Source: Lentisphaerae bacterium GWF2_50_93 (GTDB taxonomy: Bacteria > Verrucomicrobiota > Lentisphaeria > Victivallales > GWF2-50-93). From it: a DNA stretch of 64,000 bases. Below are positions 1 to 64,000 of the stretch, piece by piece. How positions within the stretch are numbered: position 1 is the stretch's first letter; each line of letters opens with the position of its first letter. The notes beneath the pieces are model-generated. The model searched no databases, had not been told where the DNA came from, and worked only from the letters and a program-made list of their open reading frames with translations. Both the position numbers and the translations under genes were made by a program. Location of the stretch: NCBI GenBank assembly GCA_001804815.1, contig MHBI01000099.1, positions 62,001 to 126,000 on the forward strand, read 5' to 3'.

Positions 1-444
1 GAGCACGATGAAATCATACTGGTCGGACGGGCCTACGCCGATCTTGGGTCCGGTCCCGATGAGCAGGGGCCTGATATACATCGAACCTCCTGTGCCGTAG
101 GGAGGGACATAGTCCATGTTGGCCTTGACGGCCTTCCTTACCGCTTCGATGAAAACTTCCTCAGGCAGTTCCGCGCAGTGGATATATTTTGCAGTATCAT
201 TCATCCTCCTCATGTTCTCATGAGGACGGAATATCCTGACTTTCCCATCTTTGCATCTGAAGGCCTTGAGCCCTTCAAAACATGCCTGCCCGTAGTGGAG
301 GCAGGTCGCAGCGATGTTCATGGTGATGTTCTGAGTCCTCATCAGCGCCGGACGGCTCCATTTGCCGTTCTTGAAAGTCGACCTCACATGGCAGGCCGTA
401 GGCAGATATTCGAAACCAAGATTGCTCCAGTTTATTTTCGGCAT
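1..444 (-). CDS. ilvE: Branched-chain amino acid aminotransferase, N-terminal part
   Basis: PLP-dependent fold-type IV aminotransferase that swaps the amino group between Leu/Ile/Val and 2-oxoglutarate, in the cytoplasm. The 148 visible residues run off the left edge of the window. Residues 51-63 (YGQACFEGLKAFR) and 123-132 (YIRPLLIGTG) are typical of the family; the PLP lysine lies beyond the edge. The ATG at 444-442 gives the natural N-terminus (MPKINWSNLGFEYLPT); the upstream purine stretch is only a weak ribosome site. It is divergent from pal. Family assignment is firm; specificity for branched-chain rather than other amino acids is inferred. Confidence 0.88.
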   Translation of the reverse strand, partial: MPKINWSNLGFEYLPTACHVRSTFKNGKWSRPALMRTQNITMNIAATCLHYGQACFEGLKAFRCKDGKVRIFRPHENMRRMNDTAKYIHCAELPEEVFIEAVRKAVKANMDYVPPYGTGGSMYIRPLLIGTGPKIGVGPSDQYDFIVL

Positions 445-559
445 AAATTTCTCTGATGATTATTAGACGTATTTAATTTGTTTTGTATTTGTTAAGGCAT
501 ATAATAATGACTGAATTAATTCCTACAAATAATGTTTTAACAGTTTTTTTAATAAAGTT

Positions 560-588
560 TTGGCAAATTGTTGAATTTAAGCTAAAAT
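560..588 (+). promoter_or_regulatory. Sigma70-type promoter for pal
   Basis: TTGGCA at 560-565 and TAAAAT at 583-588 are separated by exactly 17 nt in an A+T-rich gap, 36 nt before the GTG start of pal. A GGAGGT ribosome site at 613-618 follows. Seen by eye only. Confidence 0.55.
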
Positions 589-623
589 TAAGACAAAATT
601 AATTAACTTAACGGAGGTGTATT

Positions 624-1169
624 GTGAATAGGTTTTTAAAGCTCGCAGTATCTGCTGTTCTTCTGACGGCGATGGTTGCAGGATCTGGTTGTCACTGGTT
701 TGGCGGCAGCGAAGGCGACGAGGCCCAGACTGCAGGAAACCTCCCGCCTCCGATAGATGGTCTTACCCCTGGACAGTTCGGTGCACCGGGCGGACTTCCT
801 CCGACAAGCGGAGTCGAGTGGACACCTATCCAGGGCATGACCCTTCCGACCGTCTATTTCGCATATGACCAGTCCACGATCGGAACGACTGAACAGGCCA
901 AGCTCGAGCAGGTCGCCAACATCCTCCTCCAGAAAAAAGACGTCAACCTAATCATCGAAGGCAACTGCGATGAACGCGGAAGCATCGAGTACAACAGGGG
1001 GCTCGGTGAACGCCGCGCCCTCGCAGTGAAAGCATATCTCACGAAACTCGGTGTTGCCGACGCCCGCATGCGTACGATCAGCTTCGGTTCGGAACGTCCG
1101 GCCGTGCAGGGTCATGACGAGGCCGCATGGGCGAAGAACAGGAGAGCCGATCTCATAGGCGCAAAGTAA
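624..1169 (+). CDS. pal: Peptidoglycan-associated lipoprotein (Pal/OmpA domain)
   Basis: Outer-membrane lipoprotein that binds peptidoglycan through an OmpA-like domain. It normally works with TolB in the Tol-Pal system that ties the envelope layers together. The 181 residues begin with a lipoprotein signal whose lipidated cysteine is Cys23 (AGSGC), then a Pro/Gly-rich linker to about residue 70, then the OmpA domain from residue 75 to the end, with the diaminopimelate-binding core CDERGSIEYNRGLGERRA at 115-132. The start is GTG at 624, set by a strong GGAGGT six nt upstream. No tol genes adjoin it, so it appears to be a single-gene unit with its own promoter and terminator. Confidence 0.93.
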   Translation: MNRFLKLAVSAVLLTAMVAGSGCHWFGGSEGDEAQTAGNLPPPIDGLTPGQFGAPGGLPPTSGVEWTPIQGMTLPTVYFAYDQSTIGTTEQAKLEQVANILLQKKDVNLIIEGNCDERGSIEYNRGLGERRALAVKAYLTKLGVADARMRTISFGSERPAVQGHDEAAWAKNRRADLIGAK

Positions 1170-1184
1170 ATCCTTGATTACAGG

Positions 1185-1229
1185 AATCCTGGATTTGAAG
1201 CTCGGCTTCGAATCCAGGATTTATTTTTT
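1185..1229 (+). terminator. Rho-independent terminator of pal
   Basis: A 16-bp stem (1185-1200 with 1206-1222; one T-G wobble) with a 5-nt loop is followed by TATTTTTT. It lies 15 nt after the pal stop. Confidence 0.85.
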
Positions 1230-1234
1230 AACAT

Positions 1235-2278
1235 ATGAAATTAAACAGGGAAATGAAACCGAGAGAGCGTGTCCTGTATGCGATAAGGCACGAGGAAACC
1301 GACCGTGTCCCGCGCTTTGTGAACTTTTCCATGTCTGTCGTCGACAGGCTTCTTGACGAGCTCCAGCTGTCCGATGCAAACTCCCTCAAATCGTATTTTC
1401 AATCCGATGTCGACATGTATGAGATTCCCTACATCTGTCCGCATGTCGATGGCAAGGATCTCTTCGGTATCGAGTATGTACGAACCCCGGAAAGAAACAA
1501 GAATAAAATAAAATTCCATCCACTTGCCAACATACAGGGCGAGGACGACATCGTATACCATGAGTGGCCGAATCCCGACTGGGCGGATTATACCACCCTC
1601 AAGCAGAGACTGTCGACCGCCAATGCCGAGGACAGGTTCACTGCCTCAAGCTGCGGCGGCGGCCTGGTAAACCAGACCTTCAATCTTATCGGACGCGACA
1701 ACTTCCTGTCGGCCATCGATTATAATCCGCATCTGCTGAATGCCGTCATCTGGAAGCTCAATGAGTTTTTCATGGAGGTTGACAGGCGCCTGTTCACCTG
1801 CTGCCATGGCATATTGGACATGAGCTATCATGTGAACGACCTTTCATCCCTGGACAGGGGGCTTTTCCTGGATTTTTTTGCCGGACCGATCTCCGAACTC
1901 AACAGGCAGGCGAAGAGTTTCGGCCTCAAGACAATGCTTTATACTCCTGGGCCGGTAGCTGGCTTGCTTCCGGACCTCATAGGATGCGGATATGACGTGA
2001 TAGCTCCGCTCCAGCATTCCGGCAAGGGAAATTCAGCTGAAGTTCTGAAGGACAGCTATGGAGATCAAATCGCCTTCATGGGCCATGTCTGTACTCAGAA
2101 GATCCTTGCAATCAAGTCAGTCGATGAAATACACGAACATGTCTGTTCGATCTGCGGGGTCATGAAGCGCAATGGCGGATTTATCATAGGGCCTGACGAC
2201 GTGATAGAAGACAATATTCCCATGGAGAATATCCTTGCCCTCTACGAAGCCGCAGACATCTATGGAAACTACGAGTAA
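1235..2278 (+). CDS. Uroporphyrinogen decarboxylase (UroD/MtaA) family protein
   Basis: Member of the UroD/MtaA (beta/alpha)8-barrel superfamily, which includes heme-pathway decarboxylases and corrinoid-dependent methyltransferases. At 347 residues the length fits. The opening MKPRERVLYAIRHEETDRVP is the family's usual N-terminus; it starts at the second Met (1253), so the true start may be 1253 (AGGGA just upstream) rather than 1235, which sits directly on the preceding terminator. Many members in this kind of bacterium have no known substrate; no heme genes or corrinoid proteins are nearby, so a role in heme synthesis is unlikely. It converges on the UPF0210 gene with only a hairpin between the stops. 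Confidence 0.82.
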   Translation: MKLNREMKPRERVLYAIRHEETDRVPRFVNFSMSVVDRLLDELQLSDANSLKSYFQSDVDMYEIPYICPHVDGKDLFGIEYVRTPERNKNKIKFHPLANIQGEDDIVYHEWPNPDWADYTTLKQRLSTANAEDRFTASSCGGGLVNQTFNLIGRDNFLSAIDYNPHLLNAVIWKLNEFFMEVDRRLFTCCHGILDMSYHVNDLSSLDRGLFLDFFAGPISELNRQAKSFGLKTMLYTPGPVAGLLPDLIGCGYDVIAPLQHSGKGNSAEVLKDSYGDQIAFMGHVCTQKILAIKSVDEIHEHVCSICGVMKRNGGFIIGPDDVIEDNIPMENILALYEAADIYGNYE

Positions 2279-2300
2279 TGAATTTCCGCAGGAAATTCAT
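2278..2300. repeat. A+T-rich hairpin between convergent stop codons
   Basis: ATGAATTTCC pairs perfectly with GGAAATTCAT around a 3-nt loop and fills the 23 bp between the TAA of the UroD-like gene and the TGA of the UPF0210 gene. The T-run is in the 5' arm and no U-tract follows, so it is not a classical terminator. The same layout recurs at 22776-22800 and 35573-35601. Confidence 0.7.
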
Positions 2301-2301
2301 A

Positions 2302-3681
2302 TCAGTTGTTCAAACTGTGGATGGGTGCTGGGATCTTGCCGCCCCACTTGATGAAACGGCTTGATTTGCCGACATTCCTCACAGGAAGTACGGCGCTGCT
2401 CCCGAAAAGCCCTCCGAACACCGCTATGTCGCCGGCTTTCTTCCCAGGTACCGGAATTATCCTGACAGCCGTAGTCTTGCGGTTGATCACCCCGATCGCC
2501 ATCTCATCTGCGATGATCGCGGAAATTGTGGCCGCATCGACATTTCCAGGAATCGCAATCATGTCAAGACCTACGGAGCATACGCTGGTCATGGCCTCCA
2601 GTTTCTCAAGGGTAAGGCTTCCCTTGCGCACCGCTTCGGAAAGTTCCGCGTCCTCGCATACCGGAATGAACGCACCGCTCAGTCCGCCTACGCTCTGGCT
2701 CGCGAACGCGCCGCCTTTTTTGACGGCGTCATTCAACAATGCGACAATCGCGGTCGAACCAGGGGCTCCAATGTCGTCAACCCCGAGTATCCTCAGTATT
2801 TCACCGACGCTGTCGCCTATTTCCGGAGTAGGGGCGAGCGAAAGATCAACAACGCCGAAAGGTACTCCGAGCCGTTTCGCGATCTTTCTTCCAAGCAGTT
2901 CACCGCAGCGTGTCACCCGGAACGAGGTCTGCTTGATTTCCTCTGCAAGATCGTCGAGCCTCAGATTTTCCGCGCCTTCAATTCCAATCTTACGCTCAAG
3001 CGCGCGCGCTACGACTCCTGGGCCGCTGACCCCGACATTTATCACGCATTCCGGCTCGCCGTGCCCGTGGACGGCTCCAGCCATGAATGGATTGTCCCCG
3101 GGCTGGTTTGCGAATATCACAAGTTTTGCACATGCGAATCCGTCCTTCTTAGCACTGCCTCTGGCAAGTTTGACAATAACCTCGCCGAGTCTGCGTACGG
3201 CATCCATGTTCACTCCGGACTTGGTGCTGGCGACATTTACCGAAGAGCAGATCTTGCTGGTGGCGAACATCGCTTCGGGTATTGAGTCCAGGAGGACATC
3301 ATCAGCCTTGCTCATGCCTTTCTCAACGTTGCAGGAATATCCGCCGACGAAATTCACGCCTACGGCAGCTGCGGCCTTGTCGATGGATTTTGCCACCGCG
3401 ATATAGCCTTTGGCATCGAATCCGGCGCATACGTGGGCGAGGGGGGTGATCGAAATGCGCTTGTTCACGACTCTGATCCCGTATTCCTCTCCAATATCAT
3501 CGGCTACCTTGACGAGATTCTTCGCGTAGTTCTTGATTTTTCTTTCGACGGCTGCGCATGTTTTTTTAACGTTTCCGCACCTGCAGTCAAGCAGGTTTAT
3601 CCCCATGGTGGCTGTCCTGAGATCCAGATGTTCCTTCTGGATCATCGACACTGTCTTTAATATCTGATCTGATCTTATCAT
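2302..3681 (-). CDS. UPF0210/PFL-family protein (DUF711)
   Basis: 459-residue member of the UPF0210 (DUF711) family, distantly related to the pyruvate-formate-lyase fold; its reaction is not established. The sequence is full length and well conserved to the eye: it has an N-terminal MGINLLDCR segment, a central GGYSCNVEKGMSKAD stretch and a Gly/Ala-rich C-terminus. An ACT-domain gene lies 90 nt upstream on the same strand. In many bacteria UPF0210 is paired with an ACT protein (UPF0237), so the two probably act in one amino-acid-related function. A long hairpin separates them. The large reading frame opposite this gene is a shadow. Confidence 0.85.
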   Translation of the reverse strand: MIRSDQILKTVSMIQKEHLDLRTATMGINLLDCRCGNVKKTCAAVERKIKNYAKNLVKVADDIGEEYGIRVVNKRISITPLAHVCAGFDAKGYIAVAKSIDKAAAAVGVNFVGGYSCNVEKGMSKADDVLLDSIPEAMFATSKICSSVNVASTKSGVNMDAVRRLGEVIVKLARGSAKKDGFACAKLVIFANQPGDNPFMAGAVHGHGEPECVINVGVSGPGVVARALERKIGIEGAENLRLDDLAEEIKQTSFRVTRCGELLGRKIAKRLGVPFGVVDLSLAPTPEIGDSVGEILRILGVDDIGAPGSTAIVALLNDAVKKGGAFASQSVGGLSGAFIPVCEDAELSEAVRKGSLTLEKLEAMTSVCSVGLDMIAIPGNVDAATISAIIADEMAIGVINRKTTAVRIIPVPGKKAGDIAVFGGLFGSSAVLPVRNVGKSSRFIKWGGKIPAPIHSLNN

Positions 3682-3727
3682 AGGTTTTCAATATCTCCGC
3701 CTAAAAGTTTTATTTCTTCTTCAAGTT

Positions 3728-3772
3728 ATAATTTTCGTCCAGGGCAGATCCGCTGCCCCGGACGAAAATTAT
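3728..3772 (-). repeat. Long imperfect palindrome between ACT and UPF0210 genes
   Basis: A 20-bp inverted repeat with one mismatch and a 5-nt loop (ATAATTTTCGTCC at the foot, its complement at 3760-3772) begins immediately after the TGA of the ACT gene. It could attenuate UPF0210 transcription. Its foot resembles the A+T-rich stop-codon hairpins elsewhere in the window, and it has no trailing U-tract. Confidence 0.7.
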
Positions 3773-4329
3773 CAAATCTCATTTGTCGCAACGAATATGT
3801 CACGGTGCTGGAGTTCTATGAGAAGGCCTGTCTTGACGCTGAACTCCTCAAGCGCCTTCCTTACTTCCTTCATGGATTTCACGGATGACATGTCGAGCAG
3901 CAGTATCATCGTGTACCTGTCCTCGTGCAGCTTGGTTGAAAGATCGAGGATGTTTATTCCCAGCCTCTTGCAGAACGAGCTGACTTTTGCGACGAGCCCG
4001 ACCTGGTCCTCTCCTTCAGCCGTGAGGATGTACATCGATTCGCCCGAATGAACCTCGGCGCGCTTCAGTATCTGCGACTCCTTGATTCCTATTTCGAAAG
4101 AGAATTGAGGATTCTTGTTCCCACCTTTCCTGCAAAGGGCCTCCTTTACTTCCTGCTGGGATACGTCGTCAGGAAAGGAGGCTACGAGTATCATCGTGAA
4201 ATAGCCGCAGAGTGTCGTCTGGCTGAGGTCCGCCAGGTTCCCGTTCATGTCGCTTATGACGCTTGTGACATCGGCGACTATCCCCGGACGGTCCTTCGCC
4301 ATCACTGAAATTATGAATTGCTTCGCCAT
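3772..4329 (-). CDS. Two-ACT-domain protein (GcvR-like)
   Basis: 185-residue cytoplasmic protein made of two ACT domains (about residues 1-85 and 95-180), the small-molecule (usually amino-acid) sensing fold. The architecture is that of GcvR-like regulators, with the first domain starting QFIISVMAKDRPGIVADVTS and the second TAEGEDQVGLVAKVSS. The ATG at 4329 is chosen over an upstream ATG at 4347 because AAGGA (4339-4343) lies at the right distance. That ribosome site falls inside an A+T-rich hairpin (4329-4358), which may modulate translation. It precedes the UPF0210 gene on the same strand and is probably co-regulated with it. Confidence 0.82.
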   Translation of the reverse strand: MAKQFIISVMAKDRPGIVADVTSVISDMNGNLADLSQTTLCGYFTMILVASFPDDVSQQEVKEALCRKGGNKNPQFSFEIGIKESQILKRAEVHSGESMYILTAEGEDQVGLVAKVSSFCKRLGINILDLSTKLHEDRYTMILLLDMSSVKSMKEVRKALEEFSVKTGLLIELQHRDIFVATNEI

Positions 4330-4358
4330 ATAAATTTTTCCTTGCATGAAAATTTATA
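4329..4358 (-). promoter_or_regulatory. Hairpin covering the ACT-gene ribosome site
   Basis: TATAAATTTTTC (4329-4340) pairs with GAAAATTTATA (4348-4358), apart from one bulged T. On the minus strand the AAGGA of the ACT gene lies at the loop edge. A role in translation control is inferred. Confidence 0.4.
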
Positions 4359-4415
4359 AATATCTGAAACGCTCAATATACATTCAAATTGGGAAAAAGC
4401 CTTTAGTGGTTCCCT

Positions 4416-4631
4416 TTAGAAATCAAAACCCTGGGAATTCAGGAACCGTCTGGCGAATCCGATTATCGCCGGCATCTTGTAGATTATTATCGTGATGAGG
4501 CAGATGGCAAGGACTGTCGCGAATATGATCAGAGGTTTCCTGATCTGGGATATGAACGTGTTCCTGATCACCAGAACCAGCATGAATATGAACATGCCCA
4601 GGAAAAAAGCCATTATGAATTTGTCGTCCAT
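4416..4631 (-). CDS. Small membrane protein, two predicted TM segments
   Basis: 71-residue protein that I do not recognise. Two hydrophobic segments are clear, about residues 4-24 (FIMAFFLGMFIFMLVLVI) and 32-52 (PLIIFATVLAICLITIIIY), with a basic loop between them and a basic, short C-terminus. Its ATG is directly next to the TAG of the upstream hydrolase gene, so the two are translationally linked and probably form one operon. Confidence 0.7.
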   Translation of the reverse strand: MDDKFIMAFFLGMFIFMLVLVIRNTFISQIRKPLIIFATVLAICLITIIIYKMPAIIGFARRFLNSQGFDF

Positions 4632-5456
4632 CTAGTATTTCTCCATGAATTTCTTCAGCCCTTCAACATAGACATCCTTCGATTCCTCGAATCCCTCATT
4701 GTGAAAACCCCTTATCTGCAGGAATTCCTTGGGATCGTTTGCCGCATCAAATATCTTCCTGCCGTGCGAGTATGGCACGATCTCATCGTCCGGACTGTGG
4801 ATGACGAGCAGGGGGCATTTTATAAGCTTCACATTTTCAATATTCCTGTAGCCGAAACGGCAGAGGAGCCTGACGGGGAATATCGGATATGCGTTTGCTG
4901 CGATGTCGGCGGTGGAAGTGAATGCCGATTCAAGGATCAGCAGCCTTGGACTGTTGTCCTTCGCCAGGTTTGAGGCTATTGCACCGCCAAGGGATCTGCC
5001 CATTACGACGATCTCCTTCTCCGGGATCTTCTTTTCTTTCACGAGCCAGTCATAACAGGCCTGTGCGTCTGCATAGGTCCCTTTTTCAGACGTGCTTCCT
5101 TCGCTTTTCCCATATCCCCTGTAGTCGAACATCATCACATTGTAATTCATCCTGCTGAAGTTTTCGACCACGTCGAGGCTGTAGCAGAGGTTGCCGCCGT
5201 TGCCATGGCAGAATATTACCGTCCCCCGCGGGGTTTTTGCCGGAACATACCATGCGTTTATCTTCACGCCATCGGATGTCGTGAGCGCCAGATCCTCGAA
5301 CTCAAGCTTGAGGTCGGCCGGGGTGCAGACGATTTCCCTTGTGGGGAAGTAGATCATTTTAGACTGGAATAAGAACATCAGGAGCAGTATCCCGAAATAC
5401 ACCCCGCAGACAATTGTGATTATAGACCACATGAATTTTGGAATCCGTTTTTTCAT
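4632..5456 (-). CDS. Membrane-anchored alpha/beta hydrolase
   Basis: 274-residue serine hydrolase of the BEM46/YfhR type. An N-terminal signal anchor (about residues 8-30) is followed by the hydrolase domain: oxyanion-loop motif FCHGNGGNL, nucleophile elbow GRSLGG near residue 153, an acidic residue in HSPDDEIV and the catalytic His in FHNEG near residue 253. Family members act on esters or peptide-like substrates; the substrate here is unknown. The protein is probably tethered to the inner membrane with the catalytic domain outside. It is followed without a gap by the small membrane protein. Confidence 0.85.
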   Translation of the reverse strand: MKKRIPKFMWSIITIVCGVYFGILLLMFLFQSKMIYFPTREIVCTPADLKLEFEDLALTTSDGVKINAWYVPAKTPRGTVIFCHGNGGNLCYSLDVVENFSRMNYNVMMFDYRGYGKSEGSTSEKGTYADAQACYDWLVKEKKIPEKEIVVMGRSLGGAIASNLAKDNSPRLLILESAFTSTADIAANAYPIFPVRLLCRFGYRNIENVKLIKCPLLVIHSPDDEIVPYSHGRKIFDAANDPKEFLQIRGFHNEGFEESKDVYVEGLKKFMEKY

Positions 5457-5464
5457 TGTATATA

Positions 5465-5538
5465 GTAGGTACGGGCTTCAGCCTGTACCATTTCTAATGT
5501 GGTTCAAATACATGGTACAGGCTGAAGCCCGTACCTAC
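5465..5538. repeat. REP-like inverted pair (family A, copy 1)
   Basis: Two perfectly complementary 27-bp arms (5465-5491 and 5512-5538) flank a 20-nt spacer. Each arm reads GTAG-GTACGGGC-TTCA-GCCTGTACC, a hairpin with a GTAG foot, so the unit has REP/BIME architecture. On the minus strand the foot of the right arm supplies the TAG stop of rfbD. Other copies are at 18788, 34579, 39963 and 62352. Confidence 0.85.
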
Positions 5539-6365
5539 TTAAGGTACTTCGCCATCGACTCCTGCCAGCCGGGGCGTTTGAAATTCAGGATCCTGTCGAT
5601 CTTCGAACAGTCGAACCGTGAGTTCATCGGACGTTTTGCCGGAGCGGGAAAATCCGAGCTGGCGCATGAAGACAGTTCCTTGCTTATCCTCTTCTCGCTG
5701 AGGATGAATTTTGCCACCTCGTATCGACTTGCACAGCCTTCAGCCGAGAAATGGTAGAGGCCTTCAGCCCTTTTTCCGATGAGGCATAGCAGCGCCATTG
5801 CGACATCCGCAGTCCATGTCGGGGATCCGTGCTGGTCGCCGACTACTTTGAGTTTCGATGATTTTCCAGCGGCGTCGAGCAGCTTGCTGATGAAGTTGAC
5901 CCCGTTCCTCCCGTAGGTCCATTCAATCCGCACAATTGCATGGCGGCATCCGGATGAAGCAACGAGTTGTTCACCTTCGAGCTTTGTGGCGCCATACCAG
6001 CCCAGCGGATCCGGCTTGTCCTCCTCCGAAAGTTTCCTGTCTGAATCGTCCCCGAATACGAAGTCCGTGCTTATGTGGATTAGATACTTGCCGAGTTCCC
6101 CTGCGGATTTCGCAAGCGAACCAGCGGCGAGTGCGTTGACGGACCTGCACGCCTCCCTTTCAGTTTCCGCCTTGTCGACGGCCGTATATGCCGCGCAGTT
6201 TACTATGATGTCGGCCTTTGAAATCGCCTCCTGTACATCGGCTGCCTTCGTGATGTCGAATGCCGGCATGTCGAATATCAGCACCTCATGCCCCGCGGAT
6301 CCTGCGAGTTCCGCAAGATCCGAGCCCAGCATTCCTCTGCCGCCAAGTATGGAAATTACGCTCAT
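5535..6365 (-). CDS. rfbD: dTDP-4-dehydrorhamnose reductase (RmlD family)
   Basis: 276-residue short-chain-type NADPH-dependent reductase that makes the last step of dTDP-L-rhamnose or a related deoxysugar. It shows the Rossmann motif GGRGMLGSDL near the N-terminus, NCAAYTAVDKAE, the STDFVFGD segment and the catalytic YGATKLEGE. ATG at 6365 overlaps the stop of rfbA by four bases (ATGA); a longer frame upstream lies inside rfbA and is not used. The protein ends ...KYLK with its TAG stop contributed by the REP-like palindrome that follows. rfbB and rfbC are not in the window. Confidence 0.88.
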   Translation of the reverse strand: MSVISILGGRGMLGSDLAELAGSAGHEVLIFDMPAFDITKAADVQEAISKADIIVNCAAYTAVDKAETEREACRSVNALAAGSLAKSAGELGKYLIHISTDFVFGDDSDRKLSEEDKPDPLGWYGATKLEGEQLVASSGCRHAIVRIEWTYGRNGVNFISKLLDAAGKSSKLKVVGDQHGSPTWTADVAMALLCLIGKRAEGLYHFSAEGCASRYEVAKFILSEKRISKELSSCASSDFPAPAKRPMNSRFDCSKIDRILNFKRPGWQESMAKYLK

Positions 6366-7105
6366 TCCGGAGGATTCTCCTCGACAAGCTTGGATACGTG
6401 GGAAAGCGATTCGAATGTCCCGGCATCGCTCCACCATCCGCTCATCCTGCTCCAGCTCATGGCGCCGCGGCGGATATATTCATTGTTGACGTCGGTTATC
6501 TCGAGTTCGCCGCGCCCGGACGGCTTCAAGGTCCTTATGATGTCATAGACCTCTCCGTCATAAAAGTAGATTCCGGTGACCGCCAGATCCGACTTCGGAT
6601 TCTTCGGCTTCTCCTCGATGGACATGACTTTGTCGCCATTGACTTCCGCAACTCCGAACCTCTGCGGATCCTTGACGGGCTTGAGGAGTATGTGTGAACC
6701 TTTTTTCTGCTTGAGATATTTTTCAAGATATGGTTTCATGGAATCCTGGAAGATGTTGTCCCCGAGGATCACGGCGACTGGCACTCCGTGTGCAAAGTCT
6801 TCCGCGAGGCTCAACGCCTGGGCGATGCCGCCCGCCTGGTCCTGCACCTTGTATGTGAAACGGCAGTTGAAATTCTTCCCCGAACCTAGGAGTCCGACCA
6901 CATCCCCCATGTGATCCACGCCGGTGACAATGAGTATGTCTTCAATGCCCGCGCCGGTCATCTTCTCTATCGGATAGTAGATCATGGGTTTTTTGCCGAC
7001 AGGCAGAAGATGCTTGTTTGTGACATTGGTGAGAGGACGCAGCCTTGAGGCGGTTCCACCTGCAAGTATGATGCCTTTTGCGATGTTCGAAGGTCTGATG
7101 TTCAT
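6362..7105 (-). CDS. rfbA: Sugar-1-phosphate nucleotidyltransferase (short RmlA type)
   Basis: 247-residue nucleotidyltransferase that couples a sugar 1-phosphate with dTTP or another NTP. It carries AGGTASRLRPLT (residues 16-27) for NTP binding and VILGDNIF for the metal. The C-terminal GWWSDAGTFESL is typical of the short, about 240-residue RmlA-like class. The second motif position is Ala where many members have Gly. It forms a tight operon with rfbD. The gene symbol is by family; specificity for glucose-1-P is inferred from the neighbour. Confidence 0.82.
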   Translation of the reverse strand: MNIRPSNIAKGIILAGGTASRLRPLTNVTNKHLLPVGKKPMIYYPIEKMTGAGIEDILIVTGVDHMGDVVGLLGSGKNFNCRFTYKVQDQAGGIAQALSLAEDFAHGVPVAVILGDNIFQDSMKPYLEKYLKQKKGSHILLKPVKDPQRFGVAEVNGDKVMSIEEKPKNPKSDLAVTGIYFYDGEVYDIIRTLKPSGRGELEITDVNNEYIRRGAMSWSRMSGWWSDAGTFESLSHVSKLVEENPPE

Positions 7106-7388
7106 GATGTTCCTGTCATTCGGTTTTTCTTATAGATCCCTAAATATAATCATCCAGGGATAAAGTTCCTCGTTTGTTGCTTAAAAAACACACAAATAAA
7201 TTTTGAAGATCAGGCGTAAAATCAATTGCCCTGGCCTCTTTGCCGCATTAATGTCTACCATCGCGATAGGGAATGATGGATTCAATTTACGATGGCATGC
7301 ACGGTAGTACTTGTCCTACCTTGGATTGCAATTGGCTTTTAACCCGGTTAAATTGGGGAAATGAAATTCTATTCGGAGGGGTGGTCTC
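7106..7388 (+). promoter_or_regulatory. Upstream region of the hydrogenase operon
   Basis: The 283-bp gap between rfbA and hoxF (divergent) should hold the hox promoter. Visible: a perfect 15-bp palindrome TTTAACCCGGTTAAA at 7338-7352, an ACCATCG...CGATGG inverted pair at about 7255-7296, and a GGAGGGG ribosome site at 7375-7381. I could not assign a clear promoter box. Confidence 0.35.
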
Positions 7389-9182
7389 ATGGGAAACACT
7401 GTCAGCAATGTGATAAAGAAATACAATGGTGACGAGACCAGGCTGATGGACATTCTAATGGACATCCAGTCCGAGCTTGGATATCTTTCAGACTGGACGA
7501 TAGAGCAGATCGCCAAGGCTCTGGATGTTCCAAAAGTGAGCGTTGAACAGACTGTTTCATTCTACCATTTTTTCACGAAGGAACCCAGGGGGAAATATAC
7601 AATCTACCTGAACAATGGCGCACTGGCCTTCTTTCACGGCCGCGATGAGGTAGCACAGGCTTTTGAGGAGGCTGCTGGCTGCAAGTTCGGTTCTGTCACA
7701 AAGGACGGCCTGATCGGTCTTTTTGACACCGCCTGCATCGGGATGAGCGATCAGGAGCCGGCTGCGATCATCAACGAGGAGGTTTTTACCTGTCTCTCCC
7801 CTGAAAAAGCGATGGCGATTATCGCCGGAATGAGGGCAGGTAAAACGGTCGATGAGATCAAAGGCGCAAAATTCGGCGACGGCCAGAATTCAAATCCTTT
7901 AATCCAGTCCATGGTCAACAACAATATCATGAAGAGGGGGGAGGTCGTCTTCGCGGACTACAAGCCGGGATCCGGCATCAAGAAAGCCGTGGGCATGAGC
8001 TCGAATGAGATCATCCAGCTTGTCAAGTCCTCCTATGTCAGAGGCCGCGGCGGCGCAGGATTTCCAACCGGAATGAAATGGGAGGTTGCGAAGAAGGCCC
8101 ATGGCGATGTCAAATACATCTTCTGCAATGCTGACGAAGGTGAGCCCGGGACGTTCAAGGACAGGGTGATCCTCACTGAATTCCCGTATCTTGTCTTCGA
8201 GGGAATGGCGGTTGCCGGCTATGCCGTAGGCGCCAAATATGGAATCCTGTACCTGAGGAACGAATATCGATATCTCAGGAAATATCTGGAAAATATCCTT
8301 GAGCAGATGCGGGATGAGAATCTGCTCGGAACGTTCATCGGCGGCAAGCAGGGATTCAACTTCGACATAAAGATACAGTTCGGCGCCGGAGCATATGTGT
8401 GCGGCGAGGAGTCTGCGCTCATCGAGTCTGCCGAAGGCAAGCGCGGCGAGCCGCGCGACAGGCCTCCGTTTCCTGTTGAAAAAGGCTATCTGCAGAAGCC
8501 GACCGTGGTCAACAATGTTGAGACACTCTGTTCGGTGGTCAGGATTCTCATCAACGGCTCTGAATGGTACAACAAGCTTGGGACAAAGGAGTCCAAGGGT
8601 ACAAAGGTCATAAGCGTTTCAGGGGACTGCGCTAAGCCGGGAATATACGAGATCGAATGGGGCTTTACTGTCAATGACATCCTGAAGATGGTGGAGGCTT
8701 CCGACACCCAGGCTGTCCAGGTCGGCGGGCCGTCGGGTTCATGCATAGCGCCGAATGAATTCCCCCGTGAGCTTTCATATGAGGATCTGGCGACCGGAGG
8801 TTCCCTTATAATCATTGGCAGGAAACGCGATCTGCTCAAGGATGTGGTACTTAACTTCACCGAATTCTTCAGGGATGAGTCATGCGGATCATGTGTGCCG
8901 TGCCGCGCCCTTTCAGGAATGAGCAAGGTCATCCTCGAGAGGATAATTGAGGGCAGGGGGACTGAAAAGGATGTCGCAAGCTTCAATAAATGGCATTCCA
9001 TAATGAGGAAGAACCGCTGCGGGCTCGGGCAGACCGCCCTGAACCCGATCGTGACTACAATCAAGAATTTCCCGGAAATCTACAAAAACAAGATCAAGGG
9101 CAAGGATGACAGGTTCTGTCCATCTTTCGACCTTGAGAAGGCCGTGGCTGACTATGATGCGGCAACTGCGGAAGCGAGGTGA
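7389..9182 (+). CDS. hoxF: NAD-reducing hydrogenase diaphorase subunit HoxF (NuoE-NuoF fusion)
   Basis: 597-residue flavoprotein that passes electrons between FMN/NAD(H) and the iron-sulfur chain of a soluble [NiFe] hydrogenase. Residues 1-150 are a NuoE-like domain; residues 180-590 are NuoF-like with the FMN/NAD motifs GRGGAGFPTG (219-228), CNADEGEPGTFKDR (246-259) and GAGAYVCGEESAL (332-344). Cys499, Cys502, Cys505 and Cys544 fit the [4Fe-4S] site. The NuoE-like domain lacks the usual two pairs of cluster cysteines; only Cys116 and a few scattered Cys remain. Length matches the fused HoxF type. First gene of the hox operon, three nt before hoxU. Confidence 0.9.
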   Translation: MGNTVSNVIKKYNGDETRLMDILMDIQSELGYLSDWTIEQIAKALDVPKVSVEQTVSFYHFFTKEPRGKYTIYLNNGALAFFHGRDEVAQAFEEAAGCKFGSVTKDGLIGLFDTACIGMSDQEPAAIINEEVFTCLSPEKAMAIIAGMRAGKTVDEIKGAKFGDGQNSNPLIQSMVNNNIMKRGEVVFADYKPGSGIKKAVGMSSNEIIQLVKSSYVRGRGGAGFPTGMKWEVAKKAHGDVKYIFCNADEGEPGTFKDRVILTEFPYLVFEGMAVAGYAVGAKYGILYLRNEYRYLRKYLENILEQMRDENLLGTFIGGKQGFNFDIKIQFGAGAYVCGEESALIESAEGKRGEPRDRPPFPVEKGYLQKPTVVNNVETLCSVVRILINGSEWYNKLGTKESKGTKVISVSGDCAKPGIYEIEWGFTVNDILKMVEASDTQAVQVGGPSGSCIAPNEFPRELSYEDLATGGSLIIIGRKRDLLKDVVLNFTEFFRDESCGSCVPCRALSGMSKVILERIIEGRGTEKDVASFNKWHSIMRKNRCGLGQTALNPIVTTIKNFPEIYKNKIKGKDDRFCPSFDLEKAVADYDAATAEAR

Positions 9183-9185
9183 GCA

Positions 9186-9881
9186 ATGCCGACCTTTGTG
9201 AAGTTTACGATTGATGGAGTTGTCTGCATGTCGGAAGAGGGCAGGCAGCTTGTCGAGGCCGCCGTCGAGAACGGTGTCTTCATCCCGACCCTCTGCAATT
9301 ATCCCGGAATCCCACCCAAGGGCTCGTGCCGCATCTGTACCGTCATGATAAACGGAAGGCCTGTGACGGCGTGTACGACGAAGGTCGCGGAGGGCATGGA
9401 GATCCAGAACAATATCCCCGAGCTTGAGGAGTTCCGCAGGGCGGTCGTGGAGATTCTTTTTGCAGAAGGCAACCATCTGTGTCCGTCCTGCGAGAAAAGC
9501 GGGTTCTGCGAGCTGCAGGCCCTGGCTTACCGCTACAGGATGACAGTTCCGGAATTCCCATACATGTTCCCGAACCGCGATGTGGAATCGTGGCATCCGA
9601 AGATCATGAAGGACCACAACAGATGCATCCTCTGCAAGCGTTGCATCCGCGGAATCCACAACAGCGAGGGAAAACCGATTTTCGATTTTGGAAAAAGAGG
9701 GGACAAGCTTGTGATCAACATTGATTCCGAGACATCGAAGAACATCAGCGACGAACTTGCCCAGAAGGCGATGGACATGTGTCCGGTCGGCGCGATCCTG
9801 AAAAAGGAGAAGGGTTTCGATGTCCCGATCGGCAAACGCAGATACGATCTTGCTCCGATCGGGACGGAAATTGAAAAGTAA
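9186..9881 (+). CDS. hoxU: Hydrogenase diaphorase iron-sulfur subunit HoxU
   Basis: 231-residue NuoG-N-terminal-like electron-transfer subunit linking HoxF to HoxY. It has a plant-type [2Fe-2S] site (Cys37, Cys48, Cys51, Cys63), a His-Cys3 [4Fe-4S] site (His97, Cys99, Cys102, Cys108) and a [4Fe-4S] set (Cys147, Cys150, Cys153 with Cys199 in MCPVGAI). All expected ligands are present. Its length equals other HoxU proteins. It sits between hoxF and hoxY on the same strand with tight spacing. Confidence 0.92.
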   Translation: MPTFVKFTIDGVVCMSEEGRQLVEAAVENGVFIPTLCNYPGIPPKGSCRICTVMINGRPVTACTTKVAEGMEIQNNIPELEEFRRAVVEILFAEGNHLCPSCEKSGFCELQALAYRYRMTVPEFPYMFPNRDVESWHPKIMKDHNRCILCKRCIRGIHNSEGKPIFDFGKRGDKLVINIDSETSKNISDELAQKAMDMCPVGAILKKEKGFDVPIGKRRYDLAPIGTEIEK

Positions 9882-9901
9882 TTTTTTTCGGAGAAAAAAA
9901 T
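9881..9901 (+). promoter_or_regulatory. Hairpin presenting the hoxY ribosome site in its loop
   Basis: ATTTTTTTC (9881-9889) pairs perfectly with GAAAAAAAT (9893-9901), leaving GGA as the loop. GGAG is the only plausible ribosome site for hoxY, whose ATG begins at 9902. Stability is low (A-U pairs), so a temperature- or binding-sensitive switch is possible but unproven. Confidence 0.45.
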
Positions 9902-10453
9902 ATGACTAAGAAAATTGTAGCGACAGCGTCTCTGGCTGGATGTTTCGGATGCCATATGTCGTTCCTCGACATTGACGAACGGCTTTTCGACCTCATCGAG
10001 ATCGTTGAGTTCGACAAGTCGCCTATCGACGATATAAAGACATTCACCCGGCAGTGCGACATAGGCCTGATCGAGGGCGGGTGCTGCAACGATGAGAACG
10101 TACATAACCTTATTGAGTTCAGGAAGCACTGCAATGTACTTGTCTCACTCGGCGAGTGCGCCATAATGGGCGGACTGCCATCGCTCAGGAACTGGATTCC
10201 GCTTAAAGAATGCCTGGACGAGGCCTATCTGAACGGACCGACGGTGGCGGACTGCAACGAGAAGAAGATCATTCCATGCGATCCGGATATTCCGAAGATC
10301 CTCGACAAGGTCTATCCATGCCATGAAGTCGTGAAGATCGATTATTTCCTTCCCGGATGCCCTCCGAGGGCCGACCTCATTTGGAACGCCCTCTACGCGC
10401 TGGCCACCGGGAACAAACTCGATATGCCGTATGAAGTTTTCAAGTTCGACTGA
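9902..10453 (+). CDS. hoxY: [NiFe]-hydrogenase small subunit HoxY
   Basis: 183-residue small subunit carrying the [4Fe-4S] cluster next to the active site. Ligand candidates are Cys14 and Cys17 (CFGCHMSFLD), Cys86 (LGECAIMGG) and Cys153 (LPGCPP). It has no Tat signal and is shorter than membrane-bound hydrogenase small subunits, as expected for the soluble NAD-linked class (group 3d). It lies between hoxU and hoxH; a REP-like block separates it from hoxH. Confidence 0.92.
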   Translation: MTKKIVATASLAGCFGCHMSFLDIDERLFDLIEIVEFDKSPIDDIKTFTRQCDIGLIEGGCCNDENVHNLIEFRKHCNVLVSLGECAIMGGLPSLRNWIPLKECLDEAYLNGPTVADCNEKKIIPCDPDIPKILDKVYPCHEVVKIDYFLPGCPPRADLIWNALYALATGNKLDMPYEVFKFD

Positions 10454-10454
10454 T

Positions 10455-10544
10455 TATGGCAATTATAAAATTGCCATAGGTAGGGCGACTCTCTCCGAGA
10501 GAGCCGCGTCAATGACGGACGGTTCGGAGAACCATTCCTACCTT
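10455..10544. repeat. REP-like block (family C, copy 1) between hoxY and hoxH
   Basis: A hairpin TATGGCAATT...AATTGCCATA (10455-10478) is followed by GGTAGGGCG with a TCTCTC-CGAGAGAG stem (10478-10506). An inverted unit ending in CCTACC (10518-10542) holds GGTTC...GAACC. The same head GGTAGGGCG recurs at 13462 and 42200. It sits inside the operon without an obvious terminator U-tract. Confidence 0.75.
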
Positions 10545-10572
10545 TAGATTTTATAAATGAAGGAATAATACA

Positions 10573-12024
10573 ATGCCTAGAAAAATCATAATTGAACCTG
10601 TGACACGGGTAGAAGGACACGGCAAAGTTACGATACATCTCGACGACAACGGACAGGTTTCCCAGAGCCGCCTGCATATAGTTGAATTCAGGGGTTTTGA
10701 ACGGTTTGTCCAGGGACGTCCTTTCTGGGAGGCGCCGGTACTTGTCCAGAGATTGTGTGGAATTTGCCCGGTCAGCCACCATCTGGCCGCCGCAAAGGCG
10801 ATGGATGTGATTGTAGGTTCAGGTGACGGGGAGGGGCTTACTGCCACGGCAGACAAGATCAGAAGGCTCATGCACTACGGGCAGATCTTCCAGTCGCACA
10901 CTCTCCACTTCTTCCATCTTGCATCTCCGGACCTTCTTTTCGGCTATGACGCACCTCCGGAAAAACGCAATGTCATTGAAGTTGCCATGGTGAACAAGGA
11001 ACTGGCGATTCAGGCTGTGATGATGAGGAAATTCGGACAGGAAATCATCCTTGCGACTTCAGGAAAGAAGATCCATGGTACCGGTGCAATCCCCGGAGGC
11101 GTGAACAAGAGCCTGACGGAAAAAGAACGGGATCTGTTCCTGAAGGGGCCTGCGCCTATGAATGCGGACAAGATGGTGTCATGGTCCCAGGACGCGCTAG
11201 CCTTCTTCAAGGATTATTACAGGAAGAACAAGGATTTCATCGACAACTTCTCCAAGTTCGAATCCAACCATCTCAGCCTTGTCAGGAAGGATGGTGCGCT
11301 TGATTTGTATCATGGCGTGATGAGGGCGGTAGATGCCAATGGAAAGAAGATCCTCGACGATGTGAATTACCAGGACTACCTCAAGTATATCCGGGAGGAG
11401 ACAAAGTCCTGGACCTATATGAAGTTCCCTTATCTCATCCATCTCGGCAATGAGAAGGGCTGGTACCGGGTAGGACCTCTCGCCAGGCTCAATACCGTCG
11501 ACTTCATCCCGACCCCTCTGGCGCAGAAGGAGTTCGAGATATACAGGAATGCCAGCAATGGCAGGCCAAACGACATGTGCATGCATACTCACTGGGCCAG
11601 GCTCATCGAAATCCTGCACTCCGCCGAGATGATGCGCGATCTCCTCAAGGATCCGGACATACTCGGAACAAACCTGGTTGTCAAGGGAAGCAGGGAGAAG
11701 GAAGGAGTCGGACTCATCGAGGCGCCACGCGGCACTCTTTTCCATCATTACCGCGTGAATGACAACGACCAGATAGAAATGGCGAACCTGATAGTGTCCA
11801 CGACCAACAACAATGAACCGATGAACAGGGGCGTGAACTTCGTGGCGAAAGCACTCATGACGGCCAAGAAGGAAATCACCGAGGGAATGATGAACGCCGT
11901 CGAGGTCGTGGTAAGGGCGTATGACCCATGCCTGAGCTGTGCAACCCATGCATATGGAAAAATGCCCCTGGAGGTCTCCTTGTATGATGCCGGCGGTAAG
12001 CTGGTTCAGCGGAGAATGAAGTAG
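10573..12024 (+). CDS. hoxH: [NiFe]-hydrogenase large subunit HoxH
   Basis: 483-residue catalytic subunit holding the Ni-Fe(CN)2CO centre. The N-terminal ligands are Cys62 and Cys65 in RLCGICPVSHH and the C-terminal ligands Cys453 and Cys456 in DPCLSCATH. A 24-residue tail follows His459 and should be removed by the HoxW protease after nickel insertion. No selenocysteine codon is present. The gene ends ATGAAGTAGGTACG, where the TAG stop is also the foot of the palindrome downstream. With HoxFUY it forms a bidirectional NAD-linked group 3d hydrogenase, probably re-oxidising NADH under fermentation or using H2. Confidence 0.94.
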   Translation: MPRKIIIEPVTRVEGHGKVTIHLDDNGQVSQSRLHIVEFRGFERFVQGRPFWEAPVLVQRLCGICPVSHHLAAAKAMDVIVGSGDGEGLTATADKIRRLMHYGQIFQSHTLHFFHLASPDLLFGYDAPPEKRNVIEVAMVNKELAIQAVMMRKFGQEIILATSGKKIHGTGAIPGGVNKSLTEKERDLFLKGPAPMNADKMVSWSQDALAFFKDYYRKNKDFIDNFSKFESNHLSLVRKDGALDLYHGVMRAVDANGKKILDDVNYQDYLKYIREETKSWTYMKFPYLIHLGNEKGWYRVGPLARLNTVDFIPTPLAQKEFEIYRNASNGRPNDMCMHTHWARLIEILHSAEMMRDLLKDPDILGTNLVVKGSREKEGVGLIEAPRGTLFHHYRVNDNDQIEMANLIVSTTNNNEPMNRGVNFVAKALMTAKKEITEGMMNAVEVVVRAYDPCLSCATHAYGKMPLEVSLYDAGGKLVQRRMK

Positions 12025-12108
12025 GTACGCCGTTCCCGTGTCCGTTCCGGACACGGGAACGGCGTATATGCTAAGAACGCGCAAACATGCGCTACTACCA
12101 ACAAATTC
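12021..12108. repeat. GTAG-footed hairpin plus single family-B arm after hoxH
   Basis: GTAG at 12021-12024 (its TAG is the hoxH stop) is followed by a perfect 19-bp stem with a 3-nt loop (12026-12066), strong enough to stop or stabilise the transcript. Next comes one arm of family B (AAGAACGCGCAAACATGC, 12073-12090, continuing to CTACTAC at 12098), identical to the arms at 39837-39908. Confidence 0.8.
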
Positions 12109-12281
12109 GCTGCAGACGAGCTGGTTTGAAGTTGGAGTTCACAGCTGTTAAGCGTAAACTTATCAGACATCACCGGAAAGTCACAAAAACCGTTTTGTAT
12201 CCACGGAAATTATCACAAATACAACAGATGATAGGTTGAAGTTCCATCTTTGGGAACTATATTCAAATAGGAAAGGGACTC

Positions 12282-12575
12282 ATGGGGATAATCGGCAAAA
12301 AGGCGCTGGATGTTTTGGCGAGGAAGCATGCGGATGCGAGAAATGCCGTTTTCGCATGGGTGGCCGAAGTTGAAAACGCCTGCTGGCGCATCACGACAGA
12401 TATTAAAGCACGTTATCCGCATGCAAGCTTTCTTTCCAATAACAATGTCGTTTTCAATATTAAGGGAAACAGCTATAGGATTATAGTCGTAGTGGTCTAT
12501 GTAAGCGGACAAGTTATTGTGAAATTCGCAGGCACACATGATGAATATGTTCGATATCTGAGGAAAGGGAACTAA
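12282..12575 (+). CDS. higB: HigB-type mRNA interferase toxin
   Basis: 97-residue type II toxin of the HigB (RelE-like fold) family, a ribosome-dependent endoribonuclease. The N-terminal IGKKALDVLARKHADARN and C-terminal KFAGTHDEYVRY match the family, and the basic core supports RNA binding. ATG at 12282 follows AAAGGG. The toxin gene precedes the antitoxin by one base, the usual hig order. It is inserted, with repeats, between hoxH and hoxW. Confidence 0.85.
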   Translation: MGIIGKKALDVLARKHADARNAVFAWVAEVENACWRITTDIKARYPHASFLSNNNVVFNIKGNSYRIIVVVVYVSGQVIVKFAGTHDEYVRYLRKGN

Positions 12576-12576
12576 A

Positions 12577-12942
12577 ATGAATATCCATCTCATTAGGAAT
12601 GAAAAGGAATATGACAAGATAATGGAGCAGATACTCGCAATTGCGGAAAAGAGCCCATCCAAGGGATCTTCAGAAATGGAAAGGCTTGAGATCCTGACAA
12701 TGCTTGTAAAGCATTATGATGATAAAAATCATGTGATTCCGCCGCCGGATCCGGTTGAGGCCATAAAGTTCCGCATGGAACAACTCGGTCTTTCCCGAAA
12801 GGATGTGATTTCTTGCTTTGGGACAAAAAGCCGTGTTTCCGAAATACTGGCAAAAAAAAGGAAAATATCTCCTCGTATCGCTATAAGACTGCATGAAAGA
12901 TTGAATGTGCCTGGTGACGCTCTTTTAAAAGGAATGGCATGA
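12577..12942 (+). CDS. higA: HigA-type helix-turn-helix antitoxin
   Basis: 121-residue antitoxin with an N-terminal toxin-binding region and a C-terminal XRE-type helix-turn-helix (about residues 65-115, MEQLGLSRKDVISCFG...SRVSEILAKKR). It neutralises HigB and should repress the pair by binding upstream of higB. It starts one base after the higB stop. The next gene, hoxW, begins 24 nt later, so readthrough from this module may express hoxW. Confidence 0.85.
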   Translation: MNIHLIRNEKEYDKIMEQILAIAEKSPSKGSSEMERLEILTMLVKHYDDKNHVIPPPDPVEAIKFRMEQLGLSRKDVISCFGTKSRVSEILAKKRKISPRIAIRLHERLNVPGDALLKGMA

Positions 12943-12966
12943 ATTTGAATAATCCTCTTAAGTAAG

Positions 12967-13437
12967 ATGAAATCCTTCAAGCCAGACAAATCCTCCCGCG
13001 TCCTTATCTACGGCATCGGGAATCCATCCCGTCAGGACGATGCGCTGGGGATTCTTTTTACTGAATCGATGCGGGAATGGGCGGAAGCCAGGGGATTGCC
13101 GAATCTATCCTTTGATTCGAATTACCAGCTGAATATAGAGGATTCCTTGAACATCTCTGAGAAGGACATCGTAATCTTCGTAGATGCATCCGTAGAGGCT
13201 ATCGAAGATTTCAGCTTCAGAAGGCTAAAAGCTTCAGACAAGATATCGTTCTCAACCCATTCCATGGACCCTGAATCCGTACTTTCCCTGTGTGAAGAGC
13301 TTTTCGGGAAGACGCCTGTCGTATATCTGCTGACAATAAAAGGATATTCCTGGAATATGGATTCGCAACTGACCGCTGGAGCCAGGAGGAACCTTGATGA
13401 AGCTTTGGAATTCATGAGGGGGAATCTGTGCAAGTAA
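12967..13437 (+). CDS. hoxW: Hydrogenase maturation endopeptidase HoxW
   Basis: 156-residue member of the HycI/HoxW/HybD family, which clips the C-terminal tail of the nickel-loaded large subunit. GIGNPSRQDDALG (residues 17-29) and VDASV match the nickel-sensing acidic sites, and STHSMDPESVL contains the conserved His. It is the only maturation gene here; hyp genes must lie elsewhere. Separation from hoxH by 942 bp, including higBA, is unusual for this partner pair. Confidence 0.85.
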   Translation: MKSFKPDKSSRVLIYGIGNPSRQDDALGILFTESMREWAEARGLPNLSFDSNYQLNIEDSLNISEKDIVIFVDASVEAIEDFSFRRLKASDKISFSTHSMDPESVLSLCEELFGKTPVVYLLTIKGYSWNMDSQLTAGARRNLDEALEFMRGNLCK

Positions 13438-13441
13438 CCGA

Positions 13442-13489
13442 GCCAATCACAAAATTGGCAAAGGTAGGGCGTTTTCTCCGAAAGCGCCG
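13442..13489. repeat. REP-like block (family C, copy 2) after hoxW
   Basis: A GCCAAT...ATTGGC hairpin (13442-13459) precedes GGTAGGGCG and the stem GGCGTTTTC-TCC-GAAAGCGCC. The order is the same as at 10455-10506, with changed but still pairing stems. Confidence 0.75.
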
Positions 13490-13501
13490 ACCAAGATCAG
13501 G

Positions 13502-13672
13502 CTAGAATTTCATGGACGGCATATTGTTGTTCTTTTCCCAGTCGGACGGGCGGTTTATAGGATAAGTCCTGATGTTGTTCTTCTGGGGCTGGGATGATTC
13601 ACAGCCAGTCATTGCTGCCATTGCGACCACTGCTATTAGTAGACTCAGGATAATCGTTGCAGTATTTTTCAT
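13502..13672 (-). CDS. Small lipoprotein, 56 residues
   Basis: Short gene with a clear lipoprotein signal: basic start (MKNTATI), a hydrophobic stretch, then lipobox AAMTGC with Cys24. The mature part is only 33 residues, polar and rich in Gln, Asn and Pro. AAGGAG lies eight nt before the ATG at 13672. I do not recognise a family. It may be an envelope anchor or a lysis-type small lipoprotein. A terminator hairpin lies just upstream, so it is probably transcribed separately from the two genes further upstream. Confidence 0.7.
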   Translation of the reverse strand: MKNTATIILSLLIAVVAMAAMTGCESSQPQKNNIRTYPINRPSDWEKNNNMPSMKF

Positions 13673-13686
13673 GATATGCTCCTTAA

Positions 13687-13717
13687 ATAAAAAAGCTGCC
13701 GTAAAGGCAGCTTTTTA
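13687..13717 (-). terminator. Bidirectional Rho-independent terminator
   Basis: AAAAAAGCTGCC-GTAAA-GGCAGCTTTTT is a perfect stem with a T-tract on both strands. It ends the transcript of the 440-aa and 37-aa genes. Confidence 0.85.
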
Positions 13718-13738
13718 GTTTATCTTGTATAATGCTCC

Positions 13739-13852
13739 TCAGAAGAACAGCATTTCATAAACCTTCATTTCCGATATCTGGAAGAAGAGCGTAACTATGA
13801 GAAGTATCAGAGTCACTATCGATGTTGCTGTAAATAATTTTGATGAAAACAT
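13739..13852 (-). CDS. 37-residue single-span membrane peptide
   Basis: MFSSKLFTATSIVTLILL begins a peptide with one hydrophobic segment (about residues 7-24) and the tail SEMKVYEMLFF. It has a strong AAGGAG ribosome site ten nt before the ATG at 13852 and ends in TGA. It starts 18 nt after the stop of the 440-aa membrane-anchored coiled-coil protein and ends just before a terminator, so it looks like the second gene of a two-gene operon. I do not recognise it. Confidence 0.6.
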   Translation of the reverse strand: MFSSKLFTATSIVTLILLIVTLFFQISEMKVYEMLFF

Positions 13853-13870
13853 GATTTCCTTCTCCTTGTA

Positions 13871-15193
13871 TTAATTTGCCGCCGGTGCTTCTGCTCCACC
13901 TTTGATTTTTACGGGTGCAGGAGCCTGTTCCTGCTTGGGTTCAGGAGCAAAGAATACTTTGTCGCCGACAGAGACTTCTCCATTCCTGAGGTCAGGAATG
14001 ATATCTCCAATTGCACAGTTGTCGTTCACTTTGGTGATCTTTATCTTGGCTATATAGCCATTGTTCCTGCCGACCATCAGCACCTTGCCTTCAGGAAGAG
14101 CTACCGGAATTTCCTTCATTTTCTTTCCTTCGGGCCTGTATACCTTGCTGTTCTTGCCGAGGTCAATGACGACAAATTCCCATTTGTCGTTGACTTCTAT
14201 GATCTTTCCTTCCAACATCTTGACAAGTTCTTCCGCAGCCTGGGGTACTTCCTTGATATCTCCATCTTCCTCTATTCCCATGGCCTTCTTATATTCCTTC
14301 ACCCAGTGGGCGACATCCTTCTTGAGCTTGTCCATATCCTTGTTGAGAGCTTCGATCTTGGCGTTTGCCTGGTTGAGCTCATCTTCAGTCTTGGCAAGTT
14401 TTTCCCTGGTAAGTTTCAACTGGGCCTTGGTGTCCTCGAACTCATCTTTGACTTTCTGCATTGCAGAGGCGACGTTTGTGAGTTCTGAACCATAGTCATC
14501 TCCGCCGAGGGAAGGTTCCGCAATTTGGAATATCTTGCAGATCCTGGCGATGTGTTCGCCATATGAATCGGCGCGTTTCTTGAGTTTCTCGACCTTGGTG
14601 GCGAAATCTGAAAGCGGCGTAGTGTAGTTGTCAAGGTTCTTGAGGGTCTCCTTGTCGACGGTGAATCCCATGACTGTAGCTGAAGCGGCTATCTGGTCGA
14701 TGATGGCGTTGTCCCTCTTGTTCACCTTTTCGACAAGGGCGATTATCTTGGCTTCACTCTGGTTGTATGACGGAAGGCCCTGGAAGCCTGTAGCCGGGAA
14801 CTGCTCGGGAAGCTCAAGCTTCTGTCCGACCTTGGAAAGCGCCGTGCCGAGGAAATCCCTCTGCTTCATGATGTTCTCGGTCTGGAGTCTGACAGGGGCG
14901 AGTACGGATTCAAGGTTCTTGTAATTGTAGTGGTAGAGGGATTTCTTCTCGTCTGCGACCAGGTTCGGGTTCTTTTTCTCATTGGGTTCGTATTTGGCGT
15001 CGGAAATGTTCTTGGAGCCGTCGGCCGCGCTGTTCACATCAAGTATCTTGACAGAGTTGACGATGAAACTCGCCATCTTGTCGCCGCGGAATCTCAATTC
15101 TTCCCTCTTCAGGAAGAGAAGACATCCGAAGACAACTGAGACGATTGCAAGCACGAGCACCGTGATGTTTACGATTCTATTGAGCATTCCCAT
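13871..15193 (-). CDS. Membrane-anchored coiled-coil protein, 440 residues
   Basis: Unrecognised envelope protein. Residues 8-28 form a membrane anchor (IVNITVLVLAIVSVVFGCLLF). Residues about 90-330 are rich in Lys, Glu and Ala with heptad patterns, including a long coiled coil at about 230-300. A small C-terminal beta-rich domain (about 330-420) has the form GKIIEVNDKWEFVVIDLGKN...VGRNNGYIAKIKITKV, resembling domains that end other long envelope proteins of this lineage. The tail is Ala/Pro-rich. The ATG at 15193 follows a good purine stretch. It is co-transcribed with the 37-residue peptide. Confidence 0.75.
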   Translation of the reverse strand: MGMLNRIVNITVLVLAIVSVVFGCLLFLKREELRFRGDKMASFIVNSVKILDVNSAADGSKNISDAKYEPNEKKNPNLVADEKKSLYHYNYKNLESVLAPVRLQTENIMKQRDFLGTALSKVGQKLELPEQFPATGFQGLPSYNQSEAKIIALVEKVNKRDNAIIDQIAASATVMGFTVDKETLKNLDNYTTPLSDFATKVEKLKKRADSYGEHIARICKIFQIAEPSLGGDDYGSELTNVASAMQKVKDEFEDTKAQLKLTREKLAKTEDELNQANAKIEALNKDMDKLKKDVAHWVKEYKKAMGIEEDGDIKEVPQAAEELVKMLEGKIIEVNDKWEFVVIDLGKNSKVYRPEGKKMKEIPVALPEGKVLMVGRNNGYIAKIKITKVNDNCAIGDIIPDLRNGEVSVGDKVFFAPEPKQEQAPAPVKIKGGAEAPAAN

Positions 15194-15467
15194 GATAACT
15201 GTTCTCCTGAGTTAACTCTCTATTTGTATTATTTTTATTTTATTGGTAAAACAACTGTGTCAAAATAGTATATATACGGGGTGTTGTCAAATATGTTCAA
15301 TAGTATTTTGTAAATTATTTTTAATCCAACAATTTACCAATTTTACTGTTCTTTATATTATTTTTTGCATTGCAAATGCGAAAAATAATCGAACCGGCTT
15401 TATATTATGTGGTTTGCAAGCTTGATATTCAAGGCTTCAACGCTGAATGAACCTGGACGGAGGACGA

Positions 15468-15974
15468 TTGGACGATAAATTCCCAAAAACGACATTGCTC
15501 AAGAAGGACTATATCGCATATCTTGCGATCGCCCTGTTCATGCTCGTCGTTGTCTTTGAGATCATGCTCGTGGTATGGCTGCCGAGAAAGCTGCATTCGA
15601 GCATAATGTGGGAGGATCAGATAGCCAACGAGGAGATGGTCGAACTCGAAGACCTCCTCCGCGCCTACATGATCGACGTCAGGAAGGAGCACAAGCAGAT
15701 CGAGGGCGAAGTCAATCTCATCAAGGGCAGCCTCGATGAGATTGCAGGCTATCTGAGGGAGCACAGGGACAGGATGTCGAGAAGCCAGACCGACGACATC
15801 TACAGGCAGCTCAAGTATTTTGAGAGCATATACAGAAGCAAAATAAAACACGGGAAGAGCTTTATAGGATCTGAAAGGCTGGACACTTCCAAATGTCTTG
15901 TGAAAATACTGGACTTATCCGGTCCGGCCAGCGATAAGGCGAACCCCGAAAAGAATGCGGGAACGGTAAAATGA
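15468..15974 (+). CDS. Membrane-anchored coiled-coil protein ahead of heptose genes
   Basis: Unrecognised protein of about 168 residues with one membrane span near the N-terminus (YIAYLAIALFMLVVVFEIML) and a helical, charged region with heptads after it. I favour the TTG at 15468 because GGAGG (15459-15463) stands at the right distance; an in-frame ATG at 15447 has no clear ribosome site. The stop overlaps the start of the heptose kinase gene by four bases, so it belongs to that operon and may act in the envelope. Confidence 0.7.
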   Translation: MDDKFPKTTLLKKDYIAYLAIALFMLVVVFEIMLVVWLPRKLHSSIMWEDQIANEEMVELEDLLRAYMIDVRKEHKQIEGEVNLIKGSLDEIAGYLREHRDRMSRSQTDDIYRQLKYFESIYRSKIKHGKSFIGSERLDTSKCLVKILDLSGPASDKANPEKNAGTVK

Positions 15975-16987
15975 CAATAAGCAGGCAGAGGCTTTCAAGG
16001 ATAATCAAGTCTTCGGCGGGAAAGAAGATCGCCGTGATAGGCGATCTCATGCTGGATGTCTATGTGTGGGGCAAGGCCACCAGGATCTCCCAGGAGGCCC
16101 CCGTGCCGGTAGTGCAGGTAAGGAAACAGACGGAAACCCTCGGGGGCGCCTCAAATGTAATGAGGAACATTGCATCCCTCGGCGGCGAAGTGATGGCGTT
16201 TGGGGTGGTAGGCAGGGATGATGCCGGCAGGAAGCTCAGGACCCTGATAAGGGGACACGGCATAGATGATGAGTTCGTCCTTTCAGACCCTTCCAGGGAG
16301 ACGACGCAGAAGCAGAGGGTCATGGCCGGATCCCAGCAGCTCGTAAGGATCGACTATGAGAGGATGGAGCATGTTTCCAATTCTATAGGCGGTAAAATAG
16401 CGGCAGGCCTTGTCTCAGCCATTGAAAAAGGGGAGGTGCATGCGGTTGTTTTCGAGGATTATGCAAAAGGCGTCCTGAACCGGCGTATTGTCGACGATAT
16501 CAACAGCGCCGCCCGTGAAAACGGGGTAATAACCGCCCTGGACCCGCATCCGAGCCAGCCCCTCGAAATCAAGGGGCTCACGCTGATGACTCCGAACAGG
16601 CTTGAGGCTTTCGCCTTGTCAGGTACATACTATAAGGAGTCTGTAAGACCTGTGGAAAATGACAGGTCTCTTGCCGAAGTCGCAGGAAAGATCCTGGGAT
16701 CCTGGGATCCGGAACACCTTCTGATAACGCTGGGCTCCGACGGAATGGCGCTTTTCTCGAAGAATGAAAGACTCCTTGTCGTGCCTACAAAGGCCCGCGA
16801 GGTGTTCGATGTCTCCGGAGCGGGCGACACGGTGATAGCCTCGTTCGTCCTTGCGCTTCTTGGCGGCGCCACGCCGGCCGAGGCCGCCGAAATCTCAAAC
16901 CATGCCGCAGGCATTGTCGTTGGCAAGATAGGAACAGCTTCTGTGACTGTCGATGAACTTTTCCGAAGCTTTTTCGAGAGGAACTGA
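15971..16987 (+). CDS. rfaE1: D-glycero-beta-D-manno-heptose-7-phosphate kinase (RfaE1/HldE kinase domain)
   Basis: 338-residue PfkB-family kinase that phosphorylates heptose 7-phosphate to the 1,7-bisphosphate on the way to ADP-heptose for the lipopolysaccharide core. Seen: GDLMLDVYVWGKATRISQEA near residue 20, GGASNVMRNIASLGGEV near 56, and the PfkB signature DVSGAGDTVIASF near 282 with the catalytic Asp. The nucleotidyltransferase domain fused in E. coli HldE is absent, so an RfaE2 should exist elsewhere. Followed two bases later by gmhB, the next enzyme. Confidence 0.92.
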   Translation: MTISRQRLSRIIKSSAGKKIAVIGDLMLDVYVWGKATRISQEAPVPVVQVRKQTETLGGASNVMRNIASLGGEVMAFGVVGRDDAGRKLRTLIRGHGIDDEFVLSDPSRETTQKQRVMAGSQQLVRIDYERMEHVSNSIGGKIAAGLVSAIEKGEVHAVVFEDYAKGVLNRRIVDDINSAARENGVITALDPHPSQPLEIKGLTLMTPNRLEAFALSGTYYKESVRPVENDRSLAEVAGKILGSWDPEHLLITLGSDGMALFSKNERLLVVPTKAREVFDVSGAGDTVIASFVLALLGGATPAEAAEISNHAAGIVVGKIGTASVTVDELFRSFFERN

Positions 16988-16989
16988 TT

Positions 16990-17520
16990 TTGAAAAAGGC
17001 TGTCTTTCTTGATCGTGACGGTACGATAATGTTCGATTCGGGTTATGTCTCCGACCCGGAGAAGGTCGATATTTTCGAGGAGACCGTTGAAGCGCTCAAG
17101 GCACTCAGGGTCGCCGGCTATCTGCTCGTGATCATAACCAACCAGTCCGGTATCGCCCGGGGCTATTTCACCACCGATGATCTTGAAAAGGTCAATTCCA
17201 GGATGAGCTCCCTCTTCAAGGAGCATGGCGTTGTCTTTGACGGGATCTACATATGCCCGCACAGGGACGAGGACAGGTGCACCTGCAGGAAACCGCTTCC
17301 CGGACTCATCTTCAGGGCCGCAAGGGAGCTTGACATAGACGTGTCAGCGTCATTCATGATCGGCAACAGCAAAAGCGATGTCCATTCCGGAATCGCCGCC
17401 GGCTGCCGGCTTAATTTCCTGCTCGGAGGCGAGAGAGGCAGCCTTTCCAGGGAGAATACGCTTTCTGTGGATAGCCTTTCCGCAGCAGCAGAGATAATAC
17501 TTACTTTAGAAGTTCTTTGA
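16990..17520 (+). CDS. gmhB: D,D-heptose 1,7-bisphosphate phosphatase
   Basis: 176-residue HAD-superfamily phosphatase that removes the 7-phosphate from heptose bisphosphate. FLDRDGTI (residues 6-13) carries the nucleophile Asp, ITNQSG is motif II, and GNSKSDVHSGIAAG is the metal site. The GmhB zinc loop CPHRDEDRCTCRKP is complete. It starts at TTG (16990) and is coupled to rfaE1 with a two-base gap. Its presence shows an ADP-heptose pathway and hence a heptose-containing LPS core. Confidence 0.92.
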   Translation: MKKAVFLDRDGTIMFDSGYVSDPEKVDIFEETVEALKALRVAGYLLVIITNQSGIARGYFTTDDLEKVNSRMSSLFKEHGVVFDGIYICPHRDEDRCTCRKPLPGLIFRAARELDIDVSASFMIGNSKSDVHSGIAAGCRLNFLLGGERGSLSRENTLSVDSLSAAAEIILTLEVL

Positions 17521-17722
17521 AGGAAGACGGGGCGCGCTCTCGCTATGGACCGCGGAAGAGGCTGGAAGTTTAAACTCGAGCAGCCATTGTTGAAGCCGGA
17601 AGCGGACTGTGTTATCTTCAGTTCGGGTATTATGAGAGCCTGGAATAAAGTGCGGCTTGTTAAAAACGATATTTGAGTAAGCGTTAAGCTGGGTGAAGCG
17701 AGGCGGTTTTGCCTAGAAAGTA

Positions 17723-17890
17723 TGTCGGGTTTTAACCCGACACTTGGTTGGCGGTTTAAAAACCGAACGCTATGGTCTCCCACCGCGATCCTCGCGGTTG
17801 GGAATCCTGTTATCATTATTTTGATTGTTTCCCGGAAGTAGCACAAGCCTCCGCCTTGTATCTTCTTGCCATTTTCTTCCTTCTTTAAAG
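17723..17890. repeat. REP-like cluster (families D and F, first copies)
   Basis: GTCGGGTT-TT-AACCCGAC (17724-17741) and GGCGGTTT-AA-AAACCG are two hairpins found again at 44963-45035. The next about 115 bp (17773-17890, from GGTCTCCCA through GGAAGTAGCACAAGCCTCC) match 60030-60150 at most positions, including the AAGTAG-footed hairpin. Confidence 0.75.
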
Positions 17891-18042
17891 TAGAGCCCGT
17901 CCACAAAAACAGTTTTTTGTGGATTTGATTTCATCAAAGTCATCCGGGCTCTTAAAAAACTCCTCACTTTGATGCGGTAAATTATTTTTCTCTTCTCTCG
18001 TTAGGATTTTTTTACTTTCCATGGATTTTGGGCGCGAGTTTA

Positions 18043-18242
18043 CAATAGGGTCGGATTAGAATGGCGCTAAGATTAAGAGAAGACAAACTAAAGTTTGAAC
18101 TCCAACATTTGTCGGTGCGCCGAGGTTGGAGTCCAAGCCCTGGTCACCCTAAGGCGCTGCCTGAGGCAGATAAACTTCAGCTTGTGTATTCTTGATGGCA
18201 GAAGTGCTTAACTTAGCGACATTCTGGTCCGACCCCGTATTG
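18043..18242. mobile_element. MITE-like element with long inverted ends
   Basis: The ends CAATA-GGGTCGGATTAGAATG (from 18043) and its inverted counterpart (18212-18242) match at about 26 of 30 positions; both finish in GCTAAG. The 200-bp element has no coding capacity. An internal inverted pair ACTCCAAC/GTTGGAGT and a CTGCC-TGA-GGCAG hairpin add structure. No target duplication is evident. Non-autonomous transposon is the best reading; the mobilising enzyme is not in the window. Confidence 0.6.
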
Positions 18243-18315
18243 AACGAGATTTATACGCCGCAGGTGTACGGCGGATCCTGCATTAACACAATGGTCGGCG
18301 GGAGTTTCAGGAAAT

Positions 18316-18357
18316 AAAAAAAGCCGGCAGTTTTTGACGCTGTCGGCTTTTTTGCCT
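18316..18357 (-). terminator. Terminator of the EF-hand gene
   Basis: AAAAAAAGCCGGCAG pairs with CTGTCGGCTTTTTT (one mismatch) around a 9-nt loop, 12 nt after the EF-hand stop. T-tracts occur on both strands. Confidence 0.8.
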
Positions 18358-18368
18358 TTTAGAGGGAG

Positions 18369-18749
18369 TTATTTTCCTGCTGGTGCATTGAGGTCGATGT
18401 CATCGGCCTTCTTAGGGGCTTCAGGTTTCTTGTCGCCTTCGGGCTTCCTCCCGCCTCCAGGGGCTCCTGCGGGACGCTGAGGGCGGATTTCGTCCATCGT
18501 GAGCTTTCCGTCGCCGTTCTTGTCGAGTTTCTTGAGGGCTGCGGAAGCATTCGCGATTTCCTTCTCGTCGATCACGCCGTCGCCGTTGGCGTCAAGTGCG
18601 GCCATGACAGGGGGCATCGGGCGTTTGCCGTCGCCTCCAGCGCCGCCACCGGCTCCGCCGGCGTGCCTGGGTTTTCCGTCATCCTGGGCCATGGCTACGA
18701 ACGCCGACATTGCCAATCCGAACACGAACAGAACTAGAATCTTTTTCAT
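18369..18749 (-). CDS. Secreted EF-hand calcium-binding protein
   Basis: 126-residue exported protein. A signal peptide (residues 1-21, ending FVAMA) leads into a Gly-rich segment, then two EF-hands with loops DANGDGVIDEKE and DKNGDGKLTMDE (about residues 53-64 and 75-86). A Pro/Gly/Lys-rich tail follows. Calcium binding is well supported by the loop residues; the partner is unknown. It stands alone between a terminator and a palindrome. Similar small EF-hand proteins are common in PVC-group bacteria. Confidence 0.85.
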   Translation of the reverse strand: MKKILVLFVFGLAMSAFVAMAQDDGKPRHAGGAGGGAGGDGKRPMPPVMAALDANGDGVIDEKEIANASAALKKLDKNGDGKLTMDEIRPQRPAGAPGGGRKPEGDKKPEAPKKADDIDLNAPAGK

Positions 18750-18787
18750 CTCGATCTCCTTATATGTTGAAAAATGTGATCTTTAAA

Positions 18788-18856
18788 GTAGGTACGGGCT
18801 TTAGCCTGTACCATTCTTGAAATTAATGCCTGGTATCTGCTCAAGCACGTACCTAC
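18788..18856. repeat. REP-like inverted pair (family A, copy 2)
   Basis: The left arm (18788-18814, GTAGGTACGGGCTTTAGCCT start) is nearly the consensus; the right arm (18831-18856) has diverged (CAAGCACGTACCTAC). It lies upstream of the EF-hand gene. Confidence 0.75.
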
Positions 18857-19021
18857 TCACACGAACAGTTCCGAATTAAATAAACGTCAATCAGGTCAGA
18901 TTATTGCATTGGTTGCAATAGATTCATGAATATATGACATCATCCGTCAGAAAAATAAAAAATATTGGAAAAACATATTGCTTTGGCTTGTACGCCGCAT
19001 AAATGATGCTATTATAGCAAC

Positions 19022-19732
19022 ATGTTGCCATCACAACCAAATGAGAGCTTGATAGACGGGCTGACATGCCTGCAGGCCCTGGCAGTCTGCAAGGAACCGG
19101 TGGGCGTACGCGAACTTGCAAGAAGGCTGGATCTTGAGCCGACACGCGTCCACCGCCTCCTGAAGACCCTTGCCCATCTCGGAATTGCAGGCCAGACACC
19201 GTCAAAGAAATATGTTACAGGGCCTGGAATGCATGTGCTGGCGGCGCAGAGCATATTCGCTTCCGGGCTGATCCGTAAAGCCCTTCCGTTGCTGGCTTCG
19301 CTCCAGCAGTATGGTTTCGTTGTGGCATATGGAGTCCTATGGCGGGACCAGGTAAGCTATTTCTACCATGCGGAACCGGGAATGCCGGTGGAGCAGGCGC
19401 TCGGACGAATCGGGCTTTATCCAGTGGCGGGTTCCAGCATCGGAATGGTGCTTCTTTCACTCACTGCCGACAGCGAGATCCGCAGGCTTTTCAAAGGACG
19501 TGAAATACCCAAATTTTCACAGGGGATTGAAGATCTTCTAAAGGTAATCCGCGAAATCCGCAGAAACGGTTTTGCGAAGATCGTAACAACTGAAAATTGG
19601 ACGAGCCTGGCGGTCACCGTCGGCAATCCGCCCCATTCAGCCCTGGCTTTTTCCGGGAAGATGGATCCTTCAGAAGTTCAGAAGTATTATAAAATTTTAA
19701 AGGATACGGCCGCTGGAATCGAATCGGCCTAA
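19022..19732 (+). CDS. IclR-family transcriptional regulator
   Basis: 236-residue DNA-binding regulator: a winged helix at the N-terminus (about residues 10-70, GVRELARRLDLEPTRVHRLL) and the IclR effector domain from about 85 on. IclR proteins usually control breakdown of sugars or aromatic acids. It is 13 nt upstream of the FAD oxidoreductase gene and the two should form an operon. An ATTGCA-N5-TGCAAT inverted pair at 18903-18919 and GCTATTATAGC at 19005-19015 are candidate operators. Confidence 0.87.
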   Translation: MLPSQPNESLIDGLTCLQALAVCKEPVGVRELARRLDLEPTRVHRLLKTLAHLGIAGQTPSKKYVTGPGMHVLAAQSIFASGLIRKALPLLASLQQYGFVVAYGVLWRDQVSYFYHAEPGMPVEQALGRIGLYPVAGSSIGMVLLSLTADSEIRRLFKGREIPKFSQGIEDLLKVIREIRRNGFAKIVTTENWTSLAVTVGNPPHSALAFSGKMDPSEVQKYYKILKDTAAGIESA

Positions 19733-19745
19733 AAAGAAAGGATTA

Positions 19746-21488
19746 ATGGAAATGATCAAGGGAATCGTATTTATCCAATCGGGGACCTTCAATGATTACG
19801 GAGGCTGGGCTCTGGACCAGCAGTTCATGGATCAGATGGGTTCGTCCTATCTCATTGCGCACGGTCTTGGAAAAGCCGTGAAGGATGCGACTACAACAGT
19901 AAGCTTTCCTGAAGCCGGGGAATACAAGGTCTGGGCAAGGACCAAGGACTGGGTCGCACCATGGAAGGCACCGGGGGCTCCTGGGAAATTCCAGGTTCTT
20001 GTCGATGGAAAAGCCGTGGAGACCGTCTTCGGGACCGAAGGCGCCAATTGGCACTGGCAGGAAGGCGGGACAGTTGAAATTAAAAATAAAAATGCAAGGA
20101 TCTCGCTTCATGATCTTACAGGCTTTGATGGCCGCTGCGATGCCATCGTATTTTCATCTGATGCGAAGTTCGCACCTCCGGAAGAGCCGGATGAGCTTGC
20201 CGTGTTCAGGAAGAAAGCCCAGGGCCTTCCTGAAAACCCTGAAGATGTCGGAACATATGATTTAGTTGTCGTTGGCGGCGGAATCGCAGGCGAATGCGCG
20301 GCGATATCAGGCGCGCGTTCAGGTCTGAAAGTTGCATTTGTGCATGACCGTCCGGTGCTTGGCGGAAACAACAGCTCTGAAGTCCGTGTCCATCTCGGCG
20401 GGAGAGTCAACCTGTCACCTTACCCTAAACTTGGAAATATCGTCAACGAGATCGGACCTGTGAAGCAGGGCAATGCGCAGCCGGCGGGGACGTATGAGGA
20501 CGCTAAGAAATTGAAGGCCGTTGCAAAGGAGAAGAAGATCAGCCTGTACCTCAATGTCCATGCGACCGGCGTCGAAAAGGAGGGGGACAGGATTTCAGCG
20601 GTGATCGGGAAGGATATCCGCACAGGGCGCGAACTCAGGTTCAAGGCACCGCTTTTCGTTGACTGTACCGGTGACGGGTCCGTAGGATTCCTTGCAGGTG
20701 CGGAGTTCAGGATGGGACGCGAGGGCAGGGAGGAGACAGGCGAGACAATAGCACCTGAGAAAGGCGATAAGATGACAATGGGTTCCTCTGTCCAATGGTA
20801 TTCGGAAAAGAGATCGGGCCCGGTGCAGTTCCCGGAATGTCCGTGGGCCGTACAGTTCAACGAGGATACCGTGCAGAAGGTCGACATGGGTGAATGGGAC
20901 TGGGAGACCGGCATGAACCGCGACCAGATCAGCGAGTTTGAATTTGTCCGCGACTACGGGCTCCGTGTAGTCTACGGGAACTGGGCATATCTCAAGAACA
21001 AATATTCTGACCGTGCGAAGTTCGCAGATAACGATCTGTCATGGGTCGCGTATGTCGCAGGGAAAAGGGAATCAAGACGTCTCCTGGGCGATGTGATCCT
21101 CTGCCAGCAGGACATAGAGGGCGCGAAGGCGTTTCCGGACGCCTGCGTTGTCACTACGTGGACGATAGACCTGCACTATCCTGAGGCGAAGAATTCCAAG
21201 GATTTTCCCGGACAGGAGTTCCGTTCGATAGCGAAACACGTCAAGATCAATCCATATCCGATACCCTACAGGACCCTTTATTCGAGGAACGTCGAGAACC
21301 TCTTCATGGCGGGAAGGAACATCAGCGTGACGCATGTGGCGCTGGGGACTGTCCGCGTGATGCGTACGACGGGGATGATGGGCGAAGTCATAGGCATGGC
21401 CGCCGCTCTCTGCATGAAGAACAAGACGACTCCGCGCGGGGTCTACGAGAAGTACCGCATGGAGCTCATCGGGATGATGAAAAAGTAG
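19746..21488 (+). CDS. FAD-dependent oxidoreductase with N-terminal beta-sandwich-like domain
   Basis: 580-residue protein. Residues 1-140 look like a carbohydrate-binding-type beta domain (GGWALDQQFMDQMGSSYLIAHG...VSFPEAGEYKVWARTKDW). Residues 165-575 are an FAD_oxidored domain with the dinucleotide motif VVVGGGIAGECAAISGARSG and FVDCTGDGSVGFLAGAEF. This architecture is common in PVC-group genomes and is thought to act on sugars; no substrate is known. The ATG at 19746 follows AAAGGA. Controlled most likely by the IclR regulator just upstream. The stop TAG is the foot of a GTAG-headed palindrome (21485). Confidence 0.85.
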   Translation: MEMIKGIVFIQSGTFNDYGGWALDQQFMDQMGSSYLIAHGLGKAVKDATTTVSFPEAGEYKVWARTKDWVAPWKAPGAPGKFQVLVDGKAVETVFGTEGANWHWQEGGTVEIKNKNARISLHDLTGFDGRCDAIVFSSDAKFAPPEEPDELAVFRKKAQGLPENPEDVGTYDLVVVGGGIAGECAAISGARSGLKVAFVHDRPVLGGNNSSEVRVHLGGRVNLSPYPKLGNIVNEIGPVKQGNAQPAGTYEDAKKLKAVAKEKKISLYLNVHATGVEKEGDRISAVIGKDIRTGRELRFKAPLFVDCTGDGSVGFLAGAEFRMGREGREETGETIAPEKGDKMTMGSSVQWYSEKRSGPVQFPECPWAVQFNEDTVQKVDMGEWDWETGMNRDQISEFEFVRDYGLRVVYGNWAYLKNKYSDRAKFADNDLSWVAYVAGKRESRRLLGDVILCQQDIEGAKAFPDACVVTTWTIDLHYPEAKNSKDFPGQEFRSIAKHVKINPYPIPYRTLYSRNVENLFMAGRNISVTHVALGTVRVMRTTGMMGEVIGMAAALCMKNKTTPRGVYEKYRMELIGMMKK

Positions 21489-21643
21489 GTACGGCCTTTC
21501 TGTGTCCGCCGTAGCTTCTTTGCGAAGGCGGAAGGCTGTGCCATTCTTGAGAGTGTTGAATGAATGAAACAACATGCCTTACGGCATTAACTACGAACGA
21601 ATGCCAATTGAATTTGTTGGTAGTTAAGCCCGTAAGGGCTGTT
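21485..21643. repeat. REP-like blocks after the FAD oxidoreductase gene
   Basis: The GTAG at 21485-21488 includes the stop codon and begins a palindromic block to about 21545. A second inverted pair (21571-21643) has two units, each reading GTAG-TTA followed by ATGCC-GTAA-GGCAT or AGCCC-GTAA-GGGCT, so the stems differ but both pair. The outer parts contain CTAC(C/G)AAC(A/G)AAT, shared with the tails at 12095 and 39905. Confidence 0.75.
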
Positions 21644-21662
21644 CTAAAATATAAGGATTCCC

Positions 21663-22778
21663 ATGAATGCTCGTGAAAGGCTTTTTGCTTCGCTTGAAGG
21701 AAGAGAGACAGACAGGACTCCCATCTGGCTGCTTTTCCCATATCATCCTACCGGCTATTATACAGATGTGAGGAACAATCCGTGTTACAGCAGCATTGTC
21801 TCATTGGCGGAGAAACATGCGATCACGCTGGACCGTAGGGGGATGGGTGCAAGCCTGTTCGCTCCGGAAGTCAGGATTGAGAACAAGTCCTTTTCCGAGG
21901 GTGGAGTGAAGATATCCAGGAAGGTTCTTGAGTACAAGGGTCGCCAACTGGTCTCCGAGACTAGGTACGAAAAGGAAAAGACGACCGTAGGCAAACTTAT
22001 CAAAACTGAGGACGAACTTGCCTTCTACTGTTCGCTCCCTGTCAACACCGACCGCAGCCGGATAGAGGGGGAACTGGATGGGAGGATACAGAAATATCTG
22101 GCAGAGAAGGCGGAATTTCCGGAGGAACTCGGGAGCATGATGCTGGATCTCGGCGAGCCGATATCGAACCTCTATCATTCGTCGGAACTAGAGGAATACG
22201 CGATATGGTCGCTTACTTGTCCGGACATGGTGAAGGAATTCCTGGACAGGGTCATGGAATATTACCGGATTGTATATTCGATCTGTCTTGAGAGGAAGCT
22301 TGCGGACGTCTATTTCCTTGTCGGCAGCGAGCTGGCGAGTCCGCCGCTGCTGAGCCGTTCGACTTTCCAGAGCTGGATAGTTCCATACGGCAGGGAACTG
22401 ATCTCGATGATCCGCAGGAGCGGCGCGAAAAGCATCCAGCACTATCACGGTCAGATCAAGGAGATATTGCCGGACTTCCTGGAAATGGCGCCGGACGGCC
22501 TCCACACGATCGAGGCTCCGCCTATCGGCAACTGCACATTTGCCGAGGCGTTCGACGTTACGCAAAACAAGATCTCGCTGATTGGAAACATCCAGTACGA
22601 CTGCTTCAGGTCGTATAATGAAAAGGAGATGGAGCAGGCGGTGCTTGATGTGCTGGAGGAATGCAGGGGGAAACGCCTGATCATCTCACCGAGCGCCGGC
22701 CCGTACGAGGACGTGATACCGCCGCAGATGCAGAAGAACTACGAGGTCTTCATCAGGACGGCCTGGGAGAATTCATAA
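21663..22778 (+). CDS. Uroporphyrinogen decarboxylase (UroD) family protein
   Basis: 371-residue second member of the UroD/MtaA superfamily. The N-terminus MNARERLFASLEGRETDRTPIW... is typical, as are HYHGQIKEILPDFLEMAPDG and the late SPSAGPYEDVIPPQMQKNY stretch. It differs strongly from the copy at 1235-2278, so it is not a recent duplicate. Function is not predictable from sequence; lack of heme genes nearby argues against coproporphyrinogen synthesis. It converges on the PIN toxin gene with a hairpin between. Confidence 0.8.
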   Translation: MNARERLFASLEGRETDRTPIWLLFPYHPTGYYTDVRNNPCYSSIVSLAEKHAITLDRRGMGASLFAPEVRIENKSFSEGGVKISRKVLEYKGRQLVSETRYEKEKTTVGKLIKTEDELAFYCSLPVNTDRSRIEGELDGRIQKYLAEKAEFPEELGSMMLDLGEPISNLYHSSELEEYAIWSLTCPDMVKEFLDRVMEYYRIVYSICLERKLADVYFLVGSELASPPLLSRSTFQSWIVPYGRELISMIRRSGAKSIQHYHGQIKEILPDFLEMAPDGLHTIEAPPIGNCTFAEAFDVTQNKISLIGNIQYDCFRSYNEKEMEQAVLDVLEECRGKRLIISPSAGPYEDVIPPQMQKNYEVFIRTAWENS

Positions 22779-22800
22779 TTTTTCCAGAATGGAAAAATTA
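22776..22800. repeat. A+T-rich hairpin containing a stop codon
   Basis: TAATTTTTCC pairs perfectly with GGAAAAATTA around AGAAT. The first TAA is the stop codon of the UroD-like gene, and the hairpin ends right at the stop of the convergent PIN toxin gene. Confidence 0.75.
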
Positions 22801-23199
22801 TTACCATAGCGTCCTCAGTCCGAATTTGCCGTAGCTTTCAAAGCCCTTGTCGCGGCTCACCAGGACCATTCCAGATCTTATTGCCTCCCATGCGATGAGA
22901 CGGTCAAAGGGATCCTTGTTGTCGGTCTTTGGCAGTTTATAGAATGTCGAGACTGTTTCAGCCGACAGCTCCTGGATTGAAAATCCCATTTCAGATGAGA
23001 TTTCAGGGAAGTCGTCTGGCAGAATGCCTTTGAGTTCAAGTCTTCCCATGGAATATTTGAGGGATATCTCGAAGAAGGAAACGACGCTGACGTGTACATT
23101 GTTTTTCCGGTCGATGATGTTTGTCCGCGCGGCATCGCTCAACTTGCCGGTATCCATCGCGGCCCAGATAAGGGCATGTGTATCTATGATGAGGTTCAT
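22801..23199 (-). CDS. PIN-domain ribonuclease toxin (VapC-like)
   Basis: 132-residue PIN domain toxin. The acidic site is visible: Asp6 in LIIDTHALIW, Glu44 in FFEISLKYS and the Asp residues of DNKDPFDRLIAWEA. It probably cleaves RNA. It overlaps the antitoxin gene by four bases, which precedes it. The product is of usual length and looks intact. Confidence 0.87.
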   Translation of the reverse strand: MNLIIDTHALIWAAMDTGKLSDAARTNIIDRKNNVHVSVVSFFEISLKYSMGRLELKGILPDDFPEISSEMGFSIQELSAETVSTFYKLPKTDNKDPFDRLIAWEAIRSGMVLVSRDKGFESYGKFGLRTLW

Positions 23200-23435
23200 G
23201 AGTCCAGCATATCCTCATCGGAGATTTTAAAGTTGTCCTTAATCTTGTAGGAAGCTTGTTTTTCCTTTACGCCAAGCGTGCGTTTTTTTGTTCCCGCATA
23301 TTCCGAATACGGGACGATTACGGCGACCTTTTCCTTCTTCCGTCCATAATTTATGGTGACCTTCTCTCCTTTGATAACCTGATCGATGACATCGGAGAAG
23401 TGCGCCTTCAAATATCCTACCTGCATGTTCTTCAT
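23196..23435 (-). CDS. Phd/YefM-type antitoxin
   Basis: 79-residue antitoxin of the prevent-host-death type (VGYLKAHFSDVIDQVIKGEKVTI...). The ATG at 23435 is preferred because GAGGAG stands eight nt upstream; a longer frame to 23483 has no ribosome site. It should neutralise the PIN toxin encoded immediately downstream and repress the module. Confidence 0.82.
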   Translation of the reverse strand: MKNMQVGYLKAHFSDVIDQVIKGEKVTINYGRKKEKVAVIVPYSEYAGTKKRTLGVKEKQASYKIKDNFKISDEDMLDS

Positions 23436-23508
23436 GGCCTTGCTCCTCTTTTTTCTTTGAAACACATCTTTATGTAATTCCAAAACAAATCACGGTAGCT
23501 TTCAACGA

Positions 23509-23665
23509 CCGAGCCAGTATGGCGGTTTCGCCGAAACCGCCTCCGAGCCAGTTTCGGCGAAACTGGCATACTTACCTGGTTTTGGCTATCGGTCGTTAAG
23601 AGCTAAAATAGCAGCGTTTGATAACTTGACAAGTTGACAAGATAAAATTTTCATCCTGAAAATTT
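23509..23665. repeat. REP-like hairpins (family C) and an A+T hairpin
   Basis: GGCGGTTTC-GCC-GAAACCGCC (23531-23551) and GCCAGTTTC-GGC-GAAACTGGC (23556-23576) are perfect hairpins enclosed by AACGACCGA...CGGTCGTT. Compared with family C at 13466, the stem G-T pairs are replaced by G-C pairs. AAATTTTC-ATCC-TGAAAATTT follows near 23644-23664. Confidence 0.7.
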
Positions 23666-23748
23666 GAGTTATGGCATGGATATGAAAACAACTGTAAAAA
23701 TATCGTGGCTGGCTTGTAAAATATGGCCAAGGACATTCTTTTGACAGG

Positions 23749-24606
23749 ATGGACAAATGGAACACAAAAGAAATCTGCGGACTTCTCGCCGAATGCGGTG
23801 GGATAGCGTTGAAGCACTACGGGAAATGCGCCTGGAAATTCAAGAGCGACCGTTCGCTCATAACCGCCGCCGACTCCGAAATAGAGAATCTCCTCAAGAA
23901 GGAATTCGACAGGCCGGATGAATCGACCTATCTGATCGGCGAAGAGACCGTTGAGACGAAGAGCGAGGAGTACATAGCATCTGCGATGAAGGGGACTTCC
24001 TGGGTTGTCGATCCGATTGATGGCACTGCGCCTTATGCACACCACATTCCGACATGGGGGATCTCAATAGGATTCATGAAAGGCGGAACGCTTGAGGAAG
24101 GTGCCGTCTTTCTTCCTGCTACTGCTGAGATTTTCATTACAGAAGGCGACCATGTCTTGTATTGCAGGACCAAGAATACTGGTGGCAGGATAAAGTTTTC
24201 CAGGATGGAAAAATTTTGTTCAAGGAAGCTTGCGCTGAACGACGGTGGCCTGATAAGCGTCAGCCAGGATGTCGTCAAGAGGGGGCGTCTTGATGTTGCC
24301 AACCCAGTGCAGGCGGTGTGCTGCACGGTTTTTTCAGGAACATATCTTGCCCTGGGAAGATATCTTGCATATATCGGCTGCGTGAAGCTCTGGGATATCG
24401 GCGGAGTCCTTCCGATATTGTTCAAGTCAGGTTTCAAGGGAAGGCTAATCAGCGGCGAGGAGCTAACATTGAAGGTGGATGAAAAGGTATATCATCTGTC
24501 AAAAGACCACCCCGAACGCTGGCGAATGCGGAATCAGATGATACTTGCTCCAGACAGGAAAACTATAAATTACATCTGCGGGCAGCTGAAGGATCCGGGA
24601 AGATGA
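23749..24606 (+). CDS. Inositol monophosphatase-family phosphatase
   Basis: 285-residue member of the IMPase/FBPase/CysQ superfamily of Mg-dependent phosphatases. The metal motifs are seen: GEETVE near residue 64, WVVDPIDGTAPYAHHIP near 84-100 and LWDIGGVLPIL near 216. It may act on inositol phosphate, histidinol phosphate or PAP. The ATG at 23749 is the only good start (ACAGG upstream). At codons 148-157 (24192-24217) the coding DNA forms a hairpin like the intergenic A+T-rich ones, which may be an in-frame insertion. Confidence 0.82.
   Translation: MDKWNTKEICGLLAECGGIALKHYGKCAWKFKSDRSLITAADSEIENLLKKEFDRPDESTYLIGEETVETKSEEYIASAMKGTSWVVDPIDGTAPYAHHIPTWGISIGFMKGGTLEEGAVFLPATAEIFITEGDHVLYCRTKNTGGRIKFSRMEKFCSRKLALNDGGLISVSQDVVKRGRLDVANPVQAVCCTVFSGTYLALGRYLAYIGCVKLWDIGGVLPILFKSGFKGRLISGEELTLKVDEKVYHLSKDHPERWRMRNQMILAPDRKTINYICGQLKDPGR
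24192..24217. repeat. A+T-rich hairpin inside the IMPase coding sequence
   Basis: AAAGTTTTCC-AGGAT-GGAAAAATTT pairs at nine of ten positions and closely resembles the intergenic hairpin at 22776-22800, including the CCAG(A/G)ATGG apex. It is translated in frame. Confidence 0.45.
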
Positions 24607-24709
24607 TGTGAATTTCCTTTGAATTAATCGGGATGTGGAATATTTTACCTGTCTTATCTTTTCACGCGGACAATGAATTCATATTAATATAAGGAAAGGC
24701 GGGATAATA

Positions 24710-26275
24710 ATGAAAAACGTATTGATTCCAACCAAGCTTGAAAGCGTTGCAAAGGAAATTCTCGTGGCCAGGGGCTACAAGGTCACCCAGGACGCAAAAC
24801 CACTTGAAGAGCTTGTCAAGACATATCCTGAAACCGAAGTCCTCATAGTACGCAGCGAAAAAGTCACGCCGCAGATCATCGACGCACTTCCAGGTCTGAG
24901 GCTTGTCGTCAGGGCCGGAGCAGGCTATGACACCATCGACATCAAGTATGCCCGCCGGAAGAATGTGGACGTGATGAACACCCCCGGAGCGAACGCCAAT
25001 GCAGTCGCCGAGGAAGTTGTTGCGATGATGCTTGCCTCCGCCAGGCATGTCGTCCAGGGCGACCTTACCACGCGTGAAGGAAAATGGGAGAAGAATAAGT
25101 TCATGGGTACCGAGCTCACCGGCAAGACGGTAGGTATTCTCGGCATGGGGAACATCGGAAGGCTTGTCGCCAAGAGGCTCGAGGGGTTTGAGATGAAATT
25201 CCTTGTCTTTGATCCGGTGCTTTCAGCCGACCTGGCCGAAAAGATAGGGGTGCAGATTGCGACCGTGGAAGAGATATTCTCCAAGTCCGACTATGTCTCA
25301 TTGCATATACCCCAGACCAATGAGACAAAGGGCATGGTCAACAAGAAGCTTCTCGGCCTGATGAAGCCCGGTGCATGTCTCATCAACTGCGCGAGAGCCG
25401 GTATCATCAATGAGAACGATCTGCGCGAAATCCGCAAGGAGAAGAAGATAATCTTCTGCAACGACGTCTATCCCAAGGACGAAGCCGGACCCAAGGCGGT
25501 CACGGATATCGCCGACATCATGCTTCCCCACCTCGGTGCAAGCACCGTCGAGGCGAATACGACCGCCGCCACGCGCGCGGCCGAACAGACCATAGCCTAT
25601 TTTGAGAAGGGCATAACGAACTTCGTGGTCAACAAGGGGGTTCCGGACGGCCTGGACGAGAAATACCAGGAACTCGCATTCGTCCTTACCCGTCTTGCCC
25701 GCTGCTATCTCGGCACAAGCTCGGCTCCGCACCAGGTGGAGACAAGCTTCTACGGCAAGCTCAGGCAGTTCGGCAAATGGATGCAGGGTCCTATCGTCGC
25801 AGGTATCGCCCCTGAATTCGACCTCTATCTTGACGCCTCAGACGCCGAGGCGTTCCTGAAGGACCGTGGAATAGTCTTCATCAACAGGGATCCCGACGAC
25901 ACGAAGCAGTATGGCGAGGCGATGACCATAGACCTCTTTGAAGGCACTTCGACCATCAAGAAGGTCAGCGTGCGCGGAACGATCGCCGAAAACAACCTCA
26001 TGATCTCGAGGGTGAACGATTTTGACAAGCTCTACCTCGAACCGAGCGGGAACAATCTGATCGTCGAATACAAGGACCAGCCCGGAGTGATCGGAAAGAT
26101 TGCAAGCCATCTCGGCAAGAACAAGATCAACATCGTCGACCTCAGGGCTCCGCAGAGCATAGGCGGCGACAAGGCTCTTGCGGTAATGAAGACAAATGTA
26201 CCTGTTCCAGAAGAGATGGTGAAGGAGATAAAGGAACTTGTCAAGGCTGATTCAGCCTTCAACTTCATCTACTGA
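24710..26275 (+). CDS. serA: D-3-phosphoglycerate dehydrogenase
   Basis: 521-residue long-form (type 1) SerA, which oxidises 3-phosphoglycerate to phosphohydroxypyruvate in serine synthesis. NAD-binding [16 protein letters not shown] is near residue 141, catalytic Arg in [10 protein letters not shown] near 231, the acidic residue of DEAGP near 262 and catalytic His in LPHLGAST near 281. The intervening domain and a C-terminal ACT domain (about 450-520, [20 protein letters not shown]), the usual serine sensor, are present. AAGGAAAGG precedes the ATG. Single-gene unit closed by a strong bidirectional terminator. Confidence 0.93.
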
Positions 26276-26276
26276 T

Positions 26277-26300
26277 AAATTTCTGGGACAAAAATTTATA
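26277..26300. repeat. A+T-rich hairpin after serA
   Basis: ATAAATTTCTG and CAAAAATTTAT pair with one mismatch around GGA, immediately after the TGA of serA. It has the same layout as the other stop-codon hairpins. Confidence 0.55.
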
Positions 26301-26308
26301 ATTATAAG

Positions 26309-26347
26309 ATAAAAAACGGTGCCAGTCAAATGGCGCCGTTTTTTTTA
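26309..26347. terminator. Bidirectional terminator between serA and lptF/G
   Basis: AAAAAACGGTGCCA pairs with TGGCGCCGTTTTTT (one mismatch) around GTCAAA. It serves the two convergent genes; the TAA of the permease gene lies in its T-tract. Confidence 0.88.
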
Positions 26348-27439
26348 TCTCCTGGCGATGATGAAGAGGAAGATGGCTCCGCCGATCTGGTAGAACAGGT
26401 TCGGGATCCATATGAGCAGCTGCGGGTGGATCGCAGGCTTGGTATAAAGGGCGGCAAGTATCATGATCGAAATAAAATAAGCCCCGGCGAGAATGACGCT
26501 TATGAAGAGCCCCACCGATGTCTCACGTCTTGAAGTCCTTATCGCAAGGGGCATGCCCAGCAGCAGGAATGCTATAGGGGATACGGCGAGGGCGATCCGC
26601 TGGTTAAGCTCCACCTCGAGCCTGGTCACGTTCATACCGCGCTTCTTGTAGAGTATCGTCCTGCTGAAAAGCTCGTTCGATGTGATATACTGCGGCTTGT
26701 CGCCCACCTTTATCTCATTGAACTTGTGCCCGTAGTCAATTGGGAACTCTATGGATTCGGCCGAAGTCCTGCGTGGCTGGCTGTCATTGTTTTCCTTGAC
26801 CTTTATTATCGCGTTGAACAGGATGATCTTCATCACCTTCTTGTCTTCATCTACGTCGATCCTCCCGCTCAGTGCGGTTATGTCCTGCTCCCATTCCTTC
26901 ATGTCCTTGCTGAGTATATATACCTGCACGTTCTTGATTTCATTCCTGTCGTTCTTGTCGTCAATGTATATGTTGTAGTTCTCGTACTGCATGGGCTTTC
27001 CGGGTTCAAGGAGGGCGGTGGGCTTCTTTATTCCAGCCTCCTTGAGAATGTCCTTCGCCTTGTTCGAATAATAGGGTGAGAGATCCATCTGGAGATACAG
27101 GCAGGTGCAGGTCAGCGCGAACGTCAGGATTATTATCGGGGATATGATCTGCAGGATGGAGATGCCGCATGCCCGCATCGCCGTTATTTCATTGTTCGCC
27201 GACAACTTGCCGAAGACAAGCATTGTAGCCACCAGGACGCTGAACGGTATTGTAAGTGAAAGCGCCGTGGGAATTATATACAGAAGGAACATCAAGGCTG
27301 AGCTTAAAGGAATACCCTGGGTCAGCGCCTGGAACATTTTTATAAGGTGCGTCCCCATCAGGCCGAAGGTCATGACGATGACAGCCATGAGCCCGGTTAC
27401 GACGAAGTCCTTGGTCACGTAGATATTGAGAATTCTCAT
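26345..27439 (-). CDS. LPS export permease LptF/LptG family
   Basis: 364-residue inner-membrane protein of the YjgP/YjgQ family. With LptB it extracts lipopolysaccharide for transfer to the outer membrane. Three membrane spans at the N-terminus (about 13-35, 50-72, 100-120), a periplasmic beta-jellyroll domain (about 125-270) and three spans at the C-terminus are evident. LptF and LptG cannot be told apart here. The start at 27439 is the first Met of MRILNIYVTKDFV. A secreted protein gene lies 20 nt upstream on the same strand. Confidence 0.88.
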   Translation of the reverse strand: MRILNIYVTKDFVVTGLMAVIVMTFGLMGTHLIKMFQALTQGIPLSSALMFLLYIIPTALSLTIPFSVLVATMLVFGKLSANNEITAMRACGISILQIISPIIILTFALTCTCLYLQMDLSPYYSNKAKDILKEAGIKKPTALLEPGKPMQYENYNIYIDDKNDRNEIKNVQVYILSKDMKEWEQDITALSGRIDVDEDKKVMKIILFNAIIKVKENNDSQPRRTSAESIEFPIDYGHKFNEIKVGDKPQYITSNELFSRTILYKKRGMNVTRLEVELNQRIALAVSPIAFLLLGMPLAIRTSRRETSVGLFISVILAGAYFISIMILAALYTKPAIHPQLLIWIPNLFYQIGGAIFLFIIARR

Positions 27440-27459
27440 TTAGATCCGAAAATAAGTCA

Positions 27460-27909
27460 TTAGAAGTTTGGCTGGGGGAAGTCTGCGTTCGCCCCGTCGT
27501 CTGGAAACTTATTTTTTTTACCGCCGGGCTGGTTTTCTCCTCCGGGAGGAGGCATGTTTCCGCCAGGTCCCATGTTTCCGCCTTGTCCACCACCCTGTCC
27601 GCCGGGTCCCATGCCCATGCCGAGGTCGGGCGTCATGCCGTATTTCTGCTGGAACTCCATCATCTTCCTCCTGAATTCCTGATGCATCTTCTTGAGTTCA
27701 TTCAGATCCTTGATCATCTGCCTGGCGTCATCTTCAGTGAGATCCTTCTTCTGGGCGCCGGGATTGCCGGGCTGGTTGCCAGGCCCCATGTTGCCGGGTC
27801 CGCCCTGTCCTTTTCCGGTCTTCGGGTCGGCGGCATTTGCCATATGTGAAACTACGGTGACCAGCAATAAAGCCAGCACCACTGCGATTGCGGACAAGAG
27901 TTTTCTCAT
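27460..27909 (-). CDS. Secreted Gly/Pro/Met-rich protein
   Basis: 149-residue exported protein. A signal peptide (residues 1-26, cleaved after ANA) is followed by a Gly-Pro-rich stretch, a charged helical segment (about 52-92, DLTEDDARQMIKDLNELKKM) and a second Gly/Pro-rich repeat region (GPGGQGGGQGGNMGPGGNMP). Low-complexity ends around a helix suggest a structural or chaperone-like envelope protein. I do not recognise a family. GAGGG stands ahead of the ATG. It may be co-transcribed with the LPS permease gene. Confidence 0.75.
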   Translation of the reverse strand: MRKLLSAIAVVLALLLVTVVSHMANAADPKTGKGQGGPGNMGPGNQPGNPGAQKKDLTEDDARQMIKDLNELKKMHQEFRRKMMEFQQKYGMTPDLGMGMGPGGQGGGQGGNMGPGGNMPPPGGENQPGGKKNKFPDDGANADFPQPNF

Positions 27910-28010
27910 GTTGATTTACCCTCTGGATTTAATTAATCATCAAGTTTATAATTCTATTCCTAAAAGCGGGTTTTTCAACCGCCCATGGGAAAAATACGGC
28001 AAATGGGCTT

Positions 28011-28038
28011 TTGGCAATTCATATTATTACCGTATATT
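28011..28038 (+). promoter_or_regulatory. Sigma70-type promoter for the 1086-aa protein
   Basis: TTGGCA (28011-28016) and TATATT (28033-28038) are 16 nt apart, with the same -35 sequence as the pal promoter. Transcription would start near 28045, which supports the ATG at 28076 over any start upstream. Confidence 0.5.
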
Positions 28039-28075
28039 GTATTTCGATATGGATTTAGCAATAAGAACGGGGATT

Positions 28076-31000
28076 ATGCCATACTGTGTAAAACTGCCGA
28101 TGCTGCTTTTACTTTTTATTTCCACTTTCCTGTATGCAGAGGATGACCCCGACTTCAGGGCTGCGGCAAAATGCCAGCAGGCGCTCCTGTCCCGGAAAGT
28201 CGCGAATGGGGAATTCCCCGAGTCAATACTTGAGAAGGCCTTGATGCTCCCCCCCGAACCCGTCGCCAGTGAGAAGGAGGAGAAGAATATCAAAAGGCTT
28301 TTCGAACGCCTCGGTGCTGGAAAATACGAGGACCGCGAAGCCGCCACAGTTGAGCTGGCTGAAAAATACAATGCTCCGGGCAGCCTCAGGATTCTTCTGG
28401 GGCGGACAAGGGATCCTGAAGTCATAGGAAGGGCCAGGAAAATAATAAAGGGATGGAAGGACAAGAGCTCCGACGATGGATTCTCCCTTAAGTTCAAGAT
28501 GTGGATGAACTGCCCGAGCTGCATGGCAAAGCTCAAGATGTATCCAGATATATATGCGCTCGCCCAGAAAAACAGCAGGAACCAGCTCATGTATGGTGCT
28601 GTAAATGGGATCTGCCTTGATGATTTCCCTCCTAATGACAGGATCAGCGCGGTAGTCTTCTGGATGGACTCGTTCAAGGACAGGACCAGGGACATGAGAT
28701 TTCCCTTCTTCCGGCAGCTTAAGGAAGAGGAATGGCGTAACGGAAAGTTTTTTGAAGCCCTGAGGAACGCTCTTGGAAACGAAGACAGCGGTTTCGACGG
28801 TATCGTGTTCGAGGATCTGCTCTGGAGCATTCCTGAGGATATCGACCTGAAAAGCTGGCTGCCCATGCTGGCTTCGGCAGATAAGCGCAAGGGGGCAATT
28901 GCCGCCCTGCTTGTCAAGGCGGGAAACAGGGAGGCCCTGCCTGCCTTCATTGATCTGCTCGCCGAGGAATGGACTACCTTGAATGAAAAGGATGGAAGGA
29001 TAAACGGCGGCGGACATAGCATGTTCTTCAGCCCTTTCCATCAGTTTGAGATTCTTGAAATTCCGGCCTACCGCAGATTTGCACCGGAAATACTGAAGGG
29101 AATTGAGAGTAAGTTCTCCGACGATCGCATAACCATCCATAATGTATATTTCAATGCCGTAAAGCCTTTCGCTGGAACGGAGGCGGGACTGAAGCTGCTT
29201 GACAAAGCCAGCACACACAAATGCCCCCAGACCGCCATCACGGCCTGCCTTATGCTTTACAGGCAGAACGGAAAGGATGAAGTCCTTGAAAGGCTGTTGA
29301 ACGCCTTGAATGCCGCCGGTCCCCAGGACGTCATGAACAATCATTCTGAGCTTGCGGGCGTCATCAGGATTCTGCGCGGCAGGATGCTGCTTGAACCTGG
29401 GAAATCTGCATTTTACAGGAAGTTCATCCAGGATGCAGTTTCCGTCTCCCTGAAGAATATTCTCGTGGCCAGGCAGGATTATCTGCAGAGCACTGCTTTG
29501 GACTTCTTCTGCAATGAACTCGAGCTTTTTGATCTGGTTGCCTTGGAACGGCAGAAAATAATCGAAACCCTCGCGGGAAGGGAGCAGTTTGAGTGGTGGG
29601 CCTATCCGGAATCGGCAGTACGCTTCCTTGTCGACGATTCCAGCAGGAAAGGCGATATGGAGGAGCTTCTCGAAAAGCTCAGGGAAAGGGCCCTCGCACC
29701 GGACGCAAAGCTTGGCGAGGAGGTCCTTTTTGCTGAATTCGCAATGATATCGGGCAGGCTTTCCAGCGTTGGACAGATGAAGGATAAGCTGAAAAAACTG
29801 CTTGAAAAGAACGGTGACAAGGACAAGTGCCCCCCTCAGATATCGAAACTGGCCTGGATCGTCTATCCGGAAATGCTCCTAGAATCGCCGCAGCCGTTCG
29901 ACTGGGGGCCGAACTACCTTCTCATACGCGGCGCCAATTGTGATTACGGCAAGATCGCGGCGAAGATCGACAAACAGGGAAAGGGCTACAAGGCGCAGCT
30001 GTTCCGCCTCTCATACGGACTTGAAGGGGCCGATCTCGCTCTGTTCAATGAAATAAAGGAAAGTGACGGATTCAACGCCTTGAGCGAAATGGCCTGGAAA
30101 AATCCCCCGGCCGAAACTGCCATCAGGGACAAGGTCAATGATCTGTGCGTCAGGATGATGGATATGGAAAATGACTGGGAGATACGTGAATTCGTCAAGA
30201 ACATGCCCGGTCTGGCCAGCAGGTTCGGAATCAAGATGGATGAGCTTAAAACCGACAATCCAATCGTTCTGCGTATTGCCGTTGAAACCGCGTTCAGGAA
30301 CTGCGACCGCAGAGGATATGAGGCAGCGCTCGGAAAGCTCATGAAGAACCCCGAGTTCTACATGACTGAAAATATCCGTGTAGATATCGGCTGGCAGAAG
30401 ATGATTCTTGATTTTTCAGAAGGACTGACAGATGACAGGGATGTGCGGATGTTTTCAAGGAAGAACAGCCTGAACTCGGATGTGTATAAGTTCGTGAACA
30501 TCCTTTATGAGAATGGATTTCCGGAAAAAGCCCGCGATTTGCGCAGGCTTATTCCAGTGCCGGAAGTCTACTTCTGGTGGGACTGTTCTGAATCCTGTCT
30601 TTCCTGGGCCTGGAACGAGGCTGTCTCAGGAAACAATGAGGAGGCGGTCATGCTCTCTGAAACAGCCCTGTTAAACGCGCGCTCCAAGGGTGTGAGCGAT
30701 TATACCATCATGATGAGAAGACTTCTGAAAGGTAATTCCGAAGAGTTCAGGGAATTCCTGGAAGTCCTCGCATTGAAAAAGGACTTCTCAAAAAGAACTG
30801 ATTATGCCGATGCGATTGCGAAGTTCGCAGGAAAGGCGGTGGACAAGGACCTGAAGGCGCTGTCGGCATTCATGGCTGCGCGGCTTTCACTGGCATTGGG
30901 AAGGACTGATGGCGAAGTCCGCAAGCTATGGAGCATCGGCGCCGAAGCGGGAGGTCTGCTCAGCGTATACTGCAGTGATGCCATGAATTCCGTCCCTGAA

Positions 31001-31336
31001 GGCCAGAAGAGATTCACAGTTTCGTCAGGCTGGTACAGCCGCGACCAGATGCCGGAAAAGATGAATCCGTTTACGCATGGCGTTGGAATATGCTACAAGG
31101 CCGACAAACCTTATCTCCTGGTCAAGGAATCAGAATGGATTGGCCCTTATGGAATTCCTGTTTCGAAGGAGAAGCTTCAATATTTCTGCGACGGCACGGG
31201 ATGGTGGAACTACATCAGAGAGCAGTCAAGGGCCTGGGTTCCAGGTGAATGGTCCATCATTGTCCGCCACCATGACGGCGTCGAATACTACCAGCGCTCT
31301 TTGCTGCCATTCGGAAAAACTGATTCGCAAAAATGA
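28076..31336 (+). CDS. Large exported alpha-solenoid-like protein, 1086 residues
   Basis: Unrecognised giant protein. The start at 28076 gives a signal peptide (MPYCVKLPMLLLLFISTFLYA, cleavage before EDDP) and has GGGGAT upstream; the open frame extends much further left, but there it overlaps the signal peptide of the opposite gene. Residues 60-130 read like a HEAT-type repeat (KYEDREAATVELAEKY...GRTRDPEVIGRARKII). The rest is mostly helical with no enzymatic motif. The last 100 residues are rich in Trp and Tyr (SEWIGPYGIPVSKEKLQYFC), perhaps a separate domain. Probably periplasmic. Its TGA overlaps a possible start of the next gene, so the pair may be one operon. Confidence 0.75.
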   Translation: MPYCVKLPMLLLLFISTFLYAEDDPDFRAAAKCQQALLSRKVANGEFPESILEKALMLPPEPVASEKEEKNIKRLFERLGAGKYEDREAATVELAEKYNAPGSLRILLGRTRDPEVIGRARKIIKGWKDKSSDDGFSLKFKMWMNCPSCMAKLKMYPDIYALAQKNSRNQLMYGAVNGICLDDFPPNDRISAVVFWMDSFKDRTRDMRFPFFRQLKEEEWRNGKFFEALRNALGNEDSGFDGIVFEDLLWSIPEDIDLKSWLPMLASADKRKGAIAALLVKAGNREALPAFIDLLAEEWTTLNEKDGRINGGGHSMFFSPFHQFEILEIPAYRRFAPEILKGIESKFSDDRITIHNVYFNAVKPFAGTEAGLKLLDKASTHKCPQTAITACLMLYRQNGKDEVLERLLNALNAAGPQDVMNNHSELAGVIRILRGRMLLEPGKSAFYRKFIQDAVSVSLKNILVARQDYLQSTALDFFCNELELFDLVALERQKIIETLAGREQFEWWAYPESAVRFLVDDSSRKGDMEELLEKLRERALAPDAKLGEEVLFAEFAMISGRLSSVGQMKDKLKKLLEKNGDKDKCPPQISKLAWIVYPEMLLESPQPFDWGPNYLLIRGANCDYGKIAAKIDKQGKGYKAQLFRLSYGLEGADLALFNEIKESDGFNALSEMAWKNPPAETAIRDKVNDLCVRMMDMENDWEIREFVKNMPGLASRFGIKMDELKTDNPIVLRIAVETAFRNCDRRGYEAALGKLMKNPEFYMTENIRVDIGWQKMILDFSEGLTDDRDVRMFSRKNSLNSDVYKFVNILYENGFPEKARDLRRLIPVPEVYFWWDCSESCLSWAWNEAVSGNNEEAVMLSETALLNARSKGVSDYTIMMRRLLKGNSEEFREFLEVLALKKDFSKRTDYADAIAKFAGKAVDKDLKALSAFMAARLSLALGRTDGEVRKLWSIGAEAGGLLSVYCSDAMNSVPEGQKRFTVSSGWYSRDQMPEKMNPFTHGVGICYKADKPYLLVKESEWIGPYGIPVSKEKLQYFCDGTGWWNYIREQSRAWVPGEWSIIVRHHDGVEYYQRSLLPFGKTDSQK

Positions 31337-31359
31337 AAGTTAAAAAAGGAGTTCATGAT

Positions 31360-32820
31360 ATGAGTAAAATGCAGATTTCCAGGAAAAAATCGTTGACCGC
31401 GAATGTCGGTGTCTTCGGAGTCGGGCACCATGTCTACTGGCCGCAGTTCGACGGACTGCTCGACGACCTTAAGAAGAAACTGAAGATCTTCGAAGACAAG
31501 GTTGGGAAGAACGGCGTCAAGGTCATTGACTTCGGGATAGTCGACAATGCGCAGTCGGCCTACGAGATTGTTCCGAAACTCAAGGCTGCAGACCTCGACC
31601 TTATTTTTATTGACATGGTGACCTATGCGACATCCGCGACGATCGGCGTGATCTTCAAGGAGATAAACGTGCCGATGGTCATGGTTGCGCTCCAGCCTCT
31701 CAAGGCGATGAACTATGAAAAGGCTTCGACCTATGTCCAGCTCTGCAACGATGATTTCTGTTCAGTCCCGGAATTCACGGGCGTGGCGATACGGATGGGC
31801 AGGAGGGCTCCGGAAGTGATCATCGGAACACTTGAGAAGGATCCGGTGGTGGATGCGGAAGTCAAGGAGTGGTGCGGCATTGCACATGCAATACACGATC
31901 TCAAGCGCGCCCGTATCGGGCACATGGGGCATGTCCTCGAGGCAATGCTCGACATGCATACGGATCCGACCTCGCTCACTTCGGCATTCGGCTGCCATGT
32001 CGTGCAGGCTGAACCTGACGACATCATGAAGCACTACAGGAATGTCGACATGAAGCTTGTCGAAAAGAAGAGGAAGGAAATCCTTGGTTTCTTCGATACG
32101 CCTGAGCCGGTCTCGGATCCACTGACTTCAAAGCTCACCGACGAGGACCTCGTGACGGCTGCGAAAGTCGCAGTTTCGCTTGACAAGTTCATCGAGGAGA
32201 AGAAGCTTGACGGACTAGCGTATTATTATGAGGCCGAACCTGAATCCGAAATGCGGAAAGTGGTGACAAGCCTGATCGTCGGAAACTCTCTGCTGACAAG
32301 TGCGGGGTTCCCGATGTGCGGCGAGTTCGACATCAAGACCTGCATCGCGATGATGATCATGGACAGGCTTGAGATTGGCGGGAGTTTCGCGGAGTTCCAT
32401 CCTGTGGATTTCGAGAGGGATTCGGTGCTTGTCGGACACGACGGACCGCATCATCTCAACATCGCCGACGGCAAGCCCGTGCTCCGCAGCCTGAAGAAAT
32501 ATCATGGCAAGCCGGGGAAGGGCGCGAGCGTGGAGTTCAGCATCAAGGCCGGACCAATCACGATGCTGAGCATCGGCGTCAAGGCCGATGGCAAGTTCAA
32601 GTTCATAATCGCCGAAGGCGAATCGATGAAGGGGCCGACCCCGCCGACAGGCAATACCAACACCCATGGCAGGTTCAAGCCGGACATCAGGACCTTCTTG
32701 AAGAAGTGGGTGGCGGAAGGACCGACACACCATTTTGCGCTGGGAATCGGGAGGAGATCTGCGACGTTGAAGAAGATTGCAGATGTTCTAGGAATTGAAT
32801 CCGTGATTGTTTCGCAGTAG
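31360..32820 (+). CDS. L-fucose/L-arabinose isomerase-like protein
   Basis: 486-residue member of the fucose/arabinose isomerase fold (COG2407 type), expected to interconvert an aldose and ketose or to be a relative without known substrate. Segments GVFGVGHHVYWPQFDG (N-terminus), GHMGHVLEAMLDMHTDP and GGSFAEFHPVDFERDSVLVGHDGPHH are visible; Glu and His residues of these suit a metal site. The ATG at 31360 follows AAGGAG at 31346; an ATG at 31333 overlapping the previous stop is less likely. It heads a carbohydrate cluster with the GH3 gene. Confidence 0.8.
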   Translation: MSKMQISRKKSLTANVGVFGVGHHVYWPQFDGLLDDLKKKLKIFEDKVGKNGVKVIDFGIVDNAQSAYEIVPKLKAADLDLIFIDMVTYATSATIGVIFKEINVPMVMVALQPLKAMNYEKASTYVQLCNDDFCSVPEFTGVAIRMGRRAPEVIIGTLEKDPVVDAEVKEWCGIAHAIHDLKRARIGHMGHVLEAMLDMHTDPTSLTSAFGCHVVQAEPDDIMKHYRNVDMKLVEKKRKEILGFFDTPEPVSDPLTSKLTDEDLVTAAKVAVSLDKFIEEKKLDGLAYYYEAEPESEMRKVVTSLIVGNSLLTSAGFPMCGEFDIKTCIAMMIMDRLEIGGSFAEFHPVDFERDSVLVGHDGPHHLNIADGKPVLRSLKKYHGKPGKGASVEFSIKAGPITMLSIGVKADGKFKFIIAEGESMKGPTPPTGNTNTHGRFKPDIRTFLKKWVAEGPTHHFALGIGRRSATLKKIADVLGIESVIVSQ

Positions 32821-32875
32821 ATTTCATAATTAAAGCAATTCAATAATCTCATCTTTAAAAACTTAGGAGTATGTC

Positions 32876-34612
32876 ATGTCCAGCAAATCTGAGATGATCA
32901 GCAGGCTTATAGGGAAAATGACCCTGGAACAGAAGGTCGGACAATGTTTCGTCATTGGATTCACAGGCACCATGATCACCCCGGTGATCCTTGAAAGAAT
33001 CAAGAGGTATTGTCCGGCGGGAATCCGCTGCGGCCTGACATTCAGGATAAAGACCGCCTACTACGATCCCTACGCCACATCTCCGGAATTCGCACACAGG
33101 GTCATCCGGTATCCGGTCGGGACCGTGAAGGATTTTGTTCCCGGACTTCCAGTGCCTGAATGTACCAACGAGGAATACTGCGCTTTCCTCAACACTATGA
33201 AGAAGGCCTCTCTCAACAATGATCTCGGAATCCCGCTCCACATCACGATGGACATGGAAGGCGATGCGAGCGCCGACTATCCAAGGGACGGCATAAGGTT
33301 TTTCCCGTCATGCGGCGGAATAGGGCGTACAGGAGATACGAAGCTCGCGCATGATGTCGCCTGGGCGGTAGCGCGTGAACTTACTTCTCTCGGTGTCAGC
33401 TGGCTGCATTCGCCGGTTATAGATGTCAACACCGAACCAATGAATCCGGAGATAGGAATCAGGAGCTATTCCGAGAAGACCAGCGAGGTCGTGAAGTTTG
33501 TCTCTGCCGCATTGAAGGGGTTCAAGGAAGGCGGAATCGTGGCGACAGGAAAGCATTATCCAGGACGCGGCGCATCTTCCCAGGATGCGCATCATGGACT
33601 GCCGGTGATCAAGCTTTCAAGGAGGAAGATGATGGAAGACCATATCAGGCCTTATGCTGAAATGATCGAGAAGGGAGTCCCGCTTCCCTGTATAATGACC
33701 GCACATACTGCATATCCTGAGATCGATCCCTCCGGACTTCCAGCATCGCTGTCAAAGGTTTTCATCACTGACATATTGAAGAACGATCTCGGATTCAAGG
33801 GGACGGTCACCACCGATGACATCACGATGGGTGGAATTGCCGCGAAGTTCGAGATCGTCGAGGCGTGCCTCAGGTCATTGAACGCCGGAAACGATCTCAT
33901 CCTCCTGAGGGAGGAAAGTCCGCTGATCGACGAAGTCATTCCCGGACTTGTGAAGGCCGTGAAGAAAGGGCAGCTGAAGGAATCAAGGCTTGATGAAGCG
34001 ATTACGCGTACGCTGTCCGTGAAATACGACTACGGATTCTTCAAGAATGGCGGTATAAGGGATGTCAAGAAGGCGGGTGACGGCATCAGGGATCCGAAGG
34101 TCATAAATATTGCGAGATCCGCAGCGAAGAAGGTGCAGGTGATCCTCAGGGACAAGCAGAAGCTCCTGCCCGTGTCCAGGTCGAAGAAGATCCTCCTCAT
34201 CGAACAGATCAATCCACTCCACAGGCTCGTGAACACGCAGGAATGCCATCCATCCCTCCTCTGGGAGAACATGCTGAAATATTCCGACAATGTCATCAAT
34301 GTCGAGACTTCCATGGATTACAACGAAGATGATGTAAAGAGGATCAAGAGGCGTCTTGGCGAAGCTGAACTGATTGTTGCTACCAACTATTATTTCCGCA
34401 GGTCGGCCGACGGCGGCGATTTCATACAGCGCCTTCACAAGATGACCAGGAAACCGATCATCGTCGTGGCCAATACTCATTATCCGCAGGCTTTGAGCAA
34501 GGAGTTCAAGACGGTGATCCTGACTTACGGCTCATCCCCGGAATGCTACGCGGAGGCCGCGAAGGCGATATTCAATAAGCAGGTACGTGCTTTAGCATGT
34601 ACCATGTATTAA
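32876..34612 (+). CDS. Glycoside hydrolase family 3 (beta-N-acetylglucosaminidase-like)
   Basis: 578-residue GH3 enzyme. The NagZ-type loop is present in modified form as GKHYPGRGASSQDAHHGLP (near residue 223), and the nucleophile Asp lies in TVTTDDITMGG near residue 318. No signal peptide is seen, so it is cytoplasmic. It may act on amino-sugar glycosides or other beta-glycosides. TAGGAG precedes the ATG. The last ten residues (VRALACTMY at the end) are translated from a REP-like arm: the expected AAG-TAG is AAG-CAG at 34580, so the protein is probably longer than its ancestor. Confidence 0.85.
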   Translation: MSSKSEMISRLIGKMTLEQKVGQCFVIGFTGTMITPVILERIKRYCPAGIRCGLTFRIKTAYYDPYATSPEFAHRVIRYPVGTVKDFVPGLPVPECTNEEYCAFLNTMKKASLNNDLGIPLHITMDMEGDASADYPRDGIRFFPSCGGIGRTGDTKLAHDVAWAVARELTSLGVSWLHSPVIDVNTEPMNPEIGIRSYSEKTSEVVKFVSAALKGFKEGGIVATGKHYPGRGASSQDAHHGLPVIKLSRRKMMEDHIRPYAEMIEKGVPLPCIMTAHTAYPEIDPSGLPASLSKVFITDILKNDLGFKGTVTTDDITMGGIAAKFEIVEACLRSLNAGNDLILLREESPLIDEVIPGLVKAVKKGQLKESRLDEAITRTLSVKYDYGFFKNGGIRDVKKAGDGIRDPKVINIARSAAKKVQVILRDKQKLLPVSRSKKILLIEQINPLHRLVNTQECHPSLLWENMLKYSDNVINVETSMDYNEDDVKRIKRRLGEAELIVATNYYFRRSADGGDFIQRLHKMTRKPIIVVANTHYPQALSKEFKTVILTYGSSPECYAEAAKAIFNKQVRALACTMY

Positions 34613-34641
34613 GAATGGTACACCCTAAAGGGCGTACCTAC
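34579..34641. repeat. REP-like inverted pair (family A, copy 3), left arm translated
   Basis: The left arm begins GCAGGTACGTGC-TTTA-GCATGTACC (34579) and the right arm ends in GGCGTACCTAC (34641). Stem G-C pairs of copy 1 are T-A here. The left arm codes the last residues of the GH3 protein. Confidence 0.8.
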
Positions 34642-34720
34642 TTCCTTTCCGACTTCGGCGGACGGCTGCGGAGGCGGTATTTGGGAAGTAGGACTGGATA
34701 ACAGGATTTGCACGATAAAA

Positions 34721-35538
34721 ATGAAAATGTTCCTGATAATTCTTCTTTTCTATGCAGCTGACAACCTGCATGGACAGGTTGATTCCTTTACGATTTCCAC
34801 ATACAATGTCAATTACGGCAACTTCAACCAGAAGTTGATCAAGACCGCTATTGAAGGCGGAAAAAGCGACATTGTTGCGCTTCAGGAGACGAACAAGGAT
34901 GTCGAAGGTTTTCTAAAAGAGACCTTTGCAAGGCAATATCCCTCAATGAATTTTATTGGTAACAAGGATGAGCATCCTGCCGAACGTTTCGGTTTTATGT
35001 CAAAGTATCCGTTGAAATCATTAGGCTTTATCAGGCCGAAAGCTGGAATGTTTGGTTCATATGTCGCGATAATTGTCATGAATGGGAGGAAAGTGCAGAT
35101 TGTGAACGTGCATTTGCAACCGGCAAGATTGGGCAAGGACAAGGGCTCGCGGAAAATCTTGCGGCACTTGCATCATCAGATGAAATTCATATCAAGGAGA
35201 TCGGGAATATAATTGACAATATTGACAGAAAACTTCCGACAATCATTCTGGGAGATTTCAATTCACTCTCGACATACAGGACATATGCGTTAATGAAGGA
35301 CAGCGGCTTTTTCGACTGTGCGGCGATGCTATCGGATAATCCTGACACCTTGCATACCTGGAGATGGAGGCTCAAGAATGACATTGAGATTCCAGCAAGG
35401 ATAGATTATGTCTTTTGTAATGATGCGCTGATGCCAAAGGTCATGAAAATCGAAAAAGAAACTGGTTCTGACCACTTCTTTGTAACCGTGGAAATGGAAT
35501 TCAAGAAGTCGTTGAAGCGGGAAGAAAACAAGAAATAA
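34721..35538 (+). pseudogene. Endonuclease/exonuclease/phosphatase-family protein, frameshifted
   Basis: Two frames encode one EEP-fold protein: 34721 to about 35130 (signal peptide, then STYNVNYGNFNQKLIKTAIE and VALQETNKD) and about 35134 to 35538 in the -1 frame (LPTIILGDFNSLSTYRTYAL, RIDYVFCND, GSDHFFVTVEM). All catalytic motifs (N, E, GDFNS, D, SDH) survive across the two frames. Loss of one G from a G-run near 35131-35133 would explain the shift. Either a recent mutation or a sequencing error. The intact product would be an exported phosphodiesterase or nuclease of about 272 residues. Confidence 0.8.
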
Positions 35539-35572
35539 TTGCCGGCAAGATGCCGGCGTTCCGATGTGGAAA

Positions 35573-35601
35573 ATAAATTTTTCCGTTCCGGAAAAATTTA
35601 T
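35573..35601. repeat. A+T-rich hairpin between convergent genes
   Basis: ATAAATTTTTCC pairs perfectly with GGAAAAATTTAT around GTTCC. The TAA stop of the AraC gene (minus strand, 35600-35598) lies in the right arm. Just before it GCCGGC-AAGAT-GCCGGC forms another small palindrome. Confidence 0.75.
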
Positions 35602-36440
35602 AAGTCGTCCTTAGGACGACGTCCGCGTATCTTCCTGTACTGGCGGCTGAAGTAGTTGCTGTCTGCAAAGCCCGATGCGAACGCGGCTTCCTTTACTGAC
35701 ATGTCTCCGGTCTTCAGAAGCTTTGATGCGTGCGAAATCCGCAGGCGGAGCTGGTAGTCGATCGGCGAGAATCCGGTGGATTTCTTGAACGATCTGAAAA
35801 ACGAGCTGCGCGACATTGAGGACATCTTCAGGAGACGCGGGATATCCAGGGGCTCTCGGAAATGACGTTCGATATGGCTTATGACGTTCGCGAACTTCAG
35901 CATGGGGCTCTGGTCCTTCTCGTACATCTTCGAATAGCATCTGGAAAGGAATCCTGCGAGCCTCATGAAATGCGCCGTAGCCATGAACTCGTATCCAGGG
36001 GTATGCCGTCTGGTCTCATTTATGATGTCCTCGATTATTCCTGAGACGTGGGCGAGCTGCTCCGGAGTCAGCTGGAGACGGTGCTCGAAGCGTGCCTGTC
36101 CCCGTATCTCCGGCTGGATCATGAAGAGGGCATGGTATCCTGGAAGCTTCTTGAGTTCGCTCCTGGGCATGTTCATGGCGTCCAGATGGAAGAGGATGTT
36201 CACAAGATGCATGTTCGAGGTTTCGCGGTATCCGTGGCTCCGCCCCTTGCGTATGATGAACACGTCTCCGGCCGATATCTCATAGGACTCGTTGTCGGTG
36301 AAATGTACTCCCTTGCCGCGCTGGATTATCACAAGCTCGTCGAAGCCGTGTCCGTGCAGGTTCACAGGCCCCTGGGGGTACTGCAAGTTTATGACAAGAG
36401 GAAGCTCCTCCGGCAAATATCGCTGCAATTGATTCTTCAT
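35598..36440 (-). CDS. AraC-family regulator with cupin sensor domain
   Basis: 280-residue transcription factor: N-terminal cupin-like sugar sensor (about 20-110, VNLHGHGFDELVIIQRGKG) and C-terminal double helix-turn-helix (about 180-278, SSFFRSFKKSTGFSPIDYQL and VKEAAFASGFADSNYFSRQY). This is the RhaS/RhaR layout. It is divergently transcribed from the GH106-like glycosidase gene and should activate it in response to a released sugar, by analogy rhamnose. The 114-bp gap between them would hold the operator. Confidence 0.87.
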   Translation of the reverse strand: MKNQLQRYLPEELPLVINLQYPQGPVNLHGHGFDELVIIQRGKGVHFTDNESYEISAGDVFIIRKGRSHGYRETSNMHLVNILFHLDAMNMPRSELKKLPGYHALFMIQPEIRGQARFEHRLQLTPEQLAHVSGIIEDIINETRRHTPGYEFMATAHFMRLAGFLSRCYSKMYEKDQSPMLKFANVISHIERHFREPLDIPRLLKMSSMSRSSFFRSFKKSTGFSPIDYQLRLRISHASKLLKTGDMSVKEAAFASGFADSNYFSRQYRKIRGRRPKDDL

Positions 36441-36554
36441 GCTGAGATTATCATGCTATTAATTGATACTTGAGTTAAGGAAAGCATTATACTTCCAGCT
36501 AAGATATAGTGCAAGATCAAAAGGCACTAATGTGCTTAAAGAAAGGAAATATGG

Positions 36555-39500
36555 ATGAAAGACAATAATGGAAAGTTCATGAATCCCGACTCCCAGTACC
36601 GCGGCAAGCCATTCTGGGCATGGAACGGGAAGCTCCAGGAGCACGAGCTCCGCAGGCAGCTCGACGTGATGAAGGAGATGGGCCTCGGCGGTGCGTTCAT
36701 GCATTCTCGGACAGGACTCAATACTGCTTATCTCTCAGATGAATGGTTCAATCTGGTCAAGGCCTGCGCCGACCAGTGCAAGAAGAATGGAATGGAAGCC
36801 TGGATGTACGACGAGGACCGCTGGCCCTCCGGCGCCGCAGGCGGACTCGTCACCAAGAACCCCAAATACCGCATGCGCATGCTCAAGATGACAGCCTCTG
36901 ATGCCAAGGACTACAAAACCGAGGGCGGAGAACTCGCTGTATTCGTCGCAAAGATGGAAGGCAACACGCTGCTGAGCTACAGGAAGGCTAAATCAGCAAG
37001 GAAGCCGGATGCAGAAAAGGGCGAAAGGATCCTGTCGTTCAAGATCCATCTCGAGGACAATTCACCGTGGTACAATGGATTCACATATCTGGACACCATG
37101 TCCGACGACGCAGTAAAACAGTTCATCAAGACCACCCACGAGGCATACGCGAAGAACTGCAGGAAGGATTTCGGCAAGCTCATGCCGGGAATATTCACCG
37201 ACGAACCGAACTACGGACATCTCTCCGCAAGCAAGAACACCTCCAAGATTCCATGGACCGGCAAGCTCATTCAGACTTTTAAGAAACACTATGGCTACGA
37301 TCTGGCCGACAAGCTTCCGGAAGTAGTCTTCAGGATGGGGGACGAGGATTTCTCAAAGGCCCGGCACGATTACTTTGAGACATGCACTTCCCTTTTCACA
37401 GGCAATTTCGGCAAGAAGATCTACGACTGGTGCGACAAGAACAAGGTTGCTTTTACAGGGCACGTTCTTTCAGAGGAAAACCTGCAGTCCCAGACGCGCG
37501 TGGTCGGCGCCGCCATGCGTTTCTACGAATACATGCAGGCTCCCGGAATCGACATCCTCTGTGCGCAGGGACTGAGCCGAGAGGGTGGCAGGGATCCTGA
37601 ATATCTTACGGCCAAGCAGTGCAGCTCGGTTCTCGACCAGTTCGGCAGGAAATGGATGCTCAGCGAACTCTATGGTTGCACAGGCTGGCATTTCACGTTC
37701 GCGGAACACAAGGCTGTTGGAGACTGGCAGGCCGCTCTCGGCGTCAACCTCCGCTGCCAGCATCTCTCCTGGTACACGATGGAAGGCGAGGCGAAACGCG
37801 ATTATCCCGCATCCATATTCTTCCATTCACCGTGGTGGAGGGACTATACGGTCGTCGAGGACTATTTCTCCAGGGTCAACTTCATGCTCACGCAGGGCAG
37901 GGCGGTCCGGGATGTCGCGGTGATACATCCGATCGAAAGCGCCTGGGGCGTGGCATACCAGCAACTTGTTGAATGCGGCTGGGATTTCCCCCAGGGCAAG
38001 GATGGCGACAAGAGGCAGCCGGCGATCACCCTTGACGAGAATCTCAAGAAGGTCCAGCAGATCCTCCTCGAGGAGCATTTCGATTTCGAATATGTCGACG
38101 AGGACATACTTGCACGCCACGGTGCGGTGAAGAACGGCAAGTTCAACCTGATAAAATCCTCATACAGCACTGTCATTGTTCCTCCTGCATACACGCTGAG
38201 GAAGAGCACATGCGAGATGCTTGCGAAATTCGCAGAGGCGGGTGGAAAAGTGATCTTCGTGGAGCCGACACCGTCATATGTCAACGCTGAAAAATGCGAC
38301 TGCATCAAAGGAATTCTTGCGAAATCCGCAATAATTCCTTTGGACAAGGAAGCACTGTTGAAGGCGATATCAAAAGACAAGGCGATAAGGAAGATATCCG
38401 TCAAGACAGCCGACGGCAAGGAATACAATCCTTGCCTCTACATGATGAGGCAGGACAAGGGCGGACGCACGGTCGTCTTCATCTGCCATACGCTTCAGGA
38501 CAAGGATTCCGGCGAGGTCACAGTCGAGATCCCGGCAGACGGAGTGGTCCAGGAATGGGATGCGATAACAGGTGATGTTTATCTGGCCGATGCACAGAAG
38601 ACTTCTTCAGGCGTGAAGATCAATACAGTGCTTTACGGTTATGGGAGCAGGCTTTTCGTCGTTGATCCGAAGGCTGATGCGTCGCTCAAGAAGCGTGCGG
38701 GCTCGAAGGACGGCAACAGGAAGAAGATAGAGTGTGGAACGATGAATATCTTCAGGGACGAACCAAATGCGTTCCCTCTGGATGTTCCTGAATATTCCAT
38801 AGACGGCGGAGAGTGGAAGAAGGCGAAGGACATACTGAAAGTCGACGATGCCATTCGTGATTTCGCGAAATGGGCGCACCGCGGCGGGGCGATGTGCCAG
38901 CCATGGGCGCAGAAGGAGACCTCGGAATCGAAGAAGGTAAATGTCGGACTGAAATACACCTTTGAAATCGAGGACGTGCCGAACAGCCCTTGCCATCTTG
39001 TAATGGAAAGGCCTGAGAAGTTCTCCGTGGTCCTCAACGGTACTGAGCTCAAGCATGACGAGGGCCAAGGCTGGTGGATCGACAATTCATTCAAGAGGAT
39101 TCTTGTCCCGGCAAGAATCCTGACAAAAGGCAGGAATGAATTAATTTTGACAACCAGGTATGGGCAGAAGGACAATCTTGAGGCCATGTACTTCACTGGA
39201 GAATTCGGATTCAAGTGGGTCAACGGCGTAAAACCGGTCATAACCAAGCTTCCGACGACGCTCAAGATCGGCGACTGGTGTGAACAGGGATTCGCGTGCT
39301 ACTCCGGTGCGATGACATATTCGATGGAACTCGACATCAACGCCGAACCCGGGAAGAAGGTCGTGATTGAAGTTCCCGAATGGAAAGGTGCGCTAGTGAA
39401 GGTGCATGTGAACGGCAAAAAGGCCGGCAATATCGCCTGGAAGCCATACGAGATAGACATCACCAACTTTGTCGTAAAAGGCAAAAACAAGGTCGAGATC

Positions 39501-39668
39501 GAGGTTGTCGGCACAAGAAGGAATCTTCTCGGGCCTCTGCATCATGGCGAGAAATTTCCGAACTGGACCGGTCCGTGGGAGTTCAAGAATGAGCAGAAAT
39601 GGATCAACGAGTACGTCAGGTTCCCATATGGCCTGATGGGCGAACCGTCCATCTCGGTGAGGGAGTAG
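36555..39668 (+). CDS. GH106-like glycoside hydrolase (alpha-L-rhamnosidase type)
   Basis: 1037-residue glycosidase. The opening PFWAWNGKLQEHELRRQLDV followed by GGAFMHSRTGL and MYDEDRWPSGAAGG is the pattern of GH106 and related families. A central barrel, a GATase-like domain (about 520-650, YSTVIVPPAYTLRKSTCEML) and C-terminal beta-sandwich carbohydrate-binding-like domains follow. No signal peptide is apparent, so action is intracellular unless exported otherwise. GAAAGGAA lies ahead of the ATG. Paired divergently with the AraC regulator. It ends GAGTAG, where the TAG might again be a repeat foot, though that hairpin is weak. Confidence 0.82.
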   Translation: MKDNNGKFMNPDSQYRGKPFWAWNGKLQEHELRRQLDVMKEMGLGGAFMHSRTGLNTAYLSDEWFNLVKACADQCKKNGMEAWMYDEDRWPSGAAGGLVTKNPKYRMRMLKMTASDAKDYKTEGGELAVFVAKMEGNTLLSYRKAKSARKPDAEKGERILSFKIHLEDNSPWYNGFTYLDTMSDDAVKQFIKTTHEAYAKNCRKDFGKLMPGIFTDEPNYGHLSASKNTSKIPWTGKLIQTFKKHYGYDLADKLPEVVFRMGDEDFSKARHDYFETCTSLFTGNFGKKIYDWCDKNKVAFTGHVLSEENLQSQTRVVGAAMRFYEYMQAPGIDILCAQGLSREGGRDPEYLTAKQCSSVLDQFGRKWMLSELYGCTGWHFTFAEHKAVGDWQAALGVNLRCQHLSWYTMEGEAKRDYPASIFFHSPWWRDYTVVEDYFSRVNFMLTQGRAVRDVAVIHPIESAWGVAYQQLVECGWDFPQGKDGDKRQPAITLDENLKKVQQILLEEHFDFEYVDEDILARHGAVKNGKFNLIKSSYSTVIVPPAYTLRKSTCEMLAKFAEAGGKVIFVEPTPSYVNAEKCDCIKGILAKSAIIPLDKEALLKAISKDKAIRKISVKTADGKEYNPCLYMMRQDKGGRTVVFICHTLQDKDSGEVTVEIPADGVVQEWDAITGDVYLADAQKTSSGVKINTVLYGYGSRLFVVDPKADASLKKRAGSKDGNRKKIECGTMNIFRDEPNAFPLDVPEYSIDGGEWKKAKDILKVDDAIRDFAKWAHRGGAMCQPWAQKETSESKKVNVGLKYTFEIEDVPNSPCHLVMERPEKFSVVLNGTELKHDEGQGWWIDNSFKRILVPARILTKGRNELILTTRYGQKDNLEAMYFTGEFGFKWVNGVKPVITKLPTTLKIGDWCEQGFACYSGAMTYSMELDINAEPGKKVVIEVPEWKGALVKVHVNGKKAGNIAWKPYEIDITNFVVKGKNKVEIEVVGTRRNLLGPLHHGEKFPNWTGPWEFKNEQKWINEYVRFPYGLMGEPSISVRE

Positions 39669-39718
39669 TTCCGAAACGGAGAATCGGTGGGCCGGAGAAA
39701 CGGCGAAACATTGAACAA

Positions 39719-39755
39719 GAGCCCGCCATGGCATTAGCTGTGGCGGGTTCTTTAT
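39719..39755 (+). terminator. Terminator after the GH106-like gene
   Basis: GAGCCCGCCA (39719-39728) pairs with TGGCGGGTTC (39741-39750; one G-T wobble) followed by TTTATT. Confidence 0.8.
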
Positions 39756-39836
39756 TGCATGGGTTTGACGTAGGGATGGGCCCAGGTTGCCTATGGCGCC
39801 GCCGCAGGAGCCTGCCGGACTTAAGGTTTTTCGCTT

Positions 39837-39908
39837 GTAGTAGCGCATGTTTGCGCGTTCTTAACGGAATCTCAAAAGACTGAAGAACGCGCAAACATGC
39901 GCTACTAC
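39837..39908. repeat. REP-like inverted pair (family B, full copy)
   Basis: Two perfectly complementary 26-bp arms (39837-39862, GTAGTAGCGCATGTTTGCGC start; 39883-39908) enclose a 20-nt spacer. Each arm has GTAG at its foot. One arm is found at 12073-12098 and a shortened one at 62427-62442. Confidence 0.85.
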
Positions 39909-39962
39909 GAACAAATTCAGCCATTTCTGGACTCATTTATAAGTCCGACAGGCTCCGCAGGC

Positions 39963-40021
39963 GGGTAAACTTTAGCCTGTACCATGAATTTAGAATGGAA
40001 AACCTTAAAAGGCGTACCTGC
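39963..40021. repeat. REP-like inverted pair (family A, degenerate copy 4)
   Basis: GGGTAAACTTTAGCCTGTAC (39963) and the inverted AAAAGGCGTACCTGC (to 40021) are recognisable but several stem positions no longer pair. Confidence 0.6.
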
Positions 40022-40215
40022 TTTATTACGGTTGCGCAGCAATCCGATGGAGTGCTGTAACAAAGTTACAGCTTTACATTGCTATGATGCAGTCCGGTCA
40101 AGGCGAAAAAGCGGTGACTTCGCGCGCCCGGCATAGCCTTGGCGACGGCGGGTCACGCGCACTCCATGGGAATGCTGACGCATTCGTAATGCCGCTGATC
40201 TTTATCCAAACATGC

Positions 40216-40470
40216 CTATTTCCTCCTGGAGGACAGCAGGTATGAAATGAAATCCAGCAGTCCGGCGAATTTGTATTTGCCATCGACGTATTTCTCTATG
40301 ACGTAGAAGCAGAAGTAGTAGAACCTGCAGAAAGCCCAGATCGTAATGGCGAGAAGAACAGCAGTCCGCCAGTCCGGATGGAGCGCGATGATGATGGCGG
40401 TTCCGGCAGTTCCCAATGCAAGGAACAGGAATCCCTTCAGATAGATGAGATGTTTTGATTTAAGGTCCAT
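40216..40470 (-). CDS. Small membrane protein, 84 residues
   Basis: Unrecognised protein with two hydrophobic segments (about residues 9-30, YLKGFLFLALGTAGTAIIIA, and 36-56, AVLLAITIWAFCRFYYFCFY) and a basic C-terminus (YLLSSRRK). The ATG at 40470 has no strong ribosome site. The upstream 54-residue frame overlaps its first 34 bases, so translation may be coupled. Confidence 0.65.
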   Translation of the reverse strand: MDLKSKHLIYLKGFLFLALGTAGTAIIIALHPDWRTAVLLAITIWAFCRFYYFCFYVIEKYVDGKYKFAGLLDFISYLLSSRRK

Positions 40471-40601
40471 GTCGTGCTGCTTGGTTCAGTCTTCAGTTCA
40501 GCCCCGGTGAAAAAGAAAAATGCGAAGATTGACAGGATGATTATCAGGATAAAGATCAGGCATCCGCATCCGGCGCAGCCAAGGAGGAAGAATTTTTTCA
40601 T
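40437..40601 (-). CDS. Cys-rich membrane peptide, 54 residues
   Basis: Short frame starting MKKFFLLGCAGCGCLIFILI, followed by a strongly hydrophobic segment to residue 32 and a polar tail. Three Cys in GCAGCGC near the N-terminus stand out. AAGGAT lies eight to twelve nt upstream of the ATG at 40601. It overlaps the next gene by 34 bases in another frame. It could be a real small membrane protein whose first Cys is lipidated, though the lipobox is poor. Confidence 0.5.
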   Translation of the reverse strand: MKKFFLLGCAGCGCLIFILIIILSIFAFFFFTGAELKTEPSSTTWTLNQNISSI

Positions 40602-40652
40602 TTATGCGTTATCCTTGCTTATAAAATCTGTTTCATTTATGAAATTATAAAC

Positions 40653-40676
40653 AGGCAGGAATGCCTGTCCTACTTC
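40653..40676. repeat. REP-like hairpin (family I) ending in a stop codon
   Basis: On the minus strand GAAGTAGG is followed by ACAGGCA-TTCC-TGCCTGT. The TAG is the stop codon of the CGGC gene. Related units at about 60280-60352 read with A-T in place of one G-C stem pair. Confidence 0.7.
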
Positions 40677-41077
40677 TCATATACTCCGGAAGCCCGTCTT
40701 TCCTCGGCCTTCTTGGAGACGTGGGTGTCAAGGCTGAGTTTCATGCCGAGACCGTTTATGAGCCTGGTGATGTAGTCGAGGTTGGGGCATTTTGAACCGT
40801 GATAGTTGTCCTTGGTGATGCAGGAAGCCAGCTTTACCAGGATCTCGTCCTTCTCGATGTTGTCGAACTTCTTCGCCTTCTGGGCGAGAAGTGCGAGCTT
40901 TCTGTGGATGGCCTTGCCACAGCACCCGCCGCAGGAGATGTTCAACTTCCTGGTGTTCTTGTCGTAGTCGATCTTTTCAAAGCCGCCGGTCTTGTTTACG
41001 AACGCCCTGTCGCAGAAGAACCCCGGACACCGTTCAAGCGTGATGTCGCACTGCACTATCGCTATCAGTTTGATCAT
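40670..41077 (-). CDS. CGGC-domain protein
   Basis: 135-residue protein of the CGGC family, named for the Cys-Gly-Gly-Cys motif seen here as SCGGCCGK near residue 51. An N-terminal IVQCDITLERCPGFFC and a later GSKCPNLDYI supply further Cys, so metal or redox binding is likely. The family is common in anaerobes and has no firm function. The product ends ...YEK and its TAG stop comes from the GTAG foot of a palindrome. Confidence 0.8.
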   Translation of the reverse strand: MIKLIAIVQCDITLERCPGFFCDRAFVNKTGGFEKIDYDKNTRKLNISCGGCCGKAIHRKLALLAQKAKKFDNIEKDEILVKLASCITKDNYHGSKCPNLDYITRLINGLGMKLSLDTHVSKKAEERRASGVYEK

Positions 41078-41139
41078 GTATGCCTTCTTATATGTATTAG
41101 GGTAAACTTATTATAAAGAATATCCGCCACGGAGATTCT

Positions 41140-41505
41140 TTATTCTTCCAGCCATTCCATGGCTTTTGCCTTGTCCTTCGAATCGAAGTGCCTGACATCG
41201 GCCTTGACGAAATGGCTTGCGATCTTCGGGGCGACCGTCAGGAGTTTGCTGTCGGAGACGGCTGCGACTTTCTTGATATTCCTGTGGTGGTCCCTGACGA
41301 ACTTGAAGTGAGCGAGCATGGCCGCGAAATTCTCCCATCCGGGAAACTTGTCGCCGGGGCAGAGCATGAGCCCGTTCAATCCGCCTTTCTCTTCGATGTA
41401 TGGATCCACCTCTTTTGCGAGATCCGCAAAATCCGCCGCCTGCAGCGGACCATGCGGCATTACTACGAGGATTCCCTTGTCCTTCAGAAGTTCGAATGTG
41501 ACCAT
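41140..41505 (-). CDS. SpoIIAA-like (STAS-fold) protein
   Basis: 121-residue protein of the SpoIIAA-like family (DUF3478), with a STAS-type alpha/beta fold: ILVVMPHGPLQAADFADLAK at the start and DVRHFDSKDKAKAMEWLEE at the end. Members may bind lipid-like ligands or act as small regulatory modules; no partner is evident here. It stands between the CGGC gene and a toxin module on the same strand, with enough spacing for its own promoter. Confidence 0.78.
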   Translation of the reverse strand: MVTFELLKDKGILVVMPHGPLQAADFADLAKEVDPYIEEKGGLNGLMLCPGDKFPGWENFAAMLAHFKFVRDHHRNIKKVAAVSDSKLLTVAPKIASHFVKADVRHFDSKDKAKAMEWLEE

Positions 41506-41530
41506 TAGAGCCCCCTTTTATATGTTCTCT

Positions 41531-41845
41531 TTAATCTATTGCTAGCGCGAAACGGACTGAGTCGTTAACCTCTCTCATCCTAGATGAATTCAAGGAAGTG
41601 ATAAGATTGCCTACTTTATGCTTTGATACAGTCTGTATATGATCGCAGTTGACCGCACATTCTTTTTGCATTCCATCCTCCTCCGATAGAATCACTTCGC
41701 TTGGAATATCGCGGATTGTCGTAGTTATCGGCGCTATTGTTATTTCATTAAGATATCCAATGACAGAATCCCTTGAGATAATAAGAACAGGCCTGTTTCT
41801 GTCAGGAGGATGGAACTTGTACCAGCGTACTTCACCCCTTTTCAT
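41531..41845 (-). CDS. MazF/PemK-type mRNA interferase
   Basis: 104-residue toxin of the MazF/PemK fold. RGEVRWYKFHPPDRNRPVLI at the N-terminus, ITIAPITTTIRDIPSEV and a C-terminal acidic helix match the family. It should cut mRNA. It overlaps the antitoxin gene by four bases and is read after it. The module is A+T-richer than the nearby metabolic genes, which suggests transfer. Confidence 0.87.
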   Translation of the reverse strand: MKRGEVRWYKFHPPDRNRPVLIISRDSVIGYLNEITIAPITTTIRDIPSEVILSEEDGMQKECAVNCDHIQTVSKHKVGNLITSLNSSRMREVNDSVRFALAID

Positions 41846-42078
41846 TCATCACCACAGATTTGCTCTTTTTCCCAGATATCGAATTCGCCTTTTAATACAG
41901 GGTTTACAGCGTATCCGCTTCTGTGTCTTTCCTCAAGCCTTTTAACCTTAAAGTGCTTGAGCGCCATTCTCAGTGCATCTCTAGTGAAAGCGGAACGTGT
42001 CGTCTTTTTTTCCTTTGCGACACGGTCAACAGTTTTCACGAGATCGTCATCTAATGTCATTTGAATAGTTCTCATCAT
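41842..42078 (-). CDS. Ribbon-helix-helix antitoxin
   Basis: 78-residue antitoxin with a CopG/Arc-type ribbon-helix-helix at the N-terminus (MMRTIQMTLDDDLVKTVDRV, ...TRSAFTRDALRMAL) and an acidic C-terminus that would cover the toxin. It is the first gene of the module and should repress it. Start at 42078; the second Met is equally possible. Confidence 0.82.
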   Translation of the reverse strand: MMRTIQMTLDDDLVKTVDRVAKEKKTTRSAFTRDALRMALKHFKVKRLEERHRSGYAVNPVLKGEFDIWEKEQICGDE

Positions 42079-42199
42079 GTGTATTCCTATGTGTATTTAT
42101 ATGTATATCCTAATCCACATGCTCAAATTGTCAAATTTTTGCGTGTGGGAGAATAGGGGGTATATTCATTGATGTGAAGCGTTAATAAGGAAAGCAGTG

Positions 42200-42298
42200 A
42201 AGGTAGGGCGTTTTCGCCGAAAGCGCCGTTTATCCTGAGCATGTCGAAGGTCGGACGACTTCCCGATGCCTTACAGGATCGGGATAAACTTTAAGCCG
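42200..42298. repeat. REP-like block (family C, copy 3) with TCCTGAGC motif
   Basis: GGTAGGGCGTTTTC-GCC-GAAAGCGCC (42202-42227) is followed by TCCTGAGCATGTCGAAGG (42233-42250), a motif widespread in many genomes. TTTATCC...GGATAAA and CCCGAT...ATCGGG then make further inverted pairs. Confidence 0.7.
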
Positions 42299-42328
42299 TC
42301 ACTAACTAACATATGAAAGGGGCTGATC

Positions 42329-43456
42329 ATGCATTCAATCAAGGCGGATGTTGTTTATACTGGAGACAAGGTCCTGCAGGACACCTGCATCAACTTCAAG
42401 GGCGACAAGATTGTTTCGCTTACGGCTAAGCCGGCCGCGGAACTTGTGGGTGAATATAAATGCATGACTCCGGCGTTCATCGACGCGCACTGCCATATCG
42501 GCATGTGCCGCAGCGGCGAGCCATCGAACGAGGACGAGGCCAACGAGCAGCTCGACACTATCATGGCGCTTGCGGACGCTCTTGATTCCGTGCAGATGGA
42601 CGACGGGAGTTTTGCCGACAGCGTCGAGGCGGGTTTCCTCTATTCATGCGTCGTGCCCGGAAGCGGGAACATAATCGGCGGGCGTTCGGCAGTGATAAGG
42701 AATTATGCCTCGGATACTAACAGTGCATTCATCTGCCGGGCCGGCATGAAGGCCGCCTTCGGCTACAATCCGATGTCGACGAGGGAGTGGAAAGGGACGC
42801 GTCCATGGACGAGGATGGGATGCCTGTCGATCCTGCGCGGTGAGTTCATGGATATCCTCAGCAAGTCGAAGGGCGGGAAGAAGGGGATCGAGAAGCTTAG
42901 TCCGAAACAGAAGGCCCTGAAGGAGCTTCTTGACGGAAAGAATGTCTTAAGGGTGCACGTCCACAAGTCGGACGATATCGCCGCGCTGCTGCGTTTTGTT
43001 GACGAGTTCAAGTTGAAGGTTACGGTGGAACATGCCGGCGACGTGCATGATTTTGCGACATTCGCAGAGCTCGCCAAGAGGAAGATACCGGTGGTCTACG
43101 GTCCGATGGACTGTTTCGCATACAAGGTGGAACTGAAGCATCAGGACTGGCGGAACATCAAGTTCCTGATCGAGAGCGAGGTGAAGTTCGGCCTGATGAG
43201 CGATCATCCAGTGATCCAGCAGAGCTGTCTTTTCCTGCAGCTCAGGCATTTTCTCAGGATGGGATTGACCAAGTCCCAGACTATCGGAATACTCACAAGG
43301 ACCAATGCCGAGATAATCGGGGTCGACAAGTTCCTCGGAACTCTGGAGAAGGGCAAGTGGGCTAGCTTCGTGTGCTGGAACGGTGATCCGTTCGACCTGA
43401 CCTCGCATCCTGTTGCGAATTTCGCAGAAGGGAATTTAGTGTATAAGAGTTACTAG
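42329..43456 (+). CDS. Metal-dependent amidohydrolase (imidazolonepropionase-like)
   Basis: 375-residue amidohydrolase-superfamily enzyme. The metal ligands are visible: DAHCHIG near residue 52, VHVHKSD near 212, VEHAGD near 235 and the late Asp in LMSDHP near 290. It would hydrolyse a cyclic amide or related C-N bond; substrate unknown. GAAAGGGG stands upstream of the ATG. It is a single gene between two toxin modules. It lies close to none of the histidine-degradation genes, so the specific name hutI is not used. Confidence 0.85.
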   Translation: MHSIKADVVYTGDKVLQDTCINFKGDKIVSLTAKPAAELVGEYKCMTPAFIDAHCHIGMCRSGEPSNEDEANEQLDTIMALADALDSVQMDDGSFADSVEAGFLYSCVVPGSGNIIGGRSAVIRNYASDTNSAFICRAGMKAAFGYNPMSTREWKGTRPWTRMGCLSILRGEFMDILSKSKGGKKGIEKLSPKQKALKELLDGKNVLRVHVHKSDDIAALLRFVDEFKLKVTVEHAGDVHDFATFAELAKRKIPVVYGPMDCFAYKVELKHQDWRNIKFLIESEVKFGLMSDHPVIQQSCLFLQLRHFLRMGLTKSQTIGILTRTNAEIIGVDKFLGTLEKGKWASFVCWNGDPFDLTSHPVANFAEGNLVYKSY

Positions 43457-43533
43457 GAACTTGTAGCTAGTAATTCGTAACTTGAAACTAATAACGATAC
43501 GCTCGACTGACTAAACCGCCGTACGGTTTCAGT

Positions 43534-43758
43534 TCAGCGTGAAGTGGTCTTGTTAGCAGTTTTTATCTTGTAAATGGACTTTGCTTCGCGAAGGGAAATG
43601 GAAGGGGAGCTTGCTTCTTCTGACTTTGCTTGTCTAAGAAGTTTTAAATCTTCATAATCTTCAAGTTCTTCTCTGATTTTAAGAAATTCATTATAGGGAA
43701 GAACGGCAAATTCCTTGATCCCGTCTTTCTCAAGTATGCTTGGATGTATTGCAATCAT
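43534..43758 (-). CDS. Phd-like antitoxin, 74 residues
   Basis: Small acidic protein (IHPSILEKDGIKEFAVLPYNEF...) typical of antitoxins that follow RelE-type toxins. AGGAGA seven nt ahead fixes the ATG at 43758; a longer frame to 43785 overlaps the toxin gene and has no site. Its gene comes second, 13 nt after the toxin. Confidence 0.72.
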   Translation of the reverse strand: MIAIHPSILEKDGIKEFAVLPYNEFLKIREELEDYEDLKLLRQAKSEEASSPSISLREAKSIYKIKTANKTTSR

Positions 43759-43771
43759 GTTGATTCTCCTG

Positions 43772-44020
43772 TTATTTATAGGCATCTTTTCTATGGATTA
43801 TTCTATAAACTATGATCTTATTGTTTTCAATTTCAAAAAGTATTCTGTAATTTCCAGTCCTTAACCTATATTCAGGTGTGAAATTTGTCAGTTTCTTAAC
43901 ATCTCCATGCAAGTCAGTTTTCATCATTTCAATCTTTTCAAAAATATATTCCAGATCCGTTTTCGGAACCTTCCTAATGTCTTTGATGGACTTGGGTTTA
44001 AATTCTATTTCATATGTCAT
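43772..44020 (-). CDS. RelE/ParE-type toxin
   Basis: 82-residue toxin with the RelE fold pattern: MTYEIEFKPKSIKDIRKVPK, then KKLTNFTPEYRLRTGNYRIL and VYRIIHRKDAYK. The Arg/Tyr/His ends suit mRNA cleavage at the ribosome. It precedes its antitoxin, the reverse of classical relBE. A+T-rich. Confidence 0.87.
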   Translation of the reverse strand: MTYEIEFKPKSIKDIRKVPKTDLEYIFEKIEMMKTDLHGDVKKLTNFTPEYRLRTGNYRILFEIENNKIIVYRIIHRKDAYK

Positions 44021-44139
44021 TATTTTAGAACCTCATGAAGTTCAATATACGATGGCGGTAACTTAATGTCAATTCCTCTCGTGCTAACGCCCAACTATCA
44101 TCCACCCAGCGGATACGGGGTTGGATGAATGGGATCTGG

Positions 44140-44709
44140 TTATGGTGTTATCCCTATTTCCTCAATATCTGCTTTGATTTCATCTAAGGAGATTTCTTTG
44201 TTTAAAGCCGCTACTACTTCTTCAGTTATTTTATGCTCGAAAACTTGTATCAAGGCATCAAGGTCAATTTCTTTTTCGAAATATCCATCCGCCCATTCTT
44301 TATAGTTCTCAGGTTCCCATTTCATTATGGCTTCAAGATCTATGATTTCTCTAACCTCCGTTTTTCCAAACTTAATCCATTGGTTTTTATCTAATATCCA
44401 TACAGCAGTTGCTTCATCTTTAAAAAATGAAGGTTCATCAATAAAGCTTTTGTATTCAATAGGAATTGTTTCTCTGATCTTAGAATAATTCTCTATCAAT
44501 CCATCTCCAGGGGAAATACATTTGTATCCGACTCTCTCTCCCAGAAATAGCACGAACCAAGATCCACCGCATCCGTCCCGCATTGATGCCATTTCCTCAT
44601 TGGGAGCCCATTTTGAATTGTAGGAAAAATATCGATATTGCCATTCGGGTTCTACAATGGCATCGGCAATTGCTAAGGACTTTAATTTATGTTTTAAGTT
44701 AGGAATCAT
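44140..44709 (-). CDS. Hypothetical A+T-rich protein, 189 residues
   Basis: I do not recognise this protein with confidence. It is acidic, without signal or membrane segment. The pattern DGCGGSWFVLFLGERVGYK...AVWILDKNQWIKFG recalls small soluble proteins often found near polymorphic-toxin or immunity genes. Base composition is clearly more A+T-rich than the neighbouring metallophosphoesterase and amidohydrolase genes, and it adjoins a toxin-antitoxin pair, so recent acquisition is likely. Confidence 0.65.
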   Translation of the reverse strand: MIPNLKHKLKSLAIADAIVEPEWQYRYFSYNSKWAPNEEMASMRDGCGGSWFVLFLGERVGYKCISPGDGLIENYSKIRETIPIEYKSFIDEPSFFKDEATAVWILDKNQWIKFGKTEVREIIDLEAIMKWEPENYKEWADGYFEKEIDLDALIQVFEHKITEEVVAALNKEISLDEIKADIEEIGITP

Positions 44710-45153
44710 TTTATTCCATCATAACTTCTTATTATGTGGTTCTCCATAAGCAGGGGGGCGAAATTATAATTTTGTAAGCCCCGTCCAAGATTTAGCCTCA
44801 AGCCTGTCGCCATATGTATATAAGACTTATGGTGAATCACCATATGCACATTAAAATAGACCACAACAGGTACTGAAGTCAAGGCAAGAGCCCCAATACT
44901 TGAAATCCGCCTCCGGCAGTTATTCTGCTGAAAAAGAAGCAGTTAATTTGTCCTTGAAAGCATGTCGGGTTTTACCTGTCCTGAGCCTGTGGAAGGAACC
45001 CGACACTTAGTTGGCGGTTTAAAAACCGCCCTACTATCGCTTGGATCTTCGATATAGCTTGTAATTTATTTCTGTGTGTTCTGTGGTTTGAAATCGGCAA
45101 TCTGAAATCGCAAATGAGGAACTTCCGCATTTTCGAACTTTCGAACTTCTTCC
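44710..45153. other. 444-bp gene-free region
   Basis: No gene is seen. A perfect 17-bp palindrome TATGGTGAATCACCATA (44828-44844), a GGGG...CCCC hairpin around AAATTATAATTT (about 44755-44790) and the family-D repeat at 44963-45035 are present. The remainder up to the metallophosphoesterase stop holds only short near-repeats of AAATCGCAAT-type sequence. Confidence 0.5.
44963..45035. repeat. REP-like cluster (family D, copy 2) with a nested 23-bp insertion
   Basis: The palindrome GTCGGGTTTTA...ACCCGAC matches 17724-17741 but its apex is opened by 23 extra bases (44975-44997) containing TCCTGAGCCTGTGGAAGG. The neighbouring TTGGCGGTTTAAAAACCGCC also matches the first copy and ends in CTAC, a GTAG foot on the minus strand. 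Confidence 0.8.
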
Positions 45154-45891
45154 TTACTGTCCTGAGGAGAGTCTTTCGGCGAGCTGGCTGGGGAGTCCGG
45201 CGGCGAGTATTTTCAGCTGGGTCTGTTCCACATTGTATTTTACGCGGAAGAGGGTGATGTCGAGTTTCTTGGTGTCGAAGAGGACTGAAGCTGCCCTTGA
45301 GTCGAAGTCCCTGGGCTGTCCGACCGAGCCGGAGTTGAAGAGGAATTTCTCGCCTTTGGTCTTTGCGATGTTCCTGGTAGTGAGCATCTCGATCGTGACA
45401 TTCCCCCTGTTGAGTATGAAGATGAGAGGTATGTGGGTATGTCCGTAGAAGCAGCATTTTGAATTCTGCAGGAAGAAATGGAACAGGGCGCTCTGTGCGC
45501 TGAGGATATATGGCCACGACTTGCCGTCGGTGCATTCCAGCGAGGAGTGCACGAACTGTACGCCTTCAACTTCGGTGTGGTATGGGAGTGTGTCAAGCCA
45601 GTCGATATAGTCCTGCGGCATGGTGTTCTGCATCCACTGGATCACCTGTTTGGCATAAGGCTGTATGTTCCAGTCGGTATTTTTCTGGGTGGTGTAATGG
45701 TCGTGGTTGCCGCGGATGGAGTGGATCTTCTTGTCGCGGACGAAGTCGATGCATTCGAGAGGGGATGCACCATAGCCGACAATATCGCCTGTACAGACGA
45801 ATTTTTGGCAGCCAGCTTCCTTGAGCGCTTCATAAGTGGCAGTCAGCGCCTCAATGTTGCCGTGTATGTCTCCTATGACCCCTAACAACAT
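45154..45891 (-). CDS. Metallophosphoesterase (YfcE/MJ0936-like)
   Basis: 245-residue calcineurin-like phosphodiesterase with a complete dinuclear metal site: GDIHGN (7-12), GDIVGYG near 36, GNHDHY near 62, FVHSS near 112 and GHTHIPL near 150. Cytoplasmic, probably acting on a phosphodiester; substrate unknown. The second motif GDIVGYGASPLECIDFVR is typical of this family. It is transcribed away from parE. Confidence 0.87.
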   Translation of the reverse strand: MLLGVIGDIHGNIEALTATYEALKEAGCQKFVCTGDIVGYGASPLECIDFVRDKKIHSIRGNHDHYTTQKNTDWNIQPYAKQVIQWMQNTMPQDYIDWLDTLPYHTEVEGVQFVHSSLECTDGKSWPYILSAQSALFHFFLQNSKCCFYGHTHIPLIFILNRGNVTIEMLTTRNIAKTKGEKFLFNSGSVGQPRDFDSRAASVLFDTKKLDITLFRVKYNVEQTQLKILAAGLPSQLAERLSSGQ

Positions 45892-46152
45892 GCAAACACC
45901 CCGTTAAACCTGAAACTAGTCCAAGGTTCATGAGTCTCCGCCGGGCGGAGGATCATGGAACAGGCATCAGACCGACTTTCGGACTTGGAAAATCAGGTCA
46001 CTTCAAAACTATATATCCAGAAAACAAACTCCGCATTCTTTTTTTCAAAAAAAGTCCAATATCTTGTATTTTCAGTCAAAATTCTTGAAAAATGCAACTA
46101 ATTGTATAAATTGAAAGGCAAGTTCAACTTAAAACACAAGATATAGTATATA

Positions 46153-47949
46153 ATGAACCAGATTTATGATGAAAGCAAGGTTAAAACCCTAAGTTCACTC
46201 GAGCATATTCGCCTCCGTCCGGGGATGTACGTCGGCAGGATGGGGGACGGCTCCCATCCGGATGACGGCATCTACGTGCTGATCAAGGAGATAATTGACA
46301 ACAGTGTCGACGAATACATTGTCGGGGAAGGGCGCCGTATTGAAGTTGCAATCAATGACAAGCAGGTGTCTGTCAGGGACTTCGGCCGCGGGATTCCGCT
46401 TGGAAAAGTAATTGAATGCGTCTCCCAGATAAATACGGGCGCCAAATTCAATACTGACGTATTCCAGTTTTCAGTCGGATTGAACGGCGTGGGCACAAAG
46501 GCCGTCAACGCCCTTTCCGAATATTTTGAAGTCACATCCTTCCGTGAAGGCAAGTTCAAGAAGGCGATATTCAAGGGCGGAAATCTGAAGAAGCAGGAGG
46601 AAGGCAAGTCCCAGGAGCCGAACGGCACCGCCATAACCTTTATTCCTGACTCGCTGATGTTCCCGAAGCTGGTATTTGACAAGGAATACATCGAGAAACG
46701 GCTCTGGATGTATGCCTACCTCAACAGCGGGCTCTCCCTCTACTTCAACGGAGAGAGGTTCTACTCCAAGAACGGGCTCCAGGACCTTATTGAGACTGAA
46801 GTCGGCGACGAGCGGCTCTACAACATCATCCACTATAAGGAAAAGACCATCGAGTTCGCCTTCTGCCATACTGCAAACTACGGCGAGACTTATTATTCAT
46901 TCGTCAACGGACAATATACGAACGACGGAGGAACCCATCTTTCCGCATTCAAGGAGGGTATACTCAAGGCCGTGAATGATTTCGCGCAGAAGAGTTTTGA
47001 AGGCAGCGACGTGCGCGACGGAATCGTGGGATCCATTGCGATCAAGCTGCAGGATCCGATCTTCGAGTCGCAGACGAAGAACAAGCTTGGCAACACCGAC
47101 ATCAGGGCCGGGATCGTGAACGCGGTCAAGGATGCCGTGCTGAACTACATGCACCGCCATCTTGACCAGGCGAACGTGATCATCGAGAAGGTCACGCTGA
47201 ACGAAAGCGTCAGGAAGGAGATCCAGTCGGTCAAGAAGAAGTCCAAGGAGATCGCCAAGAAGATAGCGCTGAAGATACCGAACCTCAAGGACTGCAAGTT
47301 CCATCTGAACGACGGTTCGACCAAGGGCAGGCAGTCGATGATATTCCTCACGGAAGGTCAGTCGGCCGCCGGTTCGATGGTTGGCAGCCGCGACGTGTAC
47401 ACCCAGGCAATATTCTCACTACGCGGAAAGCCTTTGAACTGCTTCGGGAAGAAGCTTGAGGAGATATACAGCAACAATGAGCTATATTACATAATGCAGA
47501 CGCTGAACATCGAGGAGGACATTGAGAACCTCAGATACAGCAAGGTGATAATCGCCACCGATGCGGACGTCGACGGCGTGCATATCCGGAACCTGCTCAT
47601 AACATATTTCCTGCAGTTCTTCGAGCCTCTCGTGCTTTCAGGCCACGTGCACATCCTTGAAACCCCCATATTCAGGGTGAGGAACAAGGAAAAGACTATC
47701 TACTGCTATGATGAGCAGGAGAAGCAGAAGGCCATCAAGGAAGTAGGTGAGAGAAGCGCCGAGATCACCAGGTTCAAGGGGCTTGGAGAGATATCGCCGT
47801 CCGAGTTCGGACAGTTCATAGGCGAGGACATCAGGCTCACAAGCGTGACCGTCGACCACATGAGGAACGTACCCGAGATCCTGGCGTTCTACATGGGCGA
47901 CAACACCCCTGAACGCCGCAATTACATTATGGAGAATCTGGTTCCATGA
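46153..47949 (+). CDS. parE: DNA topoisomerase IV subunit B (ParE/GyrB type)
   Basis: 598-residue ATPase subunit of a type IIA topoisomerase. The ATP site (EIIDNSVDEY, GRGIPLG, GLNGVGTKAVNAL) and the TOPRIM metal site are complete; the latter reads EGQSAAGS near 401 and DADVDG near 470. EGQSAAGS rather than EGDSAGGS, and the SLRGKPLNCFGKK segment, match the Bacteroidetes/Chlamydia-type topoisomerase IV rather than GyrB. No GyrB-specific insertion is seen. It overlaps parC by four bases. Confidence 0.9.
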   Translation: MNQIYDESKVKTLSSLEHIRLRPGMYVGRMGDGSHPDDGIYVLIKEIIDNSVDEYIVGEGRRIEVAINDKQVSVRDFGRGIPLGKVIECVSQINTGAKFNTDVFQFSVGLNGVGTKAVNALSEYFEVTSFREGKFKKAIFKGGNLKKQEEGKSQEPNGTAITFIPDSLMFPKLVFDKEYIEKRLWMYAYLNSGLSLYFNGERFYSKNGLQDLIETEVGDERLYNIIHYKEKTIEFAFCHTANYGETYYSFVNGQYTNDGGTHLSAFKEGILKAVNDFAQKSFEGSDVRDGIVGSIAIKLQDPIFESQTKNKLGNTDIRAGIVNAVKDAVLNYMHRHLDQANVIIEKVTLNESVRKEIQSVKKKSKEIAKKIALKIPNLKDCKFHLNDGSTKGRQSMIFLTEGQSAAGSMVGSRDVYTQAIFSLRGKPLNCFGKKLEEIYSNNELYYIMQTLNIEEDIENLRYSKVIIATDADVDGVHIRNLLITYFLQFFEPLVLSGHVHILETPIFRVRNKEKTIYCYDEQEKQKAIKEVGERSAEITRFKGLGEISPSEFGQFIGEDIRLTSVTVDHMRNVPEILAFYMGDNTPERRNYIMENLVP

Positions 47950-50480
47950 AGAAAAAAGAAGACAAGGACGATAAACATAAAGATAAGAATGAAGAGACCG
48001 AGGCCGAGGCCACTGAAGTCGTCACCCCGGATGCAGAAGGTGAGTACATCGGCCCGACCGCCATTCCGAGGAGCGGCAACACGCATCTGCGCCGCCTGAT
48101 GGACGTCAACTTCCTCGAATACGCATCGTATGTCATCAAGGACCGGGCTATTCCAGATGTCGACGACGGGCTCAAGCCCGTGCAGCGCCGCATACTATGG
48201 TCGCTGAAGAGGATGGACGACGGCAAGTACCACAAGGTTGCCAACATCGTCGGCCATACGATGCAGTTCCATCCGCATGGTGATGCATCGATCTACGAGG
48301 CCCTGGTCGTCGTCGCGAACAAGGATTATTTCATAGACAAACAGGGAAATTTCGGAAATATCTTCACAGGCGACAGCGCATCTGCCGCGCGCTATATCGA
48401 ATGCCGTCTCAACAATCTCGCCAAGGAAGTGATGTTCAACAACGACATCACGGAATTCGTCGATTCATACGATGGCAGGAACAGGGAGCCTGTCTCCCTT
48501 CCCGTCAAAGTCCCGGCGCTCCTGATGATGGGGGCCGAAGGCATCGCGGTCGGAATGTCGACCAAGATAATGTCGCACAACTTCAATGAGCTCCTCGAAG
48601 CCCAGATAAAGATACTGGAAGGTGGAAGATACAGGATTTATCCTGACTTCATACAAGGCGGGCTGATGGATGTTTCCGACTATGAGCAGGGCAACGGCAA
48701 GATCGTGCTGCGCGCGAAGATCGAGAAGGCCGGACGCAAGCTCATCATCCGCGAGATACCTGCGGTGACAACTACGGAGAAGCTGATAGCCTCCATCGAA
48801 AATGCGGTGCGCAGGAACAAGATAAAGATTTCATCCATCAACGACTACACCGCCGAGAAGCTTGAGATCGAGATAACTCCTGCGCGGGGCTATGATCCGG
48901 ACAAGGCATTGAATGCGCTCTATGCTTACACTGACTGCTCAGTGTCGGTTTCGACAAGCCTGATAGTCATCGCCGACAACAAGCCCGTGAAGATGACCAT
49001 CCCGGAAGTCCTGCAGAGGAACACCGACAAGCTGCTCGAGTATCTGAAGAAGGAGCTCGAAATAGAGTTTGCGAAGCTCAACGAGGCGTTCCATGACAAG
49101 ACCCTTGCGCAGATCTTCATCGAGAACAGGATCTACAAGCGCATCGAGAAATGCGAGACCTACGAGAAGGTGATCAAGGAAGTGCATGAGGGGCTCAAGC
49201 CTTTCCGCCACATGCTCAAGCGCGACGTCGTCGACTCGGATATCGAGAAGCTGCTTGCGATTCCGATCCGCAGGATTTCCCTGTTTGACATGAACAAGAA
49301 CAAGAAGGACATCGACGACATAGTCCTGCAGATCGAGGAGGTCCAGAAGAACCTCAAGCGCCTGAAGGCCTATGCCATCAAATACCTCAACGCCCTTATC
49401 GAGAAATATGGAAAGAATTTCCCGAGGCACACGGAGATAGAGAAGTTCGACAAGATCGACGTCCGCGAGGTCGCCCTGAACAACATCAAGGTCGGCTGGG
49501 ACAAGAAGAACGGTTTCGTAGGGACATCCGTCAAGAGCGACGACACCATCACCTGCAACGAATACGACCGCCTGCTCTGCATAGAGCGCAACGGCAAGTA
49601 CAAGGTCATAAACATACCCGACAAGGCTTTCGTTGGGCGGCTCGTCTATTTCTGCAAGTTCGACAAGAACCTCGTGTTCAATCTCGTCTACAAGGACAAG
49701 AAGACGGATTTCAGCTATGCGAAGAGGACTGCGATCGGCGGATTCATCGCCGACAAGGAATACAACATCGCTCCGGACGGCTGCAAGATCGATCTTATAA
49801 ATACGCGTCCGAACTATGTGTATGAATGCATATTCGAACCCAAGGCGCATCAGAAGCAGAAGAGCTGCACCCTTGATTTCAGCCAGGTCGGGATGAGGAC
49901 GCCTAAGGCAAAGGGTTTCGGCATCGAGAAGAAGAAGATCATAGACTACCGGTTCCTCGGAGTTTCCGACGGCCAGGGCAACATACTCCAGCCGGGTCCG
50001 GAAAACGAATCTGAAAACGGAACTCCGGCCCCTGCCGCTCCGGCTGGTGATTCCACTCCGGTACTGCTGCCAAAATCAGAGCCTGAAAAGCTTGTGCTGG
50101 ATGCCGATGTCGATGAAGATGAAAAAGCCCAGCCTAAGAAAGCTCCGGAAAAGGACGAAAAACCGAAAGCCGAATCCAAGCCTGAGAAAAAGGAATCGGA
50201 GAAAGCCAGGGGGAAAGAGGAAGTCCTGGAACTGGAGGCTGAAGATCCGGACGTGAAAAAGGGCAGGAAAGGGAAAAAGGATAAACTGGAAAAACCCGTC
50301 AGGCAGAAACCTTCCAGCGAACCCAGGGCCGTGGAACCCAAGGCGAAAAAAGAAGACAAGGCTCCGAAATCCGACACGAAACCGGACTCTAAAAAAAAAG
50401 AAAATCCGGAAAAAAAAGTGAAGGGCGTAAAAAAAGGCGATGAGGACTGGGGGCTTTCCCAGCCGGAATTCGGATTTTAG
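47946..50480 (+). CDS. parC: DNA topoisomerase IV subunit A with long disordered tail
   Basis: 844-residue DNA-cleaving subunit. The core from about residue 45 to 680 contains DVDDGLKPVQRRILW and the catalytic Tyr150 in SASAARYIE. After about residue 680 comes a 160-residue low-complexity tail of Pro, Glu and Lys (for example KPEKKESEKARGKEEVLELE), ending GDEDWGLSQPEFGF. A short charged N-terminal extension (MKKKEDKDDKHKDK) precedes the core. It begins within the stop of parE (ATGA), so the pair is translationally coupled. Confidence 0.9.
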   Translation: MKKKEDKDDKHKDKNEETEAEATEVVTPDAEGEYIGPTAIPRSGNTHLRRLMDVNFLEYASYVIKDRAIPDVDDGLKPVQRRILWSLKRMDDGKYHKVANIVGHTMQFHPHGDASIYEALVVVANKDYFIDKQGNFGNIFTGDSASAARYIECRLNNLAKEVMFNNDITEFVDSYDGRNREPVSLPVKVPALLMMGAEGIAVGMSTKIMSHNFNELLEAQIKILEGGRYRIYPDFIQGGLMDVSDYEQGNGKIVLRAKIEKAGRKLIIREIPAVTTTEKLIASIENAVRRNKIKISSINDYTAEKLEIEITPARGYDPDKALNALYAYTDCSVSVSTSLIVIADNKPVKMTIPEVLQRNTDKLLEYLKKELEIEFAKLNEAFHDKTLAQIFIENRIYKRIEKCETYEKVIKEVHEGLKPFRHMLKRDVVDSDIEKLLAIPIRRISLFDMNKNKKDIDDIVLQIEEVQKNLKRLKAYAIKYLNALIEKYGKNFPRHTEIEKFDKIDVREVALNNIKVGWDKKNGFVGTSVKSDDTITCNEYDRLLCIERNGKYKVINIPDKAFVGRLVYFCKFDKNLVFNLVYKDKKTDFSYAKRTAIGGFIADKEYNIAPDGCKIDLINTRPNYVYECIFEPKAHQKQKSCTLDFSQVGMRTPKAKGFGIEKKKIIDYRFLGVSDGQGNILQPGPENESENGTPAPAAPAGDSTPVLLPKSEPEKLVLDADVDEDEKAQPKKAPEKDEKPKAESKPEKKESEKARGKEEVLELEAEDPDVKKGRKGKKDKLEKPVRQKPSSEPRAVEPKAKKEDKAPKSDTKPDSKKKENPEKKVKGVKKGDEDWGLSQPEFGF

Positions 50481-50515
50481 TCCGCATGGCTCAAAGAAAA
50501 CAATTCAGGTGTGAT

Positions 50516-50833
50516 ATGAAAAGAATTTTCCTTTCAAGTTTCATTCTCGGTTTGATGCTCCTCCTTGTATCATGCGAGACGACCGTCAACAGGGATAATG
50601 CCGCAAAGATAAAGACAGGCATGACGAAGGACGAGGTACTTGCAGTGATGGGAGAGCCGATAAAGGGTGAAAGATATTGCATGCCCGATGTCTTCTTCTA
50701 CTATACCGACTGCGAATGGCACGACGGAATGATAACCCGCGACGAGTGTACTCCCATAGTCTTCGAGAAGGGCAAAGTGGTCGGCGTCGGCAGGGCATTC
50801 TACAAGGACTACCGGCAGAAGGACTGGAAATGA
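50516..50833 (+). CDS. BamE/OmlA-like small lipoprotein
   Basis: 105-residue lipoprotein. The signal is MKRIFLSSFILGLMLLLVSC with Cys20 as the lipid site. The mature part has the SmpA/OmlA pattern KIKTGMTKDEVLAVMGEP, as in BamE, the small subunit of the outer-membrane protein assembly machine. An upstream in-frame ATG (50486) is less likely because it puts the signal ten residues inside. It follows parC by 36 nt. Confidence 0.82.
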   Translation: MKRIFLSSFILGLMLLLVSCETTVNRDNAAKIKTGMTKDEVLAVMGEPIKGERYCMPDVFFYYTDCEWHDGMITRDECTPIVFEKGKVVGVGRAFYKDYRQKDWK

Positions 50834-50855
50834 TATGCTGCTTGCATATCATTTC
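50827..50855. repeat. Hairpin overlapping the stop of the OmlA-like gene
   Basis: GAAATGATATGC pairs perfectly with GCATATCATTTC around TGCTT; the TGA stop (50831-50833) is inside the left arm. There is no U-tract. Confidence 0.65.
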
Positions 50856-50941
50856 AAACAGTCGAATGACGAACAATCGAATATCGAATCATGAAGTAAT
50901 TCCAATTGATTAAATCCACATATAAGCTTTCGGTTGCGAAT

Positions 50942-51574
50942 ATGAAGACAATAAAGAAGCTGTTCGACAATAACCGTCTCTGGGCCGATAGCATGACCCG
51001 GATGAACAAGGATTTTTTCAAGGATCTCGCCAGGCAGCAGAGCCCCAAGTACCTCTGGATCGGCTGTGCCGACAGCCGCGTTCCCGCCAACGAGATCGTA
51101 GGTCTTCTGCCAGGCGAGATATTTGTCCACCGCAATGTCGCCAATCTGGTCATACATACCGATATCAATTGCCTTTCCGTGCTGCAATTCGCCGTTGAAA
51201 TCCTGAAGGTGGAGCATGTCATAGTATGCGGGCATTACGGCTGCGGAGGAATCAAGGCGGCAGTTGAGGACCAGCGGCATGGACTTATCGACAATTGGCT
51301 GAGGCATGTGCGGGACGTCTATCATCGCCATGAGCTGGAACTCAAAAAGGAAAAGGACAAGGATAGCCTGCTGCGCCGGCTCTGTGAACTCAACATCAGG
51401 GAGCAGGTATTGAATATCGCCAACACGACGACCGTCCAGGATGCATGGCGGCGCGGCCAGGGCATTGCCGTCCATGGATGGGTTTACGACATACATGATG
51501 GCCTGCTCAGGGATCTGAAGGTCAGCATCAGCAGGAAAAATAGATTTGCGGAAAAATCCTTGTTTATAACCTGA
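50942..51574 (+). CDS. Beta-class carbonic anhydrase
   Basis: 210-residue zinc enzyme that interconverts CO2 and bicarbonate. Zinc ligands Cys42, His98 and Cys101 and the Asp44-Arg46 pair are present in CADSRVPAN and CGHYGCGG; HRNVANLV is the usual partner motif. The ATG at 50942 gives the family N-terminus (MKTIKKLFDNNRLWADSM); an upstream TTG at 50906 is less likely. Neither has a strong ribosome site. Cytoplasmic. The tail after about residue 195 is short and basic. Confidence 0.92.
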   Translation: MKTIKKLFDNNRLWADSMTRMNKDFFKDLARQQSPKYLWIGCADSRVPANEIVGLLPGEIFVHRNVANLVIHTDINCLSVLQFAVEILKVEHVIVCGHYGCGGIKAAVEDQRHGLIDNWLRHVRDVYHRHELELKKEKDKDSLLRRLCELNIREQVLNIANTTTVQDAWRRGQGIAVHGWVYDIHDGLLRDLKVSISRKNRFAEKSLFIT

Positions 51575-51592
51575 TAGTTACGATGCTGGATT

Positions 51593-51778
51593 ATTAACCT
51601 AAATTTTGCGTTTAAGGTGGCAAAATTTACCGGGAGGCCGATGTTTTCGAGGCAAAAGCCTCGAAAAACCGGGGTTAACCCCGAGACACGAAAGTGTGCT
51701 CGGCCTTGGCGGCATAATCCTATGCCACCAAGGTAGATATTGCTGAACTCAACAATCAAATGCAATATCTAGGTTAAT
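51593..51778 (+). ncRNA. Candidate structured RNA or multi-hairpin element, 186 nt
   Basis: A perfect 9-bp outer stem (51593-51601 with 51770-51778) encloses at least six hairpins: AAATTTTG/CAAAATTT (51601, 51621), a perfect 10-bp stem with AAAA loop (51644-51667), GGGGTTAACCCC (51671-51682), an 8-bp stem with GAAA loop (51682-51702), an 11-bp stem with one mismatch (51706-51731) and a perfect 10-bp stem (51734-51771). AGGCCGA/TCGGCCT could form an alternative pairing. It matches no RNA family I know. Transcription is not shown; mobile-element origin is possible. Confidence 0.35.
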
Positions 51779-51844
51779 GAGCGAAGCGGATCTTTGGGAA
51801 ATGGATGTGTTCTTGACAAAAGAGGAATTACATCTGAAAGAGTT

Positions 51845-52230
51845 ATGATCAAAACTAACTCCATTCTTCAATCGATGCGGCCTGTTTATAATTTCCTGTC
51901 AAAAGGCGTTCTGACATATGTTAGGATATAGAACTTATAACCAGGTAATTAACGGTGCTTACTACGGGATAATTACCAATACATTGTTTCATCTTAATCT
52001 ACTGCATCTGTCATTCAATGCAGTTTTTGCAGGAAAAAATAAAGGTTTCAGTTTATACTCATGTAATATTAGCAGGAGGCTTTTTTGCCTGTTTCATCTT
52101 GTCAGGATTGAAGATTATGAATATTGCCAACAGTGTCCATGTCTCAAGCATGTTTTTTGGTGTAATTATTTCATTTCTTATTAAACCTTTATGCGTGGCT
52201 GAAAAAGACATAGCGGTAAGATATCGATGA
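51845..52230 (+). pseudogene. Decayed rhomboid-family protease gene
   Basis: Three short overlapping frames together resemble a rhomboid: MIKTNSILQSMRPVYN... (51845), VINGAYYGIITNTLFHLNLL followed by HLSFNAVF (51918 frame), and a 52018 frame with FACFILSGLKIMNIANSVH and FFGVIISFLI. The HxxxN of the second span and the final HVSS-type histidine are recognisable, but the GxSG serine span is missing and frames are broken. A+T-rich, with no intact product. It lies next to the structured element at 51593-51778. Confidence 0.55.
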
Positions 52231-52245
52231 GGGAGATGGCTGAGT

Positions 52246-53508
52246 CTATTTCCCCAGGGATTTCAGGTGGTCGATGAGGCCTTCGGAGCTGATTTCGTTC
52301 TGCGAGCCGTCGGCCATGTTCTTGAGGACTACAGTTCCCTTTGCGAGCTCATTGTCGCCGAGGATGGTTGCGAACTTCGCATTGAGGCGGTTTGCTGCGC
52401 GCATTGATGCCTTCATGCTTTTCTCCTCGACTTCCGCCATCGCGGAAATCCCTGATTTTCTCAGCTTGGCCACCAGCCTAAGGTTTTCATTCCTGGCATT
52501 TTCACCGAGTCCGATTAGGAACACGAGGGGGGAGAGGTTTTCCTGTACGGGTTTTATGCCCAGGGCCTGCTGGGACATTATCAGGCGTTCGAGTCCGGCG
52601 GCGAAGCCTACTCCTGCGATTGCCTTGTCGCTTTCCGGGGCGAATATCTCATAGCGCCCGCCGCCGGCTATGGCGTTCTGCGCGCCGAGTCCGGGGTGGG
52701 TTACTTCGAAGACCGTGTGGACGTAGTAGTCGAGTCCTCTCACGAGTTTTGAATCGACTTCGAATGGGATGTTCATTGTTGTAAGGGCGGCGCACACCTT
52801 TTCAAAATATTTCCGGCTTGGTTCGCCGAAGAGGCCGGCGAGGTCGGGTGTTTTCGAAATAGCGTCGCGGCACTGTTCCTGTTTGCAGTCGAGGATGCGC
52901 CATACGTTTCTTTCGAGCCTGTTCCTGCAGTCCTGGCACATTCCGGCGATGGCGTTCGCGAAATATGCGCGGAGGGAGTCCTCTGCGGGCTTGCGGTCTT
53001 CGCGGGACGCCCTGGTGTTGAGGAGGAGCTTGTATCCGGTGATACCGAGTTCGTCGAGGTAGTGGAGGAGGAGTGCGATGCATTCGGCGTCGAGTTCAGG
53101 CGACACCCTTCCTGCGTTTTCCGCGCCGATCTGGTGGAACTGCCTTCTTCTTCCGGCGGCCGGTCTTTCGCCGCGGAACATTGGTCCGATATAGTAAACT
53201 CTCTTCTCGTTGCCGTTCATCACGTCGGTTCCGGCGAGCGAGCGCATGATGCCTGCGGTTCCTTCGGGGCGGAGCGTGAGGCTTCTTCCTCCGCGGTCCT
53301 CGAAGGTATACATTTCCTTCTGTACGACCTCGGTCTCGTCGCCTATGCCCCTCTTGAAGACTTCCGTATATTCGAAGACCGGGGTCCTCATTTCAAGATA
53401 GCCGTAGAGCGGGAAGATCCTTCTTGCGGTATCTTCCAGGCTGTGCCATGAGGAGATCTCTTCGGGAAAAATGTCCGAAGTTCCGGGTGGAGGGGAGAAC
53501 TTGCTCAT
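52246..53508 (-). CDS. hisS: Histidyl-tRNA synthetase
   Basis: 420-residue class II synthetase that charges tRNA-His. Motif 2 is FRGERPAAGRRRQFHQIGAE near 109-128, the histidine-binding loops are LVRGLDYYVHTVFE near 255 and GGGRYEIF near 282, and motif 3 is GVGFAAGLERLIM near 302. The anticodon-binding domain takes the last 95 residues. The N-terminus SPPPGTSDIFPEE is standard. 66 nt separate it from the HU gene upstream on the same strand. Confidence 0.94.
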   Translation of the reverse strand: MSKFSPPPGTSDIFPEEISSWHSLEDTARRIFPLYGYLEMRTPVFEYTEVFKRGIGDETEVVQKEMYTFEDRGGRSLTLRPEGTAGIMRSLAGTDVMNGNEKRVYYIGPMFRGERPAAGRRRQFHQIGAENAGRVSPELDAECIALLLHYLDELGITGYKLLLNTRASREDRKPAEDSLRAYFANAIAGMCQDCRNRLERNVWRILDCKQEQCRDAISKTPDLAGLFGEPSRKYFEKVCAALTTMNIPFEVDSKLVRGLDYYVHTVFEVTHPGLGAQNAIAGGGRYEIFAPESDKAIAGVGFAAGLERLIMSQQALGIKPVQENLSPLVFLIGLGENARNENLRLVAKLRKSGISAMAEVEEKSMKASMRAANRLNAKFATILGDNELAKGTVVLKNMADGSQNEISSEGLIDHLKSLGK

Positions 53509-53574
53509 AGTTTACCGCCTAAGCTGGAAAAATCCTCCGGGGAGGACGGTTCCAGGAAAGCATGTTTACAGGAT

Positions 53575-53874
53575 TTACTTGAGTTTGGCAGGCTTGATCT
53601 GCTCGACGCGGTCCTTGAGTTCTTTTCCAGGACGGAATTTGACAACGACTCTTTCAGGTATGATGACTTCGTTTTCAGGCTTGTTGGGATTGCGGCCCTT
53701 GCGGCTTTTCCTGATTTTCACTTCGAATATGCCGAAGTTCCTCAGTTCGATATTGCGGGCTGCCGCGAGTTCATCGGAAATGTAGTCAAGGGTTTTCTGG
53801 ACCACGCATGCGACCTGGTTCTGTGTCAAACCGGTTTCCTGTGCGATCTTCACGACAAAATCTCTTTTAGTCAT
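53575..53874 (-). CDS. HU/IHF-family DNA-binding protein
   Basis: 99-residue histone-like protein that bends DNA. MTKRDFVVKIAQETGLTQNQ, then IELRNFGIFEVKIRKSRKGR and NPNKPENEVIIPERVVVKFRP show the two helices and the beta-arm with its conserved Pro. The arm reads GRNPNKP, close to HU/IHF. A short basic tail follows. TATTACAGG-like and A+T-rich sequence upstream (53880-54000) should contain its promoter. It precedes hisS on the same strand. Confidence 0.92.
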   Translation of the reverse strand: MTKRDFVVKIAQETGLTQNQVACVVQKTLDYISDELAAARNIELRNFGIFEVKIRKSRKGRNPNKPENEVIIPERVVVKFRPGKELKDRVEQIKPAKLK

Positions 53875-54127
53875 TGTTACTCTTCCTTATATTTAAGTGA
53901 TTTATTGTTTCTATTTATAACTCCAACCGCATAATAAACAAGTATTAATAGATTATTTCGATTAGGAAGTCAATATAATAGCTCCATAATAAAATTTTGC
54001 AAATTGCCTTATGAAAGGATAAAAAATGACCATAAGGGCATTATATTACAGGATTGTCAGACGTACGCCTTGCTTAGAGGGGAACCTCTATAACTATGAA
54101 TAATAAGAACTTGACAGGCTTCTTTCT

Positions 54128-56446
54128 ATGAGTTCGGAAAAAAAAGATTCAGGTTTTTCCTTTGAGAACACTCCCGGCAAGATAGGAGGGGATTCCAAGG
54201 GCGGTGACGATTTCACCTTCACCGACATCCCTGTCCTGGGAAATATTGAGAAGGAGAAGAAAAGCGCCTTCTCCTTCGACCGAAAGAAACATGACAAGCC
54301 GAAGGAGGAGCATGCCGCCGGTGCGGATTCATCCGGTAATGCCATGCAGCAGGATATGTTCCAGGGACAGGCTCAGTCCCAGGAGAACTGGGATAAGATA
54401 GCGGTAAAAAAGAAATTCGGCTTCAAGTTGAATCTCTCCCCGAAGATGCTTGTGATTGTGGCAGTGGCGGTTGGCCTCGTCCTGATCGGAGGGATCTCCG
54501 CGTTCGTGCTGCTGAAGCCGAAGCAGGATCAGGCGGCAGGGCAGCAGGCCTCCGGGGCAAAGCCGGGCAAGAAGGATCAGAAGGCTGAGGATGAGGCGAA
54601 GAGGGTTGCGGAACTGGAAAACAGGCTCGCCGCCGCCGCCGCCGCAGTGAAGGAGTCCAAATTCAAGGAAGCCCTGAAAATATATCAGACTCTCCTTACT
54701 GAAAGCTGGAAGGAAAAGGAGATGGTCCTTATTTTCGGTGAGGGTGAATGCTATGAGAACCTCAAGCAGGATGACGACGCCCTGAAGGACTACCAGAAAT
54801 GCATTGAGCTTGGATGGAAGGAAAATCCGCAGCCTCATCTCAGGTCCGCAAAACTGCTGGCCAAAAAAGAGAAGAAGGAAGAGTCCCTGAAAATCCTCGA
54901 GAAGGCGCGTGAGGCTTTTCCCTCCGACATCCCCCTAGGTACACAGCTCGCCCTTGCATATGTCGACTCAGGGCAGACCGACAAGGCCGCCGCCGAGTTC
55001 AAGAAGATCGGCAAGTCCGACATCTCCCTTGAAAACCTGAAGCTCTACTGTTCGATACTGCAGAAGAAGCAGGAGAAGGACCAGGCGAAGGAGCTTTATA
55101 TCTACGCATCCAAGAAGTTCAAGGATCTCGACTGTTTTATGTCTGCCGCACTTCTTTCCGACAAGCCCCAGGAGAAGATCGATCTCATGAACCAGGCCCT
55201 CACCGTGATCGAGGAGAACAAGAAGAGCATAGCCATAATGTATCTCACCGAACTGCTCATGCAGGGCGGCAAGAAGGATGAGGCCGCAAAACAGCTTGAC
55301 AAGATAAATCTGGGCGACCTGAAGCCCGAAAAGGTGACCGACTTCCTGAAGCTTCTCGTCACCAGCGGGAACCTGGTGAAGTTCAAGACTGAATACAAGA
55401 AGGCTATAGAGCTGTTCCCCAAGGATTTTTTCCTGCACCGGGAAATATTCGAAGCAATGATGGAGAACGGACAGGACAAGCTCGCCCTTGAAACATACTC
55501 TGAATGGTGGATCTCCAAAAGCAGCGACTATATCGCCGGATATTTCTATGCGAAGTCGCTGGGCGTCATGCCTGAAGAGGCCGTTTCGATCTACAGGAAA
55601 GTCACGGAGCTGAATCCTGCCTTCTTCGAGGCTTTCTATGAACTTGCATATTTCCATACCCTGATGCGCGACTTCCAGAACGCCGAATCCGCGTATTCGG
55701 AATGTGTAAGGCTCAAGCCCGCCGACAGGAACCTGCGCCAGCTTCTTGCATATTCCAAGGCGATGAATGGCAAAGGCGAGGAGGGGATTGATGAATACGA
55801 GAAGTTCCTGGCAGCGCAGAACATCTCCACCGAGGAGAAGGCGTCTGAACTTCTCGGGCTTGCGTTCAGGCTGCCGACCAAGGCGCGCGCTGAAAAATAC
55901 CTCAACGAGTTGAAGGGCAGTCCAAAGTTCGCCGAAGAGTACAAGGCCCAGGCATTGAGATTAAAGCTTGTCTATGGCAGGCTTGGAGACGAGGATTTCG
56001 TGGAACCCTATCCCAAGGCCGCCAGGAAATACCATGAATATTACCTGCTTTCAAAGGGAAGGTTCAACGAAGTCCTTCTCATGACAGTGCCTCCCGACGA
56101 GTTCCCGGATTTCTGGAAGCTTTTCATCCTCTGGCGGAACGACAAGCCCGGGTGGCAGGAGGGGATGGAAGTCCTTGTAGCTAAAAACAAGGACAAGAAG
56201 GATTCGCTTTATGGCATAATAGCTTCGATATGGAACGGAAAGCTCCTTCCTGACGACGCCAAGAAGCACATTGAGAAGATACATCCCGACAATGAGTCGC
56301 TCTTCTATCTGATCCTGGCGGAGAAGTTCAAGAAGGACAAGGCGCCTCCTGTAAAGGCAAAGGTCCTGTACCAGAAGGCGTTGAGCGACAGGCAGAATCC
56401 GATATTCTGCGTCGTGGATTTCATGGCGAAACAGCCTGCGAGGTGA
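54128..56446 (+). CDS. Membrane-anchored TPR-repeat protein, 772 residues
   Basis: Envelope protein with a polar N-terminal cytoplasmic part (residues 1-100), one membrane span (about 103-126, MLVIVAVAVGLVLIGGISAF) and a long external part of tetratricopeptide-like repeats, for example KFKEALKIYQTLLTES, DDDALKDYQKCIELGW and NAESAYSECVRLKPADRNLR. TPR arrays scaffold protein complexes; the partners are unknown. The N-terminal part is rich in Ser, Lys and Asp and may be a binding or phosphorylation region. Confidence 0.82.
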   Translation: MSSEKKDSGFSFENTPGKIGGDSKGGDDFTFTDIPVLGNIEKEKKSAFSFDRKKHDKPKEEHAAGADSSGNAMQQDMFQGQAQSQENWDKIAVKKKFGFKLNLSPKMLVIVAVAVGLVLIGGISAFVLLKPKQDQAAGQQASGAKPGKKDQKAEDEAKRVAELENRLAAAAAAVKESKFKEALKIYQTLLTESWKEKEMVLIFGEGECYENLKQDDDALKDYQKCIELGWKENPQPHLRSAKLLAKKEKKEESLKILEKAREAFPSDIPLGTQLALAYVDSGQTDKAAAEFKKIGKSDISLENLKLYCSILQKKQEKDQAKELYIYASKKFKDLDCFMSAALLSDKPQEKIDLMNQALTVIEENKKSIAIMYLTELLMQGGKKDEAAKQLDKINLGDLKPEKVTDFLKLLVTSGNLVKFKTEYKKAIELFPKDFFLHREIFEAMMENGQDKLALETYSEWWISKSSDYIAGYFYAKSLGVMPEEAVSIYRKVTELNPAFFEAFYELAYFHTLMRDFQNAESAYSECVRLKPADRNLRQLLAYSKAMNGKGEEGIDEYEKFLAAQNISTEEKASELLGLAFRLPTKARAEKYLNELKGSPKFAEEYKAQALRLKLVYGRLGDEDFVEPYPKAARKYHEYYLLSKGRFNEVLLMTVPPDEFPDFWKLFILWRNDKPGWQEGMEVLVAKNKDKKDSLYGIIASIWNGKLLPDDAKKHIEKIHPDNESLFYLILAEKFKKDKAPPVKAKVLYQKALSDRQNPIFCVVDFMAKQPAR

Positions 56447-56531
56447 GTCTGGCGGGTTCCTGGAAGACGGATGCCGGGGATATGATGCAAGAAAAAAGAA
56501 CCAAATTAAAAATATAACAGGATTGGGTTTG

Positions 56532-57956
56532 ATGATGGATGATTCAATGATCGATGTTTTAAAGAAGTACGGACAGGAGCATCTGCTCCGTTTTTTCAAT
56601 GAGATGAATATGCGCCAGAAGGAGAAGATACTTTCCCAGCTCAGGGAGGTCAACTGGCAGGATCTGGACGTGCTTGTCCATTCATATGTGTTGAACATGC
56701 CTGAGACGATCATTCCTCCTGACATAAGACCCTCCCCGTACTTTCCGTCGGAACCTGATAGCGATGACAGGAAGGAATTCTACAGGGTCGCCCTCAAGAG
56801 AGGTACGGAGCTGCTGAAAAAAGGCAAGGTCGCCGCGCTGACAGTTGCAGGCGGACAGGGTACGCGCCTTGGCTTCGACGGTCCGAAAGGAACTTTCCCT
56901 ACTACGCCTGTCAAGAACAAGACACTGTTCCAGTATTTCGCGGAGAAGCTGATCAGGACCGGAAAGAAATATGACTGCCCGATCCACTGGTTCATAATGA
57001 CCAGCAAGACGAATGATTCACAGACCCGCGAGTTTTTCCAGAAGAACAACTTCTTCGGGATGCAGGCGTCCTTCGTGCATTTTTTCGCACAGGGCACGAT
57101 GCCGGCGATAGGCATGGATGGAAAAGTGCTTATGGAGACGAAGGAATCCCTCTGCCTTTCTCCAAACGGGCATGGAGGGACGCTTCTCGCGTTGAAGCTT
57201 TCAGGTTCACTTGCCCAGATGAGGAAGTTAGGCATTGACCACATCTCATATTTCCAGGTCGACAATCCGCTGGTCAGCGTCGCCGATCCACTTTTCATCG
57301 GACTCCACTTCGTCGAGAAATCCGAGATGAGCGGAAGGATGCTTGCAAAAACCGGCCCGTTCGAGAAACTCGGGAACTTCTGCCTCGTCAACGGAAAACT
57401 CAATATCATTGAATATAGCGACATGCCGAAGAACCTCGCGGAAATGCGCGAAGCTGACGGACGCCTCCGGTTCATATCCGGAAGCCCGGCGATACATATG
57501 ATAAGTGTTGATTTCGTGGAACGCCTCACCGAGGGCGGAAAGCTGAACATGCCATGGCACAGGGCCGAGAAGAAGGTTCCGTGCATCGACGAGAAAGGCG
57601 AGACTGTGAAGCCTGAAAAACCTAACGCCGTAAAGCTTGAGACCTTCATATTCGACGCGCTTCCGCTGGCCGCCAAGTCCATGATCCTCGAGGCGAAGCG
57701 TGAAGATGAGTTTTCTCCGGTCAAGAACCCGGATGGCGTCGACTCTCTCGTCTCCTGCAGGGCGATGATGGTCGACAAGGATGTACGCCGCCTCGAGAAG
57801 GCCGGTGCCAAGATCCCCCGCAAGGACAACGGCGAACCCGACTGCCTCGTCGAACTTTCCCCTCTTGTCTGCCTGGACGATGAAGACACCGCGGCATATG
57901 TCGCATCAGGGAAGTTCAAGGCTCCGGAACGCGGAGCAAAAGCCTACTATGATTAA
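56532..57956 (+). CDS. UDP-sugar pyrophosphorylase, eukaryotic UAP1-like
   Basis: 474-residue UDPGP-family nucleotidyltransferase related to eukaryotic UDP-N-acetylglucosamine pyrophosphorylase rather than bacterial GlmU. AGGQGTRLGFDGPKGTF near residue 107 binds UTP; CLSPNGHGG near 218, YFQVDNPLVSVADPLF near 241 and EFSPVKNPDGVDS near 393 match the UAP group. It would make UDP-GlcNAc or UDP-glucose in the cytoplasm. The ATG at 56532 (AGGAT upstream) is favoured over 56523 (TTG). Its stop overlaps the next gene by eight bases. Confidence 0.87.
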   Translation: MMDDSMIDVLKKYGQEHLLRFFNEMNMRQKEKILSQLREVNWQDLDVLVHSYVLNMPETIIPPDIRPSPYFPSEPDSDDRKEFYRVALKRGTELLKKGKVAALTVAGGQGTRLGFDGPKGTFPTTPVKNKTLFQYFAEKLIRTGKKYDCPIHWFIMTSKTNDSQTREFFQKNNFFGMQASFVHFFAQGTMPAIGMDGKVLMETKESLCLSPNGHGGTLLALKLSGSLAQMRKLGIDHISYFQVDNPLVSVADPLFIGLHFVEKSEMSGRMLAKTGPFEKLGNFCLVNGKLNIIEYSDMPKNLAEMREADGRLRFISGSPAIHMISVDFVERLTEGGKLNMPWHRAEKKVPCIDEKGETVKPEKPNAVKLETFIFDALPLAAKSMILEAKREDEFSPVKNPDGVDSLVSCRAMMVDKDVRRLEKAGAKIPRKDNGEPDCLVELSPLVCLDDEDTAAYVASGKFKAPERGAKAYYD

Positions 57957-58275
57957 GATTATCAAATTTTCCGTCGATGATGTCCTCTTCGACAGTGAGG
58001 CGGTGTCCGACGCCGTCAACAAGGCTTGTTCGCGCAATCCGCCTGCGAAAGTCGCAGGCTTGTGCCAGGTCGGCGAAACACTCATGATACCCCTTGAAGA
58101 AGTAAAAGAGGATCTTGGATTGAATTATGTAATCGCCCCGTTTCCAGCCGTCAACGACGACGAGTTCGCCGGCGAGATCAAGTCCAGGTATTATGCCGGA
58201 TTCTCGACGATCGGCGTGTTCAGCGTCGCCGACAAGAAATGGGCGCTGTATTCGAAAGAGAATAAAAGTGCTTGA
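57949..58275 (+). CDS. Hypothetical protein, 108 residues
   Basis: Unrecognised small soluble protein (MIKIIKFSVDDVLFDSEAV...). It overlaps the end of the pyrophosphorylase gene by eight bases and is therefore probably translationally coupled to it. It is acidic, alpha/beta in pattern, and includes VGETLMIPLEEVKEDLGLNY and IKSRYYAGFSTIGVFSVADK. The latter look like a ligand-interaction or antitoxin-type strand, but I cannot name a family. Confidence 0.7.
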   Translation: MIKIIKFSVDDVLFDSEAVSDAVNKACSRNPPAKVAGLCQVGETLMIPLEEVKEDLGLNYVIAPFPAVNDDEFAGEIKSRYYAGFSTIGVFSVADKKWALYSKENKSA

Positions 58276-58348
58276 ACTTTCATGCATAATGCTTGCAATT
58301 TCATGAGCAATTAGATATAATATGTGAAATTACAGGAAGGTTAGTGAT

Positions 58349-58618
58349 ATGGCGACGCTGCAGGTGAGATCGATTGATGACAGGCTTTACAAGGCCCTTG
58401 GAAAGCGCGCCCATATGGACAACCGTTCGATAAGCCAGGAGGTTGTGATGATGATCAAACAATATCTTTCAAATACAGATTCAAATTACAGACGAAAGTC
58501 TGACGCGCTCCTTGAACTTGCAGGTTCTTGGGATGATGGAAGGTCTGCCGAGAAGATCATTGGTGAAGCCAGGAAGGCAAGAAAGAATTCTGCCTTAAGG
58601 TTCACCGGGAAAATTTGA
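58349..58618 (+). CDS. Arc/FitA-like antitoxin
   Basis: 89-residue antitoxin of the ribbon-helix-helix type: MATLQVRSIDDRLYKALGKR and NRSISQEVVMMIKQYL form the DNA-binding part. The Lys/Arg-rich C-terminus covers the PIN toxin. Its gene precedes the toxin by one base. It should repress the module through an operator upstream of 58349. Confidence 0.83.
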   Translation: MATLQVRSIDDRLYKALGKRAHMDNRSISQEVVMMIKQYLSNTDSNYRRKSDALLELAGSWDDGRSAEKIIGEARKARKNSALRFTGKI

Positions 58619-58619
58619 C

Positions 58620-59027
58620 ATGTATCTCCTTGACACCGACACAATCATATACTTCTTCAAAAATGATGCTGCCGTAGTTGCCAATTTCAGGCTTCATGAC
58701 GATTCTCCCAAGGCGATTTCCGTTATAACCTATGCTGAACTCCTCTATGGCGCTGAAAATTCAGAGAGGCGCAATGAAAATATGGCAAGGATCCACAGGT
58801 TCTGCGAACTTGTTCCTGTCATTGATGTGACTAGAGCTGTCATGGAGACATTCTCTTCTACTAAGCTCTCATTAAGGAAATCCGGAAAGCCCTTGGATGA
58901 CTTTGATCTCGTAATCGCGTCAACTGCTATCACTCTTGGTTACTCTATTGTCACAAACAATGTCAGGCATTTTAGCAGGATACGTGGGTTGAAGACGGAA
59001 AACTGGAAAAATGAAGCAATTTCCTGA
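58620..59027 (+). CDS. vapC: VapC-type PIN ribonuclease toxin
   Basis: 135-residue PIN-domain toxin. The acidic site is visible: YLLDTDTIIYFF (Asp5), ITYAELLYGAE (Glu43) and DDFDLVIASTAI. It would cleave tRNA or another RNA when not bound by its antitoxin. The last 17 bases overlap the start of the radical SAM gene, so that gene may be read from the same transcript. Confidence 0.87.
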   Translation: MYLLDTDTIIYFFKNDAAVVANFRLHDDSPKAISVITYAELLYGAENSERRNENMARIHRFCELVPVIDVTRAVMETFSSTKLSLRKSGKPLDDFDLVIASTAITLGYSIVTNNVRHFSRIRGLKTENWKNEAIS

Positions 59028-60018
59028 CAAAGGAATGAAACGATTCAAGCGGATCTATGTCGAGATCACCAGCGCCTGCAACCTGAGCTGCTCTATCTGC
59101 CCCGGAACAAGCCGGAACAAAAGCTTCATGGATCCTGGGGCGTTCGATGAGATCCTCAGAAAGATCAGGCCTTTCACAGACTACCTTTATCTCCATGTCA
59201 TGGGCGAACCTCTCGTGCATCCGCGTTTCCCGGAGATCCTGGATATCTGCGACAGGCATGGATTCAAGGTCAATGTCGCGACGAACGGTGTACTGATACG
59301 GAAGCATATGGATGCCCTGCTCAAATCAAAATCCGTCAGGCAGATCAGCTTCTCGATACACTGCCTGGAGATACAGAGGAATACCGAGATTCCTGCGGGA
59401 TATCTTGAGGACATCCTTGAGTTCATCGACGAAGGAAGGAAAAAGACAAAAATTATTTTTGCCTTCCGCCTGTGGAACATGAAGCCCGGAACCGAACCGG
59501 CTCCAGGTCTGACCACGAGGATCGAAAAATTCTTTTCGCTTCCGCAGAAGATCATGGACATTAAGATCGAAGGGAAGGGGATTGAGCTTGCGCCAAGGGT
59601 GTTCCTTAATTTCGGCGAAGAGTTCGCCTGGCCGGATCAGGATTCAGGCCTTCCAGAGGAAAAGGGATTCTGCAGGGGTCTGCGCGACCACTGCGCGATC
59701 CTCGTCGACGGCACCGTAGTTCCATGCTGTCTTGACAAGGATGCGGCTATTCCGCTGGGTAATATCTTTGATTACAATCTTAAGTTTAGCAGATGTAGGG
59801 TTGTCCGTCCCGGACAAGTCGTTCGGGAGCTGGATGCAGAGTTGTCCGTCCCGGACAAGGGAGAAGAGAACTCTTCGCCGGGACGGCGAACACTACATCA
59901 GATTATAGAAGGGGAAAGGGCGGAAGGGATAATCAAGGGTTTTTCCGAAGGCCGTGCGGTCGAGAAATTATGCAAGACCTGCGGATTTCGCAAGAGGTTC
60001 AACAGATTCAAGGATTGA
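59011..60018 (+). CDS. Radical SAM/SPASM protein carrying an in-frame REP-like insertion
   Basis: 335-residue radical SAM protein. The [4Fe-4S]/SAM motif is CNLSCSIC near residue 24, with the following PGTSRNKSFMD and YLYLHVMGEPLVHP being typical of one COG0535 subgroup. A C-terminal SPASM-like region has Cys in CAILVDGTVVPCCLDKDA and KLCKTCGF. Between IFDYNLKFS and IIEGERAEGII lie 36 residues encoded by REP-like units (59792-59899). Removing these 108 bp would join the gene as LKFS-K-IIEGERA, a smooth match to relatives. The substrate is unknown. Start at 59011 or the Met at 59035. Confidence 0.83.
   Translation: MKQFPDKGMKRFKRIYVEITSACNLSCSICPGTSRNKSFMDPGAFDEILRKIRPFTDYLYLHVMGEPLVHPRFPEILDICDRHGFKVNVATNGVLIRKHMDALLKSKSVRQISFSIHCLEIQRNTEIPAGYLEDILEFIDEGRKKTKIIFAFRLWNMKPGTEPAPGLTTRIEKFFSLPQKIMDIKIEGKGIELAPRVFLNFGEEFAWPDQDSGLPEEKGFCRGLRDHCAILVDGTVVPCCLDKDAAIPLGNIFDYNLKFSRCRVVRPGQVVRELDAELSVPDKGEENSSPGRRTLHQIIEGERAEGIIKGFSEGRAVEKLCKTCGFRKRFNRFKD
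59792..59899. repeat. REP-like cluster (family G) inserted in a coding sequence, 108 bp
   Basis: Three units: GATGTAGGG-TTGTCC-GTCCC-GGACAA (59792), GATGCAGAG-TTGTCC-GTCCC-GGACAA (59833) and, inverted, GTAGTG-TTCGCC-GTCCC-GGCGAA ending at 59899. Ends are GATGTAG...CTACATC. The length is exactly 36 codons. A single-unit pair of the same family is at 60438-60501. Confidence 0.85.
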
Positions 60019-60029
60019 GTGAACGACTA

Positions 60030-60352
60030 AGGTCTCCCAGCGCTATCCTCGCGGTCGGGAGCAGCAATCTTGTTATCAGTATTTTGATTATTTCCCGGAA
60101 GTAGCACAAGCCTCCGGCTTGTATTCTTTTGCCTTTTTCTTCTTTCTTAGAAGTAACACAATCGTCCCGATTGTGGAATTGAATACTTCCGGATATTATT
60201 TATTCTTAAATTTTAAATCAATCCTAATCACAAGCCGGAGGCTTATGCTACTCCTAAAAAATACGTTGCACGAAAAGGGGGTAACGCGGACATTCCTGTC
60301 TGCGATTGAAAATGAAATTTGAATCCACAGACAGGAATGTCTGTGTTACTTT
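60030..60352. repeat. REP-like cluster (families F and I)
   Basis: 60030-60150 matches 17773-17890. AAGTAGCACAAGCC-TCC-GGCTTGT and the inverted ACAAGCCGGAGGCTTATGCT enclose about 110 bp. GTAACGCGGACATTCCTGTC and ACAGACAGGAATGTCTGT are an inverted pair with complementary stems; AAAATGAAATTTGA and CAAATTTCATTTT form another around them. Confidence 0.75.
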
Positions 60353-60437
60353 TCAAGACAAATTTCATTTTGAGATTACCTTTTAGGGGAGGCTCTAACT
60401 ACAAACAAATGCATTGACTAGGTGAAGGAGTATCTTG

Positions 60438-60501
60438 AATGTAGAGTTGTCCGTCACGGACAAGAGAAAAAGAACTCGTCTGGGACAGACGACACTACAT
60501 C
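60438..60501. repeat. REP-like inverted pair (family G, copy 2)
   Basis: ATGTAGAG-TTGTCCG-TCA-CGGACAA and, inverted, GTAGTG-TCGTCTG-TCC-CAGACGA. The ends match the in-gene copy at 59792-59899; the stem bases differ but both pair. Confidence 0.8.
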
Positions 60502-60756
60502 AGGAAAGGAATCAAGATTCTTCGCCGAGACCCCAGTCATTCGACGGGGCGGACGGCGAACCCTGCATTAAACAAACGCCAGCGCTCCGTCTTGCTTCGT
60601 AATTCGACTTGTCCTGAGCTTGTCGAAGGATTGTTCGTAATTCGATTCTTCCTTTGTATCTGCTCCAGTTGAAATCGTGGATTCATGCCATATCTTTTAA
60701 GTTGATGTCCACGAACGGGAAACCGATGATCCACAATATGAAATCCGGAGGAAATG

Positions 60757-62319
60757 ATGAAATTGTTCATAGGTCTTGACAGCAGCACCCAGAGCCTGAA
60801 GGCTCTTGTCGTTGATGCGGAAACAGGAAAAATCACGGCTTCAGCCGCTGTTAACTTCTCAAGTGAACTTCCTAAATATGGCTGTCCGAACGGGGTGCTT
60901 CCGAACAAGGATCCTCTGGTGAAGCATTCGAACCCCCTGATGTGGCTTGAGGCGCTGGACCTGGCCTTCTCCAAGCTCAAGGATGCTAAGGTTCCCCTCA
61001 ACAAGGTCATCGGCATGAGCGGTTCGGGCCAGCAGCACGGATCGGTCTATCTCAATTCAAAATTCAAGGATATACTCGCCGGACTCGACAAGGCGAAGCC
61101 GCTCGCGGACCAGATCAAGCCTGCGCTTTCAAGGAAGACGTCGCCGATATGGATGGACAGTTCCACAAGCGCGGAATGCGCGGAGATCAGCAAGGCAATA
61201 GGTGCGAAGAAGCTTCAGGAACTCACGGGATCCCCGGCCATAGAACGGTTCACCGGGCCGCAGATCAGGAAGTTCTTTAAGACCGAGCCTGAGAACTACA
61301 AGAATACTGAACTCATACATCTCGTCAGTTCGTTCCTGGCGTCAGTGCTGGTGGGCGACAGCGCACCGATCGATTTCGGCGACGGCGCCGGAATGAACCT
61401 GCTCAACCTCAGGACGCTTCTATGGGATCTGAAGATATGCGAGGCGACGGCACCGGGACTAATAGAAAAGCTGCCCCAGGTGACTCCGGCAAACAAGGTT
61501 GCGGGAAGGCTCTGTCCTTATTTCACGAAATATGGATTGAAGGAAGGAATTCCGGTACTCAACTGGTCGGGCGACAATCCAAGCAGTCTTATCGGAGTCG
61601 GAGCAGGCGAACCCGGCACTGCCGTGATAAGCCTTGGAACCAGCGACACATTCTTTGCGGCGATGACATCTTCCCGCATCGATCCGCAGGGCTATGGACA
61701 CGTCTTCGGGAATCCCACCGGAGGTTTCATGAGCCTGATCTGCTTCAAGAACGGTTCACTTGCCCGCGAGAAGGTCAAGGATGAATGTGGAGCCGACTGG
61801 GATGCCTTTGAAAAGGCATTTTCAGAAAGCAAGCCGGGCAACGGCGGCAATATGATGCTTCCATATTTTGTTCCTGAGACGACGCCTCTTGTGTTGAAGG
61901 AAGGCGCGCATTTTTCTGGAACTCCGGATTTCTGCAAGGGCAGGGCTCCGGCGGCGGTGATGATACGCGCTGTGGTCGAATCGCAAATCCTCAGCATGAA
62001 ACTGCACTCGAAATGGATCGGGCAGGATTTCAAATGCATCAGGGTGACCGGCGGCGCCTCGAAGAGCCAGGGCATATGCCAGATAATCGCGGACGTGTTC
62101 CAGGCGAAGGTTGAGAAGATATCAGTCGCGGATTCCGCCGCCCTGGGAGCCGCCGTGCGAGTTGCGCAGTCGGTCTTCTTCGGCAGGATGACGGAATATT
62201 ATGCGAAGTTCGCAGCCGCAACGGAAACAATAGAGCCCGACAAGTCGACTGCCGCCACCTATGAGAAAATGCTTGCGAAATTCGCAGAATTCGAAAAGAC
62301 GCAGGTTGGAAAGCTGTAG
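60757..62319 (+). CDS. xylB: FGGY-family carbohydrate kinase, xylulokinase-like
   Basis: 520-residue sugar kinase of the FGGY family. FIGLDSSTQSLKALVVDAET at the N-terminus and the second signature (IRVTGGASKSQGICQIIADV near 428) are present. GMSGSGQQHGSVYL near 88 and LNWSGDNPSSLIGVGAG near 268 resemble xylulokinases of the eukaryotic type. It would phosphorylate D-xylulose. GGAGG at 60746-60750 favours ATG 60757 over 60754. No xylose isomerase is adjacent. Cytoplasmic. Confidence 0.87.
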   Translation: MKLFIGLDSSTQSLKALVVDAETGKITASAAVNFSSELPKYGCPNGVLPNKDPLVKHSNPLMWLEALDLAFSKLKDAKVPLNKVIGMSGSGQQHGSVYLNSKFKDILAGLDKAKPLADQIKPALSRKTSPIWMDSSTSAECAEISKAIGAKKLQELTGSPAIERFTGPQIRKFFKTEPENYKNTELIHLVSSFLASVLVGDSAPIDFGDGAGMNLLNLRTLLWDLKICEATAPGLIEKLPQVTPANKVAGRLCPYFTKYGLKEGIPVLNWSGDNPSSLIGVGAGEPGTAVISLGTSDTFFAAMTSSRIDPQGYGHVFGNPTGGFMSLICFKNGSLAREKVKDECGADWDAFEKAFSESKPGNGGNMMLPYFVPETTPLVLKEGAHFSGTPDFCKGRAPAAVMIRAVVESQILSMKLHSKWIGQDFKCIRVTGGASKSQGICQIIADVFQAKVEKISVADSAALGAAVRVAQSVFFGRMTEYYAKFAAATETIEPDKSTAATYEKMLAKFAEFEKTQVGKL

Positions 62320-62351
62320 TGTAGCAACTCGTTTTCGAGGGTTCTCTTAAA

Positions 62352-62442
62352 GTAGGGACGGGCTTTAGCCTGTCCCACTCTTGGGAATTAAGATGGTACA
62401 TGCTAAAGCACGTACCTACCTAGAGTGCAAACATGCGCTACT
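62352..62442. repeat. REP-like pair (family A, copy 5) and family-B fragment
   Basis: The left arm GTAG-GGACGGGC-TTTA-GCCTGTCCC (62352-62378) and right arm ATGGTACATGC-TAAA-GCACGTACC (62393-62419) each form a hairpin. T-A pairs of copy 1 are G-C in the left arm. GCAAACATGCGCTACT (62427-62442) is part of a family-B arm. Confidence 0.8.
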
Positions 62443-62499
62443 GCCAAGGTTTCAATGCGGTTTTTACAGGTTTCATATAAAAATCAAACTGGACGTGCA

Positions 62500-64000
62500 A
62501 TGGCGGAGAAAAAGAAAAAATCCTTTTTCAGGAAACTGCTTCTCCCTGCGGCAATCATCCTGCTGCTTCTGATTTTCCTGAGGATCTACATTCCATTCTA
62601 CATAGAGAACAATCTCTGCGAGAAGATAAGGCAGAGCCTGAAGGTCGGGGATGTCAGCTGCAAGGTCCGCAGTTTCGGATTCAGCCATCTTGACATTTCA
62701 GATGTGTCGGTGGGTGAAGGAAAGACTCCCTTCCTAACAGTTGATTCAATCAGGATCGACTACCCAGTCCTCGGTATTTTCCGTCGCGGCGTCAGTATGT
62801 CCGGACTCAACTTCAATGCTGGATACCGAGAAGGGAAATTATACATTCCTGGGCTGAGGCTGGATGACTTGATGGGAGGAAAGTCTGATGGAGGGAAGCC
62901 ATCCAAGAATGCAATACCCGGATTAATCAGTTCGCTTATGATCAGGAACTCCTCCGTCAACTTCAATCTTGGCGACAAGACCCACATAATTCCGTTTGAG
63001 CTGCTTGCGCATTCAACCGAGAATGGCGAATACGAACTCAACATCAACCTTTATCCGAGGGGTGAACCGATCTTCATCACCAGCAGTTTGGATTCAGCTT
63101 TGAAAAAGGTGTCCGGCGGTTTGAAGACCAAGAATTTGGATCTTGCCCGCTTCCAAGACATTACCGACAAGGTGAAGGGGCTTAAGATATCGGCGGTTGC
63201 CGACATTGATTCAGACTTTGACATTTCCGGCGATGCCAGTCTCCAGATAAGGCTTTCCGATCTTGATATGCAGTACAAGGGGCTGAGGATCACGAACTCC
63301 ACCGACGATGACGGAAAGCCTGAGCCGTTCATAATGCAGGTGTCAAAGAAAGGCAATTCAATACCATTCACATTCAATGCATTCAGGATGCAGGCTCCTT
63401 TTCCGGTGGATTTCAGCATGGACGCGCCGGGCGGGGAATTGAAGATCTCAAAGGATGGCGTGACCGTCGCCACCGAAATAAAGGTCAAGATTGACAAGGC
63501 CCAGTTCAACGGCAGGTTCAAGGCGACCGGGTTCCAGCTTGCCGAATCGGAAATGATGACGCTCCTTTTTGATGCCGGTATCGACAGGAAATTATCCTGG
63601 CATTTCAATTTCAGCGCGCTCCATGACAGGAATGAGAGCGTTGAACTTGAAGGCGCGGACCGGTCTATCACATGCAATCCCGAGTTGATGTCTCTTTCAG
63701 GCGATGGAGACGATCATTCGGCGACAGTGAACTATGTGTTCAAGGTCTCGGGGACGGAATTGAGGAAGAAAGACGGAATGTCTGTAATCCTGCCGTCCAT
63801 GGAATTTTCAGGGGTTGTGAAAGCTGATGTCCCAGCGTCGCCGCTGCTGGAAAGCAGTTCGAAGCTGGTGCTTGAAAATATTTCCGCAGGCCCTGCGAAA
63901 TGCGACAAGATGGAAATTGTGTTGCCATTCCAGTGGCCTTTTGTACTGGATGCCCCAAAGATTGGGGAGTCAAATGCAGGTGCTGTCACTACGAGCCAGC
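62500..64000 (+). CDS. AsmA-like membrane-anchored protein, N-terminal part
   Basis: The open frame from ATG 62500 continues past the right edge; 500 codons are visible. A basic start and one membrane span (residues 13-30, LLPAAIILLLLIFLRIYI) lead into a long beta-rich periplasmic region with alternating hydrophobic strands (FGFSHLDISDVSVGEGKTPF, SIRIDYPVLGIFRRG). This is the look of the AsmA/YdbH/TamB superfamily, which bridges inner and outer membranes for lipid transport or assembly. Assignment rests on pattern, not on a signature motif. No strong ribosome site is seen. Confidence 0.7.
   Translation, partial: MAEKKKKSFFRKLLLPAAIILLLLIFLRIYIPFYIENNLCEKIRQSLKVGDVSCKVRSFGFSHLDISDVSVGEGKTPFLTVDSIRIDYPVLGIFRRGVSMSGLNFNAGYREGKLYIPGLRLDDLMGGKSDGGKPSKNAIPGLISSLMIRNSSVNFNLGDKTHIIPFELLAHSTENGEYELNINLYPRGEPIFITSSLDSALKKVSGGLKTKNLDLARFQDITDKVKGLKISAVADIDSDFDISGDASLQIRLSDLDMQYKGLRITNSTDDDGKPEPFIMQVSKKGNSIPFTFNAFRMQAPFPVDFSMDAPGGELKISKDGVTVATEIKVKIDKAQFNGRFKATGFQLAESEMMTLLFDAGIDRKLSWHFNFSALHDRNESVELEGADRSITCNPELMSLSGDGDDHSATVNYVFKVSGTELRKKDGMSVILPSMEFSGVVKADVPASPLLESSSKLVLENISAGPAKCDKMEIVLPFQWPFVLDAPKIGESNAGAVTTSQ

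Follow-up and report, generated by a model that had tools for sequence, protein, structure and literature searches.

An in-frame GTAG REP insertion in a radical SAM gene of a Lentisphaerota bacterium

Introduction

GTAG and CGTC REPs have been described within open reading frames (ORFs) of several species (Di Nocera et al. 2013, PMC3733652). These intragenic REPs occur mostly as dimers or groups and encode 20-30 amino acids (PMC3733652). The highest number of intragenic GTAG REPs was found in Opitutus terrae (Verrucomicrobia, PVC), where both uvrA genes carry double insertions (PMC3733652). At roughly one position, the recB genes of X. campestris and X. oryzae contain REPs that differ between the two species (PMC3733652). 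Rickettsia palindromic elements (RPEs) were first reported as ~150 bp elements, each encoding a conserved peptide (reviewed in PMC10969869). REPINs have been described as extragenic (Bertels and Rainey 2011, PMC3116915).

We analyzed a 64,000-nucleotide stretch of DNA (the window) with a REP cluster in frame inside a radical SAM gene. Like the intragenic GTAG REPs of PMC3733652, the inserts described here are short GTAG-footed palindromes in genes of a PVC host, mostly as dimers or groups and sometimes with a second insert elsewhere in the gene. They differ in repeat family and in phylum, which here is Lentisphaerota. Compared with the earlier cases, insert-free homologues are documented here across many genomes, and sister species have independent families in the same genes. 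In-frame GTAG REP insertion is already known, and the Lentisphaerota case adds to a recorded kind. A sequence-only reading of the window had regarded REP-type in-frame inserts in a PVC-like bacterium as new, which the 2013 catalogue with its top GTAG count in Opitutus terrae contradicts (PMC3733652). Its assignment of the host to the PVC group was correct, as a family-level relative (G005) matches contig DYRX01000227.1, deposited as Victivallis vadensis (Lentisphaerota). Within one open library, nothing on REPs in Lentisphaera was found.

The locus shares with RPEs the presence of dispersed palindromes in frame in unrelated genes (PMC10969869), and the insert keeps the frame of a conserved gene whose orthologues lack it. 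Unlike RPEs, the Lentisphaerota family is rarely intragenic and has no conserved peptide, with a single intragenic insertion whose two REP units are in different frames. The inverted REP doublet as a unit, tandem clusters and Y1 transposases in the genome are features in common with REPIN/RAYT systems, from which the family differs in that no transposase gene was found flanked by it (PMC3116915). Palindromic amphipathic repeat coding elements are likewise protein-coding palindromic repeats; they are described as intragenic and tandem with a defined amphipathic pattern, in contrast to the dispersed intergenic REP found here (PMC2996958).

Results

The host gene is located at 59035..60018 on the plus strand and encodes 327 aa from its likely start. 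The ORF opens at 59011, and translation probably begins at 59035 (MKRFKRIYVEIT), the start used by the orthologues. Pfam recognizes a Radical_SAM domain (8e-13) and a SPASM domain (2.5e-8) in the protein, and the CX3CX2C motif of the class is present together with the SPASM domain. Every cysteine invariant among 13 aligned homologues is kept in the window protein. The nearest solved relative is BtrN, and the BtrN alignment is continuous through the insert site. Directly upstream (58349-59027) lies a toxin-antitoxin pair with a FitA-like ribbon-helix-helix protein and a VapC-type PIN protein, and the earliest potential start codon of the radical SAM ORF falls within the end of the PIN gene.

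The REP cluster covers exactly 108 bp at 59792..59899 (plus strand), with GATGTAG at 59792-59798 and CTACATC at 59893-59899. The frame of ORF 59011-60018 crosses the cluster with zero stops and would encode RCRVVRPGQVVRELDAELSVPDKGEENSSPGRRTLH, the edge codons being common with the host. Three hairpins at 59801-59817, 59842-59858 and 59874-59890, each with a perfect 7-bp stem, have GTAG, GCAG and CTAC feet in that order. The cluster is made up of a single 41-bp REP unit (59792..59832, plus strand), in which the GTAG foot and first hairpin are followed by ~14 bp beyond the family profile, and a 67-bp inverted REP doublet (59833..59899, plus strand), in which the GCAG foot and second hairpin are joined by a linker to the third hairpin and the CTAC foot. 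The coordinates, ends, length, hairpin number and open frame given by the sequence-only reading were all exact. The arrangement is that of a GTAG-class REP, with 2 nt separating the GTAG (once GCAG) foot from a 7-bp stem that closes a 3-nt loop. The 108-bp strand folds better than shuffled sequences by 4.3 s.d. as RNA and 4.5 s.d. as DNA; because of this and the many related copies (32-33 BLAST places, 41 profile copies), the hairpin cluster is not due to chance. No credible Rfam match was found near the element.

Further repeats follow downstream of the gene. A doublet at 60438..60501 (plus strand, intergenic), which had been noted as a sibling, indeed belongs to the same family with a profile score of 43.5 bits. 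A partial copy at 60508..60568 (plus strand, intergenic; 16.3 bits) has one lengthened arm (CCCCAGTCATTCGACGGGG). The intergenic stretch just downstream of the gene (60066-60380) contains two additional palindromic families (AAGTAGCACAAGCCTCCGGCTTGT, GTAACGCGGACATTCCTGTCTGCG), and a near copy of its first palindromic stretch is located at 17803-17892.

The segment is absent from 12/12 homologues of relatives (37-66% identical), and 80/80 homologues from named genomes, including one whose contig is that of a relative found earlier, span the insert site without it. Together with the repeat family and the open frame, these absences give good support to the earlier proposal of an in-frame REP-type insertion; a conserved 36-residue segment, which would have spoken against it, occurs in none of the 12 and 80 homologues. 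The expectation that orthologues lack exactly 36 residues was right about the absence and wrong about the figure, which is 38 in the alignment. With the 108 bp deleted, the gene is still two codons longer than nearly every relative (the extra lying in DYNLKF), so the orthologues lack ~38 residues rather than 36. At the junction, the window protein with the element removed has GNIF-DYNLKF-SK, compared to GNIF-ADDF-SK and similar sequences in relatives. The excess of two codons could mean either that the insertion did not simply add 108 bp or that another indel took place.

The AlphaFold model of the host protein has a pLDDT of 79 and a pTM of 0.81. Values below 50 are found only at residues 248-283 and the last five residues, with the insert at residues 253-288. 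The sequence-only reading had anticipated a loop at this position, and very low confidence is essentially restricted to the insert. The model fits a floppy loop, with the caveat that this stretch lacks aligned homologues, a condition that in itself tends to lower pLDDT.

The doublet, two inverted REPs as one unit, is the common unit of the family. BLAST recovered 33 places in the window's genome (G000; 120 contigs, 91% complete), 2, 8 and 3 places in three same-genus genomes, and zero places in nine genomes of other genera. The doublet at 59833-59899 is matched by 27 intergenic regions in a 1.65 Mb sample of G000, and a profile search of 1.76 Mb of G000, including the neighborhoods of the BLAST places, retrieved 41 copies. 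The copies have sharp ends ([G/A]ATGTAG...CTACAT), conservation is confined between these ends, and the flanks are unrelated. The 28 full doublets span 57-110 bp. The stems are preserved through compensatory changes, since 58 of 62 hairpin units pair at 7/7 positions with six different Watson-Crick stems. Dispersal also conforms to the GTAG class, with 33 places genome-wide and 41 profile copies, mainly intergenic. Only one insertion into an ORF of at least 120 aa was found among ~41 copies, although ORFs cover 88% of the sampled G000 DNA, a contrast suggesting that insertions within genes are for the most part strongly selected against. An open frame combined with a length that is a multiple of three was found in 21/168 copy-frame combinations (~12%), so in-frame survivors are expected without a special mechanism.

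Y1_Tnp domains were matched 17 times in G000 and 12-20 times in the sister genomes. In the 91% complete assembly of G000, none of the 17 places is flanked by this REP family, and GTAG hairpins belonging to other families flank some of them. At the transposase loci examined in relatives, the family is not adjacent either, the sole match being ~1.4 kb off and beyond another gene. Because no Y1 transposase gene found in G000 is flanked by the family, we classify the repeat as a REP doublet and not as a proven REPIN.

Orthologues of the radical SAM gene in two same-genus genomes carry in-frame palindromic inserts at a different position, near residue 178. The insert in G003 (GGGCGGACATTCCTGTCCGCC...AACGCGGGTTGGAAAACCCGCG) is of a type found at 55 places in that genome, and the insert in G001 (GAACGCGGCAGCAGAGTGCCGCGGCTA...TAGCCACGGCACTCCGCTGCCGCGTTC) at 48 places. 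They belong to different dispersed palindromic families (L012:2078-2180 and L013:2036-2120). The orthologue on L012 also has an additional C-terminal tail (AGTPRHHDGVLAVLRMH).

Two other genes of G000 contain comparable inserts. The GT9 heptosyltransferase recognized by Pfam at C53:152898-153863 (L167:12898-13863) has a 29-aa REP insert. G002 has a precise empty site in this gene (HFK-IPVKFILGP uninterrupted), and in G003 the same site is empty while the gene has its own palindromic insert elsewhere (GGGFSNPPKANLNGGLESPP). The ketoacyl synthase at C99:10728-12179 (L089:10728-12179) contains four tandem in-frame REP/palindromic units. At that place, the G003 gene has one unit of the family of the G000 copy and a second family, and the G002 gene has segments of yet other families. 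The GTAG...CTAC core differs at ~1/52 bases between G000 and G003, against 44% at host synonymous sites, which suggests re-insertion or conversion of the core rather than simple inheritance. Estimates of dN/dS are 0.08-0.09 downstream of the ketoacyl synthase insert and ~0.15 for the heptosyltransferase. As judged from these ratios, insert-carrying genes of the genus appear to be under strong purifying selection, on divergence that may partly predate the inserts. For the radical SAM host gene, synonymous sites are so close to saturation that dN/dS says nothing about the period after the insertion.

These inserts were surveyed as ORF segments recurring between genes, by comparing ORFs with intergenic DNA in 1.65 Mb of G000, a design that favors in-frame cases. 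This search replaced a strict k-mer search for repeats within ORFs, which was too insensitive. Matches set aside include ORFs with starts called too early, Rhs-like proteins and, as a guess from position, pilin-like N termini; an antisense duplicate (C10) was dropped. Also dropped was C87:92412-93650, a Y1 transposase ORF running through a REP into thiamine-phosphate-synthase-like sequence, which probably represents two genes joined by an open REP. A helicase-like protein (C92:16049-18505, minus strand) and an esterase-like protein (C10 ~62849-64832, minus strand) contain short in-frame segments of the ATCCATCCAATCATCC and GGAGATTTGGAGATTGG types, which are non-palindromic direct repeats also found intergenically. 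Sampled DNA of G000 (1.65 Mb) and G003 (0.8 Mb) provided 231 reciprocal orthologue pairs with at least 55% identity. After removal of one antisense duplicate, nine distinct gaps of at least 10 aa were found, of which five are dispersed repeats, in three genes. The radical SAM pair falls below the identity limit and lies outside this count.

Discussion

We consider it highly probable that the segment arose by in-frame insertion of a dispersed GTAG REP element into a permissive loop of the SPASM region. A GTAG-footed, REPIN-like REP doublet with one extra REP unit would have entered the loop that follows the cysteine strand-turn (CCLD...LGNI) and precedes the final helices of this region. Being divisible by three in length and free of stops in the frame used, the element is likely translated as an unstructured 36-residue loop, with the conserved C-terminal cysteine motif retained. 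The protein seemingly tolerates the addition. The family probably spread through the genome with the help of REP-associated Y1 transposases acting in trans, a mode of movement that we infer because the repeat belongs to the REP class. Selection would purge most insertions in genes, and the intragenic survivors should therefore be in-frame ones in permissive loops.

A recent insertion, harmful or neutral, could instead have hit a gene that had become dispensable and is heading towards loss, in which case the open frame would be luck. The three hairpins are perfect, as in a young copy, and open in-frame placement is not rare. Yet the frame, the start region and every invariant cysteine have been preserved on either side of the insert, and same-genus genes with similar inserts are under strong purifying selection, even if their divergence may partly predate the inserts; we regard decay of the gene as unlikely. 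An insert retained for some benefit, either of the added peptide or of an mRNA hairpin that regulates expression, would explain why same-genus orthologues of the radical SAM gene also have inserts. The inserted families, sites and peptides vary by species, though, a pattern more in line with permissive loops than with a selected function, and we regard usefulness as improbable.

Strong RNA hairpins might also allow the segment to remain untranslated, through RNA removal or through ribosomes skipping the hairpin. Ribosome skipping has been reported for mitochondrial byp elements. Neither an open frame nor frame-keeping would be needed for skipping, whereas inserts in three genes and several species have both (in an ORF-biased survey), and we find such an escape from translation very improbable. 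The draft status of the genome raises the question of an assembly artefact, given 120 contigs and a repetitive element. An erroneous join across a repeat would bring unrelated flanks together, whereas here both flanks are one gene joined in frame and similar inserts occur in separately assembled sister genomes, so that an artefact is extremely improbable. An ancestral coding segment that merely resembles the repeat is refuted for practical purposes, as no homologue has the segment and its DNA matches dozens of intergenic copies. Insertion of a dispersed REP element into a permissive loop remains our preferred explanation.

The recurrence of inserts in other genes and in sister species raises a broader idea. 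In this Lentisphaerota genus, several unrelated palindromic families might keep inserting in frame into the same tolerant genes, be the main source of large protein-length changes between sister species and provide a natural map of permissive loops. We put this forward tentatively and rate it at clearly less than an even chance. A description of unrelated families reusing the same genes in sister species was not found in one open library, where recB provides a precedent (PMC3733652).

Palindromic insertions that are probably translated are here seen again outside the intracellular Rickettsiales, and the Opitutus case is extended to a second PVC phylum. Annotation and protein-modelling pipelines should flag segments of this kind as repeat DNA. 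Since sister species have different repeats in shared genes, and one gene offers a precise empty site, the frequency with which REPs enter genes can be addressed. The same material allows asking which loops tolerate REPs and how much protein-length change results.
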